Part shown: piece after piece, positions 1 through 62,204 of the stretch | Numbering within the stretch: the first letter of the stretch is position 1 | How the letters are laid out: the number at the start of each line of letters is the position of its first letter | From: Actinoallomurus sp. | GTDB lineage: Bacteria; Actinomycetota; Actinomycetes; Streptosporangiales; Streptosporangiaceae | Direction of reading: 5' to 3' | Length of the DNA: 62,204 nt | Assembly: GCA_025964625.1 (NCBI GenBank) | Contig: JAOPYL010000243.1 | Span: forward strand, 1-62,204 | The notes under the pieces: generated by a model | Database searches by the model: none | What the model was told of the DNA's origin: nothing | The model's input: only the letters and a program-made list of their open reading frames with translations | Translations under genes and position numbers: made by a program

Positions 1-25
1 GCCAGCCCGTGTGGTAGGCCGGGGT

Positions 26-310
26 TCAGTGCCGGAGGACGGCCTCGTCTGCCGTGGTCAGCACCTGCGCGATCGCGGCCGCCGCCTCAGCGGCATCCGG
101 TCCCGACGCCGTCACCGTCACCGTCTCCCCCGCCTGCGCGCCGAGCCCCATCACCGCGAGCACCGAGCGAGCATCCGCCGAGCGCAGCTCCGTCGCCACT
201 GCCACCGCGGCCGCCAACGTCGCCGCGACGCGCGCGACCTGCCCCGCGGGCCGCGCGTGCAGATCCGCCGTGAGGACGACGCGTACGACGACGTCACGAC
301 TTGCGGGCAT
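26..310 (-). CDS. HPr family phosphocarrier protein (Dha system)
   Basis: Small 94-residue phosphocarrier of the PTS HPr family. The phosphorylatable His lies in LHARPAGQVA near residue 15, and the family's Ala-rich second half follows. It begins at an ATG (310) that overlaps the last 17 bases of dhaM, so the pair is translationally coupled. In Escherichia coli DhaM, EIIA, HPr and EI-like domains are fused in one protein; here the HPr part is a separate gene. It presumably relays phosphate from EI to DhaM for dihydroxyacetone phosphorylation. A longer in-frame start at 355 would lie deep inside dhaM and is unlikely. Confidence 0.85.
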   Translation of the reverse strand: MPASRDVVVRVVLTADLHARPAGQVARVAATLAAAVAVATELRSADARSVLAVMGLGAQAGETVTVTASGPDAAEAAAAIAQVLTTADEAVLRH

Positions 311-731
311 GGCGCGCCTCCTCGGCTGCAGCAAGCACGGCCTCGACCGGAGCACCTGTCGACGCGACCACCGCGGCCGCCACGGCCCCCTCGACGAACG
401 GCGCGTCGGCCAGCGCGACCCGCGTCCGCTGGTCGCCGGGGCCGCCCGCGCGGCCGTCCTCCGGCTCCTCGAGTTCCTCGAGTTCCTCGAGATAGGTCTT
501 CGCGGTCAGCACCGAGCTGCCGAGGTCGGCGATCAGCACGACTCCGGCGCCCTTGTCGGCCGTGCGAACGGCCGACTCGAGCAGGTCGATGCTCGTCCCC
601 AGGCCGCCGTCGGCGGCTCCCCCGGCGGGCTCGACCGCGACCTGGCCGACGCCCATCTGCCTCGCCAGCTCGGCGGCGCCCTCAGCGAGTGCCCGGCTGT
701 GCGAGATCAGCACGATCCCGACGTTGGCCAT
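294..731 (-). CDS. dhaM: dihydroxyacetone kinase phosphotransfer subunit DhaM (EIIA-Man-like)
   Basis: 145-residue protein with the DhaM signature: GIVLISHSRALAEG at residues 5-18 carrying the phospho-His, then GGLGTSIDLL, GVVLIADLGSS and LADAPFVEGAV. It accepts phosphate from HPr and passes it to the ADP bound in DhaL, so dihydroxyacetone is phosphorylated at the expense of PEP. The Glu-Leu-Glu run near residue 85 comes from a three-copy 9-nt repeat and is probably a surface loop. Only the EIIA domain is present. Last but one gene of the dhaKLM-HPr operon. Confidence 0.92.
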   Translation of the reverse strand: MANVGIVLISHSRALAEGAAELARQMGVGQVAVEPAGGAADGGLGTSIDLLESAVRTADKGAGVVLIADLGSSVLTAKTYLEELEELEEPEDGRAGGPGDQRTRVALADAPFVEGAVAAAVVASTGAPVEAVLAAAEEARHARKS

Positions 732-843
732 TCCGTCCCCTTCCGACTCATTTCACAATGCCAAATCGCCTCGTCGGCCAGGCGCCGCCACGACATGGAC
801 GACGCCGGTCCGTGCTCCGCCGCGGCGGCCCGGGACCGGCCGG

Positions 844-1455
844 TCACGCGCCCGCGGGCGTCACGTCGGCCAGGGCACGGAAGAGCAGGACGGTGGAGGC
901 GGCGCCGGGGTCGAGGTGGCCGACGCTACGGGCCCCGAGGTAGCTGGCCCGGCCCTTGCGCGCCTGCAGCGGGATCGTCGCCTCGGCGCCCTTCTCGGCG
1001 GCGTCCAGCGCCGCCCGCACGGCCGCGGGCATTCCCTCCGCGGCCGTGGCCGCGTACGCGGCGACCGCCGGGGCCAGCGCGTCGATCATGGTCTTGTCGC
1101 CCTCCTCGGCCCGGCCCAGCTCCCGTACGCCTTCGAGCGCGGCGCGCAGGGCCGTGGCGAGCTCTCCGGCGCCCACCTCGGGGGTGTCGCCGAGCGCCTT
1201 GCCCGCCCGGCGCAACGCGGTGCCGTACAGCGGGCCGGACGCACCGCCGGTCTTGGATATCAGCGCCCGCCCGGCCGTGGTCAGGACCTTGCCCGGTGGC
1301 AGGTCCGCGTGCAGGGACGCCATGGCGGCCCGCAGCCCGCGGTTGAGGTTGGTGCCGTGGTCGCCGTCTCCGATCGCCGCGTCGAGCCTGGTCAGGTGGT
1401 CGGCCTCCGCCTCGACCAGCTCCGCGAACCGCTCGATCCACTCGCGTGCGTCCAT
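844..1455 (-). CDS. dhaL: dihydroxyacetone kinase ADP-binding subunit DhaL
   Basis: 203-residue DhaL. The ADP/Mg site motif AIGDGDHGTN sits near residues 26-35, and SKTGGASGPLYGTA and AEEGDKTMIDAL follow in the expected order, with GASS-like GAASTVLL near the C-terminus. DhaL keeps ADP bound as a cofactor that is rephosphorylated by DhaM and donates phosphate to dihydroxyacetone on DhaK. Start ATG at 1455 overlaps the dhaK stop by one base (TGATG), which favours it over the longer in-frame start at 1500. About 110 bases separate it from dhaM. Confidence 0.93.
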   Translation of the reverse strand: MDAREWIERFAELVEAEADHLTRLDAAIGDGDHGTNLNRGLRAAMASLHADLPPGKVLTTAGRALISKTGGASGPLYGTALRRAGKALGDTPEVGAGELATALRAALEGVRELGRAEEGDKTMIDALAPAVAAYAATAAEGMPAAVRAALDAAEKGAEATIPLQARKGRASYLGARSVGHLDPGAASTVLLFRALADVTPAGA

Positions 1456-2450
1456 CAGCGCCCCCACCGCAGGCCGGGCGTCTCCACCGGCGCGTCCCAC
1501 AGCTCGGCGAGCCGCGGGGTCAGCCGGCAGACCGAGATCATGCAGCCGGCCATGTCCAGGCTCGTCACATAGTTGCCGACCAGGCGGCGCCCGACGGTGG
1601 CGCCGTGCCCCGACAGCCAGTCCGCGACCGCGGCGTACGCCGCGTACAGCTCCATCAGCGGCGTGCCGCCCATGCCGTTGACCATCACGAGTACCTCGGA
1701 GCCGGACAGCGGCATGTCATCGTCGATCGCCGACAGCGCGACGTCGACGATCTCGGAGGCGGTGCGCAGCCTGGTTCGCTCCCGGCCGGGCTCACCGTGG
1801 ATGCCGATGCCCAGTTCGATCTCGTCCTCGCCGAGGTCGAAGGTGGGGCGCCCGGCGGCGGGGACGGTGCAGGCGGTCAGCGCCACCCCGAACGACCGGG
1901 TCCGCTCGTTGACCTCTGTGGCCACGGCGGCGACCTCGCTCAGGGAGCCCCCGGCCTCGGCCAGCGCCCCGGCCGTCTTCTCCGCGAACAGAGTGGCCCC
2001 CGTGCCGCGGCGGCCGGCCGTGAACGTGCTGTCCTGTACCGCAACGTCGTCGTCGATCATGACGGGGACGACCTCGATGTCATCGTCTCCGGCCAGCTCG
2101 GCCGCCATCTGGAAGTTGAGCACGTCGCCGGTGTAGTTCTTGATGATGTGCACGACGCCGGCCCCGCCGGAGACGGCGTTGGTGGCCGCCAGGATCTGAT
2201 CGGGCACGGGCGAGGTGAATACCTCGCCCGGGCAGGCGGCGTCGAGCATGCCGTACCCGACGAAGCCTCCGTGCAGCGGCTCGTGCCCCGAACCGCCCCC
2301 GGAGACCAGCCCGACCTTGCCGGGACGCGGCGCGTCGGCACGGGCGATGATCCGTTCGTCGAGGTCGACGCGAAGGGACGGGTGCGCCGCGGCCATGCCG
2401 CGCAGCGCGTCGAGGACGACGTCGTCGACGGCGTCGATCAGTTTCTTCAT
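1455..2450 (-). CDS. dhaK: dihydroxyacetone kinase substrate-binding subunit DhaK
   Basis: 331 residues, normal for DhaK. The nucleotide-independent substrate domain shows GGGSGHEP at residues 51-58, followed by [15 protein letters not shown], the [10 protein letters not shown] motif and GIGIHGEPG near residue 215; the His there forms the covalent hemiaminal with dihydroxyacetone. First gene of the operon, so its upstream region (2451-2537), shared with a divergent PIG-L gene, should hold the operon promoter. The ATG at 2450 is the first start that gives the family N-terminus ([10 protein letters not shown]). Confidence 0.94.
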
Positions 2451-2524
2451 CTGTCCGGAATACCCCTCACAACAGCAAAACGCCAGAGTTGCAGGAGAGT
2501 GACCAGCTAAGGGGGATCTGTTCC

Positions 2525-2530
2525 TAGGAT
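2525..2530 (+). promoter_or_regulatory. -10 box of a leaderless promoter for the PIG-L gene
   Basis: TAGGAT fits the actinobacterial TANNNT -10 pattern and lies 7 nt before the GTG at 2538. No Shine-Dalgarno sequence precedes that codon, so the mRNA probably starts at or next to it. No clear -35 box is seen. Confidence 0.4.
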
Positions 2531-2537
2531 GTGTCCC

Positions 2538-3248
2538 GTGATCGATGACGTGAAGCGCGCGCTGGCCGTGATGGCCCATCCCGACGACGTCGACTTCTCC
2601 GCCGCCGGGACCATCGCGACGTGGACCGACGCCGGCGTCGAGGTCACGTACCTGATGGTCACCGACGGCGACGCGGGCGGGTTCGACGAGGACGTGCCGC
2701 GCTCGGAGATGGCGCCGCTGCGCCGCGCCGAGCAGGTGGCCGCGGCCACCTGCGTGGGCGTCACCGACGTCCGCTTTCTCGGATACCCCGACGGGCAGGT
2801 GGAGCCGACACTCGGCCTGCGGCGCGACATCGCGCGGGTGATCCGGCAGGTGCGCCCCGACCGGGTGGTGATCCCCAGCCCGGAACGGAACTACCAGCGG
2901 CTCGCCCCGGGCCATCCCGACCACCGGGCGGTCGGATCGGCCGCGCTCGACGCCGTGTACCCGGACGCGCGGAACCCGTACGCCTTCCCGGAGCTGCGCG
3001 CCGAAGGCCACGAGGCGTGGACCGTTCGCGAGGTCTGGATCTCCGGTGGCCCGGCACTCGACCACTTCGTCGACATCACCGGCGTCTTCAACCGGAAGCT
3101 GGCGGCGCTGCGGGCGCACGCCAGCCAGACCGCCCACCACGACGATCTGGAGGGGATGCTGCGCGGCTGGCTGGGGGCCACCGCCAGGCGGGGCGGACTC
3201 GGCGACGACCGGCTGGCCGAGGCGTTCCAGATCGTCCCGGCGGCATGA
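2538..3248 (+). CDS. PIG-L family deacetylase
   Basis: About 236 residues. The zinc-binding AHPDD motif is at residues 14-18, [11 protein letters not shown] follows, and PSPERNYQ...GHPDHRAVG supplies the distal His pair of the LmbE/PIG-L fold. Such enzymes remove N-acetyl groups from amino sugars or sugar conjugates (MshB and Mca are relatives in mycothiol metabolism). The substrate cannot be told from sequence. I prefer the GTG at 2538 because a -10-like TAGGAT ends 7 nt before it and overlaps the alternative ATG at 2529. The stop overlaps the next gene's ATG (ATGA). Confidence 0.85.
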
Positions 3249-3694
3249 CCTTGTCCATGGTCGACACGGAACCACATGTCGCGGCCTTCGGCGAGCTGGA
3301 CGTCCACACGCTCTACGCGCTCCTGAAGCTGCGGGTGGACGTGTTCGTGGTCGAGCAGGCGTGCGCGTACCCGGAGCTGGACGGCAGGGACGCCGAGCCT
3401 GGCACCCGGCACGTCTGGCTGGCCGGTGACTCGAGCGCGCCAGCGGCATACCTCCGCATCCTCGACGACCCGGGCGGCGCACGCATCGGCCGGGTCGTGA
3501 CGGCTCCGCACGCGCGCGGCGGCGGGCTGGCCGGACGGCTGATGCAGGCCGCGCTGCGGGTCGTCGGCGACCGCACCACGCGGCTCGACGCGCAGACCCA
3601 GGCCGCCGGCTTCTACACCGGATACGGCTTTGCCGCCGACGGGCCGGAGTTCGTGGAGGACGGCATCCCGCACGTCCCGATGGTCCGGCGCTGA
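3245..3694 (+). CDS. GNAT family N-acetyltransferase, ElaA-like
   Basis: 149 residues. The N-terminal half has [25 protein letters not shown], typical of ElaA-type GNAT proteins, and the acetyl-CoA loop region reads [18 protein letters not shown] (about residues 80-97). The C-terminus GFYTGYGF-like stretch ([17 protein letters not shown]) is also ElaA-like. It overlaps the deacetylase stop by ATGA, so the two are co-translated. Acceptor substrate unknown. Confidence 0.85.
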
Positions 3695-3710
3695 AACCGG
3701 CGCGGCGCGC

Positions 3711-3728
3711 CGGGGGCGGTACCCCCCG
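3711..3728. terminator. bidirectional terminator candidate
   Basis: CGGGGG-cggtac-CCCCCG hairpin in the 43-base gap between the convergent GNAT and response-regulator genes. No T-tract, as is common in high-GC actinomycetes. Confidence 0.4.
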
Positions 3729-3737
3729 ACTCGGCGC

Positions 3738-4400
3738 TCAGACGAGACGGCGGGCGGCGGCCCAGCGGGAGAGTTCGTGCCGGTTCGAGAGCTGGAGCTT
3801 CCTCAAAACGCTGCTCACGTGCGTCTCGACGGTCTTCACCGAGATGAACAGCTCCTTGGCGATCTCCTTGTACGCGTAGCCGCGCGCGATCAGCCGCAGC
3901 ACCTCGCGTTCGCGCTGCGTGAGCTGGTCGAACTCGGGGTCGATCGAGGGCACGTCCGCGGCGGCGAACGCGTCCAGCACGAACCCGGCGAGCCGGGGCG
4001 AGAACACCGCGTCGCCCTCGGCCACCCTGCCGATCGCCCTGGTCAGCTCCGGGCCTGAGATCGTCTTGGTGACGTAGCCGCGGGCGCCGCCGCGTACGAC
4101 GCCGATGACGTCCTCGGCCGCGTCGGAGACCGACAGGGCGAGGAACCTCGTCTCCGGCGGGGACGCCCCGTCCCCGCTCCTCCGCCCCGCCGCGCCCGTC
4201 ACCCGGCGCAGCACCTCGACGCCGCCCCCGCCCGGGAGATGGACGTCGAGCAGCACCACGTCCGGTTGGGTCGCCTTGATCACCTCGACCGCCTCGTCGA
4301 CGTCGCCCGCCTCTCCCACGATCTCCACGGAGTCGCCGAGCTCGGCTTTCACGCCACTGCGGAACATCTGGTGGTCGTCGACCAACACCACACGCGTCAT
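3738..4400 (-). CDS. NarL/FixJ-type response regulator (LuxR HTH)
   Basis: Receiver domain at residues 1-125 with the acidic pair VVLVDD, phospho-acceptor Asp in VVLLDVHLPGG and the conserved Lys in YVTKTISG. The LuxR helix-turn-helix is at about 150-210 (LTQREREVLRLIARGYAYKEI, then the recognition helix VKTVETHVSSVL). Partner of the adjacent kinase. Start taken as MTRVVLVDDH; an upstream in-frame ATG at 4421 would overlap the kinase by 14 bases. A Gly/Ser-rich insertion near residue 75 (AGRRSGDGASPPET) lies in a receiver loop. Confidence 0.9.
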   Translation of the reverse strand: MTRVVLVDDHQMFRSGVKAELGDSVEIVGEAGDVDEAVEVIKATQPDVVLLDVHLPGGGGVEVLRRVTGAAGRRSGDGASPPETRFLALSVSDAAEDVIGVVRGGARGYVTKTISGPELTRAIGRVAEGDAVFSPRLAGFVLDAFAAADVPSIDPEFDQLTQREREVLRLIARGYAYKEIAKELFISVKTVETHVSSVLRKLQLSNRHELSRWAAARRLV

Positions 4401-4407
4401 GACCACT

Positions 4408-5619
4408 TCACTTCCGATCACGCGTCATTTCCAATCTCACTTCGGTGCCGTCCCCCGGAGCCGTACGGATCGTCACCTTGCCGCCGTTGCGCTCCATGCG
4501 CCCGATGATGGACTGCCGGACGCCCATCCGGTCCTCCGGCACCCCGTCGAGGTCGAAGCCCTTGCCACGGTCCCGTACGAAGATGGCGACCTCGTCGCCG
4601 ACGACCTCCGCGTACACCGACAGCGACGACGTCTCGGCATACTTCGCGGCATTGACCATCGCCTCGCGGGCCGCCTGCAGCATCGCGCCGAGCCGGTCGT
4701 CCAGCGGGCAGTCGCCCACGCACACGACCTCGATCGGCACGCCGTGATGGTCCTCCACCTCCGCGGAGATCTTGCGCACCGCGGCGGCGAGGTCCTGTTC
4801 GGCGTCGGCCTTCGGCTGGTACAGCCAGGCGCGAAGGTCGCGTTCCTGGGCCCGCGCCAGCCGTTGCACCTCCCTCGGGTCCTGGGCGTTGCGCTGGATC
4901 AGCGTCAGCGTGTGGAGCACCGAGTCGTGCACGTGGGCGGCGACCTCGGCGCGTTCCTGGGAGCGGATGCGCTCGCGGCGCTCGACGTCGAGGTCACGCC
5001 ACATTCGCAGGAGCCACGGAGCGACGACCACGGCGAACCCGGCCAGGACGACGGTCGAGCCGAGCAGCACCTGGCCCGCCTGACCCGGATGGACCTTCTG
5101 GGCGAGGAACGCGATCAGGCCGCCGATGACGAGGAGGGCGCCGATGATGCTGCGCAACCACATGGCCTGGGTATTCCTGACCCAGCGTTGCCTGCGCTCG
5201 GGGTCGGCCTGCTGCCAGATGATCCCGACGCCGATGCCGCCCGCCACGACCGGCCAGACCGCCCAGTTGAGCGCACCGGCCCCCCAGCTGAACAGCGACA
5301 GCCCGCCGACCAGGGCCCCGTACGCGAAGAGCTGCCCCCGGTCGCGCCGGGCCTCCGGCTCCGCGTGCTGCGGCACGAGAAGCCACAGCGCCACGTAGGC
5401 GACCACGCCCACTCCCGCCGAGATGAGCACCGCGAACGCCAGTCGTACGACGATCGGTTCCAGGCCGAGATGCTCGGCGAGGCCCCGGCACACCCCGCCG
5501 ACGAGCCGGCCGCCCGCACGTCGTTCGAGACGCGGCGCGGCCGGACTCACCGGGGCGGCATCGGCCCCACTCGGCGTTTCAGGCACGTACAGATGGTCAC
5601 ACGTTCGGGCGATCGCCAC
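4408..5619 (-). CDS. PspC-domain sensor histidine kinase
   Basis: 403 residues. An N-terminal PspC domain (about 35-90: RLVGGVCRGLAEHLGL) is followed by several membrane helices to residue ~205, then the HisKA_3-type dimerisation helix with the phospho-His in VAAHVHDSVLHTLTL. The ATPase domain follows, with the N-box AAREAMVNAAKYA and the G-box DRGKGFD. Actinobacteria commonly pair such a kinase with a LuxR regulator and divergent PspC proteins, and this order is seen here. Probably an envelope-stress sensor. Confidence 0.9.
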   Translation of the reverse strand: MAIARTCDHLYVPETPSGADAAPVSPAAPRLERRAGGRLVGGVCRGLAEHLGLEPIVVRLAFAVLISAGVGVVAYVALWLLVPQHAEPEARRDRGQLFAYGALVGGLSLFSWGAGALNWAVWPVVAGGIGVGIIWQQADPERRQRWVRNTQAMWLRSIIGALLVIGGLIAFLAQKVHPGQAGQVLLGSTVVLAGFAVVVAPWLLRMWRDLDVERRERIRSQERAEVAAHVHDSVLHTLTLIQRNAQDPREVQRLARAQERDLRAWLYQPKADAEQDLAAAVRKISAEVEDHHGVPIEVVCVGDCPLDDRLGAMLQAAREAMVNAAKYAETSSLSVYAEVVGDEVAIFVRDRGKGFDLDGVPEDRMGVRQSIIGRMERNGGKVTIRTAPGDGTEVRLEMTRDRK

Positions 5620-5716
5620 ATCGGGGCCCGCCCGGGGCCTACCCCGGAGATCCTCAGGGACGACTCAGGGGTGTCCCCGATGGCCGCCACGGCGCGGCAC
5701 CGGGAACGATGGGCGC

Positions 5717-7009
5717 ATGACCGAGCAAAGCGCTGCCGGGCCGCGGCGGCTCTGCCGCTCCCAGGACGGGCGCCTGATCACCGGGGTGTGCGCCGGTCTC
5801 GCCCGCTACACGCGCATCGACCCGGTGGTGTTCCGCGTCGGGTTCGCGCTGCTGGTCATCACCACCGGCGTGGGCGTCCTGCTGTACATCGGCGCCTACC
5901 TCCTCATGGCGGCCCCGGGTGGGGGTCCGTCCAAGATCGAGCGGGTCGGCGGCCGCATCTTCGACGGCGACACCGTACTCGCGCTGCTCGGCGCGACGCT
6001 GGGCGCCGGAATGCTGCTCGGGATCGTCGGCGACTGGGGCTCCGGGGACGGCCTGGCCGTCGTCGTGGTGTTCGCGCTGACGCTGTTCGTGGCCCGGTCG
6101 CGCGGCGTCGACCTCGTCCAGGTCGCACGGAGCATGCCGGACCGCGTCAAGGGCCGGCCGCTTTCATCCTGGACGCCACCCGCGCCCTCCCAGCCGCCAC
6201 CTCGGATGCCCGACGGCATGATCGACCTCGCTCGCCTCGGGCGGCGCACGGACCCGTACGCGGCAGAGCCGCAGGGGACGGACCCGTACCCAGAGCCGCA
6301 GGGGGCAGGCTCGTACGCGGAGGGCTCTGCCACCGCGAACCCGCGGCCGCCGGAAGCACCGGCGCCTTCCCCGCCCGCCCGGCCGCGGCGCAGGTCCTAC
6401 CTTGCCGGGCTCACGCTGGCGGCCGCCGCGGCGGTCGCGGGCATCCTGTACGCCTTCACGGGCGACCGGCCGGGCTTCGGCCGGATCCAGATCATCCTCT
6501 CCGGGGCGCTCGCCGTCGTCGCCGCCGGTCTCCTCCTCGGCGCCTGGTTCGGCCGGGACCGCAAGCTCATCACGGTTGGAGCGATCATGTCCCTCGCCCT
6601 CGCATCGACGTCGATCGCCGGTAACCCCACCGTCGCGAGGAGGACGCACCGGATGACCTGGCGGCCGGCCGCCGCCGCCCAGGCGGAACAGTCGCACAAG
6701 GTGTTCATCGGCGAGGGCGTCGTCGACCTCACCACGGTGCCGCTCATCCCGGGAGAACGGCTGAACGTGACCGCCGAGGTGACGCTGGGGGTGCTGGACG
6801 TCAAGGTTCCGAGGACCGCGCGCGTGGAGGTGGACGGCCACGCGATCCTCGGCGACATCACCGTGGACCGGCACGTCACGAGTGGCCCCGGCGCGAGGGT
6901 CCGCCGCGTGCTCGAACCGGAAGGACGGGCGGGGGGCGCCGTGCCGACCATCGCGCTGCGCATCCGGAGCAAGGTGGGCGACATGGAGATCACGCGTGTT
7001 CCGGCATAG
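5717..7009 (+). CDS. PspC domain membrane protein
   Basis: 430 residues. The PspC domain spans about 10-70 (SQDGRLITGVCAGLARYTRIDP, with a membrane helix after it). Two further helices near 95-135, a Pro-rich linker with PYAAEPQG-like repeats (about 155-225), two more helices (230-290) and a C-terminal soluble beta-rich region complete it. The last part resembles the DUF4097/LiaF-like domains often fused to PspC. Divergent from the PspC kinase with 97 bases between start codons, so probably co-regulated with it. Start ATG 5717 is the first that leaves PspC at the N-terminus. Confidence 0.85.
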   Translation: MTEQSAAGPRRLCRSQDGRLITGVCAGLARYTRIDPVVFRVGFALLVITTGVGVLLYIGAYLLMAAPGGGPSKIERVGGRIFDGDTVLALLGATLGAGMLLGIVGDWGSGDGLAVVVVFALTLFVARSRGVDLVQVARSMPDRVKGRPLSSWTPPAPSQPPPRMPDGMIDLARLGRRTDPYAAEPQGTDPYPEPQGAGSYAEGSATANPRPPEAPAPSPPARPRRRSYLAGLTLAAAAAVAGILYAFTGDRPGFGRIQIILSGALAVVAAGLLLGAWFGRDRKLITVGAIMSLALASTSIAGNPTVARRTHRMTWRPAAAAQAEQSHKVFIGEGVVDLTTVPLIPGERLNVTAEVTLGVLDVKVPRTARVEVDGHAILGDITVDRHVTSGPGARVRRVLEPEGRAGGAVPTIALRIRSKVGDMEITRVPA

Positions 7010-7190
7010 GTTCGACCCGTCGTCGGCGGTGGCCGCCGTCCTTTTCCTCGGCACCGCCGGGCGCTATCTCGCCGACGGGCTCGGCGGGACGCGGGTGTCG
7101 TTCCCGTGGACGGTGCCCCTGGTCATCGCCGGCCTCGTCGTGATGATCGTCCTGCGCGTCGTGTTCCGCTCCCGCCGCCGCGAGCCGTAA
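6996..7190 (+). CDS. small membrane protein, PspC operon
   Basis: 64 residues from a GTG inside the end of the PspC gene (14-base overlap). Two hydrophobic segments, AVAAVLFLGTAGRYLA and PLVIAGLVVMIVLRVVF, end in a basic tail RSRRREP, so the C-terminus is probably cytoplasmic. Similar two-helix proteins often follow PspC genes in actinomycetes. No function assigned. Confidence 0.6.
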   Translation: MFRHRFDPSSAVAAVLFLGTAGRYLADGLGGTRVSFPWTVPLVIAGLVVMIVLRVVFRSRRREP

Positions 7191-7211
7191 CCCACCGCGA
7201 GCCGTGGCCCA

Positions 7212-7236
7212 CCGCGGCGGGCCGTGTCCGCCGCGG
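7212..7236. terminator. bidirectional terminator candidate
   Basis: Perfect 9-bp inverted repeat CCGCGGCGG-gccgtgt-CCGCCGCGG between the convergent small membrane protein and glycosyltransferase genes. Confidence 0.5.
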
Positions 7237-7241
7237 CGCGG

Positions 7242-8714
7242 TCAGGTCGCCGGGGCGGGAGACGACTCGCCGATCCGGTCATGGGACGGGACGTCGGGCA
7301 GCGCGTCCGGCGAGGCCCGGTGTCGGTACCGCCACCAGACGACGGCGACGAAAAGGATGAGCCACGCCAGGTTGGCCCAGCGCACGCCGAGATGCTGGTA
7401 CCCGTTGACCCTCACGCCCGGGAGCGTCATGACGCCGATCAGCACGCCGCGGACGATGAGCAGCCAGTCCATCCGGCCGTAGGGCATCAGCGCCAGCAGC
7501 GGCAACATCATGGCGTCGTACCACGGATACTGCAACGGCGAGACAAGAGTGGTGCCGAGCGCCAGCACCAGCACCGGAAGCACGTCGGCGGGGAGCCGCC
7601 AGCCATCGGTCGAGGGCCGGTGCCAGAAAGCGACCGGGAGGCGGAAAAGCCACCACAGGAAGGCGGTCAGCGCGAGGGCGAGCACCACCATCCACACCTC
7701 GTACACCCCGTGATGGTCCAGGACATACCGCGGGACGGGCAGGTAGCGGTCCTTCGTCCGGCCCAGCCGGGCGTTGAGCGAATGGATCGCGGCCGGCCCC
7801 GCCAGCAGGTAACCACCCCCGGCGACGAGTACGGCTCCGGCAGCCACGCCTGTCGTGCGGCGGAACCGCGGCGGCGTCAGCCAGGCGGCGGCCACCAGGC
7901 CGGCGGCGGGAAACAGGAACGACGCCTTGACCGCCACCGCCGCGCCGCCGAGGAGGCCACCGGCGAACGCCGAGCGGCGCATCGCGTACAGCGCCGCGAC
8001 CAGGAAGAGGACCGCGTACACATCAGCGTGCCCGCTGCCGACCATCCAGAACAGCATGAGCGGGTTGGCCGTCCAGAGCAGGCAGGCGCGGACCCGGCGC
8101 GCCGGGTCGGGCCCGGTCAGCCGGTCCAGAATGAGCCCGGTGCCGATGAAGGCGATGGCGTTCCCGCACTTCATCACGAATAGGATCCGCGCCATCGAGT
8201 TGCCGCCCAGATGAGCCGCGAACCACTGGATCGCCGTCATCACCGGCCCGTACACGGTGGGGACCCGCTGCCAGCCGCTGGGCAGCAGGAGCCCGACCCG
8301 ATCACCGGTGTGGGCGAGCCGGATCGGCGTCGTGACGTACGGGTCCCGGCCGAGGTCCGCGATCCGCCCGTAGATCGCGTAGTTCAGCATGTCCACCGAG
8401 CCGGCGGGCGGCAGCAGCGCGAGGACGCACGCCACGACCGCCCCCGCGAGGAGCAGCCGCACCGGACCGGTGAACGATCCGCGGCGCAGGGCATACAGGC
8501 CGGTCAGCGTGGCCGCTCCGGCGCTCGCCGCGGCGAACCAGGTCAGGGTCATGACGGTGGCCGGTGATGGCGCGCCGCCGAGAGTCAGGAACGGGCCGGT
8601 CGGCCCGAAGAAGGGGACGGCCTCCGAGGTTCCGAGCACCATGGCCGCGCCCATCGCGACGGCGCTCGCCCCCAGCATCACCAGGGAGAAGACGCGGGAC
8701 ATGGAACCCGACAT
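7242..8714 (-). CDS. GT-C family polyprenol-phosphomannose-dependent mannosyltransferase, MptB-like
   Basis: 490 residues with about 12 hydrophobic segments, the layout of GT-C glycosyltransferases that use a polyprenyl-phosphate sugar donor. The first loop after helix 3 has SVDMLNYAIYGRIADLGRDPYV; acidic residues in this loop are typical catalytic candidates. WTANPLMLFWMVGSGHADV and SPLQYPWYDAM match the MptA/MptB type of mycobacterial lipomannan synthesis. Start may instead be the ATG at 8702, since TAATGT at 8711-8716 looks like a -10 box that overlaps the first ATG. Acceptor unknown. Confidence 0.75.
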   Translation of the reverse strand: MSGSMSRVFSLVMLGASAVAMGAAMVLGTSEAVPFFGPTGPFLTLGGAPSPATVMTLTWFAAASAGAATLTGLYALRRGSFTGPVRLLLAGAVVACVLALLPPAGSVDMLNYAIYGRIADLGRDPYVTTPIRLAHTGDRVGLLLPSGWQRVPTVYGPVMTAIQWFAAHLGGNSMARILFVMKCGNAIAFIGTGLILDRLTGPDPARRVRACLLWTANPLMLFWMVGSGHADVYAVLFLVAALYAMRRSAFAGGLLGGAAVAVKASFLFPAAGLVAAAWLTPPRFRRTTGVAAGAVLVAGGGYLLAGPAAIHSLNARLGRTKDRYLPVPRYVLDHHGVYEVWMVVLALALTAFLWWLFRLPVAFWHRPSTDGWRLPADVLPVLVLALGTTLVSPLQYPWYDAMMLPLLALMPYGRMDWLLIVRGVLIGVMTLPGVRVNGYQHLGVRWANLAWLILFVAVVWWRYRHRASPDALPDVPSHDRIGESSPAPAT

Positions 8715-8767
8715 TAAGGGGCGAAACCGGGCTTCGGATCGGGCTGTGCGCGCTGTTCACCGAACGC

Positions 8768-9178
8768 TCATCGGCTGGTCGCGTGCAGGCTGATGGCGTA
8801 CGCCGGGCCCGGATTCACCAGCTCGCGCGGGTGCCCGCCGGCGTACACCTGGACCCGGTTGGCGCGCAGGGTCCGCTCGGCCACGCCCTGCCCGGTGATC
8901 GTCCGCTCGGCGAGCTCGCCCGCGAGCACGGCGAGGACCCTGGCACCCGGAACGGCGCGGTGCCCGGGAGGCCACGCCGACAGCCACAGCTCGCACTCGG
9001 CGGCCAGCGGCACCGGCACCGGCACGCCGTCGAAGCGCACGAGATGCCACCAGTCACCCGGCCGGGCGGCGACCTCGCGGACGAGACCGGCCAGCCGGCC
9101 GACGGTGAGCGCACGGGCGGGGGCATGCGGGCCGGCGTCGCCCTGCATGGTCAGATCGGGAATGACGGAGAGATTCAC
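8768..9178 (-). CDS. degenerate cysteine dioxygenase-like cupin
   Basis: 136 residues. The pattern FDGVPVPVPLAAECELWLSAWPPG, VLAVLAGELAERTIT and a C-terminal GPAYAISLHATS follows actinobacterial cysteine dioxygenases. The region where those enzymes carry two iron-binding His (typically HDHG after the WP-G turn) reads GHRAVPGARV here, leaving one His, and only one His is seen in YAGGHPRELVN. Iron binding is therefore doubtful. GTG start with GAAGGA about 7 nt upstream. It follows a polycysteine leader ORF, which links it to cysteine status. Assignment rests on pattern only. Confidence 0.6.
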   Translation of the reverse strand: MNLSVIPDLTMQGDAGPHAPARALTVGRLAGLVREVAARPGDWWHLVRFDGVPVPVPLAAECELWLSAWPPGHRAVPGARVLAVLAGELAERTITGQGVAERTLRANRVQVYAGGHPRELVNPGPAYAISLHATSR

Positions 9179-9235
9179 AGACGGGTCCTTCGGGAGACGG
9201 CTGAGCGCCGCGAGGCTGACTGTCGGACGGAAGGG

Positions 9236-9319
9236 TCAGCGACAACAACACGAAGGACACAGCGCGGCGACCGCGTGGGAGAACCCCACGAGGGCGGTCG
9301 GGACGATGCGCGCTGGCAT
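9236..9319 (-). CDS. leaderless polycysteine leader peptide
   Basis: 27-codon ORF ending CPSCCCR-stop, i.e. four Cys codons in the last seven. It ends 57 bases before the cysteine-dioxygenase-like start. No Shine-Dalgarno is present, and a promoter (9326-9355) places the transcript start at or next to the ATG. Polycysteine leaderless short ORFs that act as cysteine-responsive attenuators upstream of sulfur genes are described in mycobacteria; this has the same design. Ribosome stalling at the Cys codons when cysteine is scarce would be the sensing step. The mechanism here is inferred. Confidence 0.6.
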   Translation of the reverse strand: MPARIVPTALVGFSHAVAALCPSCCCR

Positions 9320-9325
9320 GGTAGA

Positions 9326-9355
9326 AGTCTGCAGGCCGTCACCCAGAGTCGTCAA
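9326..9355 (-). promoter_or_regulatory. promoter of the polycysteine leader ORF
   Basis: -35 TTGACG (9350-9355), 18-base spacer, -10 CAGACT (9326-9331), then 6 bases (tctacc) to the ATG at 9319. This fits a leaderless transcript. Confidence 0.55.
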
Positions 9356-9546
9356 GCCGGGGCGCGCCGGCAAGGTCCTCTGCCTCATCACCCTCCCCGC
9401 GAAGCGCTGACCGGAACACCGCTCCTCTCCGACCTCCCCGGACGCCACGCTCTCGCCCTCGGCCGCTACACGTGATCAGGTCTGGTCTGCAGGGGGTATT
9501 GAGGCTTAGGTTGGCATCTCAAGCCTCCTCCCCCCGGGAGACCGCG

Positions 9547-9666
9547 ATGCCGCGAAGCCGCACGAAACGCATCCGCCGAGCCGCCGCACGAATACGCCGC
9601 AAACACCGGGCCGGCGCCCGCCGCACGCACAAGGTGAACACCCACCACCGATTCGGCAAAGGCTGA
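9547..9666 (+). CDS. small Arg-rich basic protein, unassigned
   Basis: 39 residues from ATG 9547, with over a third Arg/Lys and a GKG C-terminus. GGGAGA lies 6-10 nt upstream. A 7-bp inverted repeat (9501-9527) with GAGGCTT arms precedes it. Composition suggests a nucleic-acid or ribosome-binding peptide, but I do not recognise the family. It could also be non-coding. The following 186 bases up to the cox cluster hold nothing I can identify. Confidence 0.35.
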   Translation: MPRSRTKRIRRAAARIRRKHRAGARRTHKVNTHHRFGKG

Positions 9667-9852
9667 CGCACACCCCGCCTCGTGCAGCGCTCCGAGGGCC
9701 GGCGCGCCGGCCGACGCGGGAATCCATCGCCGACTCCATCCCTCTACCTGGGAGAAGGCACGCAATGCGGCCGGTCACGTGCTTGCTCGGGATCCGAGGA
9801 CCTCCCCGGGGATCACACGCCCAGATCCGAACCACATGTCCAGGGAGGACGA

Positions 9853-10371
9853 ATGCCGCGTGTGTCCGTAGAAGTCGACGGCGTCGAATACGACGATGAC
9901 GTCGAGCCGCGCCTTCTGCTCGCCCACTACCTCCGTGATCGCCTCGGCAAGGTGGGCACCCCCATCGGCTGCGACACGTCGAACTGCGGCGCCTGCACCG
10001 TGCTGCTCAGTACGGGCCGGCGCGCCTCCGGCACGACGAGCGTGAGCGTCAAGAGCTGCTCCGTCCTCGCCGTACAGGCGGACGGGAAGAGCGTCACCAC
10101 CATCGAAGGCCTGAGCGACGGGCAGGAACTGCATCCGATGCAGCAGGCGTTCCACGAGGAGCACGCCCTGCAGTGCGGCTACTGCACCCCCGGCATGATC
10201 ATGGCCGCGATAGACCTGCTGCGGGAGAACCCCAACCCGTCCGAGGAGGAGGTTCGCGAGGGGCTGGAGGGCAACCTGTGCCGCTGCACGGGTTACCAGA
10301 ACATCGTGCGCGCCGTACGTCGCGCCGCCGGCGATATGCGCAGCCCGGCGGAGGAGGGGGTCACCTCATGA
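9853..10371 (+). CDS. coxS: molybdenum hydroxylase [2Fe-2S] small subunit, CoxS-like
   Basis: 172 residues. A plant-type ferredoxin [2Fe-2S] domain ([14 protein letters not shown] with a further Cys near residue 74) is followed by the all-helical [2Fe-2S] domain with CGYCTPGM and NLCRCTGYQ. It carries electrons from the molybdenum site of CoxL to the FAD of CoxM. GGGAGG lies 6 nt before ATG 9853. The stop overlaps the coxL ATG (ATGA). S-L-M gene order is that of form II rather than form I CO dehydrogenases. Confidence 0.93.
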
Positions 10372-12770
10372 CCGCCGCTCCTGAGATCGGCAGCGCGCGC
10401 AGGCGTACCGAGGACGCCCGGCTGATCACCGGGCGCACCAACTGGACCGACAACATCCAGCTCCCGGGGCTGCTGCACGTCGCCTTCCTGCGCAGCCCGG
10501 TCAGCCACGCCCGGATCACCGGGGTCGACGTCTCCGGCGCACGGGAGCGGCCCGGGGTGGTCGCCGTGTTCACCGGCGCCGACCTGGCCGACGAGCAGGG
10601 CAGCCTGCCGTGCGCCTGGCCGGTCACCGAGGACATGGTGCTGCCCGACCATCCCCCCGTCGCGGTGAACGAGGTGCGGTACGTCGGCGAACCGGTGGCC
10701 GTCGTCGTGGCCCGCGACCGGTACGCCGCCGCGGACGCCCTCGAAGCGATCGACATCGACTATGAGCCGCTTCCCGCCGTGACGGACATGGAGGAGGCCA
10801 TCAAGGAGGGCGCCGATCTGGTCCACTCCGACAAGGGCACCAACACGTCCTATGAGTGGATCTACGAGGCGGGCGACCTCGACGCCGCCTTCCGCGACGC
10901 GCCCGTGGTCATCGAGCGCCGGTACGTCCAGCAACGGCTCATCCCCACCGCCATGGAACCTCGCGCGGTGGTCTGCTCCGCGGTCGGCGACGACTACACC
11001 CTGTGGTCGTCCACGCAGATCCCGCACATCCTGCGGCTCATGCTGGCCACCGTCACGGGCATCCCCGAGCACCGGCTCCGGGTCATCGCGCCCGACGTGG
11101 GCGGCGGGTTCGGCTCCAAGCTCCAGGTGTACGGCGAGGAGGTGGTCTGCCTCCTGCTGGCCAAGCGGCTCGGCCGGCCGGTCAAGTGGACCGAGTCGCG
11201 CAGCGAGGGCAACATGGCCGTACATCACGGTCGCGGCCAGATCCAGCGCCTGTCCCTGGCCGCCGATTCCGACGGGCGGATCCGCGGCCTGAAGGTGGAC
11301 CTGCTCGCCGACATGGGCGCCTACCTCATGCTGGTCACGCCCGGCATCCCGATCCTCGGCGCGTTCATGTTCAACGGCATCTACAAGATGGACGCCTACT
11401 CGTTCAAATGCGCCGGCGTCTTCACGACCAAGACGCCGACCGACGCCTACCGGGGCGCCGGGCGGCCCGAGGCGACGTACGGCATCGAGCGGATGATGGA
11501 CGAACTGGCCGCCGAGCTGTCCCTCGACCCCCTGGAGGTACGGCGCCGCAACTGGATCACACACGACGAGTTCCCCTACGACACCGTCTCCGGGCTCACG
11601 TACGACTCCGGCAACTACGAGGCCGCCACCGACAAGGCGACGGAGCTGTTCGAGTACGACAAGCTGCGCGCCGAACAGGCCGACCGGCGCGACCGGGGCG
11701 ACCCCGTCCAGCTCGGCATCGGCGTCTCGACCTTCACCGAGATGTGCGGGCTGGCCCCCTCACGGGTGCTGGGCTCGCTGTCGTACGGCGCCGGCGGCTG
11801 GGAGCACGCGTCCGTCCGCGTGCTGCCGTCAGGAAAGATCGAGGTGGTCACCGGCTCCTCCGCCCACGGACAGGGCCACGAGACCGCGTGGGCGCAGATC
11901 GCGGCCGACCGGCTCGGCGTGCCGTTCGAGGACGTCCGCGTGCTGCACGGCGACACGAGCATCTCGCCGAGAGGCATGGACACCTACGGCTCACGGTCCC
12001 TGGCGGTCGGCGGCGTGGCGCTCTACAACGCCTGCGAAAAGGTGATCGACAAGGCCCGCCGGATGGCCGCCCACCTGCTGGAGGCCGATGAGCAGGACAT
12101 CGAGTTCGCCGGCGGGTCCTTCTCGGTCCGCGGTGTGCCGGAGCAGGCGCGGACCCTCCAGGAGGTGTCGCTGGCGGTGTTCGGCGCGCACGACCTGCCC
12201 GAGGGGTTCGAGCCCTCGCTCGACTCGGATGCCACCCACGACCCGGACAACTTCTCCTTCCCCCACGGCACGCACCTGTGCGCCGCCGAGGTGGACACCG
12301 AGACCGGGTTCGTGAAGCTCCGCACGTACGTGGCCGTCGACGACGTGGGCTCGGTGGTGAACCCGCTGATCGTCGAAGGCCAGGTGCACGGCGGGCTCGC
12401 CCAGGGAATCGCACAGGCGCTGTACGAGGAGGCCGTCTACGACGCCGAGGGCAACCTGACGACCACGACGATGGCCGACTATCTGGTGCCCTCCGCCGGC
12501 GACCTGCCGACCTTCACGACGGACCGTACGGAGACACCGGCGACCACGAACCCGCTGGGCGTCAAGGGCGTCGGCGAGGCGGGCACGATCGCCTCCACGC
12601 CGGCCGTGGTCAACGCGATCGTCGACGCGCTCCGCCCGTATGGCGTGACCGACGTGCCCATGCCCTGCACGCCCGAACGCGTATGGCAGGCGGTGCGAGG
12701 CGGCACGGCCGAACGCTCCACGCAACCCGGAGCGGGCGGCGGACTCGGATCAGCAGGAGGTGAAGCGTGA
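10368..12770 (+). CDS. coxL: xanthine-oxidase family molybdenum subunit, CoxL form II
   Basis: 800 residues, full length for the family. DVGGGFGSK, typical of molybdopterin hydroxylases, lies near residue 245, and VKGVGEAGT with the catalytic Glu is near the C-terminus. The active-site loop reads [11 protein letters not shown]. Form I CO dehydrogenases have AYRCSFR, whose Cys binds copper; this protein has the form II loop AYRGAGR and no Cys. CO oxidation is therefore uncertain, and an aldehyde or N-heterocycle substrate is possible. No coxDEF or cofactor-sulfuration genes are in the window. The stop overlaps the coxM GTG. Confidence 0.92.
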
Positions 12771-13612
12771 TTCCGGCACCGTTCGACTACGTCCGGCCGT
12801 CGTCGCTGCCCGAGGCCGTCGCGGCGCTGCGCGACGCGGGCGACGAGGCGAAGGTGCTCGCCGGCGGGCAGAGCCTGCTTCCGCTGCTGCGGATGCGGCT
12901 GGCCTATCCCGAGGTGCTCATCGACGTCGGAGGGCTGCCGGAGCTGCACGGCATCCGCGACGAGGGCTCGTCGCTGCTGGTGGGCGCGATGACGACGCAC
13001 TACGAGGTCATGCGCGATCCGCTCATCCGCGAACACTGCCCATTGCTCGCCGCGGCCACCTCGACCGTGGCGGACCCCGCGGTACGCCACCGGGGCACCT
13101 TCGGCGGCTCTCTCGCGCACGCGGACCCGGCGGGTGACCTACCGGCCGTGGTGCTCGCGATGGACGCCGTGTTCGTGACGTCGGCACGGGAGATCCCGGT
13201 CGGTGAGTTCTTCGCCGACTACCTGACGTCCGCGCTGGAACCCGACGAGATCCTCGTCGGCGTACGCCTGCCGAAGTCGTACGCCGGCTGGGGCTTCCAC
13301 TACGAGAAGTTCCACCGCACGGCGCAGGCCTGGGCCATCGTCGGGGTCGCCTGTCTCGTACGGCGTTCGGACGGCGAGGTCGCGGAGGCGAGGATCGGTC
13401 TCACCAACATGGGCGCGGCCCCGGTGCGCGCCTCCGCGGTGGAGACGGCGATAGCGGGCGGCGCGGCCGGCGCGGATGCGTTCCGGGCCGCCGCCGAGAA
13501 CGCCCCCGAGGGCACGAACCCACCCAGCGACCTGCACGGGTCCGCCGACTATCGGCGGCACCTCGCCAAGGTCCTGACCGCACGCGCCCTGGCAACGGCG
13601 GCCGGGGTGTAG
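12767..13612 (+). CDS. coxM: molybdenum hydroxylase FAD subunit, CoxM-like
   Basis: 281 residues. FAD-binding motifs AGGQSLLPLLRMRLA (about 32-46) and VADPAVRHRGTFGGSLAHADP (about 102-122) are in the expected positions of the vanillyl-oxidase-type fold, followed by the CO_deh_flav_C domain. Transfers electrons from the [2Fe-2S] centres to an external acceptor. GTG start overlaps the coxL stop; AGGAGG precedes it by about 5 nt. Confidence 0.93.
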   Translation: MIPAPFDYVRPSSLPEAVAALRDAGDEAKVLAGGQSLLPLLRMRLAYPEVLIDVGGLPELHGIRDEGSSLLVGAMTTHYEVMRDPLIREHCPLLAAATSTVADPAVRHRGTFGGSLAHADPAGDLPAVVLAMDAVFVTSAREIPVGEFFADYLTSALEPDEILVGVRLPKSYAGWGFHYEKFHRTAQAWAIVGVACLVRRSDGEVAEARIGLTNMGAAPVRASAVETAIAGGAAGADAFRAAAENAPEGTNPPSDLHGSADYRRHLAKVLTARALATAAGV

Positions 13613-13625
13613 CAGCCCATCCGAT

Positions 13626-13694
13626 GTTCGCTCGACCGGCGCGGGGTATGCACAGGACCGTCCCAGGTCCATACCCCGCGCCGGCGGAGCGAAC
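13626..13694. repeat. long imperfect inverted repeat between coxM and coxG
   Basis: Arms 13626-13650 and 13670-13694 match except for a 2-base mismatch near GCTC; the inner part adds GGACC-gtccca-GGTCC after a 4-base bulge. A transcript would fold into a hairpin of about 30 bp. No T-tract follows, and coxG begins 104 bases later. It may act as a weak terminator or an mRNA stabiliser, or be a mobile-repeat remnant. Confidence 0.6.
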
Positions 13695-13798
13695 GGCCGG
13701 CAGGGGATGGCGGAGCGCGATCTTCGCTGGTTCACTGACACCAGCGTCGAGCGCGGCCGCAGTCGCCCGAACGACATCGCTCGCAAGGAGAGGAAGGC

Positions 13799-14611
13799 AT
13801 GGAGCTCGATCACGACTTCACCGTTCCGGTACCCGTGGACCAGGCCTGGCCGGTCCTGCTCGACGTCGAGCGGATCGCGCCCTGCATGCCCGGCGCCACG
13901 CTCGACTCGATCGACGGCGACGACTTCACCGGCCGCCTCAAGGTCAAGCTCGGCGCGATGACGATCACTTACAAGGGCACCGCCCGCATCTCCTCACGCG
14001 ACGAGCAGGCCCGTATCGTCACCATCGAGGGCTCGGGCAAGGAGTCGCGCGGCTCCGGCACGGCGAGCGCCACTGTGCGGGCCCAGCTGCACGACGAGGG
14101 TGAGCACACCCGCGTCACCGTGCACACGAAGCTGAACGTGACCGGGCGTCCCGCGCAGTTCGGCCGCAACATCCTGTCCGAGGTGGGCGGCAAGCTCATC
14201 GGCCGGTTCGCCGGCAATCTCGCCGCCGAGCTGGGCCGGGACGATTCCGCGGACGCGGCGGCGCCGGTCGGCCCCACCACGGAAGCCGCTCCCGCGGAAA
14301 CCGCTCCTGCGGAAACCGCTCCTGCGGAAGCCACCCCCGCGGAAGCCGCTGCCGCAGAAGCCGCCCCTGCGGAATCCGGACCCGCCGGAACGGGCGTTGC
14401 CGCCTCAACCGGTACCACGCCGCGAACAGCCCCCGTCGCCGACCTCGGGGCCGCTCCGAAGGCCAGACCGCAGGCGGCCCGGCCGAGCGCGGAGGCCATC
14501 GACCTGCTCGAGTTCGCCGGGCCGTCGATCGCCAAGCGTGCGGTGCCGGTGCTCGCCGGCCTGGCGATGCTGTGGACCCTGCGGCGCCTCTTCCGGCGCT
14601 CCAAGCGCTGA
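13799..14611 (+). CDS. coxG: CoxG-like SRPBCC protein with C-terminal membrane anchor
   Basis: 270 residues. The N-terminal 150 are a CoxG/SRPBCC fold (FTVPVPVDQAWPVLLDVERIAPCMPGA, GRLKVKLGAMTITYKG). Residues about 160-195 are Ala/Glu/Pro repeats of the form A-E-T-A-P, encoded by a degenerate 15-nt tandem repeat at about 14279-14375. The C-terminus has one hydrophobic helix (VPVLAGLAMLWTL) and a basic end RRLFRRSKR. In Oligotropha, CoxG anchors CO dehydrogenase to the membrane, and this tail-anchored form fits that. AGGAGAGGAAGG precedes the ATG. Confidence 0.85.
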   Translation: MELDHDFTVPVPVDQAWPVLLDVERIAPCMPGATLDSIDGDDFTGRLKVKLGAMTITYKGTARISSRDEQARIVTIEGSGKESRGSGTASATVRAQLHDEGEHTRVTVHTKLNVTGRPAQFGRNILSEVGGKLIGRFAGNLAAELGRDDSADAAAPVGPTTEAAPAETAPAETAPAEATPAEAAAAEAAPAESGPAGTGVAASTGTTPRTAPVADLGAAPKARPQAARPSAEAIDLLEFAGPSIAKRAVPVLAGLAMLWTLRRLFRRSKR

Positions 14612-14618
14612 GCGGAGC

Positions 14619-14921
14619 GGCGGCCAGCCGCTGAACTGGGGCCGCACCCGCCGCCTGTTCACCAGTGCCCAGCGCGACGTCTACGTAGCCCTTTACACCG
14701 GCTGCGCCGCCGACGGCTGCGACAGGCCCCTCGCCTGGTCGGCCATCGACCACAAGCAAGAGTGGGTCAACGGCGGACGCACCGACCTCGACAACGGACA
14801 GCCGCTTTGCAACTGGCATAACTTGCGCAAAGAGTACCGACGGTCCCGTATGCGCCAAGTGCCTCAAAATAGCGAAAAAAGCCAGGGACACCACGATCCG
14901 CCGTCGACTACCGACCCCTGA
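14619..14921 (+). pseudogene. C-terminal remnant of a DUF222/HNH endonuclease
   Basis: Reading frame without a plausible start that encodes LNWGRTRRLFTSAQR, TGCAADGCDRPLAW, DHKQEW and TDLDNGQPLCNWHN. This is the Cys/HNH tail of the DUF222-type endonucleases abundant in actinobacteria; intact members read LGRTRRLFT, CDRP, AHHI and DNG..LCRHHH. The upstream ~300 codons are missing and the first His pair has become DHK. It lies 8 bases after the coxG stop, so it looks like a truncated relic. Confidence 0.6.
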
Positions 14922-14960
14922 CCACCTCCGGCCCTGCGGCACCCGGTGGCCGCGTCATGA

Positions 14961-14975
14961 CTCACTTAGAGTGAG
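14961..14975. promoter_or_regulatory. palindrome over the kynureninase -10 box
   Basis: CTCACT-tag-AGTGAG is a perfect inverted repeat. TAGAGT (14967-14972) inside it fits a -10 box 7 nt before the ATG at 14980. A repressor bound here would cover the promoter and the start of a leaderless mRNA. Confidence 0.45.
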
Positions 14976-14979
14976 GCAC

Positions 14980-16230
14980 ATGACCGACCTGTCCCGCGAG
15001 CGGGCCGCCGCGCTCGACGCCGCCGATCCGCTCGCGTCGTTACGTGACGCGTTCGTGCACGACGATCGTGGGCTGATCTACCTGGACGGCAACTCGCTGG
15101 GACGGCTCCCGAAGGCCGGCGCAGAACGGATCGCGCAGGTCGTACGGGAGGAGTGGGGGGCCGGCCTGGTCCGGTCGTGGTCGCACTGGGTGGATCTGCC
15201 GACCCGAACCGGCGACCTCATCGGCTCGGCCCTCCTCGGAGCGGCGCCCGGTCAGGTCGCCGTGTCCGACTCGACGACGGTGAACCTGTACAAGCTGGCC
15301 GTGGCGGCGCTGGACGCCCGGCCGGACCGTACGGTGATCGTCACCGACGACGACAACTTCCCGACCGACCGGTATGTCTTCGAGGGGCTGGCCGCGCAGC
15401 GTGGCCTGGAGTTGCGCGTCGTGCGGAGCGACATCGACGAGGGCCTGGACCTCGACGCGCTGCGGGACGCCGTCGACGAGACAACCGCGCTGGTCAGCCT
15501 CTCGCACGTCGCGTACCGATCGGGGGCGCTGCTCGACATGGCGACCGTCAACGAGATCGCGCACGGTGCGGGCGCGCTCATCCTGTGGGACCTCTGTCAC
15601 TCTGCCGGCGCCGTACCCGTCGAGCTGGACGCGACCGGCGCGGATCTCGCGGTGGGCTGCACGTACAAGTACCTGAACGGCGGCCCCGGCGCTCCGGCGT
15701 TCCTCTACGTGCGCGGTGAGCTGCGGTCGGGGCTGCGTCAGCCGATCTGGGGGTGGTTCGGCCAGCGGGACCAGTTCGAGATGGGGCCGTCGTACGACCC
15801 CGTCCGGGGCGTCGAGCGGTTTCTCACCGGCACGCCTGCGGTCGTCGCGGTCGCGGCGGTGGAGGAGGGCGTCCGGCTGCTCGCCGAAGCGGGCATCGGC
15901 CGGCTGCGGACCAAGGGCGTCGCGCTCACCGGGTACCTCATCGAACTCGCCGGGGCGTGGCTGCCCGCGGTCACCCTCGCCACGCCGGTGGACCCCGCCC
16001 GGCGCGGCTCGCACGTCTCGCTGTGCCATCCCGAGGCGTGGCGGCTCGCCCAGGCGCTGATCGAGGAAAACGTGATCCCGGACTACCGGGCTCCTGACCG
16101 GCTGCGCCTGGGGCCCGCCCCGATCACCACTCGGTTCACCGACGTCTGGGACGCCCTGGACCGGCTGCGCCGGATCGTGGACGACAAGACGTACGAACGG
16201 TTCCCGGCCGAGCCCTCACGCGTCACCTGA
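14980..16230 (+). CDS. kynU: kynureninase
   Basis: 416 residues, the usual length. This PLP-dependent enzyme cleaves L-kynurenine to anthranilate and alanine in tryptophan breakdown. LYLDG-type N-terminus (LIYLDGNSLGRLP), the phosphate-binding DSTTVNLYK, WDLCHSAGAVP and the PLP-lysine motif GCTYKYLNGGPGAP are all present, with WGWFGQRDQFEM near the end. Tryptophan dioxygenase and formamidase are not adjacent. Start at ATG 14980 is probably leaderless; a GTG at 14971 lies inside the operator-like palindrome. Confidence 0.92.
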   Translation: MTDLSRERAAALDAADPLASLRDAFVHDDRGLIYLDGNSLGRLPKAGAERIAQVVREEWGAGLVRSWSHWVDLPTRTGDLIGSALLGAAPGQVAVSDSTTVNLYKLAVAALDARPDRTVIVTDDDNFPTDRYVFEGLAAQRGLELRVVRSDIDEGLDLDALRDAVDETTALVSLSHVAYRSGALLDMATVNEIAHGAGALILWDLCHSAGAVPVELDATGADLAVGCTYKYLNGGPGAPAFLYVRGELRSGLRQPIWGWFGQRDQFEMGPSYDPVRGVERFLTGTPAVVAVAAVEEGVRLLAEAGIGRLRTKGVALTGYLIELAGAWLPAVTLATPVDPARRGSHVSLCHPEAWRLAQALIEENVIPDYRAPDRLRLGPAPITTRFTDVWDALDRLRRIVDDKTYERFPAEPSRVT

Positions 16231-16298
16231 TCCCGCCGAGGCCGCGCCGACGACGTATCAGGCTCTCTCTGGCCCGTCCGGCGCAGGTGAGACCGCGG

Positions 16299-17873
16299 TC
16301 ACTCCCACTCGATGGTGCCAGGGGGCTTGCTGGTGATGTCGACGACGACGCGGTTGATGTCGGGGACCTCGTTGGTGATACGGGTGGAGATCCTCTGCAG
16401 CACGTCGTACGGGAGCCGCGCCCAGTCGGCGGTCATGGCATCCTCGCTGGTCACCGGGCGCAGCACGATGGGATGGCCGTACGTGCGGCTGTCGCCCTGC
16501 ACACCCACCGAGCGGACGTCGGCGAGCAGCACCACCGGGAACTGCCAGATGTCGCGGTCGAGGCCGGCCCTGGTGAGCTCCTCGCGAGCGATGGCGTCGG
16601 CCTCCCGCAGCAGGTCGAGGCGGTCGCGCGACACGGCGCCGATGATCCGGATGCCGAGTCCGGGGCCGGGGAAGGGCTGCCGCCAGACGATCTCCGCGGG
16701 GAGGCCGAGCTCCTCGCCCAGCCGCCGCACCTCGTCCTTGAACAGCGTGCGCAACGGCTCGACCAGGGAGAACTGGAGGTCCTCGGGGAGGCCGCCGACG
16801 TTGTGGTGGGACTTGATGTTGGCCGCGCCGGTGCCGCCGCCGGACTCGACCACGTCCGGATAGAGCGTGCCCTGCACAAGGAACTCGACCGCTTCCCCGT
16901 GCGTGTCGACGACCTCGCGGGCCGCCTCTTCAAAGACCCGGATGAACTCACGGCCGATGATCTTGCGCTTGGTCTCGGGATCGGTGACGCCGTCCAGCGC
17001 CTCGAGGAACCGGGCAGAGGCGTCGACGACCTTGAGGTCGACACCGGTCGCGGCCACGAAGTCCTTCTCGACCTGCTCGGCCTCGCCCTTACGCAGCAGC
17101 CCGTGGTCGACGAAGACGCAGGTCAGCCGGGAGCCGATGGCCCGCTGCACGAGCGCCCCGGCCACCGCCGAGTCGACGCCCCCGGAGAGCGCGCAGATCG
17201 CCCGCTTGCCGCCGACCTGGGCGCGGACCGCCTCGATCGACTCCTCGGCGATATTGACCATCGTCCAGGAGGAGCGGCAACCCGCCGCGGCGAGGAAGTG
17301 CTTCAGCACGGCCAGACCGTGCTCGGTGTGCATGACCTCGGGGTGGAACTGGACACCGTAGAGCCCGCGCGCGGGGTCCTCCATGGCGGCGACCGGAGCG
17401 CTCTCGGTACGGGCGGTCACCGCGAAGCCGGCCGGGGCCGCGCTGCAGGTGACGCGATGCGACATCCACACGGACTGCTCGGCGGGCAGTCCCGCGAGCA
17501 ACGTGCCCTCCTCGATCACGGCGAGCGGGGTGCGGCCGTACTCGGCGATGTCGGAGTTGGCGACCGTGCCGCCCAGCTCCTGCGCCATCGCCTGGAAGCC
17601 GTAGCAGATCCCCAGCGTCGGCACTCCGGCCCCGAACAGGCCGTCCGGCACGGCGGGTGCGCCGGGTTCGTACACCGACGCGGGGCCGCCGGACAGGATG
17701 ATCGCCTTGGGCCGCTTGGCCAGCATCTCCGCGACCGGCATGGTCGAGGGCACGATCTCACTGAACACGTGACACTCACGCACACGACGGGCGATGAGCT
17801 GCGCATACTGCGCGCCGAAATCGACAACGAGGACCGTGTCGAAGGACTGCTCGACTGACTCGACGGACACCAA
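16299..17873 (-). CDS. guaA: GMP synthase (glutamine-hydrolysing)
   Basis: 524 residues. Class I glutamine amidotransferase domain first ([17 protein letters not shown], nucleophile Cys in GICYGFQ, His-Glu in GVQFHPEV), then the ATP-pyrophosphatase P-loop [10 protein letters not shown] near residue 230 and the C-terminal dimerisation domain ending KPPGTIEWE. Converts XMP to GMP. guaB3 and guaB are nearby on the same strand, separated by unrelated metabolic genes. TAGACT at 17907-17912 on this strand may be its -10 box. Confidence 0.97.
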
Positions 17874-18084
17874 GAACGCCTTTCGGAGTCGCGGGATCGT
17901 TCACAGTCTAGGGCTCTCCTGCCTGGGTGAACGCCCCGGCGGTGCGATCAGCGGGTCAGGAGGGTCTGAGGGGGCCCTGGAGCTCAACGGGTAGTACGCG
18001 GGGACTTTTATCGCTTTGAGATCTTGAATCGGCATGATTCATCATCTGCCGTAATCCTCCCCTCCTCCCCCCGAGAGGTCCCGC

Positions 18085-18990
18085 ATACGCCCAGCCGCCG
18101 CGCTGACCGGAATCGCGACCGTCGCCATCGGACTGGCTCCGATCTCAGGTGCGACCGCGAGCACCACCCCGTCCGCCAAGGCGCCGTCGTCGTGCGGAGC
18201 GCGGTCCGCCGCCCGCAGCACGTCCAAGGACGCCCGGCCGCGCGACAAGAACGACGTGTCACCCGCCCAGGCGGCCGCCCTGGAGCGGCAACTCGACCAG
18301 CTGGTCGGACAGCGGGCGTCGGCGCTCGCGACGACCACCCACCGGGTGCCGGTGTACTTCCACGTCATCCGCACCGGGAAGGGCAAGACCGGCGACGTCA
18401 GCCGGACGCGCATCGACGACCAGATCTCGGTGATGAACAGCGCCTACGGCAAGTCCGAAACCGGCTTCTCCTTCTATCTGAAGGGCCGCGACTGGACGAC
18501 CAACACCGCGTGGTTAAAGGCGCCGGACACGTACGAGAAGCAGATCAAGTCCAAGCTGCGCAAGGGCGACGCCGGAACGCTCAACGTCTACACCGCCTCG
18601 CTGCAGGACGGCCTGCTCGGCTGGGCGACCTTCCCCTGGCAGTACAAGGGCGACCCTGCGATGGACGGCGTCATGGTCCACTACGGCTCGCTGCCCGGCG
18701 GGTCGATCACGCACTACAACGTCGGCCAGTCGGCCACCCACGAGACCGGTCACTGGCTGGGGCTGTACCACACCTTCGAGGGCGGCTGCACGAGCCCGGG
18801 TGACTACGTGAGCGACACGCCGTACGAGTCGGAGCCGGCGTACAAGTGCCCGACCAGCCGGGACACCTGCACCGCCGCGGGCAAGGACACGGTCCACAAC
18901 TACATGGACTACTCCTACGACACCTGCATGACCCAGTTCAGCAAGGGACAGGCGTCGCGCATGCAGAAGGAGTGGGCGGCCTACCGGTGA
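18085..18990 (+). CDS. secreted M43-type zinc metalloprotease, apparent ATA start
   Basis: Zinc motif HETGHWLGLYH (HExxHxxGxxH) and Met-turn NYMDYSYDTCM mark a pappalysin/cytophagalysin (M43) metzincin. Cys pairs near the active site suit an extracellular enzyme. The only annotatable start codon in frame, GTG 18256, would remove the export signal. Just upstream the same frame encodes a classic signal peptide (RPAAALTGIATVAIGLAPI, then SGATA) preceded by GAGAGG and, 6 nt later, ATA at 18085. A stop lies above. So the true start appears to be ATA, or ATG has been lost by mutation or read error. Confidence 0.75.
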   Translation: MRPAAALTGIATVAIGLAPISGATASTTPSAKAPSSCGARSAARSTSKDARPRDKNDVSPAQAAALERQLDQLVGQRASALATTTHRVPVYFHVIRTGKGKTGDVSRTRIDDQISVMNSAYGKSETGFSFYLKGRDWTTNTAWLKAPDTYEKQIKSKLRKGDAGTLNVYTASLQDGLLGWATFPWQYKGDPAMDGVMVHYGSLPGGSITHYNVGQSATHETGHWLGLYHTFEGGCTSPGDYVSDTPYESEPAYKCPTSRDTCTAAGKDTVHNYMDYSYDTCMTQFSKGQASRMQKEWAAYR

Positions 18991-18998
18991 CCACCGGG

Positions 18999-20729
18999 TC
19001 AGGACACGCCCTCCGCCGGCTGCTCCAGGCGGAGGGCGGCCGGGGCGCCGGCGGGGACGACGGGGTTCTTCGGCGCCACCGGCCTCAGCCGCTCGTAGGC
19101 CGAGCCGAGGTCCGGGCGGGCGTCCGCCTCGCCGCGGTTGGGCCAGAACGCCATGGCGCGCTCGGCCTGCGCGGTGATGGTCAGCGACGGGTTCACCCCG
19201 AGGTTGGCCGAGACGGTGGAGCCGTCCACGATGTGCAGGCCCGGGTGGCCGTGCACCCGGTGGTAGGGGTCGATCACCCCGTCCCGCGGTGACGCCCCGA
19301 TCGTGCAGCCGCCGATGAAGTGCGCGGTCGTCGGGATGTTGAACAGGTCGAGCCAGGTGCCGCCCGCCATCCCGCCCATCTCCTCGGCCAGCATCCGGAC
19401 CGCGCGGTGCGCCACCGGGATCCACGTCGGGCTCGCCTCGCCATGCCCCCGTCGCACCCGCATGCCACGCCCGGACGCCGAGGGCTCGATGGTGATCGAG
19501 TTGTCCCGCGTCTGCATGACCAGCGCGACGATCGTCCGCCGCGACCAGTTGCGCAGGTTCGGCAGCCGCACCAGATCCAGCGGGCGCGCCACCGCCTGCC
19601 CGAGGAACTTCGCCCACCGGGGTGTACGGCCGCCGCCGTCGATCAGCAGCGAGCGCAGCGCCCCCATGGCGTTCGAGCCGGGGCCGTACCGGGTGGGCTC
19701 GATGTGCGTGTGCTCGTCCGGGTGGACCGAGGAGGTGATCGCCACCCCGCGGGAGTGATCGTCGCCCTTGGCGCCGAACCGCTCCACGCCGAGGATCGCC
19801 TCGGAGTTGGTACGGGTGCGCACGCCGAGACGGTCCGACAGGCCGGCCAGGACGCCGGTCGCCCTCATCCGGTGCAGCAGCTTCTGCGTGCCGTAGGTGC
19901 CCGCCGCGAACACGACGTGCTCGGCCGTGAAGGTGCGCCGCCGGCGGCGCACCCCCCGGCCGGTACGGGTGGTCTCGACGGCGTAGCCGCCCTCGGGCCG
20001 GGGACGCACGGCGGTGACCGTGGTCATCGGCAGCACGTCGGCACCGGCGTGCTCGGCCAGGTACAGGTAGTTCTCGGTGAGCATGTTCTTGGCGCCGACC
20101 CGGCAGCCGGTCATGCAGGAGCCGCATTCGGTGCAGTTCGTGCGGCGCGGGCCCGCGCCGCCGAAGTACGGATCCTCGGTCTCCGCGCCGGGCTCGTCGC
20201 CGAACAGGACGCCGACCGGCGTGACGTGGAAGGTGTCGTCACGGCCCATCCGCTCCGCCACCCGCTTGATCGCGTGGTCGGCCGGGGTCATCGTCGGGTT
20301 GGGCCGGACGCCGAGCATCCGCTTGGCCTGGCCGTAGAACGGCGCCAGCTCGGCCTTCCAGTCGGTGATGTGCCGCCACTGGGGGTCGTCGAAGAACGGC
20401 TGCGGCGGCTCGTACAGCGTGTTGGCGTACACCAGCGACCCGCCGCCGACGCCGGCCCCGGCCAGCACCAGGACGCGCGAGCCCTTCTCGCCGCGCAGCA
20501 GGTGGATGCGTTGGATGCCGGTCATGCCCAGGCCCGGCGCCCAGAGGTACTTCCGGGCCCGCCAGGAGTTCTTCGGCAGGTCCCGGTGGCGTTCGCCGGG
20601 TGCGCCGTCCGGGTCGTCGAACCGGCGGCCCGCTTCGAGCACCCCGACGCGGTACCCCTTCTCGGTGAGGCGCAGCGCCGTGACGCTGCCGCCGAAGCCC
20701 GAGCCGATCACGAGAACGTCGTAGTCCAT
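18999..20729 (-). CDS. GMC family oxidoreductase (cholesterol-oxidase-like)
   Basis: 576 residues. N-terminal FAD motif VLVIGSGFGGSVTALRL, GAGVGGGSLVYAN (GMC signature 1-like), a four-Cys stretch CTECGSCMTGCRVGAKN near residue 200 suggestive of an iron-sulfur or zinc site, and a C-terminal GGCTIGASPRDGVID...DGSTVSANLGVNPSLT matching the GMC C-terminal domain. Probably oxidises an alcohol or sterol. The gap to the upstream aldehyde dehydrogenase is 10 bases, so the two form an operon. Confidence 0.88.
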   Translation of the reverse strand: MDYDVLVIGSGFGGSVTALRLTEKGYRVGVLEAGRRFDDPDGAPGERHRDLPKNSWRARKYLWAPGLGMTGIQRIHLLRGEKGSRVLVLAGAGVGGGSLVYANTLYEPPQPFFDDPQWRHITDWKAELAPFYGQAKRMLGVRPNPTMTPADHAIKRVAERMGRDDTFHVTPVGVLFGDEPGAETEDPYFGGAGPRRTNCTECGSCMTGCRVGAKNMLTENYLYLAEHAGADVLPMTTVTAVRPRPEGGYAVETTRTGRGVRRRRRTFTAEHVVFAAGTYGTQKLLHRMRATGVLAGLSDRLGVRTRTNSEAILGVERFGAKGDDHSRGVAITSSVHPDEHTHIEPTRYGPGSNAMGALRSLLIDGGGRTPRWAKFLGQAVARPLDLVRLPNLRNWSRRTIVALVMQTRDNSITIEPSASGRGMRVRRGHGEASPTWIPVAHRAVRMLAEEMGGMAGGTWLDLFNIPTTAHFIGGCTIGASPRDGVIDPYHRVHGHPGLHIVDGSTVSANLGVNPSLTITAQAERAMAFWPNRGEADARPDLGSAYERLRPVAPKNPVVPAGAPAALRLEQPAEGVS

Positions 20730-20739
20730 GGTGGCACTC

Positions 20740-22320
20740 CTACTTGAGGCGAAGGCGCTTCATCGTCTTCAGCCCACGGGCGAGCATCGCCGCGTACTTC
20801 TCGTACGGCATGCCCATGATCGGCTCGAACCCGAACCAGCGCTGGCTGGCGATCGTCTGGACCTCGGTGTACCTGAGCAGGCCGTCGGAGCCGTGCCGGC
20901 GGCCCACTCCCGAGTCCTTCATACCGCCCATCGGCGCGTCATAGGAGGCGTACGCGGCGGCGTACCCCTCGTTGATGTTGACCGTGCCGGCCTTGATCCG
21001 TGCCGCGAGGCGGCGTCCGCGCGCGACGTCGCCGGTCCAGATGCTGGCGTTGAGCCCGTACTCGGAGTCGTTGGCGCGCTCCACCGCCTCGTCGTCGGCC
21101 GCGAACGGGTACAGCGACACGACCGGGCCGAACGTCTCGCCCCGGCACAGCTCCATCTCCTCGGAGACGCCGGTGAGCACGGTGGGCTCGAAGAAGTACG
21201 GTCCGGCGTCGGGACGCGGCCGGCCGCCTGCGAGGACCTTCGCGCCCTTCGCCACGGCCTCCTCGACGTGCCGGGTGACGGTGTCGAGCTGCCGCTGCGA
21301 GGTCAGCGAGCCCATGTCGGCGTCGTAGTCGGCGCCCAGCCGCATGTTGCGTACGCGGTGGGCGAAGCGCTCGGCGAACCGGTCGTAGATCTTGTCGTGG
21401 ACGTACAGCCGCTCGATCGAGATGCACAGCTGCCCGGCGTTGGTGAAGCACGCGCGGATCGCGCCCTGCGCCGCCCGCTCGATGTCCGCGTCGTCCAGCA
21501 CGATCATCGGGTTCTTGCCGCCGAGCTCCAGCGAGTAGCCGATGAGCCGGGAGGCCGCCTTCTCCGCGATGGCCCGGCCGCCTCGGGTGGAGCCGGTGAA
21601 GGCGATGTAGTCGGCGCCGCCGATCAGCGGATCGCCGATCTCCCCCGGGTCACCGACCACGACCTGCCAGATCTCCGCCGGCATCCCGCACTGGACCAGC
21701 AGGTCGATCGCCCAAAGCGTGGACAGCGCCGTCTGCGTGTCCGGCTTGTGCACGACGGCGTTGCCCGCCAGCAGCGCCGGGACGGCATCGGTGACGCCGA
21801 GAGCCAGCGGGTAGTTCCATGGCGAAATCAGCCCCACCACGCCCTTGGGCTGGCGGAGTTCGAGGGTGCGGGCCACCAGCGGCAGCAGGCTCTGCCTGTG
21901 GTGCGTCCGGAGCAGGCCTGGCGCGCGCCGCGCGTAGTAGAGCGTGCAACCGGCCACGTCCGTGACCTCTTCGAAGGCGTGCCGGCGCGCCTTGCCCGTC
22001 TCCAGCTGAACGATGTCGAGGACCTCGTCACGCCGGTCCAGGATCGCGTCGTGGAATCGGAGGAAGGGCTCGGCCCGCTCGGCCGGGGACAGCTCGGCCC
22101 AGGCGCGCTGCGCCGTCCGGGCCCGCTCGTAGGCGGTCGCCACGTCGCCGGCGCTGGAGAGGGGCAGCTCGGCCAGCGGTTCTCCGGTGAGCGGCGCGAC
22201 GATCCCGGTGGTCGCTCCTCCGGACACGACGCGCCCGGTCAGCCGCTCGATGACCGCCGGGACGGGCGATCCCACAGTGGTTGCGTGCGCTTGGCTGGAA
22301 GGCGCCGCGGTTGCACTCAT
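20740..22320 (-). CDS. NAD(P)-dependent aldehyde dehydrogenase, succinate-semialdehyde type
   Basis: 526 residues. ISPWNYPLALG, the Rossmann loop FTGSTRGGRAIAEKA, catalytic Glu in LELGGKNPMIV and catalytic Cys in NAGQLCISIERLYV are all present. The sequence resembles the NADP-type succinate-semialdehyde dehydrogenase (GabD2) group of actinobacteria. With the downstream GMC oxidoreductase it could carry an alcohol through aldehyde to acid. TAGGCT at 22328-22333 lies 7 nt before the ATG, so translation may be leaderless. A divergent TetR gene probably controls it. Confidence 0.9.
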   Translation of the reverse strand: MSATAAPSSQAHATTVGSPVPAVIERLTGRVVSGGATTGIVAPLTGEPLAELPLSSAGDVATAYERARTAQRAWAELSPAERAEPFLRFHDAILDRRDEVLDIVQLETGKARRHAFEEVTDVAGCTLYYARRAPGLLRTHHRQSLLPLVARTLELRQPKGVVGLISPWNYPLALGVTDAVPALLAGNAVVHKPDTQTALSTLWAIDLLVQCGMPAEIWQVVVGDPGEIGDPLIGGADYIAFTGSTRGGRAIAEKAASRLIGYSLELGGKNPMIVLDDADIERAAQGAIRACFTNAGQLCISIERLYVHDKIYDRFAERFAHRVRNMRLGADYDADMGSLTSQRQLDTVTRHVEEAVAKGAKVLAGGRPRPDAGPYFFEPTVLTGVSEEMELCRGETFGPVVSLYPFAADDEAVERANDSEYGLNASIWTGDVARGRRLAARIKAGTVNINEGYAAAYASYDAPMGGMKDSGVGRRHGSDGLLRYTEVQTIASQRWFGFEPIMGMPYEKYAAMLARGLKTMKRLRLK

Positions 22321-22333
22321 GGACGGCAGCCTA

Positions 22334-22349
22334 GAACCTCGTTCGGTTC
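22334..22349. promoter_or_regulatory. operator candidate upstream of the ALDH/GMC operon
   Basis: GAACC-tcgttc-GGTTC inverted repeat directly upstream of the TAGGCT -10 box of the aldehyde dehydrogenase gene. Size and position suit a TetR-family dimer. Confidence 0.4.
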
Positions 22350-22452
22350 CTGGCTACCGCCGGGTAACCGGAGCCGCGTCCCGTCGGCCGATGATCGTCC
22401 AAGCGGGACCTACCCCAAATGCCATTTTGGCGCGTTCCGGAGCCACGATGTT

Positions 22453-22496
22453 GTGTATTTCCTGGTGCACCCTGAGAAATCAGGTGTATTCCGGTG
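22453..22496. promoter_or_regulatory. direct and inverted repeats upstream of the TetR gene
   Basis: Near-identical direct repeats gtgtatttcctggtg (22453-22467) and gtgtattccggtg (22484-22496) lie 31 bases apart, about three helical turns. Between them is a perfect inverted repeat CCTGA-gaaa-TCAGG (22471-22484). This may be a self-regulatory operator for the TetR gene that starts at 22533. Confidence 0.4.
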
Positions 22497-22532
22497 TCTG
22501 AGAGGTCAGCAGCAGACGACGGAAGAGGAAGA

Positions 22533-23168
22533 ATGATCTCCGACCCGGATGGACCCGCTGTCACGGCCGGAGAACAACGCACCGCCCGCCAGGAGAGGCG
22601 CGCCCAGACCCGCGCCGCGCTCCTCGACGCGGCGGAGCGCCTGTGGGCCCAGCATGGCATCCGCGGAGCGTCACTCGACGAGGTCGCCGCCCAGGCCGGA
22701 ATGACCAAGGGTGCGGTCTACTCCAACTTCACCGGCAAGACCGACCTCATCCTCGCGCTGCTCGAGCGCTACACCCAGGGCGATCTCGGGAACGAGATGT
22801 GCCCGAGCCTCCGCGACACCGCCCGTCCACGTGCGGACCGGTGCGCCGACGCGGGCCGGCACTACGCCCGCCGGCTGTCCGCCGAGGAGACCCGCATGAA
22901 AGCGCTGCTCCTGGTGGAGCTCTGGCTCTTCGGCATGCGCGACTTCTCGGCCGGCTGGCGGATCGCCGACTGGTACCACAGCCACCGCGAGGGCCTCGCC
23001 GCCGAGCTCATGCCGGGCGCCGAAGAGCTGTCCGCGCGCGACCGCGCCTCGCTGGCCATGGCGATCGAGTTCGGCCTGGCGCTCCAGCATCTGCTCGACC
23101 CCGACCGTGTGCCGGCCGAGCTGTACGGCTCCGGCATGGACCTCGTCCTCGGACCGGCCCTTCCCTAG
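22533..23168 (+). CDS. TetR family transcriptional regulator
   Basis: 211 residues. The N-terminal helix-turn-helix (about 15-65) reads RAALLDAAERLWAQHG, GASLDEVAAQAGMTKGAVYSNF, a standard TetR pattern. The C-terminal ligand-binding domain is not diagnostic. Divergent from the ALDH/GMC operon, so it most likely represses that operon and itself. The start at ATG 22533 has GGAAGAGGAAGA just upstream; the GTG at 22494 lies in the repeat region. Confidence 0.9.
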   Translation: MISDPDGPAVTAGEQRTARQERRAQTRAALLDAAERLWAQHGIRGASLDEVAAQAGMTKGAVYSNFTGKTDLILALLERYTQGDLGNEMCPSLRDTARPRADRCADAGRHYARRLSAEETRMKALLLVELWLFGMRDFSAGWRIADWYHSHREGLAAELMPGAEELSARDRASLAMAIEFGLALQHLLDPDRVPAELYGSGMDLVLGPALP

Positions 23169-23302
23169 CGGCCGCCGGCTCAGTTGTCCGGGCTGCCGGT
23201 GTCGTCGGCGTAGTCCGGCTCGATGACCGTCTGCGGCAATAGCAACAAATCAGACGAAAAACAAATGCGTGATGCTCTGCGGGTCCGCCGAAAGGCCGCG
23301 GA

Positions 23303-25045
23303 TCAGGGGGTCATGGTGGGGACGATGTCGGGGGCACCGCGACGGGTCGCGTCGGCCTCCTGGTCGCCTTCCTGCGTCTGCGAAATACGCTCGGCCTCAA
23401 TACGCTTCTCGTAGTACTCGATCTCCCGCTCGGTCTGCTCCTTGGACCAGCCGAGTTCGGGCGCCAGCAACTCCGCGACCTCGCGGGCCACGCCGAGTCC
23501 GCGGTCCCAGGTCTCGATCGAGATGCGGGTGCGCCGGGCCAGCACGTCGTTCACATGACGGGCGCCCTCATGGCTGGCGGCGTAGACGATCTCGGCGCGC
23601 AGGTAGTCGTCGGCGCCGTCGATGGGGCGCCCCAGGTCAGGCCGTTCCTTGATGAGGTGGAGCAGGTCCTCGACGAGAGTGCCGTACCGCCGCAGCAGAT
23701 GCTCGATGCGCGCGACGTGCAGTCCCGACGACTCCGACAGCCTGTGGCGGGCGTTCCAGAGCGCCTGGAAACCACCGCCGCCGACCAGGGCGACCTGGTC
23801 GGTGCAGGACCCGGGCACCTTGCCGTCGAGCCCGTGCGCGACCGCGTCGACGGCGTCCTTGGCCATCACCCGGTAGGTGGTGTACTTGCCGCCCGCGACC
23901 ACCACCAGCCCCGGGACGGGATGCGCGACCACGTGCTCGCGGGACAGCTTGGAGGTCTCGTCCGACTCGCCGGACAGGAGGGGACGCAGGCCCGCGTAGA
24001 CCCCTTCGACGTCGTCGTGGGTCAGCGGGACGTTCAGCACGGCGTTGACGTGCTCGAGCACGTAGTCGATGTCGGCCTTGGACGCCGCCGGGTGGTCCTT
24101 GTTCAGGTCCCATGGCGTGTCGGTGGTGCCGAGGATCCAGTGCCGGCCCCACGGGATCACGAACAGCACCGATTTCTCGGTGCGCAGGATGATGCCGCTG
24201 GCGGAGTGGATACGGTCCTTCGGCACCACGAGGTGCACGCCCTTGGAGGCCCGCACGTGGATCTGCCCGCGACCGCCGACCAGCTCCTGGATGTCGTCCG
24301 TCCAGACGCCGGTGGCGTTGACGACCTGCTTGGCGCGGACCTCGGTCTCCCGCTCGGACTCCAGGTCCCGGATGCGGACGCCGGTGACCCGCTCGCCCTC
24401 CCGCAGGAAGCCCACGGCCTGCGTCCGGGAGACGATCTGCGCGCCGTACTCCGCGGCCGTCCGCAGGAGCATCGTGACGTAACGGGCGTCGTCCACCTGG
24501 GCGTCCCAGTACTGGATGGCGCCGACGAAGGAGTCGCGCTTCAGCGACGGCGCGATCCGCAGCGCCTTCGTACGGGTCAGGTGCCGGTGACGCGGGACCC
24601 CACGCGAGGTGCCCATCGACAGGGACAGCCCGTCGTAGAGCGCGACGCCCGCCCCGATGTAAGCACGCTCCCAGATCCGATGGGTCATCGGGAACAGGAA
24701 CGGCACCGGGCGTACGAGGTGGGGCGCGATGCGGCCCAGCAGCAGGCCGCGCTCGGTCAGCGCCTCCCTTACCAGCTCGAAATCGCGCTGCTCGAGGTAG
24801 CGCAGGCCGCCGTGGATCAGCTTGGAGGAGCGCGAGGACGTGCCCGAGGCGAAGTCGCGGGCCTCCACGAGCGCCACGCTCAGACCGCGCGTGGCAGCGT
24901 CCAGGGCCACTCCCGCGCCGACGATGCCGCCGCCGACCACGACGACGTCGAACTCCTCGTCGCTCATCCGGCCCAGCGCGGCCTCGCGCTCGGCCGGGCC
25001 GAGGCGCGAACTCCCGAGCCCGTTGACGGAATCCCCAACTGCCAT
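23303..25045 (-). CDS. glpD: glycerol-3-phosphate dehydrogenase, FAD-dependent
   Basis: 580 residues. FAD-binding motif VVVVGGGIVGAGVALDAATRG near residue 30, the glpD signature (GTSSRSSKLIHGGLRYLEQ), and the C-terminal DAO_C domain. Oxidises glycerol 3-phosphate to dihydroxyacetone phosphate at the membrane and feeds electrons to the quinone pool. GAGGGAG lies about 7 nt before ATG 25045; a longer frame from 25078 starts upstream of this. A sigma-70-type promoter lies at 25077-25105. The 134 bases downstream (23169-23302) hold no gene I can support. Confidence 0.95.
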   Translation of the reverse strand: MAVGDSVNGLGSSRLGPAEREAALGRMSDEEFDVVVVGGGIVGAGVALDAATRGLSVALVEARDFASGTSSRSSKLIHGGLRYLEQRDFELVREALTERGLLLGRIAPHLVRPVPFLFPMTHRIWERAYIGAGVALYDGLSLSMGTSRGVPRHRHLTRTKALRIAPSLKRDSFVGAIQYWDAQVDDARYVTMLLRTAAEYGAQIVSRTQAVGFLREGERVTGVRIRDLESERETEVRAKQVVNATGVWTDDIQELVGGRGQIHVRASKGVHLVVPKDRIHSASGIILRTEKSVLFVIPWGRHWILGTTDTPWDLNKDHPAASKADIDYVLEHVNAVLNVPLTHDDVEGVYAGLRPLLSGESDETSKLSREHVVAHPVPGLVVVAGGKYTTYRVMAKDAVDAVAHGLDGKVPGSCTDQVALVGGGGFQALWNARHRLSESSGLHVARIEHLLRRYGTLVEDLLHLIKERPDLGRPIDGADDYLRAEIVYAASHEGARHVNDVLARRTRISIETWDRGLGVAREVAELLAPELGWSKEQTEREIEYYEKRIEAERISQTQEGDQEADATRRGAPDIVPTMTP

Positions 25046-25076
25046 GTGCGCACTCCCTCGCGTGTCTGCAGCAGCC

Positions 25077-25105
25077 ACGCTATGACGTCACCACCACTGT
25101 CACAA
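25077..25105 (-). promoter_or_regulatory. glpD promoter
   Basis: -35 TTGTGA (25100-25105), 17-base spacer, -10 TAGCGT (25077-25082). The ATG at 25045 is about 25 bases downstream of the expected start site. The spacer contains TGACGTCA. Confidence 0.55.
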
Positions 25106-25151
25106 AACGCTTACCCCCGAACGGAATGCCAGAAAAAGGGCATCCCCCGGG

Positions 25152-26264
25152 TCAGTGCGGTGCGACGACCACCTGGACGCGCTGGAACTCCTTCAGGTCG
25201 GAGTAGCCCGACGTGGCCATCGCGCGGCGCAGCGCGCCGATGAGATTCATCGAGCCGTCGGCGACGTTGGAGGGACCATGAAGGATCTGCTCGAGGGTGC
25301 CGATGGAGCCGAGCTCGAGGCGCGTCCCCCGGGGCAGCTCCTCGTGGTGCGCCTCGCTGCCCCAGTGGAAGCCGTGCCCGGGTGCCTCGGCGGCACGGGC
25401 GAACGGCGAGCCCACCATGACGGCGTCGGCGCCGACCGCGAGGGCCTTGGCGATGTCGCCGGACTGCCGCATGCCACCGTCGGCGATCACATGCACGTAT
25501 CGCCCGCCGGACTCGTCCAGATAGTCGCGCCGGGCCGCCGCCACGTCGGAGACGGCGGTGGCCATCGGCACCGCGACGCCGAGGACGGTACGGGTCGTGT
25601 GCCCGGAGCCGCCGCCGAAGCCGACCAGCACACCCGCCGCGCCGGTCCGCATGAGGTGCAGGGCCGCGGTGTACGTCGCGCAGCCGCCAACGATCACCGG
25701 CACGTCGAGGTCGTAGATGAACTGCTTGAGGTTCAGCGGCTCGGCCCGCCCGGAGACGTGCTCCGCGCTCACGGTGGTGCCCCGGATCACGAAGAGGTCG
25801 ACACCGGCGTCGATGACCGCCTTGTGGTATTGCGCCGTACGCTGCGGCGACAGCCGGGCCGCCACGGTCACGCCCGCTTCGCGGATCTCCTTGATGCGCC
25901 GCCCGATCAGCTCTTCCTTGATCGGCTCGGCGTACAGCTCCTGCAGCCGCCGGGTCGCGGTCGCGTCGTCGAGCGAGGTGATCTCCGTCAGCAGCGACTC
26001 AGGGTTCTCGTAGCGGGCCCACAGCCCCTCGAGGTCGAGCACCGCGAGCCCGCCCAGCCGGCCGATGGCGATCGCCATCGCAGGGCTGACCACGCTGTCC
26101 ATCGGGGCGGCCACCAGGGGCATCTCGAACCGGTATGCGTCGATCTGCCACGCGACGCTGACCTCTTCGGGGTCGCGCGTGCGGCGAGACGGCACGATGC
26201 CGATCTCGTCGAGCGCGTACGCCCGCCGGCCGCTCTTCCCGCGCCCGATCTCAACCTCAGCCAT
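25152..26264 (-). CDS. guaB3: GuaB3 family IMP dehydrogenase-related protein
   Basis: 370 residues, IMPDH-like TIM barrel without the CBS pair, as in the actinobacterial GuaB3 group. MPLVAAPMDSVVSP, VIVGGCATYTAALHLM and HVIADGGMRQSGDIAKALA follow the fold. The active-site loop, which in IMPDH reads GSICTTR with the catalytic Cys, here reads GSGHTTR, so the Cys is His. DLKEFQRVQV at the C-terminus is typical of GuaB3. It probably has no ordinary IMPDH activity, and its role is unknown. It follows guaB after 61 bases on the same strand. Confidence 0.88.
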   Translation of the reverse strand: MAEVEIGRGKSGRRAYALDEIGIVPSRRTRDPEEVSVAWQIDAYRFEMPLVAAPMDSVVSPAMAIAIGRLGGLAVLDLEGLWARYENPESLLTEITSLDDATATRRLQELYAEPIKEELIGRRIKEIREAGVTVAARLSPQRTAQYHKAVIDAGVDLFVIRGTTVSAEHVSGRAEPLNLKQFIYDLDVPVIVGGCATYTAALHLMRTGAAGVLVGFGGGSGHTTRTVLGVAVPMATAVSDVAAARRDYLDESGGRYVHVIADGGMRQSGDIAKALAVGADAVMVGSPFARAAEAPGHGFHWGSEAHHEELPRGTRLELGSIGTLEQILHGPSNVADGSMNLIGALRRAMATSGYSDLKEFQRVQVVVAPH

Positions 26265-26325
26265 CTACGTCCTCTCCCCACAGCTCAGCCGTGACCACGG
26301 GCGTGATCACGGCTGACGAAGTTTC

Positions 26326-27879
<1,554 letters not shown>

Positions 27880-28017
27880 TTAGGGCTCGGTCCTGACTAC
27901 GGAGACCTGCCGGCCCATCCCCGGCACCGTTGCGGTGGTGAACGCCCGTCGCGCCCGCCATATGCCCGGTTCCCGGCGGCCACGCCATACCCGGCGGTCG
28001 CGACTTGCGCCGCCCAG

Positions 28018-28023
28018 TAGCGT
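28018..28023 (+). promoter_or_regulatory. -10 box of a leaderless promoter for the DUF5319 gene
   Basis: TAGCGT, 6 nt before GTG 28030, with no Shine-Dalgarno in between. Confidence 0.4.
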
Positions 28024-28029
28024 GGGTTT

Positions 28030-28416
28030 GTGCACGATGACGCCCCGCTCGATCCCTTCGCGGACGATCCCCAGGACCCGGCCGCCGTGCTCGGCGACCC
28101 GAACGACGAGGTGACACCGCTGAGCGTCACGGAGCGTGAGGACGTCCTCGCGGACCTGTCCGACCTCGAGGTCTTCCGTGCCCTGCTGGAACCGCTGGGC
28201 ATCAAGGGCCTGACGGTCGATTGTGGCGACTGCGGCAAGCCCCACCACATCGACTGGGACCTCCTGTACGGCAACCTCCGCCATCTGCTCGACCAGGGGA
28301 TGGCGCGGGTGCACGAGCCCGCCATCGCCGCCGACCCCAGCGACTACGTCAGCTGGGAGTACGCCCGAGGGTACGTCGACGGCGTGATCGACAGCGAGGA
28401 AGGTCAGTCCAACTGA
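28030..28416 (+). CDS. DUF5319 family protein
   Basis: 128 residues, acidic, conserved in actinobacteria near the guaB/sigD region. It has an N-terminal DPFADDPQDP stretch, a central VDCGDCGKPHHIDWDLLYGN with a CxxC pair that may bind metal, and DPSDYVSWEYARGYVDG near the end. Function unknown. GTG start with a -10-like box 6 nt upstream. Confidence 0.8.
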   Translation: MHDDAPLDPFADDPQDPAAVLGDPNDEVTPLSVTEREDVLADLSDLEVFRALLEPLGIKGLTVDCGDCGKPHHIDWDLLYGNLRHLLDQGMARVHEPAIAADPSDYVSWEYARGYVDGVIDSEEGQSN

Positions 28417-28463
28417 CGGCGGCACCCGCCGGCACGGCCGCCTGGCGGCCACCGCCCTGGCCC

Positions 28464-29270
28464 TCAGTTCCGGCCGTTGTGACGCCCGCCGCCCTGGCCG
28501 TAGGAGCGCCCGCCGCTCTGGCCGCCGTCGCGCCCTCCGTTCCCACCCCTGCTCCGGCCCCCGCCCCGGTCCTCGTTCTGACCGTTGTCGCGCCCGCCGA
28601 CCTGGCCGCCGTTCTGGCCGCCGTGGCGGCCGGGCGAGGCCGGGGAGGACGGTTGCCGCGATCCGCGCGGTGCGCGCGGCCCCGGTCCCAACTCCTGACG
28701 CGGACGCGCATCCCCCCGCGGCGGCGTCGGCACCGGCTGTTCGCCGGCCTTGTTCCCGGGGGCGTGCGCTCCGTGCCGCGCGGGCGGTGGCGCGGCGTCC
28801 CGGGTGCCCCGCCGGAGAGGTGACGCCTGCGGGGTTCCTGACCGGCGGCCGCCACGGGGCGGCGCCGCGGGCTCCTGACGCCGGATGCTGTGATTGGAAC
28901 GTTCCGAGACGGAGAATCGTACGGAATCGGTGCCGGTGGTGAGACCGGTGGCACCACCGCTGCCGGCGGCGGCCGCACCTGCGGACGTCAGGACGATCGC
29001 GGCGACGCCGAAGGTGACGAACGCACGGACACCCCGGCGGCGCGCACCCGGCATGACGCACGCGACGCGCGCAGAGGTGAGCAGCGGAGGAGCGCCCGCG
29101 TCGACGTCGGCGGCGAGCACGGCCAGCAGCCGGACGGCCGGGTCGCTCTCCGCACAGCCGGCGCTCAGGTCGGCGGAGCGACGCGAGGACAGTGCGTCGA
29201 ACAGTTCATCGCTGCGTCTGATCGCACTGAGATCGAACGGGTCGGAGGTGGCGGCACGACCACGGGTCAA
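28464..29270 (-). CDS. rsdA: anti-sigma-D factor RsdA
   Basis: 268 residues. The N-terminal 55 match the sigma-D-binding region of RsdA ([36 protein letters not shown]). One membrane helix ([21 protein letters not shown], about 82-102) separates it from a long extracytoplasmic tail rich in Pro/Arg and then in Gly/Gln/Asn/Arg repeats ([16 protein letters not shown] type). In mycobacteria RsdA is degraded to release SigD. Start is TTG at 29270, overlapping the sigD stop as TTGA, which supports coupling. The tail's low complexity makes its exact length less certain. Confidence 0.85.
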
Positions 29271-29950
29271 GCGATCGACTCCTCACTTGCCATCGCTCGA
29301 AGCCGGGCGAGAGCCCGATGCTGTGCGACGCGTACGGCCCCCGCGGACATGCCCAGTACATTACCGGTCTCCTCGGCCGACAGACCCGCCACCACTCTCA
29401 GCAGCACCAGCTCCCGTTGGTGATCGGGCAAGCGGGCGAGCAGGTCACGGGCGCGCCCGGCCTCCATGTAGCGGACGACGGTCTCCTCGGGCCCCGGCCG
29501 CTCGTCGGGCCCGTCGGGAAGGTCCTCCGTCGGGACCGCGGCCCGGATGGCGCTGCGCAGGGCATCAGCGATCTTGTGCGAGGCGATACCGAAGACGAAA
29601 GAGGCGAACGGCCGGCCCATGTCGCGGTAGCGGGGCAGCGCGCCCAGCACCGCGATGCACACCTCCTGGGCGACGTCGTCCGCGATGTGGTACTGCCCGG
29701 ACACCCGGCCGAGCCTGGCCCGGCAGTACCGGACGATCATCGGGCGTACGCGTCCGATCAACAACTCGACAGCCGCCGGATCACCCTGGACGGCAAGAAT
29801 CGTCAATTCACGGAGATCGTTTTCGTCTCCCCTCGCCGGACGCCCCACCCGTCGTTCGTCGGCAGCACCCCGAAACGTGGCCCCGGCGATTGCTCCCTCG
29901 GTCACGCAAGCATGATGCCCACCGAGATCGCGCCTGTCTGCCTGGTTCAT
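29267..29950 (-). CDS. sigD: ECF-like RNA polymerase sigma factor SigD
   Basis: About 227 residues. Region 2 spans [18 protein letters not shown]...[43 protein letters not shown] and region 4 [48 protein letters not shown], the SigD pattern of actinobacteria. The rsdA gene follows with an overlapping start, which confirms the identity. The ATG at 29950 is one choice; a GTG nearer residue 17 is possible. In relatives SigD governs ribosomal, cell-wall and chaperone functions. Confidence 0.9.
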
Positions 29951-30078
29951 GACAACGGAATGGTCACAGTGCACGATGGAGCGACCCGATATCACTGACC
30001 GTGAGCGAACGGCCACTTCTTGTCATCGAATCGCCGGTTCACGGGTCGGTTCGCGTGCGGAAGACCGGCCGGAAGCGG

Positions 30079-30118
30079 CAGGAGGCCCTCGCCGCACGAG
30101 CGCGGCGAGGGCCTCCTG
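30079..30118. terminator. strong hairpin terminator after groEL
   Basis: 17-bp perfect arms (30079-30095 and 30102-30118, CAGGAGGCCCTCGCCGC) with a 6-base loop, 12 bases past the groEL stop. No T-run. It may also shield sigD, whose start is upstream on the same strand. Confidence 0.65.
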
Positions 30119-30130
30119 GCAGCGATTCGA

Positions 30131-31801
<1,671 letters not shown>

Positions 31802-31843
31802 CTAGGCGGGCAGGACCGGGGCGGTGGCATCTCTGTTCAGTTG

Positions 31844-32155
31844 TTACTTCTCGACGATCGCGAGCACGTCGCGGGCGGACAACACGAGGTAGTCCTCGTT
31901 GTTGTACTTGACCTCGGTGCCGCCGTACTTGCTGTAGAGGACGACGTCCCCGACCTTGACGTCGAGCGGCACGCGCTTCTCGCCCTTGTCGTCGAAGCGT
32001 CCCGGGCCGACGGCAAGGACGGTGCCCTCCTGGGGCTTTTCCTTGGCCGTGTCGGGAATTACCAGACCCGACGCAGTTGTCTGCTCGGCCTCGAGAGGCT
32101 GGACGACAATGCGGTCCTCGAGCGGCTTGAGAACAACCTTGGTGGCGGTCGACAC
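31844..32155 (-). CDS. groES: 10 kDa co-chaperonin GroES
   Basis: 103 residues from GTG 32155. [44 protein letters not shown] is the GroES signature with the mobile loop, and [17 protein letters not shown] follows. GAAGGGGAAGG lies about 8 nt upstream. First gene of the groESL operon, under HrcA-type control. A longer frame to 32464 runs through the CIRCE element and can be excluded. Confidence 0.96.
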
Positions 32156-32268
32156 GATCTGACCTTCCCCTTCGATTGCGTATCCTCGGCCGACCGAATC
32201 GGCCAGCCGCATGTTGGAGACGCGACCACGGCGGCCTGCCGTCGCGGGTGCCAGACCAACCTGTCGCT

Positions 32269-32301
32269 TGATTGGCACTCGCATGTTGAGAGTGCCAATC
32301 A
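32269..32301. promoter_or_regulatory. CIRCE operator (HrcA binding site)
   Basis: Inverted repeat TTGGCACTC-N9-GAGTGCCAA (core 32272-32298), with arms extending to 12 bp. It differs from the classic TTAGCACTC in one symmetric position. It covers the expected transcription start of groES. Confidence 0.9.
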
Positions 32302-32303
32302 GG

Positions 32304-32332
32304 AGGTTATTCCGTGGCCGGGGACCCGTCAA
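32304..32332 (-). promoter_or_regulatory. groESL promoter
   Basis: -35 TTGACG (32327-32332), 17-base spacer, -10 TAACCT (32304-32309). The start point, about 7 nt downstream, falls inside CIRCE, so HrcA would block initiation directly. The 5' leader is about 140 bases. Confidence 0.7.
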
Positions 32333-32448
32333 CACGGGCGGGTGCGCGCCACCCCCCAGACCGGTGACCTGCCGCGATATGTCCGGTTCAGGGATCGGGT
32401 CCGCGGCGTCGTGGCAAGACGGCCGCTGGGGGTCGCTACCGTCATCGG

Positions 32449-33648
32449 GTGGACACCGCCGCATTCGAAGGGCTGCTCACCCCGGAGGGCCAGGCGCTGC
32501 TCGGCGAGGTGGGCGCGGCCGACGTGAGCGAGGCCGCGCTGCTGGCCACTGCGTCCCGGCTGCGGGCCCGCCATACGCCGGAACTCGTCAGCGCGGCGCT
32601 CACCCAGGTACGACTCCGGATCCGGGCGCGCGTCAAGTTCGGCGAGGACGCAGAGGTGATGTACTTCACCCCGGCGGGCCTGGAGCAGGCCACCCGCGCG
32701 AGCGTCGCGCGACACCGGGCGCGGCGCTTCGCCGCCCATCTGGAGGGCGCCTCCGGGGCCACCGTGCTCGACCTGGGCTGCGGTATCGGCGGCGACCTCA
32801 GCGCACGGGCACGTGCCGGCTGCCGCGGGGCCGGCGTCGACCTCGATCCGCTGACCGTCGCGGTCGCCCGCGCGAACCTGCGGGCGCTCGGCCTGGAGAG
32901 TCTGGCGACCGTGCGCGAGGGCGACGCCGCCGCCGAGGACCCCTCGGGATACGCCGCGGTGTTCGCCGACCCCGGGCGGCGGACCTCCCGCGGGCGGATC
33001 TTCGACCCGGACGCGTACGAGCCGCCGCTCACGACCGTGCTCGGTCTCGTGGAGGCGGCCCCGGCCGGTTGCGTGAAGGTGGCGCCGGGCATCCCGCACG
33101 ATGCGATCCCGCCCGAGGCCGAAGCGGAATGGATCTCCGACGGCGGCGAGGTGAAAGAGGCGGCGCTGTGGCTCGGCGGCCTGGCCGGCGAGGCGCGCCG
33201 CCGGGCGACCGTGCTCCGGGGAGAGACGGAGCACGCGACGCTGGTGGCGGATCCGCGGCTCGGACCGCCGCCGGTCGCGGACTGGCGGCGCTACCTGTAC
33301 GAGCCGGACGGTGCGGTGATCCGCGCCCATCTGGTCGCGGAGGTCGCGGCCCGGCTCGACGGCGCGCTGGCCGATCCGCGCATCGCCTACATCACCTCCG
33401 GCACGCTGCGGGCCACGCCGTTCGCGCGCGCCTACGAGATCGAGGACGTGATGCCCTTCTCGGTCAAACGGCTGCGGGCGGCGCTCCGGGAGCGCGACGT
33501 CGGCACGCTCACGATCAAGAAGCGCGGGTTCGCCGCCGATATCGAACGGCTGCGCCGCGACCTCCGGCCGAACGGCTCGCGCGAGTGCGTCCTGGTTCTC
33601 ACCAGGGTCGGCGACGCGCCGGTCGCGCTCATCTGCCGCGCTCTCTGA
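32449..33648 (+). CDS. class I SAM methyltransferase with THUMP-like domain
   Basis: 399 residues. The SAM-binding motif [16 protein letters not shown] is near residue 105, followed by [16 protein letters not shown] and [12 protein letters not shown]. The C-terminal ~90 residues ([33 protein letters not shown]) form the THUMP-like domain seen in actinobacterial predicted RNA methyltransferases. Target unknown. GTG start lies 6 nt after TACCGT (32437-32442), so the mRNA may be leaderless. Confidence 0.88.
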
Positions 33649-33802
33649 CACCCGGTCACAGCGGAAGACACGCCAGTCTCAGGCAAACACTGCGACTATT
33701 GCCCTATTGCGCTGACTACTCTGGGCCGCAGGGGAATCCGCGCCGCCAGGCGTGAGGCTCGACGCGTGCCCTGCGGGGCTCATGGGGAATGGGGAATCCA
33801 CG

Positions 33803-34018
33803 ATGGCCAACGCCGTACTGCAATGCCCCAAGTGCGGCGCCGGAATGGCCAGTTTCCAGCGCAGCGGCGTCGCACTGGAGGAGTGTGCGGTCTGCCGCGG
33901 GATCTTCCTCGGCCACGGCGAGCTGGAGCGGCTCCTCGGGCGCGGGGCCGCCGGTTCGGCAGCGATGCACGGCCATCCGGTGGCACCCTCGTACGAGGGC
34001 CGGCATCGCCGCGACTAA
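33803..34018 (+). CDS. zinc-ribbon (zf-TFIIB type) protein
   Basis: 71 residues. CPKCGAGM and, 22 residues later, CAVCRGIFLGHGELERLL make a four-Cys zinc ribbon of the zf-TFIIB family common in small bacterial proteins. The C-terminus is short and His-rich. Start at ATG 33803 rather than the upstream frame from 33752, which lacks a ribosome site. Function unknown. The 160 bases downstream are relatively AT-rich and hold no gene I can support. Confidence 0.8.
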   Translation: MANAVLQCPKCGAGMASFQRSGVALEECAVCRGIFLGHGELERLLGRGAAGSAAMHGHPVAPSYEGRHRRD

Positions 34019-34177
34019 AACGGCATTTTCCCTTGTCCGGGATAAGGATCTCTTTTCCCTGAATTTCTTTGTTACGCTCGATGACCATGGCCGGCTCATT
34101 AGAGTGGCCCTTCGCGATCCACGCCACTGCCATTTCCGCGCGCAGGCCGGCGACCCGGCAAACGAAGGAGCACCCGG

Positions 34178-35422
34178 GTGGACACCAATCACAACTTCCT
34201 GCAGACAGGGGGTCAGCCGGTCTCGGACCGAATGCGGGAATTGCTAGCCCGCGCTGCACAAGATCATGTTTACGAGCAGCGCTCCACGGGCCAGCTCCTC
34301 GACGAGGTCCATCAGCGCCTCGAGGGCATTGAGTGGCTTCTCCGTGAGCTCCGCGAGCGCGAGCTGAGCGGGCTGACGACCCAGCTCGACACGGTCCGCG
34401 GCCAGGTCGACGAGCTGTGCGGAAAACCTCCAGAATGGGCGGAAGGGCTGGCCGAGCACATCGAGTCGGTCGGCGAGAAGGTCAAGCCCGTCGCCGAGCT
34501 GCCTTCCCTCTGGGCCGACGTCGGGGTGATCGCGGAGAACGTCGACGAGGGCCTCTCCCGCATGCAGACCGTGCTCGACTCGAGCCGGAGCATCACTGAC
34601 GCGACGCTGCAGGCCGCCCAGCAGATGGACGACCTGACCAAGCGTCTCGACCGGCTCGCCGGCACCATGGAGGCCGCGTCGGTCCGATTCAACCGGCTGG
34701 ACAAGACCCTCGCGGACCTTGGGCACCGGTCCGAAAAGCTCGAGCACCAGATCAACGGCGTGGCCGGCAAGGTCGACCAGTCACTGAACGACATGGCCGA
34801 GCGCGTCGAGCAGGGCCTCGACGCCGTCAACGGCAGGGTCGAGGGCGTCGGCGGGCGGCTCAACGGCATCGACGGCCGCGTCGAGGGCCTCTCCGGAAAG
34901 ATAAAAGGCATTGAGGGGCATTTCCAGGGGCTCGAGGTCAAGGTCGAAGGGGTCGACGACCGCATCGAGGTGGTCAACCAGCGCATCGGCCAGCTTCCGG
35001 CGACATTGGACATCAGCGACCTGCATCGCAAAGTCGCCGCGCTCGGCGACCACCCGTTCATCGACCCGACGGACCGCTTCGACGCCCTCGAGAAACGGCT
35101 CGCGGAGGCCATCGATCCACTCATCGACGAGTTGCGGGCGCGGCCGGACCGCGACGAGGCCGAGGAGACACTCTCCAAAATCATCGAGGCGTCTCGCGTC
35201 GACCTCACGAAGCACATGGAGATTCTCCGCGAGGACCTGCTGCGGCAGGTGGACGGCGTGCACGACGACGTCGCCAAGAAGGTCGACGGCGTGCAGCACG
35301 ACATGACCAAGCAGGTGACGACCGTCCATGAGGACCTGATGAAACGGCTTGTCACTCTCGAGGAGACGATGCTCGCGCTGGCCGAGGCACTGCTCCGGCC
35401 ACGGCGGGAGAGCAAGGACTAA
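34178..35422 (+). CDS. long coiled-coil protein, unassigned
   Basis: 414 residues, almost wholly helical with heptad-type spacing (for example GKIKGIEGHFQGLEVKVEGV around 245). Near the C-terminus three 11-residue units (VDGVHDDVAKK, VDGVQHDMTKQ, VTTVHEDLMKR) form a hendecad repeat. No signal peptide or membrane helix. Such proteins can scaffold membranes or polymers, but I do not recognise a family. GTG start with GAAGGAGC upstream; a strong terminator follows. Confidence 0.75.
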   Translation: MDTNHNFLQTGGQPVSDRMRELLARAAQDHVYEQRSTGQLLDEVHQRLEGIEWLLRELRERELSGLTTQLDTVRGQVDELCGKPPEWAEGLAEHIESVGEKVKPVAELPSLWADVGVIAENVDEGLSRMQTVLDSSRSITDATLQAAQQMDDLTKRLDRLAGTMEAASVRFNRLDKTLADLGHRSEKLEHQINGVAGKVDQSLNDMAERVEQGLDAVNGRVEGVGGRLNGIDGRVEGLSGKIKGIEGHFQGLEVKVEGVDDRIEVVNQRIGQLPATLDISDLHRKVAALGDHPFIDPTDRFDALEKRLAEAIDPLIDELRARPDRDEAEETLSKIIEASRVDLTKHMEILREDLLRQVDGVHDDVAKKVDGVQHDMTKQVTTVHEDLMKRLVTLEETMLALAEALLRPRRESKD

Positions 35423-35428
35423 TCGCGG

Positions 35429-35458
35429 TGGCCGCTCCGGATTGTCCCGGAGCGGCCA
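35429..35458 (+). terminator. Rho-independent terminator
   Basis: 12-bp perfect stem TGGCCGCTCCGG / CCGGAGCGGCCA with a 6-base loop, followed by tttgt, 6 bases after the coiled-coil stop codon. Confidence 0.8.
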
Positions 35459-35612
35459 TTTGTCCACTTCTCGCAATTCATGGCGATTTGCACGGGCTTA
35501 AGGTTCACGGAGATCCCAAGTAGATCCTCACGCCGTAATGACATGCCGTTTACTTTGTCTTGCATTGACAAAATCACTCCCGATGCGATTCGCAATCCGT
35601 TTGGATGGAACC

Positions 35613-36533
35613 GTGACGTTCCCCAAATTCTGCGATCCGCCGAGCGCGGCCACCCTGCGCTGGGTCGAGGAATGCCTGGGACTGGGCAGTGAGGTGAAGA
35701 TGGTCCGGCCGCTCGTCGGCGGGATGGCTCACGTCAACCACGCGCTGCTCGCGGAGAGCCGATCCGGCACCGTTCATCGGCTCGTGCTGCGCCGCTGGGC
35801 GTCCGCGGGCTGGCCGGTCATCGACATCGACTTCTCCCCCGAGCGCGAGATCGCCGCACTGACCCTCCTCACCGGCTGTGAGATCCCCACTCCGTCGCTC
35901 GTCGCCGCGGATCCTTCCGGCGCCCACTGCGACGTGCCCGCCCTGCTGATCACCCGGCTGCTCGGCCATCCACCTCGCCCGGCCCGCGAAGAGCTACCCG
36001 AATACCTCATCCAGCTGGCGGCCGGGCTGCTCCCGGTGCACGCGGTGGGTGGCGCGTCGACCATGCCGCCGTACCGCCCCTACAACCACCTCGACGTGCG
36101 GCTCGCGCCCAGGCACGCCCGTCGCCCCGTGCTGTGGGAGCAGGCGCTCGACATCGCGGCCGGGCCGACTCCCGGCTCGACGCCGCACTTCATCCACCGC
36201 GACTACGTGCCCGACAACACGCTCTGGGCGTACGGCCGGCTGACCGGCATCGTCGACTGGTCCAACGCGTCGCACGGCCCGGTCGCCGTCGACATCGCCC
36301 ACATGCGATGGAATCTCGCCCTGCGCTACGACGTCGCCGTGGCGGACCATTTCCTCGACGCCTTCGACCAGGTGTCCGGCGGCTACCGGCACGACCCGTA
36401 CTGGGACCTGCGGGCCATGCTCGACCTGCTGCCCGAGCGGCACGGCTGGCCCATCAGCGAGAACGACATACCGGCGCTGGAGGACTTCCTCGAGAGTGCT
36501 CTCGCCGGGCTCGGCGCCCCGGCCCGCTTCTGA
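35613..36533 (+). CDS. aminoglycoside phosphotransferase (APH) family protein
   Basis: About 306 residues. Kinase-like catalytic motif HRDYVPDNTLW (HxDxxxxN) and GIVDWSNASHGP as the metal-binding DFG equivalent, with PALLITRLLGHPP as the hinge region. Family members phosphorylate antibiotics, choline or other small alcohols; here the substrate is unknown. The start is uncertain: GTG 35613 has GGATGGAA upstream, and ATG 35583 and ATG 35538 are in frame. No resistance genes are nearby. Confidence 0.8.
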   Translation: MTFPKFCDPPSAATLRWVEECLGLGSEVKMVRPLVGGMAHVNHALLAESRSGTVHRLVLRRWASAGWPVIDIDFSPEREIAALTLLTGCEIPTPSLVAADPSGAHCDVPALLITRLLGHPPRPAREELPEYLIQLAAGLLPVHAVGGASTMPPYRPYNHLDVRLAPRHARRPVLWEQALDIAAGPTPGSTPHFIHRDYVPDNTLWAYGRLTGIVDWSNASHGPVAVDIAHMRWNLALRYDVAVADHFLDAFDQVSGGYRHDPYWDLRAMLDLLPERHGWPISENDIPALEDFLESALAGLGAPARF

Positions 36534-36560
36534 GCCGAAGCGCCCGCGGGACCGGGCCCG

Positions 36561-37592
36561 TCAGACCCGGATCTCGGTGACGGGAAGCGAGGAGTCGGCG
36601 GGCAGGTCGAGCGCTGACGGCTCCAGTCCCGCGCCGACGAGTTCCGCACCGAGAGCGGCCACCATCGCGCCGTTGTCGGTGCACAGCTTCGGCCTGGGCA
36701 CCCGGAGCCGGATGCCCGCGGCGTCACAGCGCGCCTGGGCCAGCGCCCGCAGCCTCGAGTTGGCCGCGACACCGCCGCCGAGCAGGAGGTGGGAGACGCC
36801 GTTGTCCTTGCACGCGGCGATGGCCTTCTTGGTGAGCACGTCGACCACGGCCTCCTGGAACGCGGCCGCGACGTCGGCGACCGGCACCGGCTCTCCGGAG
36901 CGTTCCCGCGCCTCGACCCAGCGCGCCACCGCGGTCTTCAGGCCCGAGAACGAGAAGTCGTAGGTGCCGTCGTCGTACTTGCCGCGCGGGAAGAACACCG
37001 ACCCGGGGTCCCCCGAGCGGGCCGCGCGGTCGATGTGCGGGCCCCCGGGGAAGCCGAGGTCGAGCACCCGCGCCACCTTGTCGAACGCCTCCCCCGCCGC
37101 GTCGTCGACGGTGGCGCCGAGCGGCCGTACGTCGGAGGCGACGTCGGGCACGAGGAGCAGCGAGGAGTGTCCTCCGGAAACGAGCAGCGCGACGCACGGC
37201 TTGGGCAGCGGACCGTGCTCGAGCTGGTCGACGGCCACGTGGGCGGCGAGGTGATTGACGCCGTAGAGCGGCTTGTCGAGACCGAGGGCGTACGCCTTGG
37301 CCGCGGCCACGCCCACGAGCAGCGCGCCGGCCAGGCCGGGGCCGGCCGTCACAGCGATCGCGTCGACGTCCTCGAGGGTCACCCCCGCCTCGGCGAGGGC
37401 ACGGTGCACGGTCGGCGTCATCGCCTCCAGGTGGGCGCGGGAGGCCACCTCGGGCACGACCCCGCCGAACCGGGCGTGCTCGTCGACGCTGGAGGCGATC
37501 GCGTCCGCGAGGAGGGTGTGCCCGCGGACCACACCCACACCGGTCTCGTCGCAGGAGGTCTCGATGCCCAGCACCAGCGGTTCGTCTCTCAT
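36561..37592 (-). CDS. tsaD: tRNA N6-adenosine threonylcarbamoyltransferase TsaD
   Basis: 343 residues. [14 protein letters not shown] at the N-terminus, metal-binding His pair in [19 protein letters not shown], and [11 protein letters not shown] plus [15 protein letters not shown] at the C-terminus. Transfers the threonylcarbamoyl group to A37 of ANN-decoding tRNAs with TsaB and TsaE, both encoded upstream on this strand. GGGAG lies about 8 nt before ATG 37592. The 100-base gap to rimI is made of repeating CGCTC/GCTCG words. Confidence 0.95.
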
Positions 37593-37692
37593 GGCCGCGC
37601 TCCCTTTCTCGCTCGCCGCGCGGAGGACTCGCTCCGCACCGCCCTCCACTCCGCTCGCCCGGCGGCTGCCCGCTCCGGTCGCACGGCCGCGC

Positions 37693-38175
37693 TCACCTGC
37701 CGGCTCCTCGCGCGGGAGTCTCGTCACCCGGCCGCAACGCCCTCATCATGACGATCGCGTCGACTCCGGACGGCTGGTAGTAGCGCTTGCGGACGCCCAC
37801 GGGCGTGAAGCCGAACCGCTCATACAGCCTGCGCGCCCGGTCGTTGTCGGCGCGCACGTCGAGGAACACCTCACCGCAGCCGCGCACGGCGGCCTCGCCC
37901 AGCAGCGCGGCCAGCAGCCGGGCGCCGACCCCGCGGCCCTGAAGCTCGGGGCGGACCCCGATCGTCAGCACGTCGGCCTGGTCGCCCACGGCGGCCAGGC
38001 CGGCCCAGCCGGCGAGGCCGCCGCCGTCCTCGGCGAGGACGTAGTGACGGGTGCCGTCCAGGTCGGCCAGTTCGTCCCGGTACGCCTTCTCCGACCAGGC
38101 GTCCTCGGGGAACAGCAGGCGTTCGAGCTCCAGCACCCCGGGCAGGTCGTCGAGCGTCATCTGGCGGAGCTTCAC
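37693..38175 (-). CDS. rimI: ribosomal-protein-alanine N-acetyltransferase RimI
   Basis: 160 residues, GNAT fold. RMTLDD-type N-terminus, acetyl-CoA loop [17 protein letters not shown] (about 72-88) and [19 protein letters not shown] (about 105-123). Acetylates the N-terminus of ribosomal protein S18 in E. coli; actinobacterial RimI may have wider targets. GTG 38175 overlaps the tsaB stop (GTGA); ATG 38160 is an alternative. Confidence 0.9.
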
Positions 38176-38837
38176 CGCGGCGTCACCCGTTTACGCGGCC
38201 CCGGCTCGCGCGCGTCGGGTTTGCGCAGATAGAGCGGGACGGGCGGAAGCAGCTCCGGCCCCTCGCCGCCGGACAGCCGCGTGACCACGATCTCGGCCAG
38301 CGCGGCCGCGGACGGCAGGACGGGCGACTCGCCGCCGAGCACGCCCGGGTAGAGCAGGGCACCCTCCCCGAGGGCGGGCAGGCCCGGCTCCGCCGCCTCG
38401 GCGGGCTCGCCGACGGCCGGACCGGCGGTGCGCACGCCCGCGGAGTCGTACCGCGCCCAGTAGACCTCCTTGCGGCGGGCGTCGGTGGCCACCACGAAGG
38501 GCTCCGTGCGCCGGGACTCCCAGGCGAGGATGTCGAGGGTGCAGACGCCGTGCACCGGGATCTTGAGCACGGCGCCGAGCGCGCGGGCGGTGACCAGGCC
38601 GACGCGCAGCCCGGTGTAGGGCCCCGGGCCGACGCCCACGGCGATGGCGGACAGCTCCGAGCGGTTCACCTGCGCCTCGTCGAGCACCGTGGAAATCGCG
38701 GGGACGAGCACCTCCGCGTGCCGCCGCCGGTCAACGATCTTGGACTCGGCGCGCAGCCGGGGTCCCTGCCCCGGAGCCCACTCGGTCAGTGCGACGGTGA
38801 CGGCGGCGGTCGCGGTGTCAAAAGCCAAGACCAGCAC
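38172..38837 (-). CDS. tsaB: tRNA threonylcarbamoyladenosine biosynthesis protein TsaB
   Basis: 221 residues. VLAFDTATAAVTVAL at the N-terminus, RRHAEVLVPAI and GVGPGPYTGLRVGLVTARAL are the TsaB signature. It is a catalytically inactive relative that partners TsaD. GTG start. It sits between tsaE and rimI in the usual actinobacterial order, except that one extra gene separates it from tsaE. Confidence 0.94.
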   Translation of the reverse strand: MLVLAFDTATAAVTVALTEWAPGQGPRLRAESKIVDRRRHAEVLVPAISTVLDEAQVNRSELSAIAVGVGPGPYTGLRVGLVTARALGAVLKIPVHGVCTLDILAWESRRTEPFVVATDARRKEVYWARYDSAGVRTAGPAVGEPAEAAEPGLPALGEGALLYPGVLGGESPVLPSAAALAEIVVTRLSGGEGPELLPPVPLYLRKPDAREPGPRKRVTPR

Positions 38838-38872
38838 GACCTCAGAGCGTAGCGCGCTCTCACCACTGCCGG

Positions 38873-39607
38873 TTACGAGTGCGACTCGAGCTTGGAGACG
38901 ATGTCGCGGGCGGCGGACAGCGCGCCGTCCGTGGCGGCACCGGACGAAAGCGGGCTGCCGGAGGTGTCGCGGTTGTCGCCGCCGGAGTAGTGGACGGTGA
39001 CGAGGACATTGGCGAGCCGTGCGTTCGCGACGGCCTCCCCGATCTCGTCATTGCCGTCCACGGTGTAGACCACGTAGGCCTCCTCGCCCACGCCGGTCAC
39101 GCCGCGGCTGTCTCGTACCTTGGCCGTGTCGGCGAGGTCCTTGCCTTCCCGATCGGACTGCCATTCGCCGCGGAGCGTACGGATCGCGAGATCGGTCGCC
39201 GACGTCCCGTTCTGGGCGCCGATGACGCGCAGCTCGACGGTGAGCTGCCGGCTGCGCGTAGAGCCGTACAGACTCCACGCGCACTCGCTGTGCTGGTCGG
39301 ACTGGGTGGCATGGCTCATCTCGCTGCGGTCCGCGCCGGGTGCCAGGGTGTCGGCGATGCCCGCGCTGAGCGTCTCGCACGCGTCGGGGACGGCGTCGCG
39401 CTCGGAGCCCCGCAGCGAGCTCATCGGTGACTCAGCCGCTCCCGCGCCCTTGTGCCGGGCGGACGCCTCCTGAGGAATCTTGCCGACGCGCAGGGCGAAG
39501 GCGGCCGCGGCGGCGCAGACCCCCACGGCCAGGACGACCATGCACATGGCGAAGAACGCGCGACCGCGGCGCCGGGCCGGCCGGGCGGCATGACGTCGAC
39601 CACTCAC
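38873..39607 (-). CDS. secreted or membrane-anchored DUF3558-like protein
   Basis: About 244 residues. A basic N-terminus is followed by one hydrophobic helix (FFAMCMVVLAVGVCAAAAAFAL), then an extracytoplasmic domain starting VPDACETLSAGIADTLAP and a second Cys in SDQHSECAWSLYG. The two-Cys pattern resembles DUF3558/lipoprotein-like domains of actinobacteria. GTG 39607 is preceded by GGGGGAG. It interrupts the tsaE-tsaB neighbourhood with about 140 bases of its own upstream region, so it may have its own promoter. No function known. Confidence 0.65.
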   Translation of the reverse strand: MSGRRHAARPARRRGRAFFAMCMVVLAVGVCAAAAAFALRVGKIPQEASARHKGAGAAESPMSSLRGSERDAVPDACETLSAGIADTLAPGADRSEMSHATQSDQHSECAWSLYGSTRSRQLTVELRVIGAQNGTSATDLAIRTLRGEWQSDREGKDLADTAKVRDSRGVTGVGEEAYVVYTVDGNDEIGEAVANARLANVLVTVHYSGGDNRDTSGSPLSSGAATDGALSAARDIVSKLESHS

Positions 39608-39745
39608 CAGATCTCCCCCCTCGATCGAATTTCGGCGATTTGCCCGGAAGGTGAGATTTAGTGGATGAGAGTACGACAAGATCGCGAGTTCGTGCCGACC
39701 CGCGCGAACTGGATCGATCCAACCTCTGGAAATCGGACGACGCCG

Positions 39746-40231
39746 TCACACCAGGTGATCGAGGGGCGCGTCCGCCCACCGCGGCCCGACGCCGGTCAGC
39801 TCGACGGCGCGCTCCTCCGTCTCGCCGCGGTGGATCATGATCTCGAGGCGGTCGTCGGACAGCCCCTCGACCAGGCCCTCGCCCCACTCGACCACGGTCA
39901 CGGCGTCCTGCAGGTCGAGGTCGAGATCATCCACCTCGTCGAGACCGCCGAGACGGTATGCGTCGGCGTGCACCAGCGGAGGCCCACCGGCCAGCGACGG
40001 ATGCACCCGCGCGATGACGAAGGTCGGAGAGGTGATCGGACCGCGGACCTTCAGGCCCTCGCCCAGGCCCTGGGTCAGGGTCGTCTTGCCCGCGCCGAGC
40101 GGCCCGGACAGCACGACGAGATCACCGGCGCGCAGCAGGCCGGCCAGCCTGCGGCCCAGCTCCCGCATCGCCTCGTCCGTCGGAACCCGCACCGGCGGTC
40201 TCTCACCGCCGCCCCGCCACTGGTCGCTCAA
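39746..40231 (-). CDS. tsaE: tRNA threonylcarbamoyladenosine biosynthesis ATPase TsaE
   Basis: About 161 residues. Walker A GPLGAGKTTLTQGL, the TSPTFVIARVHP switch, HADAYRLGGLDEVDDLDL and VEWGEGL are the TsaE core. The ATPase drives the TsaB-TsaD cycle. I place the start at TTG 40231, which overlaps the hydrolase stop (TTGA); a GTG at 40192 would shorten it by 13 residues. Confidence 0.92.
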   Translation of the reverse strand: MSDQWRGGGERPPVRVPTDEAMRELGRRLAGLLRAGDLVVLSGPLGAGKTTLTQGLGEGLKVRGPITSPTFVIARVHPSLAGGPPLVHADAYRLGGLDEVDDLDLDLQDAVTVVEWGEGLVEGLSDDRLEIMIHRGETEERAVELTGVGPRWADAPLDHLV

Positions 40232-41298
40232 GCGGACCGCTCCCCCGCCATGGGACGTGCCCGGCCGATCAGCTCGGCGAGCGCTTCGGTGACGATGCCG
40301 GGGTGCTCCAGCATCACGACGTGGCCGCCCTCGGCCACCTCGACGAGCTCCGCCTCCGGCAGCGCCGCCGCGATGGCCCGCCCGTGGGCGGCCGGCGTGA
40401 GGCGATCCTCCTCCCCGACCACCACGAGGGAGGGCAAGCCCTTCAGCACCTCCACCGCGGCCAGCTTGTCGTGGGCGGCCAGGGTCGGATAGAACTCCGC
40501 GATCACATCGATGGGCATGGAGCCGATCATCCGTTCCAGAAACTCCACGACCGACGGGCTCACGCTCTTGTCGGCGAAGGCGATCCGGCGGGTGACGACG
40601 AAGGCGAGGTCGGCGCCGATCCGGCGGCCCCGGTCGATGAGCTTGCCCCCCTTGCCGATGCCACGGACCACACCGGGCATCGTGGCCCGGAGGACCTTGC
40701 CGAAGGCCATCGGCAGGCCGAGTGTCAGCTCCGCCAGCTCGCCGGAGGACGTGTTGATGAGGGCGACGCCGACGACCCGGTCGCGGAACAGGTCCGGGTG
40801 GCGATCGGCCAGCGCCAGGATCGTCATCCCGCCCATGGAATGGCCGGCGAGCAGGACCGGCCCACCTCGGCCGGTCGTGGCGTCGAGCACGGCGAGGAGG
40901 TCTTCGCCGCACTGGTCGATGGTGGCGTGGGCGAGATCACTGCGCCCGGACCGGCCGTGGCTGCGCTGGTCCCAGAAGACCATGCGCACGCCTTCCCGGG
41001 CGAGGTCGCGGCGCTGATAGTGCCAGGAGTCCTGCGTCAGGCAGTACCCATGGGAGAAGACCACCGTCAGGGCGGCGTCCTCGGGTCCCTCGATCTCGAC
41101 GTGCAGCGGCACTCCGTCGCCGGCCACAACGGTCAGCGGCCGGCCGCGCAGCGTGCCGAACGGCTCGTTCCGGTCGGGATCGGGACGCAGGCGGGCCCGC
41201 CCGACGGCGTACCTGCGGGCCGCCACCGCGGCGCCGACGCCCACGGCGCCTGCCGTGCCGATGGCCGCGCCGACCAGACCGGCGCGCTTCTTGTTCAT
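40228..41298 (-). CDS. alpha/beta hydrolase
   Basis: 356 residues. An N-terminal hydrophobic helix (LVGAAIGTAGAVGVGAAVAA) may anchor it to the membrane. FSHGYCLTQDSWHYQ forms the oxyanion region, the nucleophile Ser is in LLAGHSMGGMTIL, and GEEDRLTP with GGHVVMLEHP gives the Asp and His. Substrate unknown. The position between alr and tsaE is common in actinobacteria. ATG overlaps the alr stop. Confidence 0.88.
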   Translation of the reverse strand: MNKKRAGLVGAAIGTAGAVGVGAAVAARRYAVGRARLRPDPDRNEPFGTLRGRPLTVVAGDGVPLHVEIEGPEDAALTVVFSHGYCLTQDSWHYQRRDLAREGVRMVFWDQRSHGRSGRSDLAHATIDQCGEDLLAVLDATTGRGGPVLLAGHSMGGMTILALADRHPDLFRDRVVGVALINTSSGELAELTLGLPMAFGKVLRATMPGVVRGIGKGGKLIDRGRRIGADLAFVVTRRIAFADKSVSPSVVEFLERMIGSMPIDVIAEFYPTLAAHDKLAAVEVLKGLPSLVVVGEEDRLTPAAHGRAIAAALPEAELVEVAEGGHVVMLEHPGIVTEALAELIGRARPMAGERSA

Positions 41299-42440
41299 GC
41301 GTCCACCCCATCGTAGGTACGCGGGATACGGGCACCAATCCTGGTGACGATTTCATATGAGATCGTGCCGAGCATCTCGGCCCACTCCTGCGCGGTGGGC
41401 TCTCCCCGGTCGCCCGGCCCGAACAGGACCACCTCGTCACCCGCCTTGATCACGTCGTCTCCCACATCTATGACGAACTGGTCCATGCAGACGGTGCCCG
41501 CGATACGCCGTCTTCGTCCCGCGACCCAGACCTCCAGGAGGTTGGTCCCCTGCCGGGGGATCCCGTCGGCGTACCCGAGCGGCACGAGGCCGAGCGTGGT
41601 CTCCGCCGACGTCGTGTAGCGGTGACCGTAGGACACGCCCTCACCCGCGCCGACCCGCTTGGCCAGGGCCAGGCGGCCGGTGAGCGTCATCGCGGGGCGC
41701 AGGCCGAGGTCCCAGCCTGGTCCGCCGACGGGCCCAGGCGACGGGATGGGGTCAAGGCCGTAGACGGCGATACCGGGCCGGACCAGGTCGTACCTGGCCT
41801 CCGGGAGGGTGAGTGTAGCCGCCGAGTTGGCCAGATGCCGCACCTCGGGCCGCAGGCCGGCCTTCTCCGCGATCCGCACGGCCTCGCCGAAGACCCGCAG
41901 CTGGGAGGCGTTGGCCGGGTGGCCCGGCTCATCCGCGCAGGCCATGTGAGACCACAGCCCGACGACGGCGGCCTGCCCCTCGGCCTGGGCTCTCAGCCCG
42001 GCGTCGACCAGCGCGGGCCAGTCGGCCGGGGACGCGCCACTGCGGGACAGCCCGCTATCGGCCTTGAGATGCAACCGGGCCGGCCGTCCGGCGCGGACCG
42101 CGGCTCGGGTGATCTCCTCGACCTGGGCGACGGAGTGCGCCGACAGATCGACGCCGGCGGCGATGACCTCCTCGAACGGCTCGCCGGGAGCGTAGAGCCA
42201 GCACATCACGGGAGCCTCGATGCCGGCCCGCCGCAGGGTCATCGCCTCGGCCAGCGTGGCGACGCCCAGCCAGGACGCGCCCCCGGCGAGCGCCGCGTGG
42301 GCGGCCGGGACCATGCCGTGTCCGTACCCGTCGGCCTTGACGACCGCCATCAGCGCGGCCCCGGACGCGCGCTCGCGCAGGAGACCCACGTTGTGCCGGA
42401 TGGCGGCCAGGTCGATGCGCGCCGCTGTGGTAAAGCTCAT
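41295..42440 (-). CDS. alr: alanine racemase
   Basis: 381 residues. PLP-lysine motif MAVVKADGYGHG near residue 35, the second catalytic base region VGAGEGVSYGHRY and C-terminal barrel VCMDQFVIDVGDD. Makes D-alanine for peptidoglycan. ATG 42440 gives the standard N-terminus ARIDLAAIRHN; the frame upstream to 42494 has no supporting features. Confidence 0.95.
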   Translation of the reverse strand: MSFTTAARIDLAAIRHNVGLLRERASGAALMAVVKADGYGHGMVPAAHAALAGGASWLGVATLAEAMTLRRAGIEAPVMCWLYAPGEPFEEVIAAGVDLSAHSVAQVEEITRAAVRAGRPARLHLKADSGLSRSGASPADWPALVDAGLRAQAEGQAAVVGLWSHMACADEPGHPANASQLRVFGEAVRIAEKAGLRPEVRHLANSAATLTLPEARYDLVRPGIAVYGLDPIPSPGPVGGPGWDLGLRPAMTLTGRLALAKRVGAGEGVSYGHRYTTSAETTLGLVPLGYADGIPRQGTNLLEVWVAGRRRRIAGTVCMDQFVIDVGDDVIKAGDEVVLFGPGDRGEPTAQEWAEMLGTISYEIVTRIGARIPRTYDGVDA

Positions 42441-42506
42441 GAATTCCAGTGTGTCAGCGACGGGCCCGCGGTTCGGCCATTGCCGCAGGCTCACCCGTTT
42501 CCGTGG

Positions 42507-43979
42507 TCAGGCGCACACCGTACGGAAGGCCGCGGGGATCGCCTCCACCACATCCCCGGCGATGATCGGCGCCGCGCCCGCGCCATCCGGGTCGGCGGAC
42601 AGCCGTGCGGCCAGGCCGTGGAGGTACGCGCCCGCGGCCGCCGCGTCGACCGCCGCCACGCGGCCCGCCAGCAGCGTTCCGATCAGGCCGGACAGCACAT
42701 CGCCACTGCCGGCGGTGGCGAGCCACGGCGTGCCGGTCGGGTTCACCCTGACCGGCCGCCCGGCCTCGGCGATGACCGTCGTCGATCCCTTGAGCAGCAC
42801 GGTCGCGCCCAGCTCGTCGGCGGCCCGGCGCACGTGCTCCAGCCGCCGGGCCTCGACCTCGTCGGGCTCGGTGCCCAGCAGCCGGGCCAGCTCGCCCGCG
42901 TGCGGAGTCAGCACGGTCGGCGCGTCCCGCCGCAGCAGGTCGCGGCGCCGGGCCAGGACCGTGAGCCCGTCGGCGTCGACCAGCACCGGGAGGTCCGTGC
43001 CGAGCACCTCCGCGAGGAGCGCCTCGGCGCGCTCGTCGGTGCCGAGTCCCGGCCCGGCCACCCACGCGTTCACCCGGCCGACCGCGCTCAGTGAATCCCC
43101 GATGACTGTGGTGACGGCCTCCGGCCAGCGGTGCCTGACCACCTCGACCGCGTGTTCCGCGGACGCGAACCGCACCATGCCCGCTCCGCCGCGCAGGGCG
43201 CCGCCGACGGACAGGACCGCGGCCCCGGTGAAGGTCTCGCTGCCGGCCAGCACGCCGGCCACGCCGCGGCGGTACTTGTTCGACTCCCTGCCGGGGCGGG
43301 GCAGCCACGCGGCGACGTCCTCCGCCTGTGACACGCATGCGTCCGGGTCGTCCAGGTACGGGCCCAGCCCGATGTCGACCAGCTCGACCACGCCCGCGTG
43401 CTCCGCGCCCGGATCCACGAACAGACCCGGCTTGTACGTGCCGAATGTGACCGTCACGTCGGCACGGACCGCGACGCCCTCCACCACCCCGGTGTTCGCG
43501 TCGATGCCGCTCGGCAGGTCACAGGCCACGACGGTGGCGGCGCTGCGGGTGGCCCGCTCCGCCAGTGTCGCGTACGGCTCACGAAGGCCGCCGCGGCCAC
43601 CGATGCCGAGCATGCCGTCGATGATCAGGTCGGCCACGCCGATCTCGTCCGCGGGACCGCCGTCGTCGACGGGCCTCGCCCGCCCGCCGGCCGAGCGCAG
43701 CGCGGCCAGGCCGCCTTCGTGGACCTTGGACCCGGCGAGGATCGCGGTCACCCGGGCTCCGCGCCGGGCCAGCCGCGCTCCGGCGTACAGCGCGTCCCCG
43801 CCGTTGTCGCCGCTGCCCACGAGCAGCACGACCCGCGAGCCGTACGCGACCGGCAGCAGCTCGGCGCAGACGGACGCCAGGCCGGCGGCGGCGCGCCGCA
43901 TGAGCGTCCCCTCGGGCAGCCGCGCCATCAGCGCCTGCTCGGCGGCGCGGACCTTGTCCACCTCGTGCGCGTACCGCAT
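42507..43979 (-). CDS. nnrD: bifunctional NAD(P)HX epimerase/dehydratase
   Basis: 490 residues, fused YjeF-type protein. The N-terminal epimerase half has GSGDNGGDALYAGARLARRG and DGMLGIGGRG, and the C-terminal ADP-dependent dehydratase half has RGVAGVLAGSETFTGAAVLSVGGALRGGAGMVR, LTPHAGELARLLG and TAGSGDVLSGLIG. It repairs hydrated NADH and NADPH. GAGGGGAGC precedes ATG 43979. Confidence 0.94.
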   Translation of the reverse strand: MRYAHEVDKVRAAEQALMARLPEGTLMRRAAAGLASVCAELLPVAYGSRVVLLVGSGDNGGDALYAGARLARRGARVTAILAGSKVHEGGLAALRSAGGRARPVDDGGPADEIGVADLIIDGMLGIGGRGGLREPYATLAERATRSAATVVACDLPSGIDANTGVVEGVAVRADVTVTFGTYKPGLFVDPGAEHAGVVELVDIGLGPYLDDPDACVSQAEDVAAWLPRPGRESNKYRRGVAGVLAGSETFTGAAVLSVGGALRGGAGMVRFASAEHAVEVVRHRWPEAVTTVIGDSLSAVGRVNAWVAGPGLGTDERAEALLAEVLGTDLPVLVDADGLTVLARRRDLLRRDAPTVLTPHAGELARLLGTEPDEVEARRLEHVRRAADELGATVLLKGSTTVIAEAGRPVRVNPTGTPWLATAGSGDVLSGLIGTLLAGRVAAVDAAAAGAYLHGLAARLSADPDGAGAAPIIAGDVVEAIPAAFRTVCA

Positions 43980-43989
43980 TTCGCTCCCC

Positions 43990-44047
43990 TCGTCAGTGCA
44001 ACTCGTCAGTGCAGGTCGTCAGTGCGGGCTCTTCTCGTCAGTCCGGG
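43990..44047. repeat. 13-nt tandem repeat between acpS and nnrD
   Basis: Units tcgtcagtgcaac, tcgtcagtgcagg and tcgtcagtgcggg are directly adjacent (43990-44028), and a fourth, tcgtcagtccggg, lies at 44035-44047 after six bases. On the minus strand each unit contains TGA, including the acpS stop codon, so stops recur in different frames because 13 is not a multiple of three. Confidence 0.75.
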
Positions 44048-44394
44048 CTCTCCGCGATCACCACTGCGACGGCCACACCGCCGTCGTGGCTGAGCGAGAC
44101 GTGCCAGGCGGTGACACCGAGCCGCCCGGCCGCCGCCGCGACCGTGCCGTCGACGTGCAGGCTGGGCCGGCCGTCCGGGGCCTTGCGCACCTCGGCGTCG
44201 GTCCACCTCAGCCCGCGCGGCGCGCCCAGTGCCTTGGCGAGGGCCTCCTTGGCCGCGAACCGCGCGGCGAGGGACCGCGGATGGAGCCCGCGTTCGATCT
44301 CGGTGAACAGCCGGGTGGCCAGGCCGGGCGTACGCTCCAGGGACTTGGCGAACCGATCGACGTCCACGACGTCGATCCCCACTCCGACGATCAC
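44038..44394 (-). CDS. acpS: holo-[acyl-carrier-protein] synthase
   Basis: 118 residues. [14 protein letters not shown] with the metal-binding Asp at the N-terminus, [18 protein letters not shown] with the catalytic Glu and Lys, and [16 protein letters not shown]. Transfers 4'-phosphopantetheine from CoA to ACP, linking it to coaA upstream. Its stop codon lies inside the 13-nt repeat array. Confidence 0.95.
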
Positions 44395-44436
44395 CCGATC
44401 AGGTTAACGTCGCCGTCCCCCGGCGCGCGGCACGTG

Positions 44437-45375
44437 TCAGATCCGGCGCAACCGCACCCGGCGGATCCGATGGTCGCGGTCCTTGCACAGGACGAGGGTG
44501 GCGCGGGCGCGGGTGGGCAGGATGTTGGCCACGAGGTTGACCTCGTTGATGTCACGCCAGAGCCTCTCCGCCTGCGCCGCCGCCTCGTCCTCGTCCACCT
44601 GCGCGTACGGGTGGAAGTAGGACCGCTCGTCGGTGAAGAGCGTACGGCGCAGGGCCAAGAACCGGTCGATGTACCACTGGCGGACGTCGTTCACCCGCGC
44701 GTCGACGTAGATGGAGAAGTCGAACAGGTCGGAGAGCGCCAGGCCGCCGGGCCTGGCGCTCTGCAGCACGTTGAGGCCCTCCACGATGAGGATGTCGGGC
44801 CGCCGGACCACCTGCGGGGTGTCCGGCACGATGTCGTATGTCAGGGGGTCGTAGACGGGCATCGACACCTCGGGGACGCCCGCCTTGATCTCGGACACGA
44901 AGCGGAGCAGCGCCCGGCGATCGTAGGACTCCGGGAAGCCCTTGCGCTGCATCAGCCCGCGCTCGCCGAGCACGGCGTTCGGGTACAGGAAGCCGTCGGT
45001 GGTGACGAGCTCGACATGAGGGCGCCGCGGGCCGCGGGCGAGCAGTGTGCGCAGCAGCCGCGACACCGTCGACTTGCCCACCGCGACGCTGCCGGCGATG
45101 CCGATGACGAACGGGGTGGGCGCCGCCGGCTCGCCCAGGAAGGCGCCGACCGTGTCGCGCAGTCGCTCCTCGGCGGCCAAGTACAGCTCGAGCAGACGTG
45201 GTAGTGGTAGATAGACGTCCTCGACCTCGTCGAGATCGCTCGGGTCCCCCAGCCCGCGGAGGGCCTCCAGCTCGCCGGTGTCGAGCGACAGCGGCGTGCC
45301 GGCCCGGAGCGCACGCCAGGACTCGCGGTCCAGTTCGACGTACGGGCTGGGCCTGCCCTCCCCGGCAATGGTCAT
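44437..45375 (-). CDS. coaA: pantothenate kinase type I
   Basis: 312 residues. Walker [20 protein letters not shown] near residue 95, [13 protein letters not shown], and [12 protein letters not shown] follow the CoaA pattern. First step of CoA synthesis. ATG 45375 is preferred over TTG 45381. It is divergent from glmS with 139 bases between the starts. Confidence 0.95.
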
Positions 45376-45501
45376 GACCAAAAACCCTAGTGGCGACGAG
45401 CGATATTGTGACGATTTGCTGGGTTAATGGATGGTAGTCGTCATCGATACAGCGCAGGCGTGCTGCGCGCGGCGGTGGTCTACCTGTTCACCTGGACCCA
45501 T

Positions 45502-45507
45502 TAATCT
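45502..45507 (+). promoter_or_regulatory. -10 box of a leaderless glmS promoter
   Basis: TAATCT, 7 nt before ATG 45515, with no Shine-Dalgarno. The shared upstream region (45376-45514) would also hold the coaA promoter; nothing else is recognised in it, and no glmS ribozyme is apparent. Confidence 0.45.
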
Positions 45508-45514
45508 GGCCCGC

Positions 45515-47359
45515 ATGTGCGGAATCGTGGGGTACGTCGGCTCGCAGTCCGCCCTCGACGTCGTGGTCGAGGGGCTTGCCAGGCTCGAATATCGAGGCTA
45601 CGACTCGGCGGGCACGGCCGTGGTGGCCGACGGCAAGCTGTCGGTGACCAAGCGCGCCGGCAAGCTCGTGAACCTGCGCGACGCCCTCGCCGACGCCCCG
45701 CCGCCGCAGAGCGGCTCGGGCATCGGCCACACCCGCTGGGCGACCCACGGGCCGCCGAACGACCGCAACGCCCACCCGCACACCGACTGCACCGGCGCGG
45801 TCGCGGTCGTGCACAACGGCATCATCGAGAACTTCGCCGCCCTCCGGGAGGAGCTGGAGCGGCGCGGCCACGAGATGTCCTCCGACACCGACACCGAGGC
45901 CGTCGCCCACCTTCTCGAGGAGGAGGTGGCCAAGGGCGCCGGGCTGGTCGAGGCGATGCGGCGCATCTGCGGACGGCTCGAAGGCGCGTTCACGCTCGTC
46001 GCCGTGTACTCCGGCGAGCCCGACCTCGTGGTCGGGGCCCGCCGCAACTCCCCGCTGGTCGTCGGCGTCGGCGAGGGCGAGAACTTCCTCGCCAGCGACG
46101 TCGCCGCCTTCATCGCGCACACCCGCGACGCGATCGAGCTGGGGCAGGACCAGGTCGTCGAGCTGCGCCGGTCCGGCGTCACGGTCACCGACTTCGACGG
46201 CTCCCCCGCCACGGTGAAGGAGTACCACGTCGACTGGGACGTCTCCGCCGCGGAGAAGGACGGTCACGACTACTTCATGCTCAAGGAGATCGCCGAGCAG
46301 CCGCGCGCGGTCGCCGACACTCTCCTCGGCCGGATCGGCATCGACGGCCGGCTCACCCTCGACGAGATGCGTCTGTCCGACGAGGAGCTGCGCGACGTCG
46401 ACAAGATCATCATCGTGGCCTGCGGCACCGCGTACCACGCGGGGATGATCGCCAAGTACGCCATCGAGCACTGGGCGCAGATCCCCTGCGAGGTCGAGCT
46501 GGCCAGCGAGTTCCGCTACCGGGACCCCATCCTCACGCGCTCGACACTCGTGATCGCGATCTCGCAGTCGGGCGAGACGATGGACACGCTGATGGCCGTG
46601 CGCCACGCACGCGAGCAGCGCGCCAGCGTGCTCGGCATCTGCAACGTCAACGGCTCGACGATCCCCCGCGAGTGCGACGGCGTGCTCTACACGCACGCCG
46701 GCCCGGAGATCGCGGTCGCCTCCACGAAGGCCTTCCTCACCCAGCTGGTCGCCGTCTACGTGATCGCGCTGTACCTGGCGCAGGTCCGGGGCACGAAGTG
46801 GGGCGACGAGGTGTTCGCCATGATCCAGCTACTGGGCACCATGCCGCAGAAGGTGGAGCAGGTGCTGGAGACCATCGAGCCGGTCCGCGAGCTGGCCCGG
46901 TCGCTGGCGGACGAGCGGTGCGTGCTGTTCCTCGGGCGGCACGTGGGCTTCCCGGTGGCCCTCGAGGGCGCGCTGAAGCTCAAGGAGCTCGCCTACATGC
47001 ACGCCGAGGGCTTCGCCGCCGGCGAACTGAAGCACGGCCCGATCGCCCTGATCGAGCAGGGCCTGCCGGTCGTGGTCATCGTGCCCTCCCGCGCGCGGCC
47101 GATCCTCCACGACAAGATCGTCTCCAACATCCAGGAGATCCGGGCCCGCGGCGCCCGTACGATCGTCATCGCCGAGGAGGGCGACGAGGCGGTGGCGCCG
47201 TACGCCGACACGCTCATCCGTGTCCCGGCCGTGCCGACGCTCCTGCAACCGCTGGTCGCGACGGTGCCGCTGCAGGTCTTCGCCTGCGAGCTGGCCACCG
47301 CCAAGGGCCACGACGTCGACCAGCCCCGCAACCTCGCCAAGTCCGTCACCGTCGAGTAG
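45515..47359 (+). CDS. glmS: glutamine-fructose-6-phosphate aminotransferase
   Basis: 614 residues. The N-terminal nucleophile amidotransferase begins MCGIVGYVG (Cys1 after Met removal), with GHTRWATHG and VVHNGIIENF. Two SIS domains follow (IVACGTAYHAGMIAKY, AISQSGETMDTLMA), and the C-terminus ends with the usual KSVTVE. First step toward UDP-GlcNAc; GlmM, encoded at 53737-55077, takes the next. The start is fixed by the required Cys1. Confidence 0.97.
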   Translation: MCGIVGYVGSQSALDVVVEGLARLEYRGYDSAGTAVVADGKLSVTKRAGKLVNLRDALADAPPPQSGSGIGHTRWATHGPPNDRNAHPHTDCTGAVAVVHNGIIENFAALREELERRGHEMSSDTDTEAVAHLLEEEVAKGAGLVEAMRRICGRLEGAFTLVAVYSGEPDLVVGARRNSPLVVGVGEGENFLASDVAAFIAHTRDAIELGQDQVVELRRSGVTVTDFDGSPATVKEYHVDWDVSAAEKDGHDYFMLKEIAEQPRAVADTLLGRIGIDGRLTLDEMRLSDEELRDVDKIIIVACGTAYHAGMIAKYAIEHWAQIPCEVELASEFRYRDPILTRSTLVIAISQSGETMDTLMAVRHAREQRASVLGICNVNGSTIPRECDGVLYTHAGPEIAVASTKAFLTQLVAVYVIALYLAQVRGTKWGDEVFAMIQLLGTMPQKVEQVLETIEPVRELARSLADERCVLFLGRHVGFPVALEGALKLKELAYMHAEGFAAGELKHGPIALIEQGLPVVVIVPSRARPILHDKIVSNIQEIRARGARTIVIAEEGDEAVAPYADTLIRVPAVPTLLQPLVATVPLQVFACELATAKGHDVDQPRNLAKSVTVE

Positions 47360-47440
47360 GTTCCCGTCACCGCCCCGGCCAGGTTCACGATGCGGTGCGC
47401 CCCGCGGCCCGACGCCGACGCCTTGGATAAGGTCGAGGGC

Positions 47441-48403
47441 ATGTCTGATGCGCGCTATCGCCCCCTGGGCGACTCCGGTCTCGTGGTCTCCAGCGTCGGT
47501 CTCGGCTGCAACAATCTCGGCCGGCCGAAGACCCGTACACAGACCGTCGAGGGAAGCCAGGCGGTCGTCGACGCGGCGGTCGACGCGGGCGTCACCCTGT
47601 TCGACGTGGCGGACGTCTACGGCGGTACACCCGGTCTGTCGGAGGAGATCCTCGGCCGCTGCCTGGCCGGTCACCGTGACGACGTGCTGATCGCCACGAA
47701 GTTCGGCATGGACATGCGCGGGGCCAACGGGCCCGACTTCGGTGCCCGCGGATCCCGCCGATACATCCGCCGGGCCGTCGAGGCATCACTGCGGCGCTTG
47801 CAAACCGACTACATCGACCTGTATCAGTACCACCGGCCCGACGGTGTGACTCCCATCGAGGAGACCCTCGCGGCACTCGACGAACTCGTCCGCGAGGGCA
47901 AGGTGCGCTATATCGGGTCGTCCAACTTCGCGGCGTGGCAGGTCGTGGAGGCCGACTATGTCGCCCGGGAGGCCGGCGGGGCGCGGTTCATCAGCGCCCA
48001 GAACTACTACAACCTGCTGCACCGCGATCCCGAGGACGAGCTCGTACCTGCCTGCCAGGCCTACGGCGTCGGCGTCCTGCCGTTCTTTCCACTGGAGAAC
48101 GGCCTGCTCACCGGCAAGTTCCGGCGTGACGCGGAGCCGGCGGCAGGCACCAGGATCGGCGACACCAAGTCGGCGCTCCACGTCGACGCCGACTGGGAGA
48201 CAATCGATGCGATCCGCGACTTCGCCGACCAGCGTGGCGTGTCAATGCTGCATGTCGCCATCGGCGGGCTCGCCGGGCAGCCGGGGGTGACCTCGGTGAT
48301 CGCCGGCGCCACCTCCGCCGACCAGGTACGCGCCAACGTCGAGGCAGGCCTTTGGGAGCCGGCCGCGGACGACCTCGATGCGCTCGCGAAGATCACCGGT
48401 TAG
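47441..48403 (+). CDS. aldo/keto reductase
   Basis: 320 residues, TIM barrel. Start motif YRPLGDSGLVVSSVGLGC, catalytic Asp and Tyr in TLFDVADVYGGTPG, Lys in LIATKFG and His in YIDLYQYHRPD. NADPH-dependent carbonyl reduction of an unknown substrate. TAAGGT at 47428-47433 lies 7 nt before the ATG, so translation may be leaderless. It does not seem linked to glmS. Confidence 0.9.
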   Translation: MSDARYRPLGDSGLVVSSVGLGCNNLGRPKTRTQTVEGSQAVVDAAVDAGVTLFDVADVYGGTPGLSEEILGRCLAGHRDDVLIATKFGMDMRGANGPDFGARGSRRYIRRAVEASLRRLQTDYIDLYQYHRPDGVTPIEETLAALDELVREGKVRYIGSSNFAAWQVVEADYVAREAGGARFISAQNYYNLLHRDPEDELVPACQAYGVGVLPFFPLENGLLTGKFRRDAEPAAGTRIGDTKSALHVDADWETIDAIRDFADQRGVSMLHVAIGGLAGQPGVTSVIAGATSADQVRANVEAGLWEPAADDLDALAKITG

Positions 48404-48422
48404 GCGATGGAAGAGGCCCCAC

Positions 48423-48914
48423 TCATTCCTTCGCCTCCTCAGCCAATGGCTGGACGTCGAACCCTCCCTCGCCATCGAACCGGACAACGTAGAGCTCGTC
48501 GAACCCGTCGGAGCGGCCCGGACGCCGCAGACGTTTGAGCGTCGCAAAGACGCCCACGTCGGGCACACGGGTCTTTCCCGTACGCGCCGCATTCCGCGCC
48601 AGCGAGCCGGGCACGTCCGGAGCGAACCAGTACCCCACGACCCGGGCCCCGTGCCTCCTGGCCGCCTCGATGAGTGGTCGCCATTCCGCCGGTGACGGGT
48701 TGGTGTTGTCGACCGCCACATTCCGCCCGGCCGCCAATGCCTCTTCAACGAGGCGCATCTGACGGTTCTGCCGCCGCCGGGCGTTGGGGAAGTTGTCCTT
48801 ACTGACATGCACGTGCGTACTCGACAGCGCCTGCTGGTAAAAGGTCGACTTGCCCGACCCCTGCAGCCCGATCAGGATCGCGAGCTCGGGCACCGCGGCG
48901 CCCGCTTCGTTCAC
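48423..48914 (-). CDS. P-loop kinase-like ATPase (AAA_33 type)
   Basis: 163 residues. Walker A LIGLQGSGKSTFYQQAL at about 13-29, VSKDNFPN, and VDNTNPSPAEWRPLIEAAR, the arrangement seen in the kinase part of polynucleotide kinases and zeta-toxin-like proteins. VVGYWFAPDVPGSLARNAARTGKTRVPDVGV continues it. Probably phosphorylates a nucleic acid or nucleotide. GTG start overlaps the stop of a short upstream frame (GTGA). Confidence 0.8.
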   Translation of the reverse strand: MNEAGAAVPELAILIGLQGSGKSTFYQQALSSTHVHVSKDNFPNARRRQNRQMRLVEEALAAGRNVAVDNTNPSPAEWRPLIEAARRHGARVVGYWFAPDVPGSLARNAARTGKTRVPDVGVFATLKRLRRPGRSDGFDELYVVRFDGEGGFDVQPLAEEAKE

Positions 48915-49120
48915 GTGGACTCCGGTCCGGAGGCCTGTCCACCCACCGGGGAGAAGGCCGTCCTCGCGTCACCAGGACGTTCGTTGTCGCGCGCTCCGAT
49001 CACCATGTCGAGGTCCGTGACGAGTCCGCGACCGGCAGCGCTACGCCCCCATCTGTCGAACAGTACTCCGCGATCGCCGGCCCATCTCTGCCAGGCTCGA
49101 TGAAGCGGTACGGATGTCAC
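48911..49120 (-). CDS. short unassigned ORF coupled to the kinase
   Basis: 69 codons from a GTG, overlapping the kinase start as GTGA. The predicted peptide has no recognised motif and no clear ribosome site. The overlap is the only support, and in this GC-rich DNA it may be chance. Confidence 0.2.
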   Translation of the reverse strand: MTSVPLHRAWQRWAGDRGVLFDRWGRSAAGRGLVTDLDMVIGARDNERPGDARTAFSPVGGQASGPEST

Positions 49121-49199
49121 CGGTACTGGTGCGCGGGTCGCCGTGTAGAAACCTGCGGAGGGGTATAGAAAGGCCCACAGCCGAATAAGGGAGGATCAG

Positions 49200-49343
49200 A
49201 TGGCAGGCCGCATCATCGCCGCACTGCGTGCCATTATCGCGACGATCGCCGACGTCCTCTTCCTGCCCTTCAGGGTGTTCGCCCGCCTGCTGGGCCTGTC
49301 CCATCGCGGACGCCCGGGCGCGTCCAGACGAGACACCGACTGA
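49200..49343 (+). CDS. LPFR-motif small membrane protein
   Basis: 47 residues. A hydrophobic helix IIAALRAIIATIADVLFLP runs into LPFRVFARLLGL, the motif naming the short actinobacterial LPFR proteins, then a basic Arg/Ser tail. GGGAGGA lies 5 nt before the ATG. Function unknown; probably inserted in the cytoplasmic membrane. Confidence 0.7.
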   Translation: MAGRIIAALRAIIATIADVLFLPFRVFARLLGLSHRGRPGASRRDTD

Positions 49344-49359
49344 GCCCCGGAAGTCGTTC

Positions 49360-49402
49360 CAGGGGAGTGTTCGGCCGGTTCTCACCGGACGAGCACTCCC
49401 TG
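49360..49402. terminator. bidirectional terminator between LPFR and HNH genes
   Basis: Arms of about 19-20 bases (CAGGGGAGTG... / ...CACTCCCTG) with few mismatches and a short tctc loop, between convergent genes. Confidence 0.6.
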
Positions 49403-49419
49403 AAAGCCCGGCCCATCCG

Positions 49420-50097
49420 TCAGCAGGTTCGCAGCATGGTCTCCAGCTCCGAGTGGTCGGCGCGGGTCACCGACAGGTCGTACTCATGCGCCACCGCGAT
49501 GAGCTTCTCCGCGTAGGTGCACTGGAAATCCTTGCGCGGCTGCCACTCGGCGGGCCCCTTGTCACTCTTCTGCTCGTTGGGCCGTGACCAGACGGCGAGC
49601 AGGTTGCCGCGGTCGTTGGCCAGCTCCGTGCGTTTGTCCTCGCTCCAGTGGTCGGCGCCCATCTTCCATGCGAGACCGAGCGGGAAAACGTGGTCGATCT
49701 GCACCTGGAAGGCATGCGCCTTGGCGAAGATGATGGCCTTGCCGGTATACGGGTCGTGCAGGTCACCGGCGACGACGACGCACGTGCCGCGCTTTTGGAC
49801 CTTGTCCAGGTCGCGGGCGAGGATGTCGTCCCGGGTGTCGCAGCCGTTGTCGTCGACGTCCTTCCATGCCGGTCCGAACTGGTCTCGGGTGTAGCCGGTC
49901 ATGGAGCCCGGCGTGCCGGTCTTCAGTTTCGCCAGCTCTTTGCGCGCCGTCGCCTCGTTGCCCTTGCCCGTCGCCCTGCCCGGGTGGGAGTCCGGAGGTC
50001 CGTCCACGGGCACTCCGTTCGCGGTGCATCCGGCGGCCACCATCACCGGAACGGCCAGAGAGGCCACCTTCGCCCGTACACGCCACCGCAACGCCAT
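49420..50097 (-). CDS. HNH endonuclease-domain lipoprotein (DUF1524/GmrSD-like)
   Basis: 225 residues. Signal peptide with lipobox VAAGC near residue 22-26, so the mature protein should be a secreted lipoprotein. The C-terminal domain has IDHVFPLGLAWKMGA, LANDRGNLLAVWSRPNEQKSDKGPAEW, the HNH pattern of secreted GmrSD/DUF1524-type nucleases, and paired Cys (NGCDTR, GTCVVV, FQCTY). Probably an extracellular DNase. Start ATG 50097; the frame upstream to 50151 would bury the signal peptide. Confidence 0.85.
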   Translation of the reverse strand: MALRWRVRAKVASLAVPVMVAAGCTANGVPVDGPPDSHPGRATGKGNEATARKELAKLKTGTPGSMTGYTRDQFGPAWKDVDDNGCDTRDDILARDLDKVQKRGTCVVVAGDLHDPYTGKAIIFAKAHAFQVQIDHVFPLGLAWKMGADHWSEDKRTELANDRGNLLAVWSRPNEQKSDKGPAEWQPRKDFQCTYAEKLIAVAHEYDLSVTRADHSELETMLRTC

Positions 50098-50236
50098 ATC
50101 CCACCGTCCAAGATTTTTTGGTAGGGATATGCCCCTTATATCGGATTGCATGCCATATGACGGGATGGCGGTAAGTCATCCGAAAGGCTGGTGCGACGTA
50201 CTGCCCGAGAGTGACGACGCGCCGGGGATGGTCCAC

Positions 50237-50242
50237 TAGGTT
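50237..50242 (+). promoter_or_regulatory. -10 box of the ABC operon, leaderless start
   Basis: TAGGTT, 6 nt before ATG 50249, with no Shine-Dalgarno. Confidence 0.4.
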
Positions 50243-50248
50243 CGGTTC

Positions 50249-51142
50249 ATGTCCATAATCGCCACGCGGGGGCTCGGCAAGCAGTTCCCCGGTGTGCTCG
50301 CCCTGGACGAACTGACCATCGACATCGAGCCCGGTGTCGTCGGGCTGGTCGGAGCCAACGGCGCGGGCAAGTCGACGCTCATCAAGATCCTGCTCGGACT
50401 GCTCGAGCCGTCGCGCGGGCAGGCGAGCGTGCTCGGCCTCGACACGGTCCGCGAGTCCGTGAAAATCCGCGAACTCGTCGGCTACATGCCCGAGCACGAC
50501 TGCCTGCCCCCCGACCTCTCCGCCACCGAGTTCATCGTGCACATGGCCCGCGTGTCCGGGCTGCCGGCCACCGCCGCCCGCGAGCGCTCCGCCGACACCC
50601 TGCGCCACGTCGGGCTGTACGAGGAGCGGTACCGGCCGATCGGCGGTTACTCCACGGGAATGCGCCAGCGCGTCAAGCTCGCCCAGGCCCTGGTCCACGA
50701 CCCGAAGCTGGTCTTCCTCGACGAACCCACCAACGGCCTGGACCCGGCCGGCCGCGAGGAGATGCTGGCCCTCATCAAGCGCATCGGCGGCCAGTTCGGC
50801 ATCAGCGTCCTCGTCACCTCCCACCTGCTCGGAGAGCTGGAGCGCGTCGCCGACCACCTGGTGATCATCGATGGCGGGCGGCTCCTGCGGTCGCAGGCGG
50901 TCGCCACCTTCACCCAGGCCAGCGGCGTACTCGCGGTCGAGGTGGAGGAGGACCTGGACAAACTGGGCCACCGGCTCGTGGAGGCGGGTCTCCGCGTCCA
51001 CCCCGACGGCCGCCTGCTGCTCATCGACATCGCCGGCGAGACCACGTACGACGTCGTGCGCGACTCCGTCGCCGACCTCGGCCTGGCCCTCGTCCGGATG
51101 GAGAACCGCCGCCACCGGATCGAAGAGGTGTTCTCCGCATGA
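50249..51142 (+). CDS. ABC transporter ATP-binding protein (pair 1)
   Basis: 297 residues. Walker A GANGAGKSTLIKILLG, signature YSTGMRQRVKLAQAL, Walker B LVFLDEPTNGLDP and the His switch in VTSHLLGE, followed by the C-terminal ~80-residue extension typical of ABC-2 exporters (NatA/Gld type). It pairs with the permease that starts in its stop codon (ATGA). Substrate unknown. Confidence 0.93.
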   Translation: MSIIATRGLGKQFPGVLALDELTIDIEPGVVGLVGANGAGKSTLIKILLGLLEPSRGQASVLGLDTVRESVKIRELVGYMPEHDCLPPDLSATEFIVHMARVSGLPATAARERSADTLRHVGLYEERYRPIGGYSTGMRQRVKLAQALVHDPKLVFLDEPTNGLDPAGREEMLALIKRIGGQFGISVLVTSHLLGELERVADHLVIIDGGRLLRSQAVATFTQASGVLAVEVEEDLDKLGHRLVEAGLRVHPDGRLLLIDIAGETTYDVVRDSVADLGLALVRMENRRHRIEEVFSA

Positions 51143-52029
51143 CGAGCGTCATTCACGACATCGGCTACCGGCACTACGACGGCCCGCGCCTCGGGCGGGG
51201 GTACGCCGTCCGCTCCCTCTTCGTGCACAACCTGCGCGCGGCGTACGGACTCGGGCGGCCGGCCAAAGCCAAGATCATGCCGTTCCTGCTGTTCGCGATC
51301 ATGTTGCTGCCCGCCGCGATCAGCGTGGCGATCACGGCGTTCTCCGCCTCGGCGGGGTTGGGGAAGAGCCTCCCCCTCATCCGCTACTCGGCCTACGCCG
51401 TCTACCTGCAGCCCTTGATCGCGATCTTCCTCGCCGCGCAGGCGCCGGTGCTCGCCTCACGCGACCTGCGCTTCCACGTCACGCCGCTGTACTTCTCCCG
51501 CCCGCTGTCCCGCCTGGACTACGTGCTGGCCAAGTACGGCGCGGTCGCGACCGCGCTGCTGATCCTGCTGGCCACGCCGGTCACGATCGTGTTCATCGGC
51601 GCGCTGGCGACCGAACAGAAACACCTTGACACCCACACCGTGCAGTTCCTGGCCGCCCTCGGGGGCTGCGTGATCTTCGCGCTGGTACTCGGGGGGATCG
51701 GCCTGGTCGTCGCCGCGTTCACCCCGCGGCGCGGCTTCGGCGTCACCGCCGTCATGGCCGTCTACCTGCTCAGCAGTGCGGCGGTCGCCAGCGTACAGGG
51801 CATCGCCGAGTCCCAGACGCGGTTCGGGATCGCCCGGTGGGCCGGCCTGTTCACCCCGTTCGACCTCGTCGACGGCGTGCAGGTGTGGGCGCTCCGGCTT
51901 AAGCAGTCCGCGCCGGAGCCACCTCCGTCCGGCCTCGGCGGCCCGGTGTTCACGCTCGCGTGCGCGGCCATCGTGGCCGGCTCGCTGGCCATCCTGTACC
52001 TGCGGTTCCGGAAGGCGGGGGCCCAGTGA
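51139..52029 (+). CDS. ABC-2 type permease (pair 1)
   Basis: 296 residues with about six membrane helices (FLLFAIMLLPAAISVAITAF, ALLILLATPVTIVFIGAL, CVIFALVLGGIGLVVAAF, others). The soluble N-terminus IGYRHYDGPRLGRGYAVRSLF is shared by a family of actinobacterial ABC-2 permeases. Couples to the preceding ATPase. Confidence 0.9.
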   Translation: MTSVIHDIGYRHYDGPRLGRGYAVRSLFVHNLRAAYGLGRPAKAKIMPFLLFAIMLLPAAISVAITAFSASAGLGKSLPLIRYSAYAVYLQPLIAIFLAAQAPVLASRDLRFHVTPLYFSRPLSRLDYVLAKYGAVATALLILLATPVTIVFIGALATEQKHLDTHTVQFLAALGGCVIFALVLGGIGLVVAAFTPRRGFGVTAVMAVYLLSSAAVASVQGIAESQTRFGIARWAGLFTPFDLVDGVQVWALRLKQSAPEPPPSGLGGPVFTLACAAIVAGSLAILYLRFRKAGAQ

Positions 52030-52099
52030 CCGAGGTCCGCGACGATGGCACACCCTCTCGGCCCGCGCACCGGGTGGGCGGCATGACCCAGGAGGCACC

Positions 52100-53011
52100 A
52101 TGAGCGTCCTTGAACTGCGGGACGTGTCCCGGTGGTACGGCAACGTGGTCGCCGTCAACGGCGTCACCATGACGATCGGGCCGGGCGTCACCGGGCTGCT
52201 CGGGCCGAACGGCGCGGGCAAGTCCACGCTCATCCACATGATGGGCGGTTTCCTCGCCCCCTCCAGCGGCCAGGTCGGCATCGACGGCAGGCGGATCTGG
52301 AAGAACCCCTCCGTCTACCGGCACATCGGGCTGGTGCCCGAACGCGAGGCGGCGTACGACTTCCTCACCGGGCGGGAGTTCGTCCGCGCGATGGCCAAGC
52401 TGCAGCGGCTGCCGCAGCCGGGTGCGGCAGCCGACCGGGCCCTGGGGATGGTCGAGATGATGGAACCGGCCGACCGTCCCATCGGCACGTACTCCAAGGG
52501 CATGAAGCAGCGCATCAAGATGGCCTCGGCGCTGGTGCACGATCCGCCGGTGCTGCTGCTCGACGAGCCGTTCAACGGAATGGATCCCCGCCAGCGGCTC
52601 CAGCTCATGGACCTGATCCGGAAGATGGCCGCGGAAGGCCGCACGGTGCTGTTCAGCTCGCACATCCTGGAGGAGGTCGAGCGGCTCGCGCACCACATCG
52701 AGGTGATCGTCGCCGGGCGGCACGCCGCGTCCGGCGACTTCCGCGCCATCCGGAGACTGATGACCGACCGTCCGCACATGTTCGTCGTCCGCTCCAGTGA
52801 CGACCGCCGGCTGGCGGCCGCACTCATCGCCGACCCGTCGACCCGCGGCGTCGAGCTGACCCGGGCGGGGCTGGAGGTGGAGGCGGTCGACTTCCGGCGG
52901 TTCGCCCTGCTGCTGCCCCAGCTGGCCCGCGACGCCGGCATCCGGCTCTGGGAGGTCGCTCCGGCCGACGAGTCCCTGGAAAGCGTCTTCTCCTACCTGG
53001 TGGCCTCGTGA
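52100..53011 (+). CDS. ABC transporter ATP-binding protein (pair 2)
   Basis: 303 residues. Walker A GPNGAGKSTLIHMMGG, signature YSKGMKQRIKMASAL, Walker B LLLDEPFNGMDP and SSHILEEVER. It differs from pair 1 enough to be a separate branch rather than a recent duplicate. GGAGG lies 4-5 nt before ATG 52100. The stop overlaps the next permease start. Confidence 0.93.
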   Translation: MSVLELRDVSRWYGNVVAVNGVTMTIGPGVTGLLGPNGAGKSTLIHMMGGFLAPSSGQVGIDGRRIWKNPSVYRHIGLVPEREAAYDFLTGREFVRAMAKLQRLPQPGAAADRALGMVEMMEPADRPIGTYSKGMKQRIKMASALVHDPPVLLLDEPFNGMDPRQRLQLMDLIRKMAAEGRTVLFSSHILEEVERLAHHIEVIVAGRHAASGDFRAIRRLMTDRPHMFVVRSSDDRRLAAALIADPSTRGVELTRAGLEVEAVDFRRFALLLPQLARDAGIRLWEVAPADESLESVFSYLVAS

Positions 53012-53727
53012 TGAACTCCGTCATCGCCTACATCACGTTCCGGGGGATGCTCGGCCGGCGGCGGGCGCTCCTGCTCTTCCTCCTGCCTGCGGTTCTCCTG
53101 CTGCTCAGCATCGTGCTGCGGGTCACCGGCCACAGCGACCTCGACACCGCGACGGCGCTGCTGATGCAGTTCGGGCTGGGGGCGCTGCTGCCGTTGCTGG
53201 CGCTGCTCGCCGGCACCGGCGTGATCGCGCCGGAGATCGATGACGGCCAGATCATGTACCTCCTGACCAAGCCGATCGCCCGTCCGGTCATCTCGACCAC
53301 GAAGTTCCTCGTGGCGGTCGTACTCGTCATCGCGTTCGGCGTGCTGCCGATCTTCGTCTCCGCAGTGATCATGAACGGGATGACGGCGAACCTGGCGACC
53401 GGATTCGCGGCCGGTGCCCTGGTCGGCGGGATCGCCTACTGCGCCCTGTTCATCGCGATCGCGGTGCTCAGCCGGTTCGCGGTGACGATCGGGCTGATCT
53501 ACGCCCTGGTCTGGGAGAATCTGCTCGCAAGGTACGCCTCCGGCGCCAAGACGCTGTCGATCAGGCAGTGGGCGATCTCGGTCACCGACATGATCACGAA
53601 CGCCACGGCGGTGAAGGCGGACGTGGGTACCGCCACGGCCGTGCCGCTGCTCATCGTCCTCACGGTGGCCGGCGTGGTGTTCGCCGGCTGGAAGCTGCGC
53701 ACGCTCTCCATCACCGGCACCGACTGA
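53011..53727 (+). CDS. ABC-2 type permease (pair 2)
   Basis: 238 residues with about six helices; LLFLLPAVLLLLSIVLRV and LLPLLALLAGTGVIAPEIDDGQIMYLLTKPIAR show the ABC-2 layout. Start is ATG 53011, or GTG 53008 overlapping the ATPase stop. Last gene of the four-gene operon, 9 bases from the convergent glmM. Confidence 0.88.
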   Translation: MNSVIAYITFRGMLGRRRALLLFLLPAVLLLLSIVLRVTGHSDLDTATALLMQFGLGALLPLLALLAGTGVIAPEIDDGQIMYLLTKPIARPVISTTKFLVAVVLVIAFGVLPIFVSAVIMNGMTANLATGFAAGALVGGIAYCALFIAIAVLSRFAVTIGLIYALVWENLLARYASGAKTLSIRQWAISVTDMITNATAVKADVGTATAVPLLIVLTVAGVVFAGWKLRTLSITGTD

Positions 53728-53736
53728 TCGGCGCCC

Positions 53737-55077
53737 TCACAGAGACGTGCGGACGACCTCGGCGAGACGCTCGGCGAGGGCAGATGCCTGCTCCTCGCGG
53801 GCAGCCTCAACCATGACCCTGACCATCGGCTCGGTGCCGCTGGGCCTGATCAGCACCCGCCCGGCGTCGCCGAGCTCGGACTCGGCGGCCTTCACCGCCG
53901 CGGACAGCTCAGGAGAGGTCTTCGCCCGCGACTTGTCGACGTTCTTGACGTTGATCAGCACTTGCGGCAGCCGGGTCATCACCTTGGCCAGCTCGTCGAG
54001 CGGGCGCCCGCGGTGAGCCATGGTGGCCAGCAGGTGCAGACCGGTCAGCACGCCATCTCCGGTGGTGGCGTGGTCGAGCATGATCACGTGGCCGGACTGC
54101 TCGCCGCCGAAGGCATACCCGCCGGCCTTCATGGCTTCCAGTACGTAACGGTCGCCGACGGTGGTCTCGACGACGTTCAGGCCTTCGTCGCGCATCGCGA
54201 GCTTGAACCCGAGGTTCGACATGACGGTGGCGACGACCGTGGCACCGGGTAGCAGGCCCGCGTCGCGCAGCTGAACCGCGAGGATCGCCATGATCTGGTC
54301 GCCGTCGATCGTCTCGCCCGAGGCGGTGACCGCGAGGCAGCGGTCGGCGTCACCGTCGTGGGCGATTCCGACGTCGGCGCCGTGCTCGAGCACGGCCCGC
54401 CGCAGCGTCCGCAGGTGGGTGGAGCCGCAGCCCTCATTGATGTTCAGGCCGTCCGGGGACGCACCGATGGCCACCACCGACGCTCCGGCGCGGCGCAGCG
54501 CCTCGGGAGAGACACCGGAGGCGGCGCCGTGCGCGCAGTCGACGACGACCCGCAGGCCGTCCAGCGAGGCCGGCAGCGTGGACAGCAGATGCGCGATGTA
54601 GCTCTCGACCTCACCATAAGCGTCGCGCACGCGCCCGACCCCGGCACCGACCGGGGCGGCCCATTCCTCACCGATATGCGCCTCGATCTGATCCTCGATC
54701 TCGTCAGCGAGCTTGTGCCCGCCGCGGCCGAAGAACTTGATGCCGTTGTCCGGCGCGGGATTGTGCGAGGCGGAGAGCATGACGCCGAGGTCGGCGCCGA
54801 GCGACTGGGTGAGGTAGGCGACGGCGGGGGTCGGCAGCACGCCGAGCCGCAGCACGTCGACGCCGGCCGAGGCGAGACCCGCCACGACGGCGGCCTCGAG
54901 GAACTCACCGGACGCGCGCGGATCGCGGCCCACGACGGCGACGGGCCGGTGCCCTTCGAAGGCACCGGCCTCGCCGAGAATGCGGGCTGCCGCGACCGAA
55001 AGGTCGAGTGCTAGCCGAGCCGTCAGATCGCGGTTGGCGACCCCCCGGACACCATCGGTCCCGAACAGACGCGCCAC
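53737..55077 (-). CDS. glmM: phosphoglucosamine mutase
   Basis: 446 residues. [14 protein letters not shown] at the N-terminus, the phosphoserine loop [18 protein letters not shown], metal-binding [17 protein letters not shown] and [12 protein letters not shown]. Converts GlcN-6-P to GlcN-1-P after GlmS. GTG start at 55077; the frame further upstream is not supported. Confidence 0.96.
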
Positions 55078-55182
55078 TGCTAACACCCCACGGATCTGAT
55101 CGCTCCCCGGGGGTCGGCCGCCGGGGTGCAGGCCGTCGAACAAACGATGAACGGCCCCGCCGTGTGGCGGGACCGCCGAAGT

Positions 55183-55233
55183 CCTGTCCGGTGACTCCGT
55201 CCGCCACACGGGCGGCCGGGATCACCGGACAGG
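55183..55233 (-). terminator. terminator after rpsI
   Basis: 12-bp perfect arms CCTGTCCGGTGA / TCACCGGACAGG, with an inner CCGTCCGCC/GGGCGG pairing, 5 bases past the rpsI stop. A second hairpin, CCCGCC-N4-GGCGGG, lies at 55156-55171. Confidence 0.65.
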
Positions 55234-55238
55234 GCCGA

Positions 55239-55745
55239 TCAACGCTTGCTGTACTGCGGAGCCTTACGCGCCTTCTTCAGGCCGTACTTCTTCCGCTCCT
55301 TCGCCCGCGCGTCACGGGTGAGGAAGCCGGCCTTCTTGAGAGGCGGGCGGTTGTCGGGGTCGACCAGCTGCAGCGCACGGGAGATGCCGAGGCGCAGCGC
55401 GCCGGCCTGGCCGGTGACGCCGCCGCCGTTGATCCGGGCGATCACGTCGAACTGGTCCTCGAGGCCCAGAGTAACGAACGGCTCGTTCACGATCTGCTGG
55501 TGGACCTTGTTGGGGAAGTACGCGTCCAGGGGACGGCCGTTGATCGTCCACTTCCCGGTACCCGGGACGATGCGGACGCGCGCGATGGCCTCCTTGCGGC
55601 GGCCGGTGGCGCCGGCCGGGCCGGTCAGCACCGGACGGGGGGCCTCCTCGGCGACGACCTCCGCGGACTCGGAGGTGTAGTCCCCCACGTACTCTTCGAA
55701 CTCGGCGCCCTCGACGGGCGTCTCCACACCGGTGGACTCAGCCAC
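55239..55745 (-). CDS. rpsI: 30S ribosomal protein S9
   Basis: 168 residues. The C-terminal ~125 are S9 ([25 protein letters not shown], then [17 protein letters not shown]). The acidic N-terminal extension of about 40 residues is common in actinobacterial S9. Co-transcribed with rplM after 33 bases. Confidence 0.97.
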
Positions 55746-55778
55746 GGTACTCCTCAGGATCTGTCTCGACGGCGCGCG

Positions 55779-56222
55779 TTACTGCGCGATCTGCTTGATG
55801 TCGTAGGGCACCGGCCGCTGTGCCTGGTGCGGGTGCTCGGAACCGGCGTAGACCTTCAGCTTGCCGAACATCTGCCGGCCGAGCGTGTTCTTGGGAAGCA
55901 TGCCCTTGATCGCCTTTTCGACGGCGCGCTCGGGATGCTTCTCCATCAGGTCGGAGTAGGCCATCGAGCGCAGGCCGCCCGGGTACCCCGAGTGGCGGTA
56001 GGCCATCTTCTGCTCGAGCTTCTTGCCCGACAGCGCCACCTTGCCGGCGTTGATGATGATGACGAAGTCGCCCGTGTCCAGGTGCGGCGCGTAGATCGGC
56101 TTGTGCTTACCCCGAAGCAGGGTTGCGACCTGGCTTGCCAGCCGACCCAACACGACATCGGTCGCGTCGATGACGTGCCACTGACGCTGAACGTCAGCGG
56201 GCTTAGGGGTGTAGGTGCGCAC
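55779..56222 (-). CDS. rplM: 50S ribosomal protein L13
   Basis: 147 residues from GTG 56222. [29 protein letters not shown] and [29 protein letters not shown] are the L13 core. First gene of rplM-rpsI. A strong promoter (56348-56377) leaves a leader of about 120 bases, which could carry autoregulation by L13. Confidence 0.97.
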
Positions 56223-56544
56223 GGTCGTAAGCCTTCGTTTCGTGTCTGACAACAGAGACAGGGTCTGCCGGACGGCTACGTCCGCCGCAGACCCGGGTGG
56301 TCGAACGGCCCGGATAACGGGCACGCTGACACACACAACGAACTGGCAGGATACCGGCCCACTCACCCGTGGGTCAAAGCGGGCGGCCGTAGCCGCCCCC
56401 TGCCATCGCTCAGACGATCACACGCTCGTCTTCGTCTACAGCATATACCAGGGATTACTCCAGAACGGCGCACTGATCGTGGTTTGCACCCTTATAGTGC
56501 TGGTCCTCCGCAGCCCCCTGGAGGACCCCCTGTCCGCGAAGCGT
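56223..56544. other. intergenic region between rplM and the CAP-domain gene
   Basis: 322 bases. It holds the rplM leader and promoter on the minus strand and TATAGT (56493-56498), a -10-like box for the CAP-domain gene, on the plus strand. I see no RNA gene or repeat. Confidence 0.5.
56348..56377 (-). promoter_or_regulatory. rplM-rpsI promoter
   Basis: -35 TTGACC (56372-56377), 18-base spacer, -10 TATCCT (56348-56353) on the minus strand. Confidence 0.65.
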
Positions 56545-57219
56545 GTGATTCGAACCGAGCGCCGCGTCCAGGCGTTCGTGATGCTGGCCATCGCGGTCTT
56601 CGTCGCGGGCGGGTTCGCCGCCAACCGCTACGTGACCGCCGCGCACATCCGGCCGCCATCCGCCCCGCCCGTGAGGGACGCCGTGGTGGCGCCCACACCC
56701 GAGGGTTCGGTCGTCAAACCGCACACCCGGGCGCCGTCGCCGAAGGCCACCGCGCACCGCCCGAAGACCCGTAGGTCACCGTCGAGGGCCTCGAGGGCGA
56801 GGACGAGGACTCACCCGGCCGCCGCCCCGCCCGCGAAGGTCATGACCCCCGAGGACGCGGCCCTACGGCTCACGAACGCCCAGCGCGCCAAGCATGGCTG
56901 CACCGCGCTCCGGTCGGACCCGCGGCTGCGGACCGCGGCCCGCCTGCACTCCGCGGACATGCGCCTACGGCGCTACTTCGACCACAACTCCCTGGACGGC
57001 GCGACCCCCTGGGACCGGATCAAGGCGGCCGGTTACAGCACCCCCGGCGCGGAGAACATCGCCCAGGGTTACCCGACCGCACAGGCGGTCGTCCTCGGCT
57101 GGATGAACAGCCCGGACCATCGCGCGAACATCCTCAACTGCAGCCTCAAGGCCGTCGGAATCGGCGTCGCGTACGGCCAGGGAGGGCCCTGGTGGACGCA
57201 GGACTTCGGCTATCGATAA
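56545..57219 (+). CDS. CAP (SCP/PR1) domain secreted or anchored protein
   Basis: About 224 residues. One N-terminal hydrophobic helix (AFVMLAIAVFVAGGFAA), a Pro/Arg/Ser linker, then a CAP domain of about 120 residues: LRLTNAQRAKHGC, LHSADMRLRRYFDHNSLDG, AENIAQGY and GWMNSPDHRANILN. The His/Glu pocket residues of the family are present. Extracellular role unknown. The start is uncertain: GTG 56545 is chosen because it follows the TATAGT box and precedes the helix. Confidence 0.8.
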   Translation: MIRTERRVQAFVMLAIAVFVAGGFAANRYVTAAHIRPPSAPPVRDAVVAPTPEGSVVKPHTRAPSPKATAHRPKTRRSPSRASRARTRTHPAAAPPAKVMTPEDAALRLTNAQRAKHGCTALRSDPRLRTAARLHSADMRLRRYFDHNSLDGATPWDRIKAAGYSTPGAENIAQGYPTAQAVVLGWMNSPDHRANILNCSLKAVGIGVAYGQGGPWWTQDFGYR

Positions 57220-57258
57220 CCGTCTGATCACGCGATACAAGCCGGTAGGGTCGCATTC

Positions 57259-58356
57259 ATGGGTTATCCGGGTGATCAACAGCAGCCCGGCGGCTGGGTC
57301 CCTCATCAGCCGCCGCAGTCGCCGTACGGCCCGGCCGAGGAGCAGGCCGCGCACGGCGGGTCCTCGTACGGCGAGCCCCACGGCGGGTCCTCCTATGAAG
57401 CCCCGTACGGCGGGTCCTCCTATGACGACCCGTACGGCGGGTCTTCGCACGGCGAGTCCTCCTACGGCGGCCCCCAGGACGGGTCGTCCCGCGGCGCCCC
57501 GTACGGCCCCGAGACCTCCTACGGCGCGGAGTCGCCCGACCCGTACGGCGGCGGTCCCGGCTCCTACGATCCCGGCCCGTCCCACGGTGGCGGCCCGACG
57601 GCCTACGACGCCGGCGAGGACGAGTTCGGGTCCGGCCCGAACAAGAAGCCATGGGTGATCGGCGCGGCCGTCGCTGCGGGCATCGTCGTCATCGGCGGCG
57701 GCGCGCTGGCGCTGACGTCCGGTGGCGACAGCAAGCCCAAGCCGCAGGCGACGACCCAGGCCGCGCCTCCGCCGCCGGCCGTGAACCCCACCCCGTCGCC
57801 GACCGAGACCGGCAAGGGAGACCGCCTGCAGAGCCGGGCGACCGACCCCAAGCCGCTCACGCTCAACGAGATCTTCAAGACCAGGACGTTCAAGAGTGGC
57901 GGCCGCAGCTACCTCATGACGGCGCGCCGCTCGGACCGCAAGTGCGTGACCGGCGCGCACGGCACGACGTTCCGTAAGGTTCTCACCAAGGGCGGCTGCA
58001 CCCAGGTGCTGCGCGCGACGTTCAGCAACGGCAAGCTCCTCGGCACCATCGGTGTCTTCAACCTCAAGACCCAGGCCGCGTCCGATGCCGCCCAGACGGC
58101 GTCACGGCCAAAGGACGCCTTCGTCATTCCGCTGCCCGGCACGGGCACCACGCAGAAAATCGGCCAAGGCCTCTCGCTCACCACCGCGGAGGTGAACGGC
58201 CACTACCTGATCATGAGCTGGGTGCAGTACCCGAACGGCAAGAAGATCACCAAGGGTGACTACTCCGCCGTCACCTCGTTCGTGCGGAACGCAACGCTCG
58301 GCAGCAATCTCCGACCGGCCTTGAATTATCGGTCAATGGAGGGCAAACCGTCATGA
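57259..58356 (+). CDS. membrane protein with Gly/Ser/Tyr repeats, paralogue A
   Basis: 365 residues. The cytoplasmic N-terminus carries four 9-residue units (GGSSYGEPH, GGSSYEAPY, GGSSYDDPY, GGSSHGESS; DNA 57355-57462). One membrane helix (WVIGAAVAAGIVVIGGGALAL, about 132-152) leads through a Pro/Thr linker to an extracytoplasmic domain with PLTLNEIFKTRTF, a Cys pair (KCVTG, GCTQVLRATF) and a TGTTQKIGQGLSLTTAEVNGHYL end. TAGGGT (57246-57251) lies 7 nt before the ATG. Same domain as the next gene. Family not recognised. Confidence 0.75.
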   Translation: MGYPGDQQQPGGWVPHQPPQSPYGPAEEQAAHGGSSYGEPHGGSSYEAPYGGSSYDDPYGGSSHGESSYGGPQDGSSRGAPYGPETSYGAESPDPYGGGPGSYDPGPSHGGGPTAYDAGEDEFGSGPNKKPWVIGAAVAAGIVVIGGGALALTSGGDSKPKPQATTQAAPPPPAVNPTPSPTETGKGDRLQSRATDPKPLTLNEIFKTRTFKSGGRSYLMTARRSDRKCVTGAHGTTFRKVLTKGGCTQVLRATFSNGKLLGTIGVFNLKTQAASDAAQTASRPKDAFVIPLPGTGTTQKIGQGLSLTTAEVNGHYLIMSWVQYPNGKKITKGDYSAVTSFVRNATLGSNLRPALNYRSMEGKPS

Positions 58357-58387
58357 ACGTGGCTTTCTGCTAATACTCTGGTGACCC

Positions 58388-59803
58388 ATGTCTGGCCGTG
58401 ACGAGACCTTCGTTCCTCCGGAAGGGGAGATAACAGAGCCCCCGCCGTACCCGCCGACACCAGCGCCGCCGAGTTTCGGCCACAGCGCACCGGCCGAGGA
58501 ACCCCTCGTCACATTCCAGGCCGCCGACGTGCCGCCGGGCATCCGGGTCTTCTCCGGACCGCCCGTGGCATCCGACGCCGAGGAGACCATGACCCCGCCG
58601 CCCCCGCGTCCCGGTGCCCCCGTGCCCGACGCACAGAAGACGACGACGATGCCGCCGCCCCCGTACGGCACGGCGGCAGGCGATCCGCCACCGGGGATCC
58701 CGTACGGAGCCATGCCCCCACACGCCGCGCAGCCGTTCCCGCCGGACGCCGAGCGCACCGTGGCCGACGTCCCGAAGCCCGATACCGAGGCCACGAGGAC
58801 CGGCGTCGGGACCCCGGGCGCTGAGAGGACGATGGCCGTGGCCAGGTTCGAGACCAGCCCGGAGACGTCGCAGGGAGCGCCCGGACCGGCGCTCACCCCC
58901 GACGCGATCCTTCCGCCCGGCACGCCTCCACAGGCGCCGCCGGAGCCGCCACACGACCTAGGCGCCATCTCCACGGGGCCCGTTCCCCGGCTCGGGCCCG
59001 GCGGCCCGTTCCCGGGCGGTCCCGGCATGCCTCCCGGCGGCGGCCCGCCCGAACGCTCCGGCGTTGGCCCCTCCGGCGCCCGCAGAGCACTGCTGGCCGG
59101 CGGAAGCCTGCTCGGTGCACTCCTGCTGGGCGGAGGCGGCGTCCTCGCCTACACGTCGTTGTCCGACGATTCCCCGCAGCCGCACAAGACCGCCCAGGCC
59201 GCGCCGCCCGTGCCGGCGCAGACACATGCGACTCCGAGACCGGTGAAGCCGAAGCCCAAGCCCAAGCCCAAGCCGCCGGGGCCGGTCGACATCCGCGACG
59301 AGAAGAAGGACCCGGCGCCGCTCACCATCGCGGAGGTCTTCCCGGGCCGCAGGCTCAGCATTGCCGGGCACACCTTCGTCCTGGCCAAGGCTGTGATCAA
59401 CAACCACTGCGACCTGACCGCGAACGGGCCCTTCGCCGACGAGCTGACCCGCCAGCACTGCCGCCGGGTGGTCCGCGCGACGTTCGTCTCCGACGACAAG
59501 AAGCTCGCCGTGACGACCGGAATCGCCGTGATGCCGACGGACGCCGCCGCCGCGGCGGCGCTGAAGACCCAGGACGCCGCCCACTACAAGTGGTTCCGCG
59601 GTATGAGGGCCACCGGCGCGCCCAAGATCGACCAGGCGGGCGGCTTCGCGGCGAGCACGATGCGCGGCCGCTACATCAGCTATGCGTACGCGACGTACGC
59701 CGACGGGCACAAGCCCGCACCGAACGACAAGACTCTGAAGGACGTCGGCAACGCGTTCCGTGACTCGACCGCCCGCCCCATCGACAGGCGAGCCAAGAGC
59801 TGA
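58388..59803 (+). CDS. membrane protein with Pro-rich cytoplasmic region, paralogue B
   Basis: 471 residues. Pro-rich N-terminal ~230 residues with several ET-M/RT-M motifs that could be kinase targets, one membrane helix (ALLAGGSLLGALLLGGGGVLAY), and a C-terminal domain matching paralogue A: PLTIAEVFPGRRL, the Cys pair (HCDLTANG, HCRRVVRATF) and GGFAASTMRGRYISYAY. TACTCT (58374-58379) lies 8 nt before the ATG. The tandem pair suggests duplication and divergence of an envelope sensor. Function unknown. Confidence 0.75.
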   Translation: MSGRDETFVPPEGEITEPPPYPPTPAPPSFGHSAPAEEPLVTFQAADVPPGIRVFSGPPVASDAEETMTPPPPRPGAPVPDAQKTTTMPPPPYGTAAGDPPPGIPYGAMPPHAAQPFPPDAERTVADVPKPDTEATRTGVGTPGAERTMAVARFETSPETSQGAPGPALTPDAILPPGTPPQAPPEPPHDLGAISTGPVPRLGPGGPFPGGPGMPPGGGPPERSGVGPSGARRALLAGGSLLGALLLGGGGVLAYTSLSDDSPQPHKTAQAAPPVPAQTHATPRPVKPKPKPKPKPPGPVDIRDEKKDPAPLTIAEVFPGRRLSIAGHTFVLAKAVINNHCDLTANGPFADELTRQHCRRVVRATFVSDDKKLAVTTGIAVMPTDAAAAAALKTQDAAHYKWFRGMRATGAPKIDQAGGFAASTMRGRYISYAYATYADGHKPAPNDKTLKDVGNAFRDSTARPIDRRAKS

Positions 59804-59809
59804 GCCGTC

Positions 59810-60661
59810 TCAGCTGGCGTGGCGTTCTTCGGGGGACGCCGCGCCCAGCACCCGGACGCGCCGTGTCGCCTGGGCGCGGGCGCCCATCTGCGCGGCCTCC
59901 GGGTAGGTGACCTCTTCCAGCGACAACCCGTGTGCCGACAGCACCTGCACGGACGAGTCGCGGAGCCCCGCGGCGAGCACCTTGGCCGGCCAGTCGATGG
60001 GGCGGCGCCTGTCGCCGACCGCGAGCAGGGCTCCGACGAGCGCGCGGACCATCGAATGGCAGAAGGCGTCCGCCTCGATCGTCGCGACGGCGATACCGGC
60101 GGAGTCGCGCTCCCAGTCGCAGCGCAGAAGCCGCCGGATCGTCGTCGCGCCCTCACGCCTGCGGCAGTACGCGGCGAAGTCGTTCTCACCCAGCAGCAGG
60201 GCGGCCGCGGCGTTCATCCGGTCCAGATCGAGCGGCCGCGGATGCCACAGCACCTCGTGCCGGCGCATCGGGTCGACCCCGACCGAGTTGTCGCACACCC
60301 GGTAGACGTAACGCCGGGACAGCGCGGAGAACCGCGCGTCGAAGCCCTCCGGCGCCTGGCCGATGCGCCAGATTCGGACGTCGGGCGGGAGCACGCCGGC
60401 CATGCGCCGCGGCAGCGTCCCGCTGACCGGGGAGTACGCCGCGACCGGGACCACCACGTGCGCCACCTGGCCGCGGGCGTGCACACCGGCGTCGGTACGC
60501 CCGGCCACCGTGAGCACCGGCAGCGGGTCGAGTCTCAGCACGCGCCCCAGAGCCTCCTCGATGACTCCCTGAACCGTTCGCTGATTGGGCTGGCGCGCCC
60601 AGCCCGCGAAGTCCGACCCGTCGTAACCGATGTCAAGCCGGAGTCGTACAAGAGCGGTCAT
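59810..60661 (-). CDS. truA: tRNA pseudouridine synthase A
   Basis: 283 residues. LDIGYDGSDFAGWARQPNQRTVQGVIEEAL, catalytic Asp in GRTDAGVHARGQVAHV, and SFCHSMVR-type motif DAFCHSMVRALVG. Forms pseudouridine at positions 38-40 of tRNA anticodon arms. ATG 60661 gives the usual N-terminus; a longer frame reaches 60781. Follows rplQ, as in most actinobacteria. Confidence 0.94.
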   Translation of the reverse strand: MTALVRLRLDIGYDGSDFAGWARQPNQRTVQGVIEEALGRVLRLDPLPVLTVAGRTDAGVHARGQVAHVVVPVAAYSPVSGTLPRRMAGVLPPDVRIWRIGQAPEGFDARFSALSRRYVYRVCDNSVGVDPMRRHEVLWHPRPLDLDRMNAAAALLLGENDFAAYCRRREGATTIRRLLRCDWERDSAGIAVATIEADAFCHSMVRALVGALLAVGDRRRPIDWPAKVLAAGLRDSSVQVLSAHGLSLEEVTYPEAAQMGARAQATRRVRVLGAASPEERHAS

Positions 60662-60784
60662 ATCGTCGCGAGAAGGCCCGACCGGCTGTTCATCCACGTC
60701 CGTCGCCCCCCGGGCTCGTCCGGCTGCCGGCAGCCTCGCATCCATGCTCCCCGTGTCCTGGCCATTGAACAAGTCTCCCAAATA

Positions 60785-60820
60785 ACGAGCCCGCCGTCCC
60801 GTAGGGCGCGGCGGGCTCGT
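60785..60820 (-). terminator. terminator after rplQ
   Basis: 11-bp perfect arms ACGAGCCCGCC / GGCGGGCTCGT with a 14-base loop, followed on the minus strand by TATTT. 12 bases past the rplQ stop; it may reduce read-through into truA. Confidence 0.65.
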
Positions 60821-60832
60821 GACAAGCGTGGC

Positions 60833-61378
60833 CTACTTCTTTTCGTCGGCCTCGACCTCGTCGGCCTGGGCTTCGTCGGCCTGGGCTTCGTCGGCCTGGG
60901 CTTCCTCGGCCGCCGGCTCCTCCGTCTTCGGCTCCTCGGCCTCCTCGGCCGTGGTCGCCTCGGACGTGGACTCCTCGGCCTTCTCGGCCGGCGCCGGGCG
61001 GGTGGTCGTCGCCACCGGGGCCGACTCCTCGACCAGCTCGATCAGCGCCATCGGAGCATTGTCGCCCTTACGCGGGCCGAGCTTGGTGATCCGGGTGTAG
61101 CCGCCGGGGCGGTTCTCGAACCGGGGGCCGATCTCGGTGAAGAGCGTGTGGAGGACGCCCTTGTCCTGCACGACGGTGAGGACCTGCCGCCGCGCGGCGA
61201 GGTCGCCGCGCTTGGCCTTGGTGATCAGCTTCTCCGCCAGCGGGCGCAGCCGCCGGGCCTTGGTCTCGGTCGTGGTGATGCGGCCGTGCTCGAACAGCGC
61301 CGTGGCCAGGTTCGCCAGGATCAGCCGCTGGTGTGAGGGGCTGCCGCCGAGGCGAGGGCCCTTGGTGGGCTTGGGCAT
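60833..61378 (-). CDS. rplQ: 50S ribosomal protein L17
   Basis: 181 residues. [47 protein letters not shown] and [14 protein letters not shown] are the L17 core (about 120 residues). The tail is acidic and Ala-rich, ending in AQADE repeats encoded by a 15-nt tandem repeat (about 60859-60908). Such tails are found in other actinobacteria. AAAAAGGAGAATG precedes the ATG. Confidence 0.97.
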
Positions 61379-61498
61379 GGGTCATTCTCCTTTTTCAACC
61401 CGCGCCGGCCGTGTGAGGTACCGGTGTCGGTCCGGCGGGCCGAAGCCCGCCGAGTGTCCATGACACGGGCGGCCCCGAAGGACCGCCCGCGCTCAGTC

Positions 61499-61561
61499 TT
61501 AGTACTGCTCGGTCTCGGCGTAGCTCTGGTCCTCGTCGCCGTAGTTGTCCGCCGCCGCGGT
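61499..61561 (-). pseudogene. rpoA: 3' end of rpoA (RNA polymerase alpha), truncated by the junction
   Basis: Twenty codons read TAAADNYGDEDQSYAETEQY then TAA. The YAETEQY ending is that of actinobacterial RpoA, and the location directly upstream of rplQ is where rpoA belongs. Further upstream the frame leaves the RpoA sequence within a few codons, and base composition changes to AT-rich. In this assembly the rest of the gene is absent from the window. Confidence 0.7.
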
Positions 61562-61572
61562 CTGGTGAAGTC
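61562..61572. other. composition and homology junction
   Basis: Left of here the sequence is GC-rich and encodes the RpoA tail on the minus strand. Right of here it is AT-rich and protein-like on the plus strand. No direct repeat, tRNA gene or integrase is visible that would mark a normal integration site. Confidence 0.6.
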
Positions 61573-62204
61573 GTATCCGACAGGCAAGCACGCTCATTAT
61601 CATGACTCAGATTTTCAATTGCTATCCAACGCGAAGGCACTCAATTCCATTCGGATGGCCTTCGCGAAAAGTCGATTTAAGTTTAACCTTTACGTATTCA
61701 CAGATGATGTTGCCATGGAATCGATAGATCTGGATAAAGCAGAAGAACTTCTTGGTCGGACGATTTCGACTGCGGGCCGAATCACTGTGATATATACGAA
61801 CAATTTGACAGTTGATTATATTCCAATGACTCCTTGGATTTTTGCGCATCGGCTGGCACATGGTTTTCAATTTTTCGACGAATTCGACAATGTCGCCCAG
61901 AAGGTTCTCTTCGAATCACTTTCTGACATATATAACGCGGTAAAACCTATTAGCGCAAAAAAGCCACAAATATTAACGGACTATCTGGAGTTTGACGGAG
62001 CCACGTCTGATAAAATGCGGCGTATGTCGAACATTCTCTTCACCATGAAGTCCGCGAGAACGGCACGTATCCACAGCAACATTGAGTCGTTACCAGAAAT
62101 ATTTGCTCAATTTCTTTTGACAGGGCGAGTGAGATTCAATCGCATGAAAGATTGGGATTTGTCACGTAATGTAGATTTGTTGCGATATGGCGGGAGGATA
62201 ACAT
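61565..62204 (+). CDS. AT-rich open frame of foreign character, partial
   Basis: Frame open from before the junction to the window end with no stop: about 213 codons from GTG 61565, 183 from ATG 61655. GC is visibly far lower than elsewhere and codons such as ATA, TTA and AAA are frequent. The product has charged and aromatic residues spread as in a real protein, with TPWIFAHRLAHGFQFFDEFD near the middle. Protein-like sequence begins right at the junction (HYHDSDFQLLSNAKALNSIR), so the true N-terminus may lie beyond it. I do not recognise the family; a viral or other mobile origin is possible. Confidence 0.55.
   Translation, partial: MKSYPTGKHAHYHDSDFQLLSNAKALNSIRMAFAKSRFKFNLYVFTDDVAMESIDLDKAEELLGRTISTAGRITVIYTNNLTVDYIPMTPWIFAHRLAHGFQFFDEFDNVAQKVLFESLSDIYNAVKPISAKKPQILTDYLEFDGATSDKMRRMSNILFTMKSARTARIHSNIESLPEIFAQFLLTGRVRFNRMKDWDLSRNVDLLRYGGRIT

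Follow-up and report, generated by a model that had tools for sequence, protein, structure and literature searches.

PMC8172020, on short-read metagenome assembly, reports a mock-community test in which chimeric sequences were always located at contig ends, and notes that read coherence is not guaranteed by k-mer assemblers such as SPAdes. We describe here the end of a contig in an Actinoallomurus draft genome that, judged from sequence comparisons, is very probably a chimera of this general kind, a piece of a tailed-phage gene misjoined to rpoA, and not a biological feature. On the phage side, the closest described counterpart is A0A6J5SZC5, an uncharacterised protein of an uncultured Caudovirales phage.

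The contig and its annotated features

The window, i.e., the whole stretch of DNA analysed (62,204 bases), is the entire contig C154 of the Actinoallomurus draft G000 (375 contigs; 5,837,371 bases; completeness, 95.47%; contamination, 1.13%). The shortest of the 138 contigs C1 to C138 of this draft has 2,571 bases, a minimum that suggests a metagenome bin to which a length cut was applied. For comparison we used seven other genomes of the genus, among whose names are Actinoallomurus soli, A. iriomotensis, A. purpureus, A. spadix, and Actinomadura sp. DC4 (as filed); six of the seven have the rpoA-rplQ region on a single contig, and the seventh is the metagenome-assembled genome (MAG) Actinoallomurus sp. 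RYN_221 (G005). The features of the right end of the window are as follows.

60833 to 61378, minus strand: rplQ (ribosomal protein L17), intact; open reading frame of 181 aa
61400 to 61453, minus strand: L17 ribosomal protein leader RNA, between rpoA and rplQ (Rfam RF03132; 57 bits, gathering score 34.9)
61499 to 61561, minus strand: last 20 codons of rpoA and its TAA stop, from alignment to contig C287 and to the genus
61562 to 61563, no strand: joint of host and foreign DNA, with the last match at 61562, the first mismatch at 61563, and a drop in G+C
61563 to 62204, plus strand: AT-rich, foreign tail, whose frame 61565 to 62203 is part of an uncharacterised tailed-phage gene with no stop, from tblastn matches to IMG/VR loci

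The host operon and its break

The host side of the joint is conventional. The rplQ region is 85 to 90% identical at the DNA level to that of all seven other genomes of the genus, and the name rplQ, given by recognition, is supported by the L17 leader upstream of the gene. The preliminary description had held that the tail of RpoA ends properly beside rplQ, that the gene is cut 20 codons before its end by AT-rich foreign DNA, and that an open frame runs on the opposite strand beyond the cut. The alignments bear out each of these points: 20 codons and the TAA occupy positions 61499 to 61561 of the minus strand, rpoA is readable in the window from this stop only as far as 61562 in the alignment to the rpoA of C287, the G+C content falls from 71% to 43% at that point, and the opposite strand is open from the joint to the end of the contig (213 codons, counted from a GTG at 61565). 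Beyond the mismatch at 61563, three further bases match the C287 rpoA, after which the sequences diverge.

In composition the tail stands apart from everything else on the contig, with 43.0% G+C in positions 61563 to 62204 versus 70.8% in the remainder and with a GC3 of 45.5% in its frame versus 95.1% in rplQ. No 600-base block of the window falls below 62% G+C except the two that hold the joint and the tail. Because the contig stops at 62204, only 642 bases of this DNA are visible.

The passage from rpoA to the rplQ leader is unbroken in all six relatives that have the region on one contig, and in RYN_221, where the region is split over two contigs, these are joined by an exact overlap of 121 bases. 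Therefore, C154 should naturally lead into the remainder of rpoA, and it is here that the assembly broke. A second contig end carrying that remainder, which the preliminary description had proposed to look for, does exist. The last 1,846 bases of C287 (C287:24926-26771) contain rpsD followed by rpoA up to and including the stop codon, oriented so as to lead into C154 and with a single TAG in frame. The true continuation of the interrupted gene thus lies on another contig of the same assembly, as expected of a chimera. The alpha C-terminal domain of RpoA occurs once in the draft, at C287:26426-26599, and the contig ends 172 bases later; likewise, there is one rplQ region, on C154. A DNA search with positions 61000 to 61566, which include the 5' part of rplQ, matched in the draft only C154 itself and the tail of C287.

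The two rpoA tails are 97% identical over 75 bases and differ at two, one in the stop codon (TAA in C154, TGA in C287) and the other at the joint. Past the stop, the sequences differ, C287 having a repeat-like element and C154 lacking it. The last 192 bases of C287, this element included, are identical to RYN_221, and the 1.6-kb region as a whole is 93.7% identical.

Some further peculiarities of this region were noted. The repeat-like element, which has a length of about 60 bases, follows the rpoA stop (L001:1783-1846, on C287); it is present also in RYN_221, in a copy identical to that of C287, and in the relative G003, and it is missing from the window and from five other relatives. No further full copy was found in the 1.1 Mb of the draft that was searched. 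The in-frame TAG is located in the alpha C-terminal domain (L001:1654-1656) and arises by a single base, the seven relatives having GAG; it is probably a sequence or assembly error, being 190 bases from the contig end. Finally, in this genome of about 70% G+C, the tract of rpoA codons at G000:C287:26546-26562 takes an AT-rich form, GATATAAGGAATTTCGG, that includes ATA and AGG. This form was found in six of eight genomes of the genus, in 1 of 17 others of the family (a match that may lie outside rpoA), and in none of 16 more distant ones; the tract could be an internal promoter or have been transferred.

The tail as part of a tailed-phage gene

Direct searches with the translated tail returned little. 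In Pfam, VWA_4 (E = 0.002) and MOV-10_N (E = 0.022) were the sole matches, and neither reached its cut-off; PHROGs, NCBIfam, GenBank phages, and plasmids gave no match; and the best of the PDB sequences reached only E = 1.8. Automatic 8-residue patterns derived from the fragment recovered nothing in IMG/VR, eight stretches in genome contigs fit a pattern with none encoding a relative, and none of 295 other genomes of the phylum contained one.

Relatives were recovered by scanning IMG/VR with a degenerate DNA pattern for TPWxxxHRxxH, which was based on the fragment and on its resemblance to phage proteins. At least 120 stretches were found, of which 80 were listed; 75 of these 80 match the fragment by tblastn at E <= 1e-4 and 51 at E <= 1e-8, the best at 1.6e-19, and 20 shuffled queries gave no match at 1e-3. 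The loci were selected by the motif, so likeness in those 11 residues is by construction, and most of the alignments cover 120 to 220 residues. Among the 80, L141, L142, and L144 were rejected as chance matches, with stops around the motif and scores that fail 1e-4; L136 and L187 likewise fall short of that threshold. A second scan of IMG/VR with an alignment yielded 82 relatives among 89 stretches; 80 were kept, and these viral loci range in G+C from 0.31 to 0.58 (median, 0.39).

The best relative, L182, is encoded on a viral contig of 378,912 bases, where 8 of the 10 neighbouring frames scanned match PHROG families, including a DprA-like protein, a DNA methyltransferase, and, as the second match of one frame, a tail protein family. 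A profile of the family, into which the window fragment was included, found no member in 395 other actinobacterial genomes and no other occurrence in the draft itself.

An alignment of the window fragment with 15 of the 75 relatives, picked among the best scoring, shows 14 invariant positions (fragment numbering, with the TPW motif being the search pattern): D16, N80, T89, P90, W91, A94, H95, R96, H99, R165, E174, E178, A181, and Q182. The fragment is 23 to 29% identical to these relatives, and it has the family's TPWxxAHRxxH and ExxAQ motifs with the conserved arginine in between. More generally, the family is widespread, and across 48 sequences a T, a P, a W, HRxxH, an R, two E residues, and a Q are invariant. 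Six members that were scanned gave no PHROG match and no Pfam match above the cut-off, one of the six having Reprolysin matches below the Pfam cut-offs; two members tried against GenBank phages gave no match.

Single-sequence structure prediction of the tail fragment gave a mean pLDDT of 31.8, too low to be of use. For L182 (L182:10829-11713), a fold was predicted at a pLDDT of 89.0 from 48 sequences, including the window's; the input consisted of 49 nonredundant relatives minus L162 and L177, with long N-terminal extensions trimmed. The best structural match of this predicted fold is A0A6J5SZC5 (E = 2.1e-21; TM, 0.80 to 0.82). Foldseek returned no PDB match at E <= 0.001, and a profile search of PDB sequences with the family returned nothing. 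VIA-align 2 gave weak rows, the best at Z 3.7 (an ion channel) and zinc peptidases of the PPEP/M34 type at about Z 2.6 to 3.6. No function was drawn from these rows or from the Reprolysin matches.

Probable truncation of the phage gene

In 61 of 63 complete relatives, drawn from among the 80 listed loci, at least 113 residues separate the first ATG from the TPW motif, compared with 88 codons in the window when counted from a GTG at 61565. Of the two exceptions, L161 has a frame that is long enough (146 codons) given another start, and in L166 the first ATG precedes the motif by 87 residues, close to the value for the window. The EAPxxDxxxxGD stretch of the family's N terminus is absent from the window. 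These comparisons strongly favour a phage gene truncated at the joint, yet a degree of uncertainty attaches to this because the GTG, two bases inside the foreign part, is a possible start codon and L166 is of similar length. Most likely, then, both genes are cut at one point. With these two caveats, the partners are each cut in mid-gene without element ends, as a chimera would have it.

Signature of the assembly

The right end of C154 has the lowest G+C content (0.425) of 223 contig ends from 130 of the 375 contigs, the next lowest being 0.543. The survey covered C1 to C138 apart from 10 masked contigs and the far ends of contigs of >20 kb, along with C154 and C287 out of C139 to C375; it relied on composition, by which a chimera with a high-G+C partner would be missed. 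The suggestion of similar tails at other contig ends found no support in G+C, no second AT-rich end of the C154 kind being present among the 223.

Two further stretches below 50% G+C were seen, one in the interior of C17 and the other at the start of C71. The former (L043, positions 501 to 1500) has about 46 to 55% G+C inside the contig. By eye, the C17 stretch looks like a mobile island and the C71 start like an rRNA leader.

In ten pairs, the contig ends have exactly 127 terminal bases in common, which we take to point to a k-mer assembler with k = 127. In all, 16 terminal overlaps were listed; the remaining six, one exact over 104 bases and five of 83 to 99% identity, may be repeats or reflect related strains.

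Origin of the joint

A chimeric contig was the reading preferred in the preliminary description, and it is supported by the following: the two halves of the operon lie at two contig ends in matching orientation, the tail is of phage identity and its gene apparently truncated, and the AT-rich end is singular in the part of the assembly that was read. C154 would be genuine Actinoallomurus DNA to about 61562, from where it should run on into the remainder of rpoA at the end of C287; instead, it would enter 642 bases that belong to an unrelated tailed phage, one presumably present in the same sample. Since a k-mer assembler joins only sequence that is supported by reads, the joint probably goes back to a chimeric read or library molecule, which would have been taken up by the k = 127 assembler where the true path was already broken.

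Three points sit less easily with a chimeric origin. No second end of this sort turned up in the part of the assembly that was read, the GTG and L166 leave the truncation less than certain, and C287 and C154 agree imperfectly, with two base differences and unlike sequence after the stop. A mixture of related populations would explain both these differences and the break of the assembly at this place: C154 and C287 would come from two co-occurring Actinoallomurus populations, and assembly would have failed in the rpoA stretch that they share. The end of C287 agrees with this in being identical to RYN_221 over its last 192 bases, repeat-like element included, despite 93.7% identity over 1.6 kb, as does C154 in having the other stop codon and no such element; however, the identical element could also be conserved within the genus. 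We entertain such a mixture tentatively. It is compatible with the chimera and adds to it, but it accounts for the position of the break and not for the phage DNA, and hence does not replace it.

An insertion into the chromosome would place phage DNA beside or inside rpoA, with a second intact rpoA-rplQ junction elsewhere. The joint contains no N, and an assembler with k = 127 would presumably need k-mers that span it; moreover, C287 carries rpoA through its stop codon, though interrupted by the one TAG. Nevertheless, the draft has a single RpoA C-terminal domain, on C287, and a single rplQ region, on C154, which makes one copy of the operon, and no second intact copy of the interrupted essential gene was found in the draft, which at 95.5% completeness could have missed one. 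The preliminary description had seen no att repeats, tRNA, or integrase at the joint, and searches for repeats, tRNAs, and protein families agree: no direct repeat in positions 61000 to 62204 spans the joint, there is no tRNA anywhere in the window, and the only long foreign frame in the 642 visible bases matches no integrase family. The attachment repeats, integrase, and tRNA target that would mark the boundary of a prophage or genomic island are thus absent from the visible part. The lack of the phage family in the other 395 actinobacterial genomes also speaks against an insertion, which we consider very improbable. It is similarly hard to credit that the joint is real in some cells, illegitimate recombination having linked the AT-rich phage DNA to the rpoA end in vivo; if true, it would mark an encounter of an Actinoallomurus host with this group of phages. 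That C154 is itself phage or transduced DNA carrying a host fragment has a negligible probability, for while phage DNA does lie at one end, the other 61.5 kb is of host composition throughout and, at its rplQ end, collinear with the genus.

A chimeric contig, as we favour, has practical consequences. If left in place, the tail would pass in annotation for a host gene or for a phage element next to an essential operon, and a false host link to Actinoallomurus could be assigned to the phage. Trimming of C154 at 61,562 is called for.

Comparison with described systems

The joins reported in PMC8172020 link genomes that resemble each other closely, those of Salmonella enterica and Escherichia coli, unlike the partners in C154, which share no sequence at the joint. 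The resemblance to the chimeric ends described there is in position: the foreign sequence of C154 occupies the extreme end of a contig that is coherent elsewhere, at a break in the true path. With regard to the family of A0A6J5SZC5, the window has only part of the protein, and the fold was modelled for L182 and not for the window piece. The likeness lies in the TPWxxAHRxxH and ExxAQ motifs, which the window shares with the IMG/VR relatives, and in the predicted fold of L182, which matches A0A6J5SZC5.
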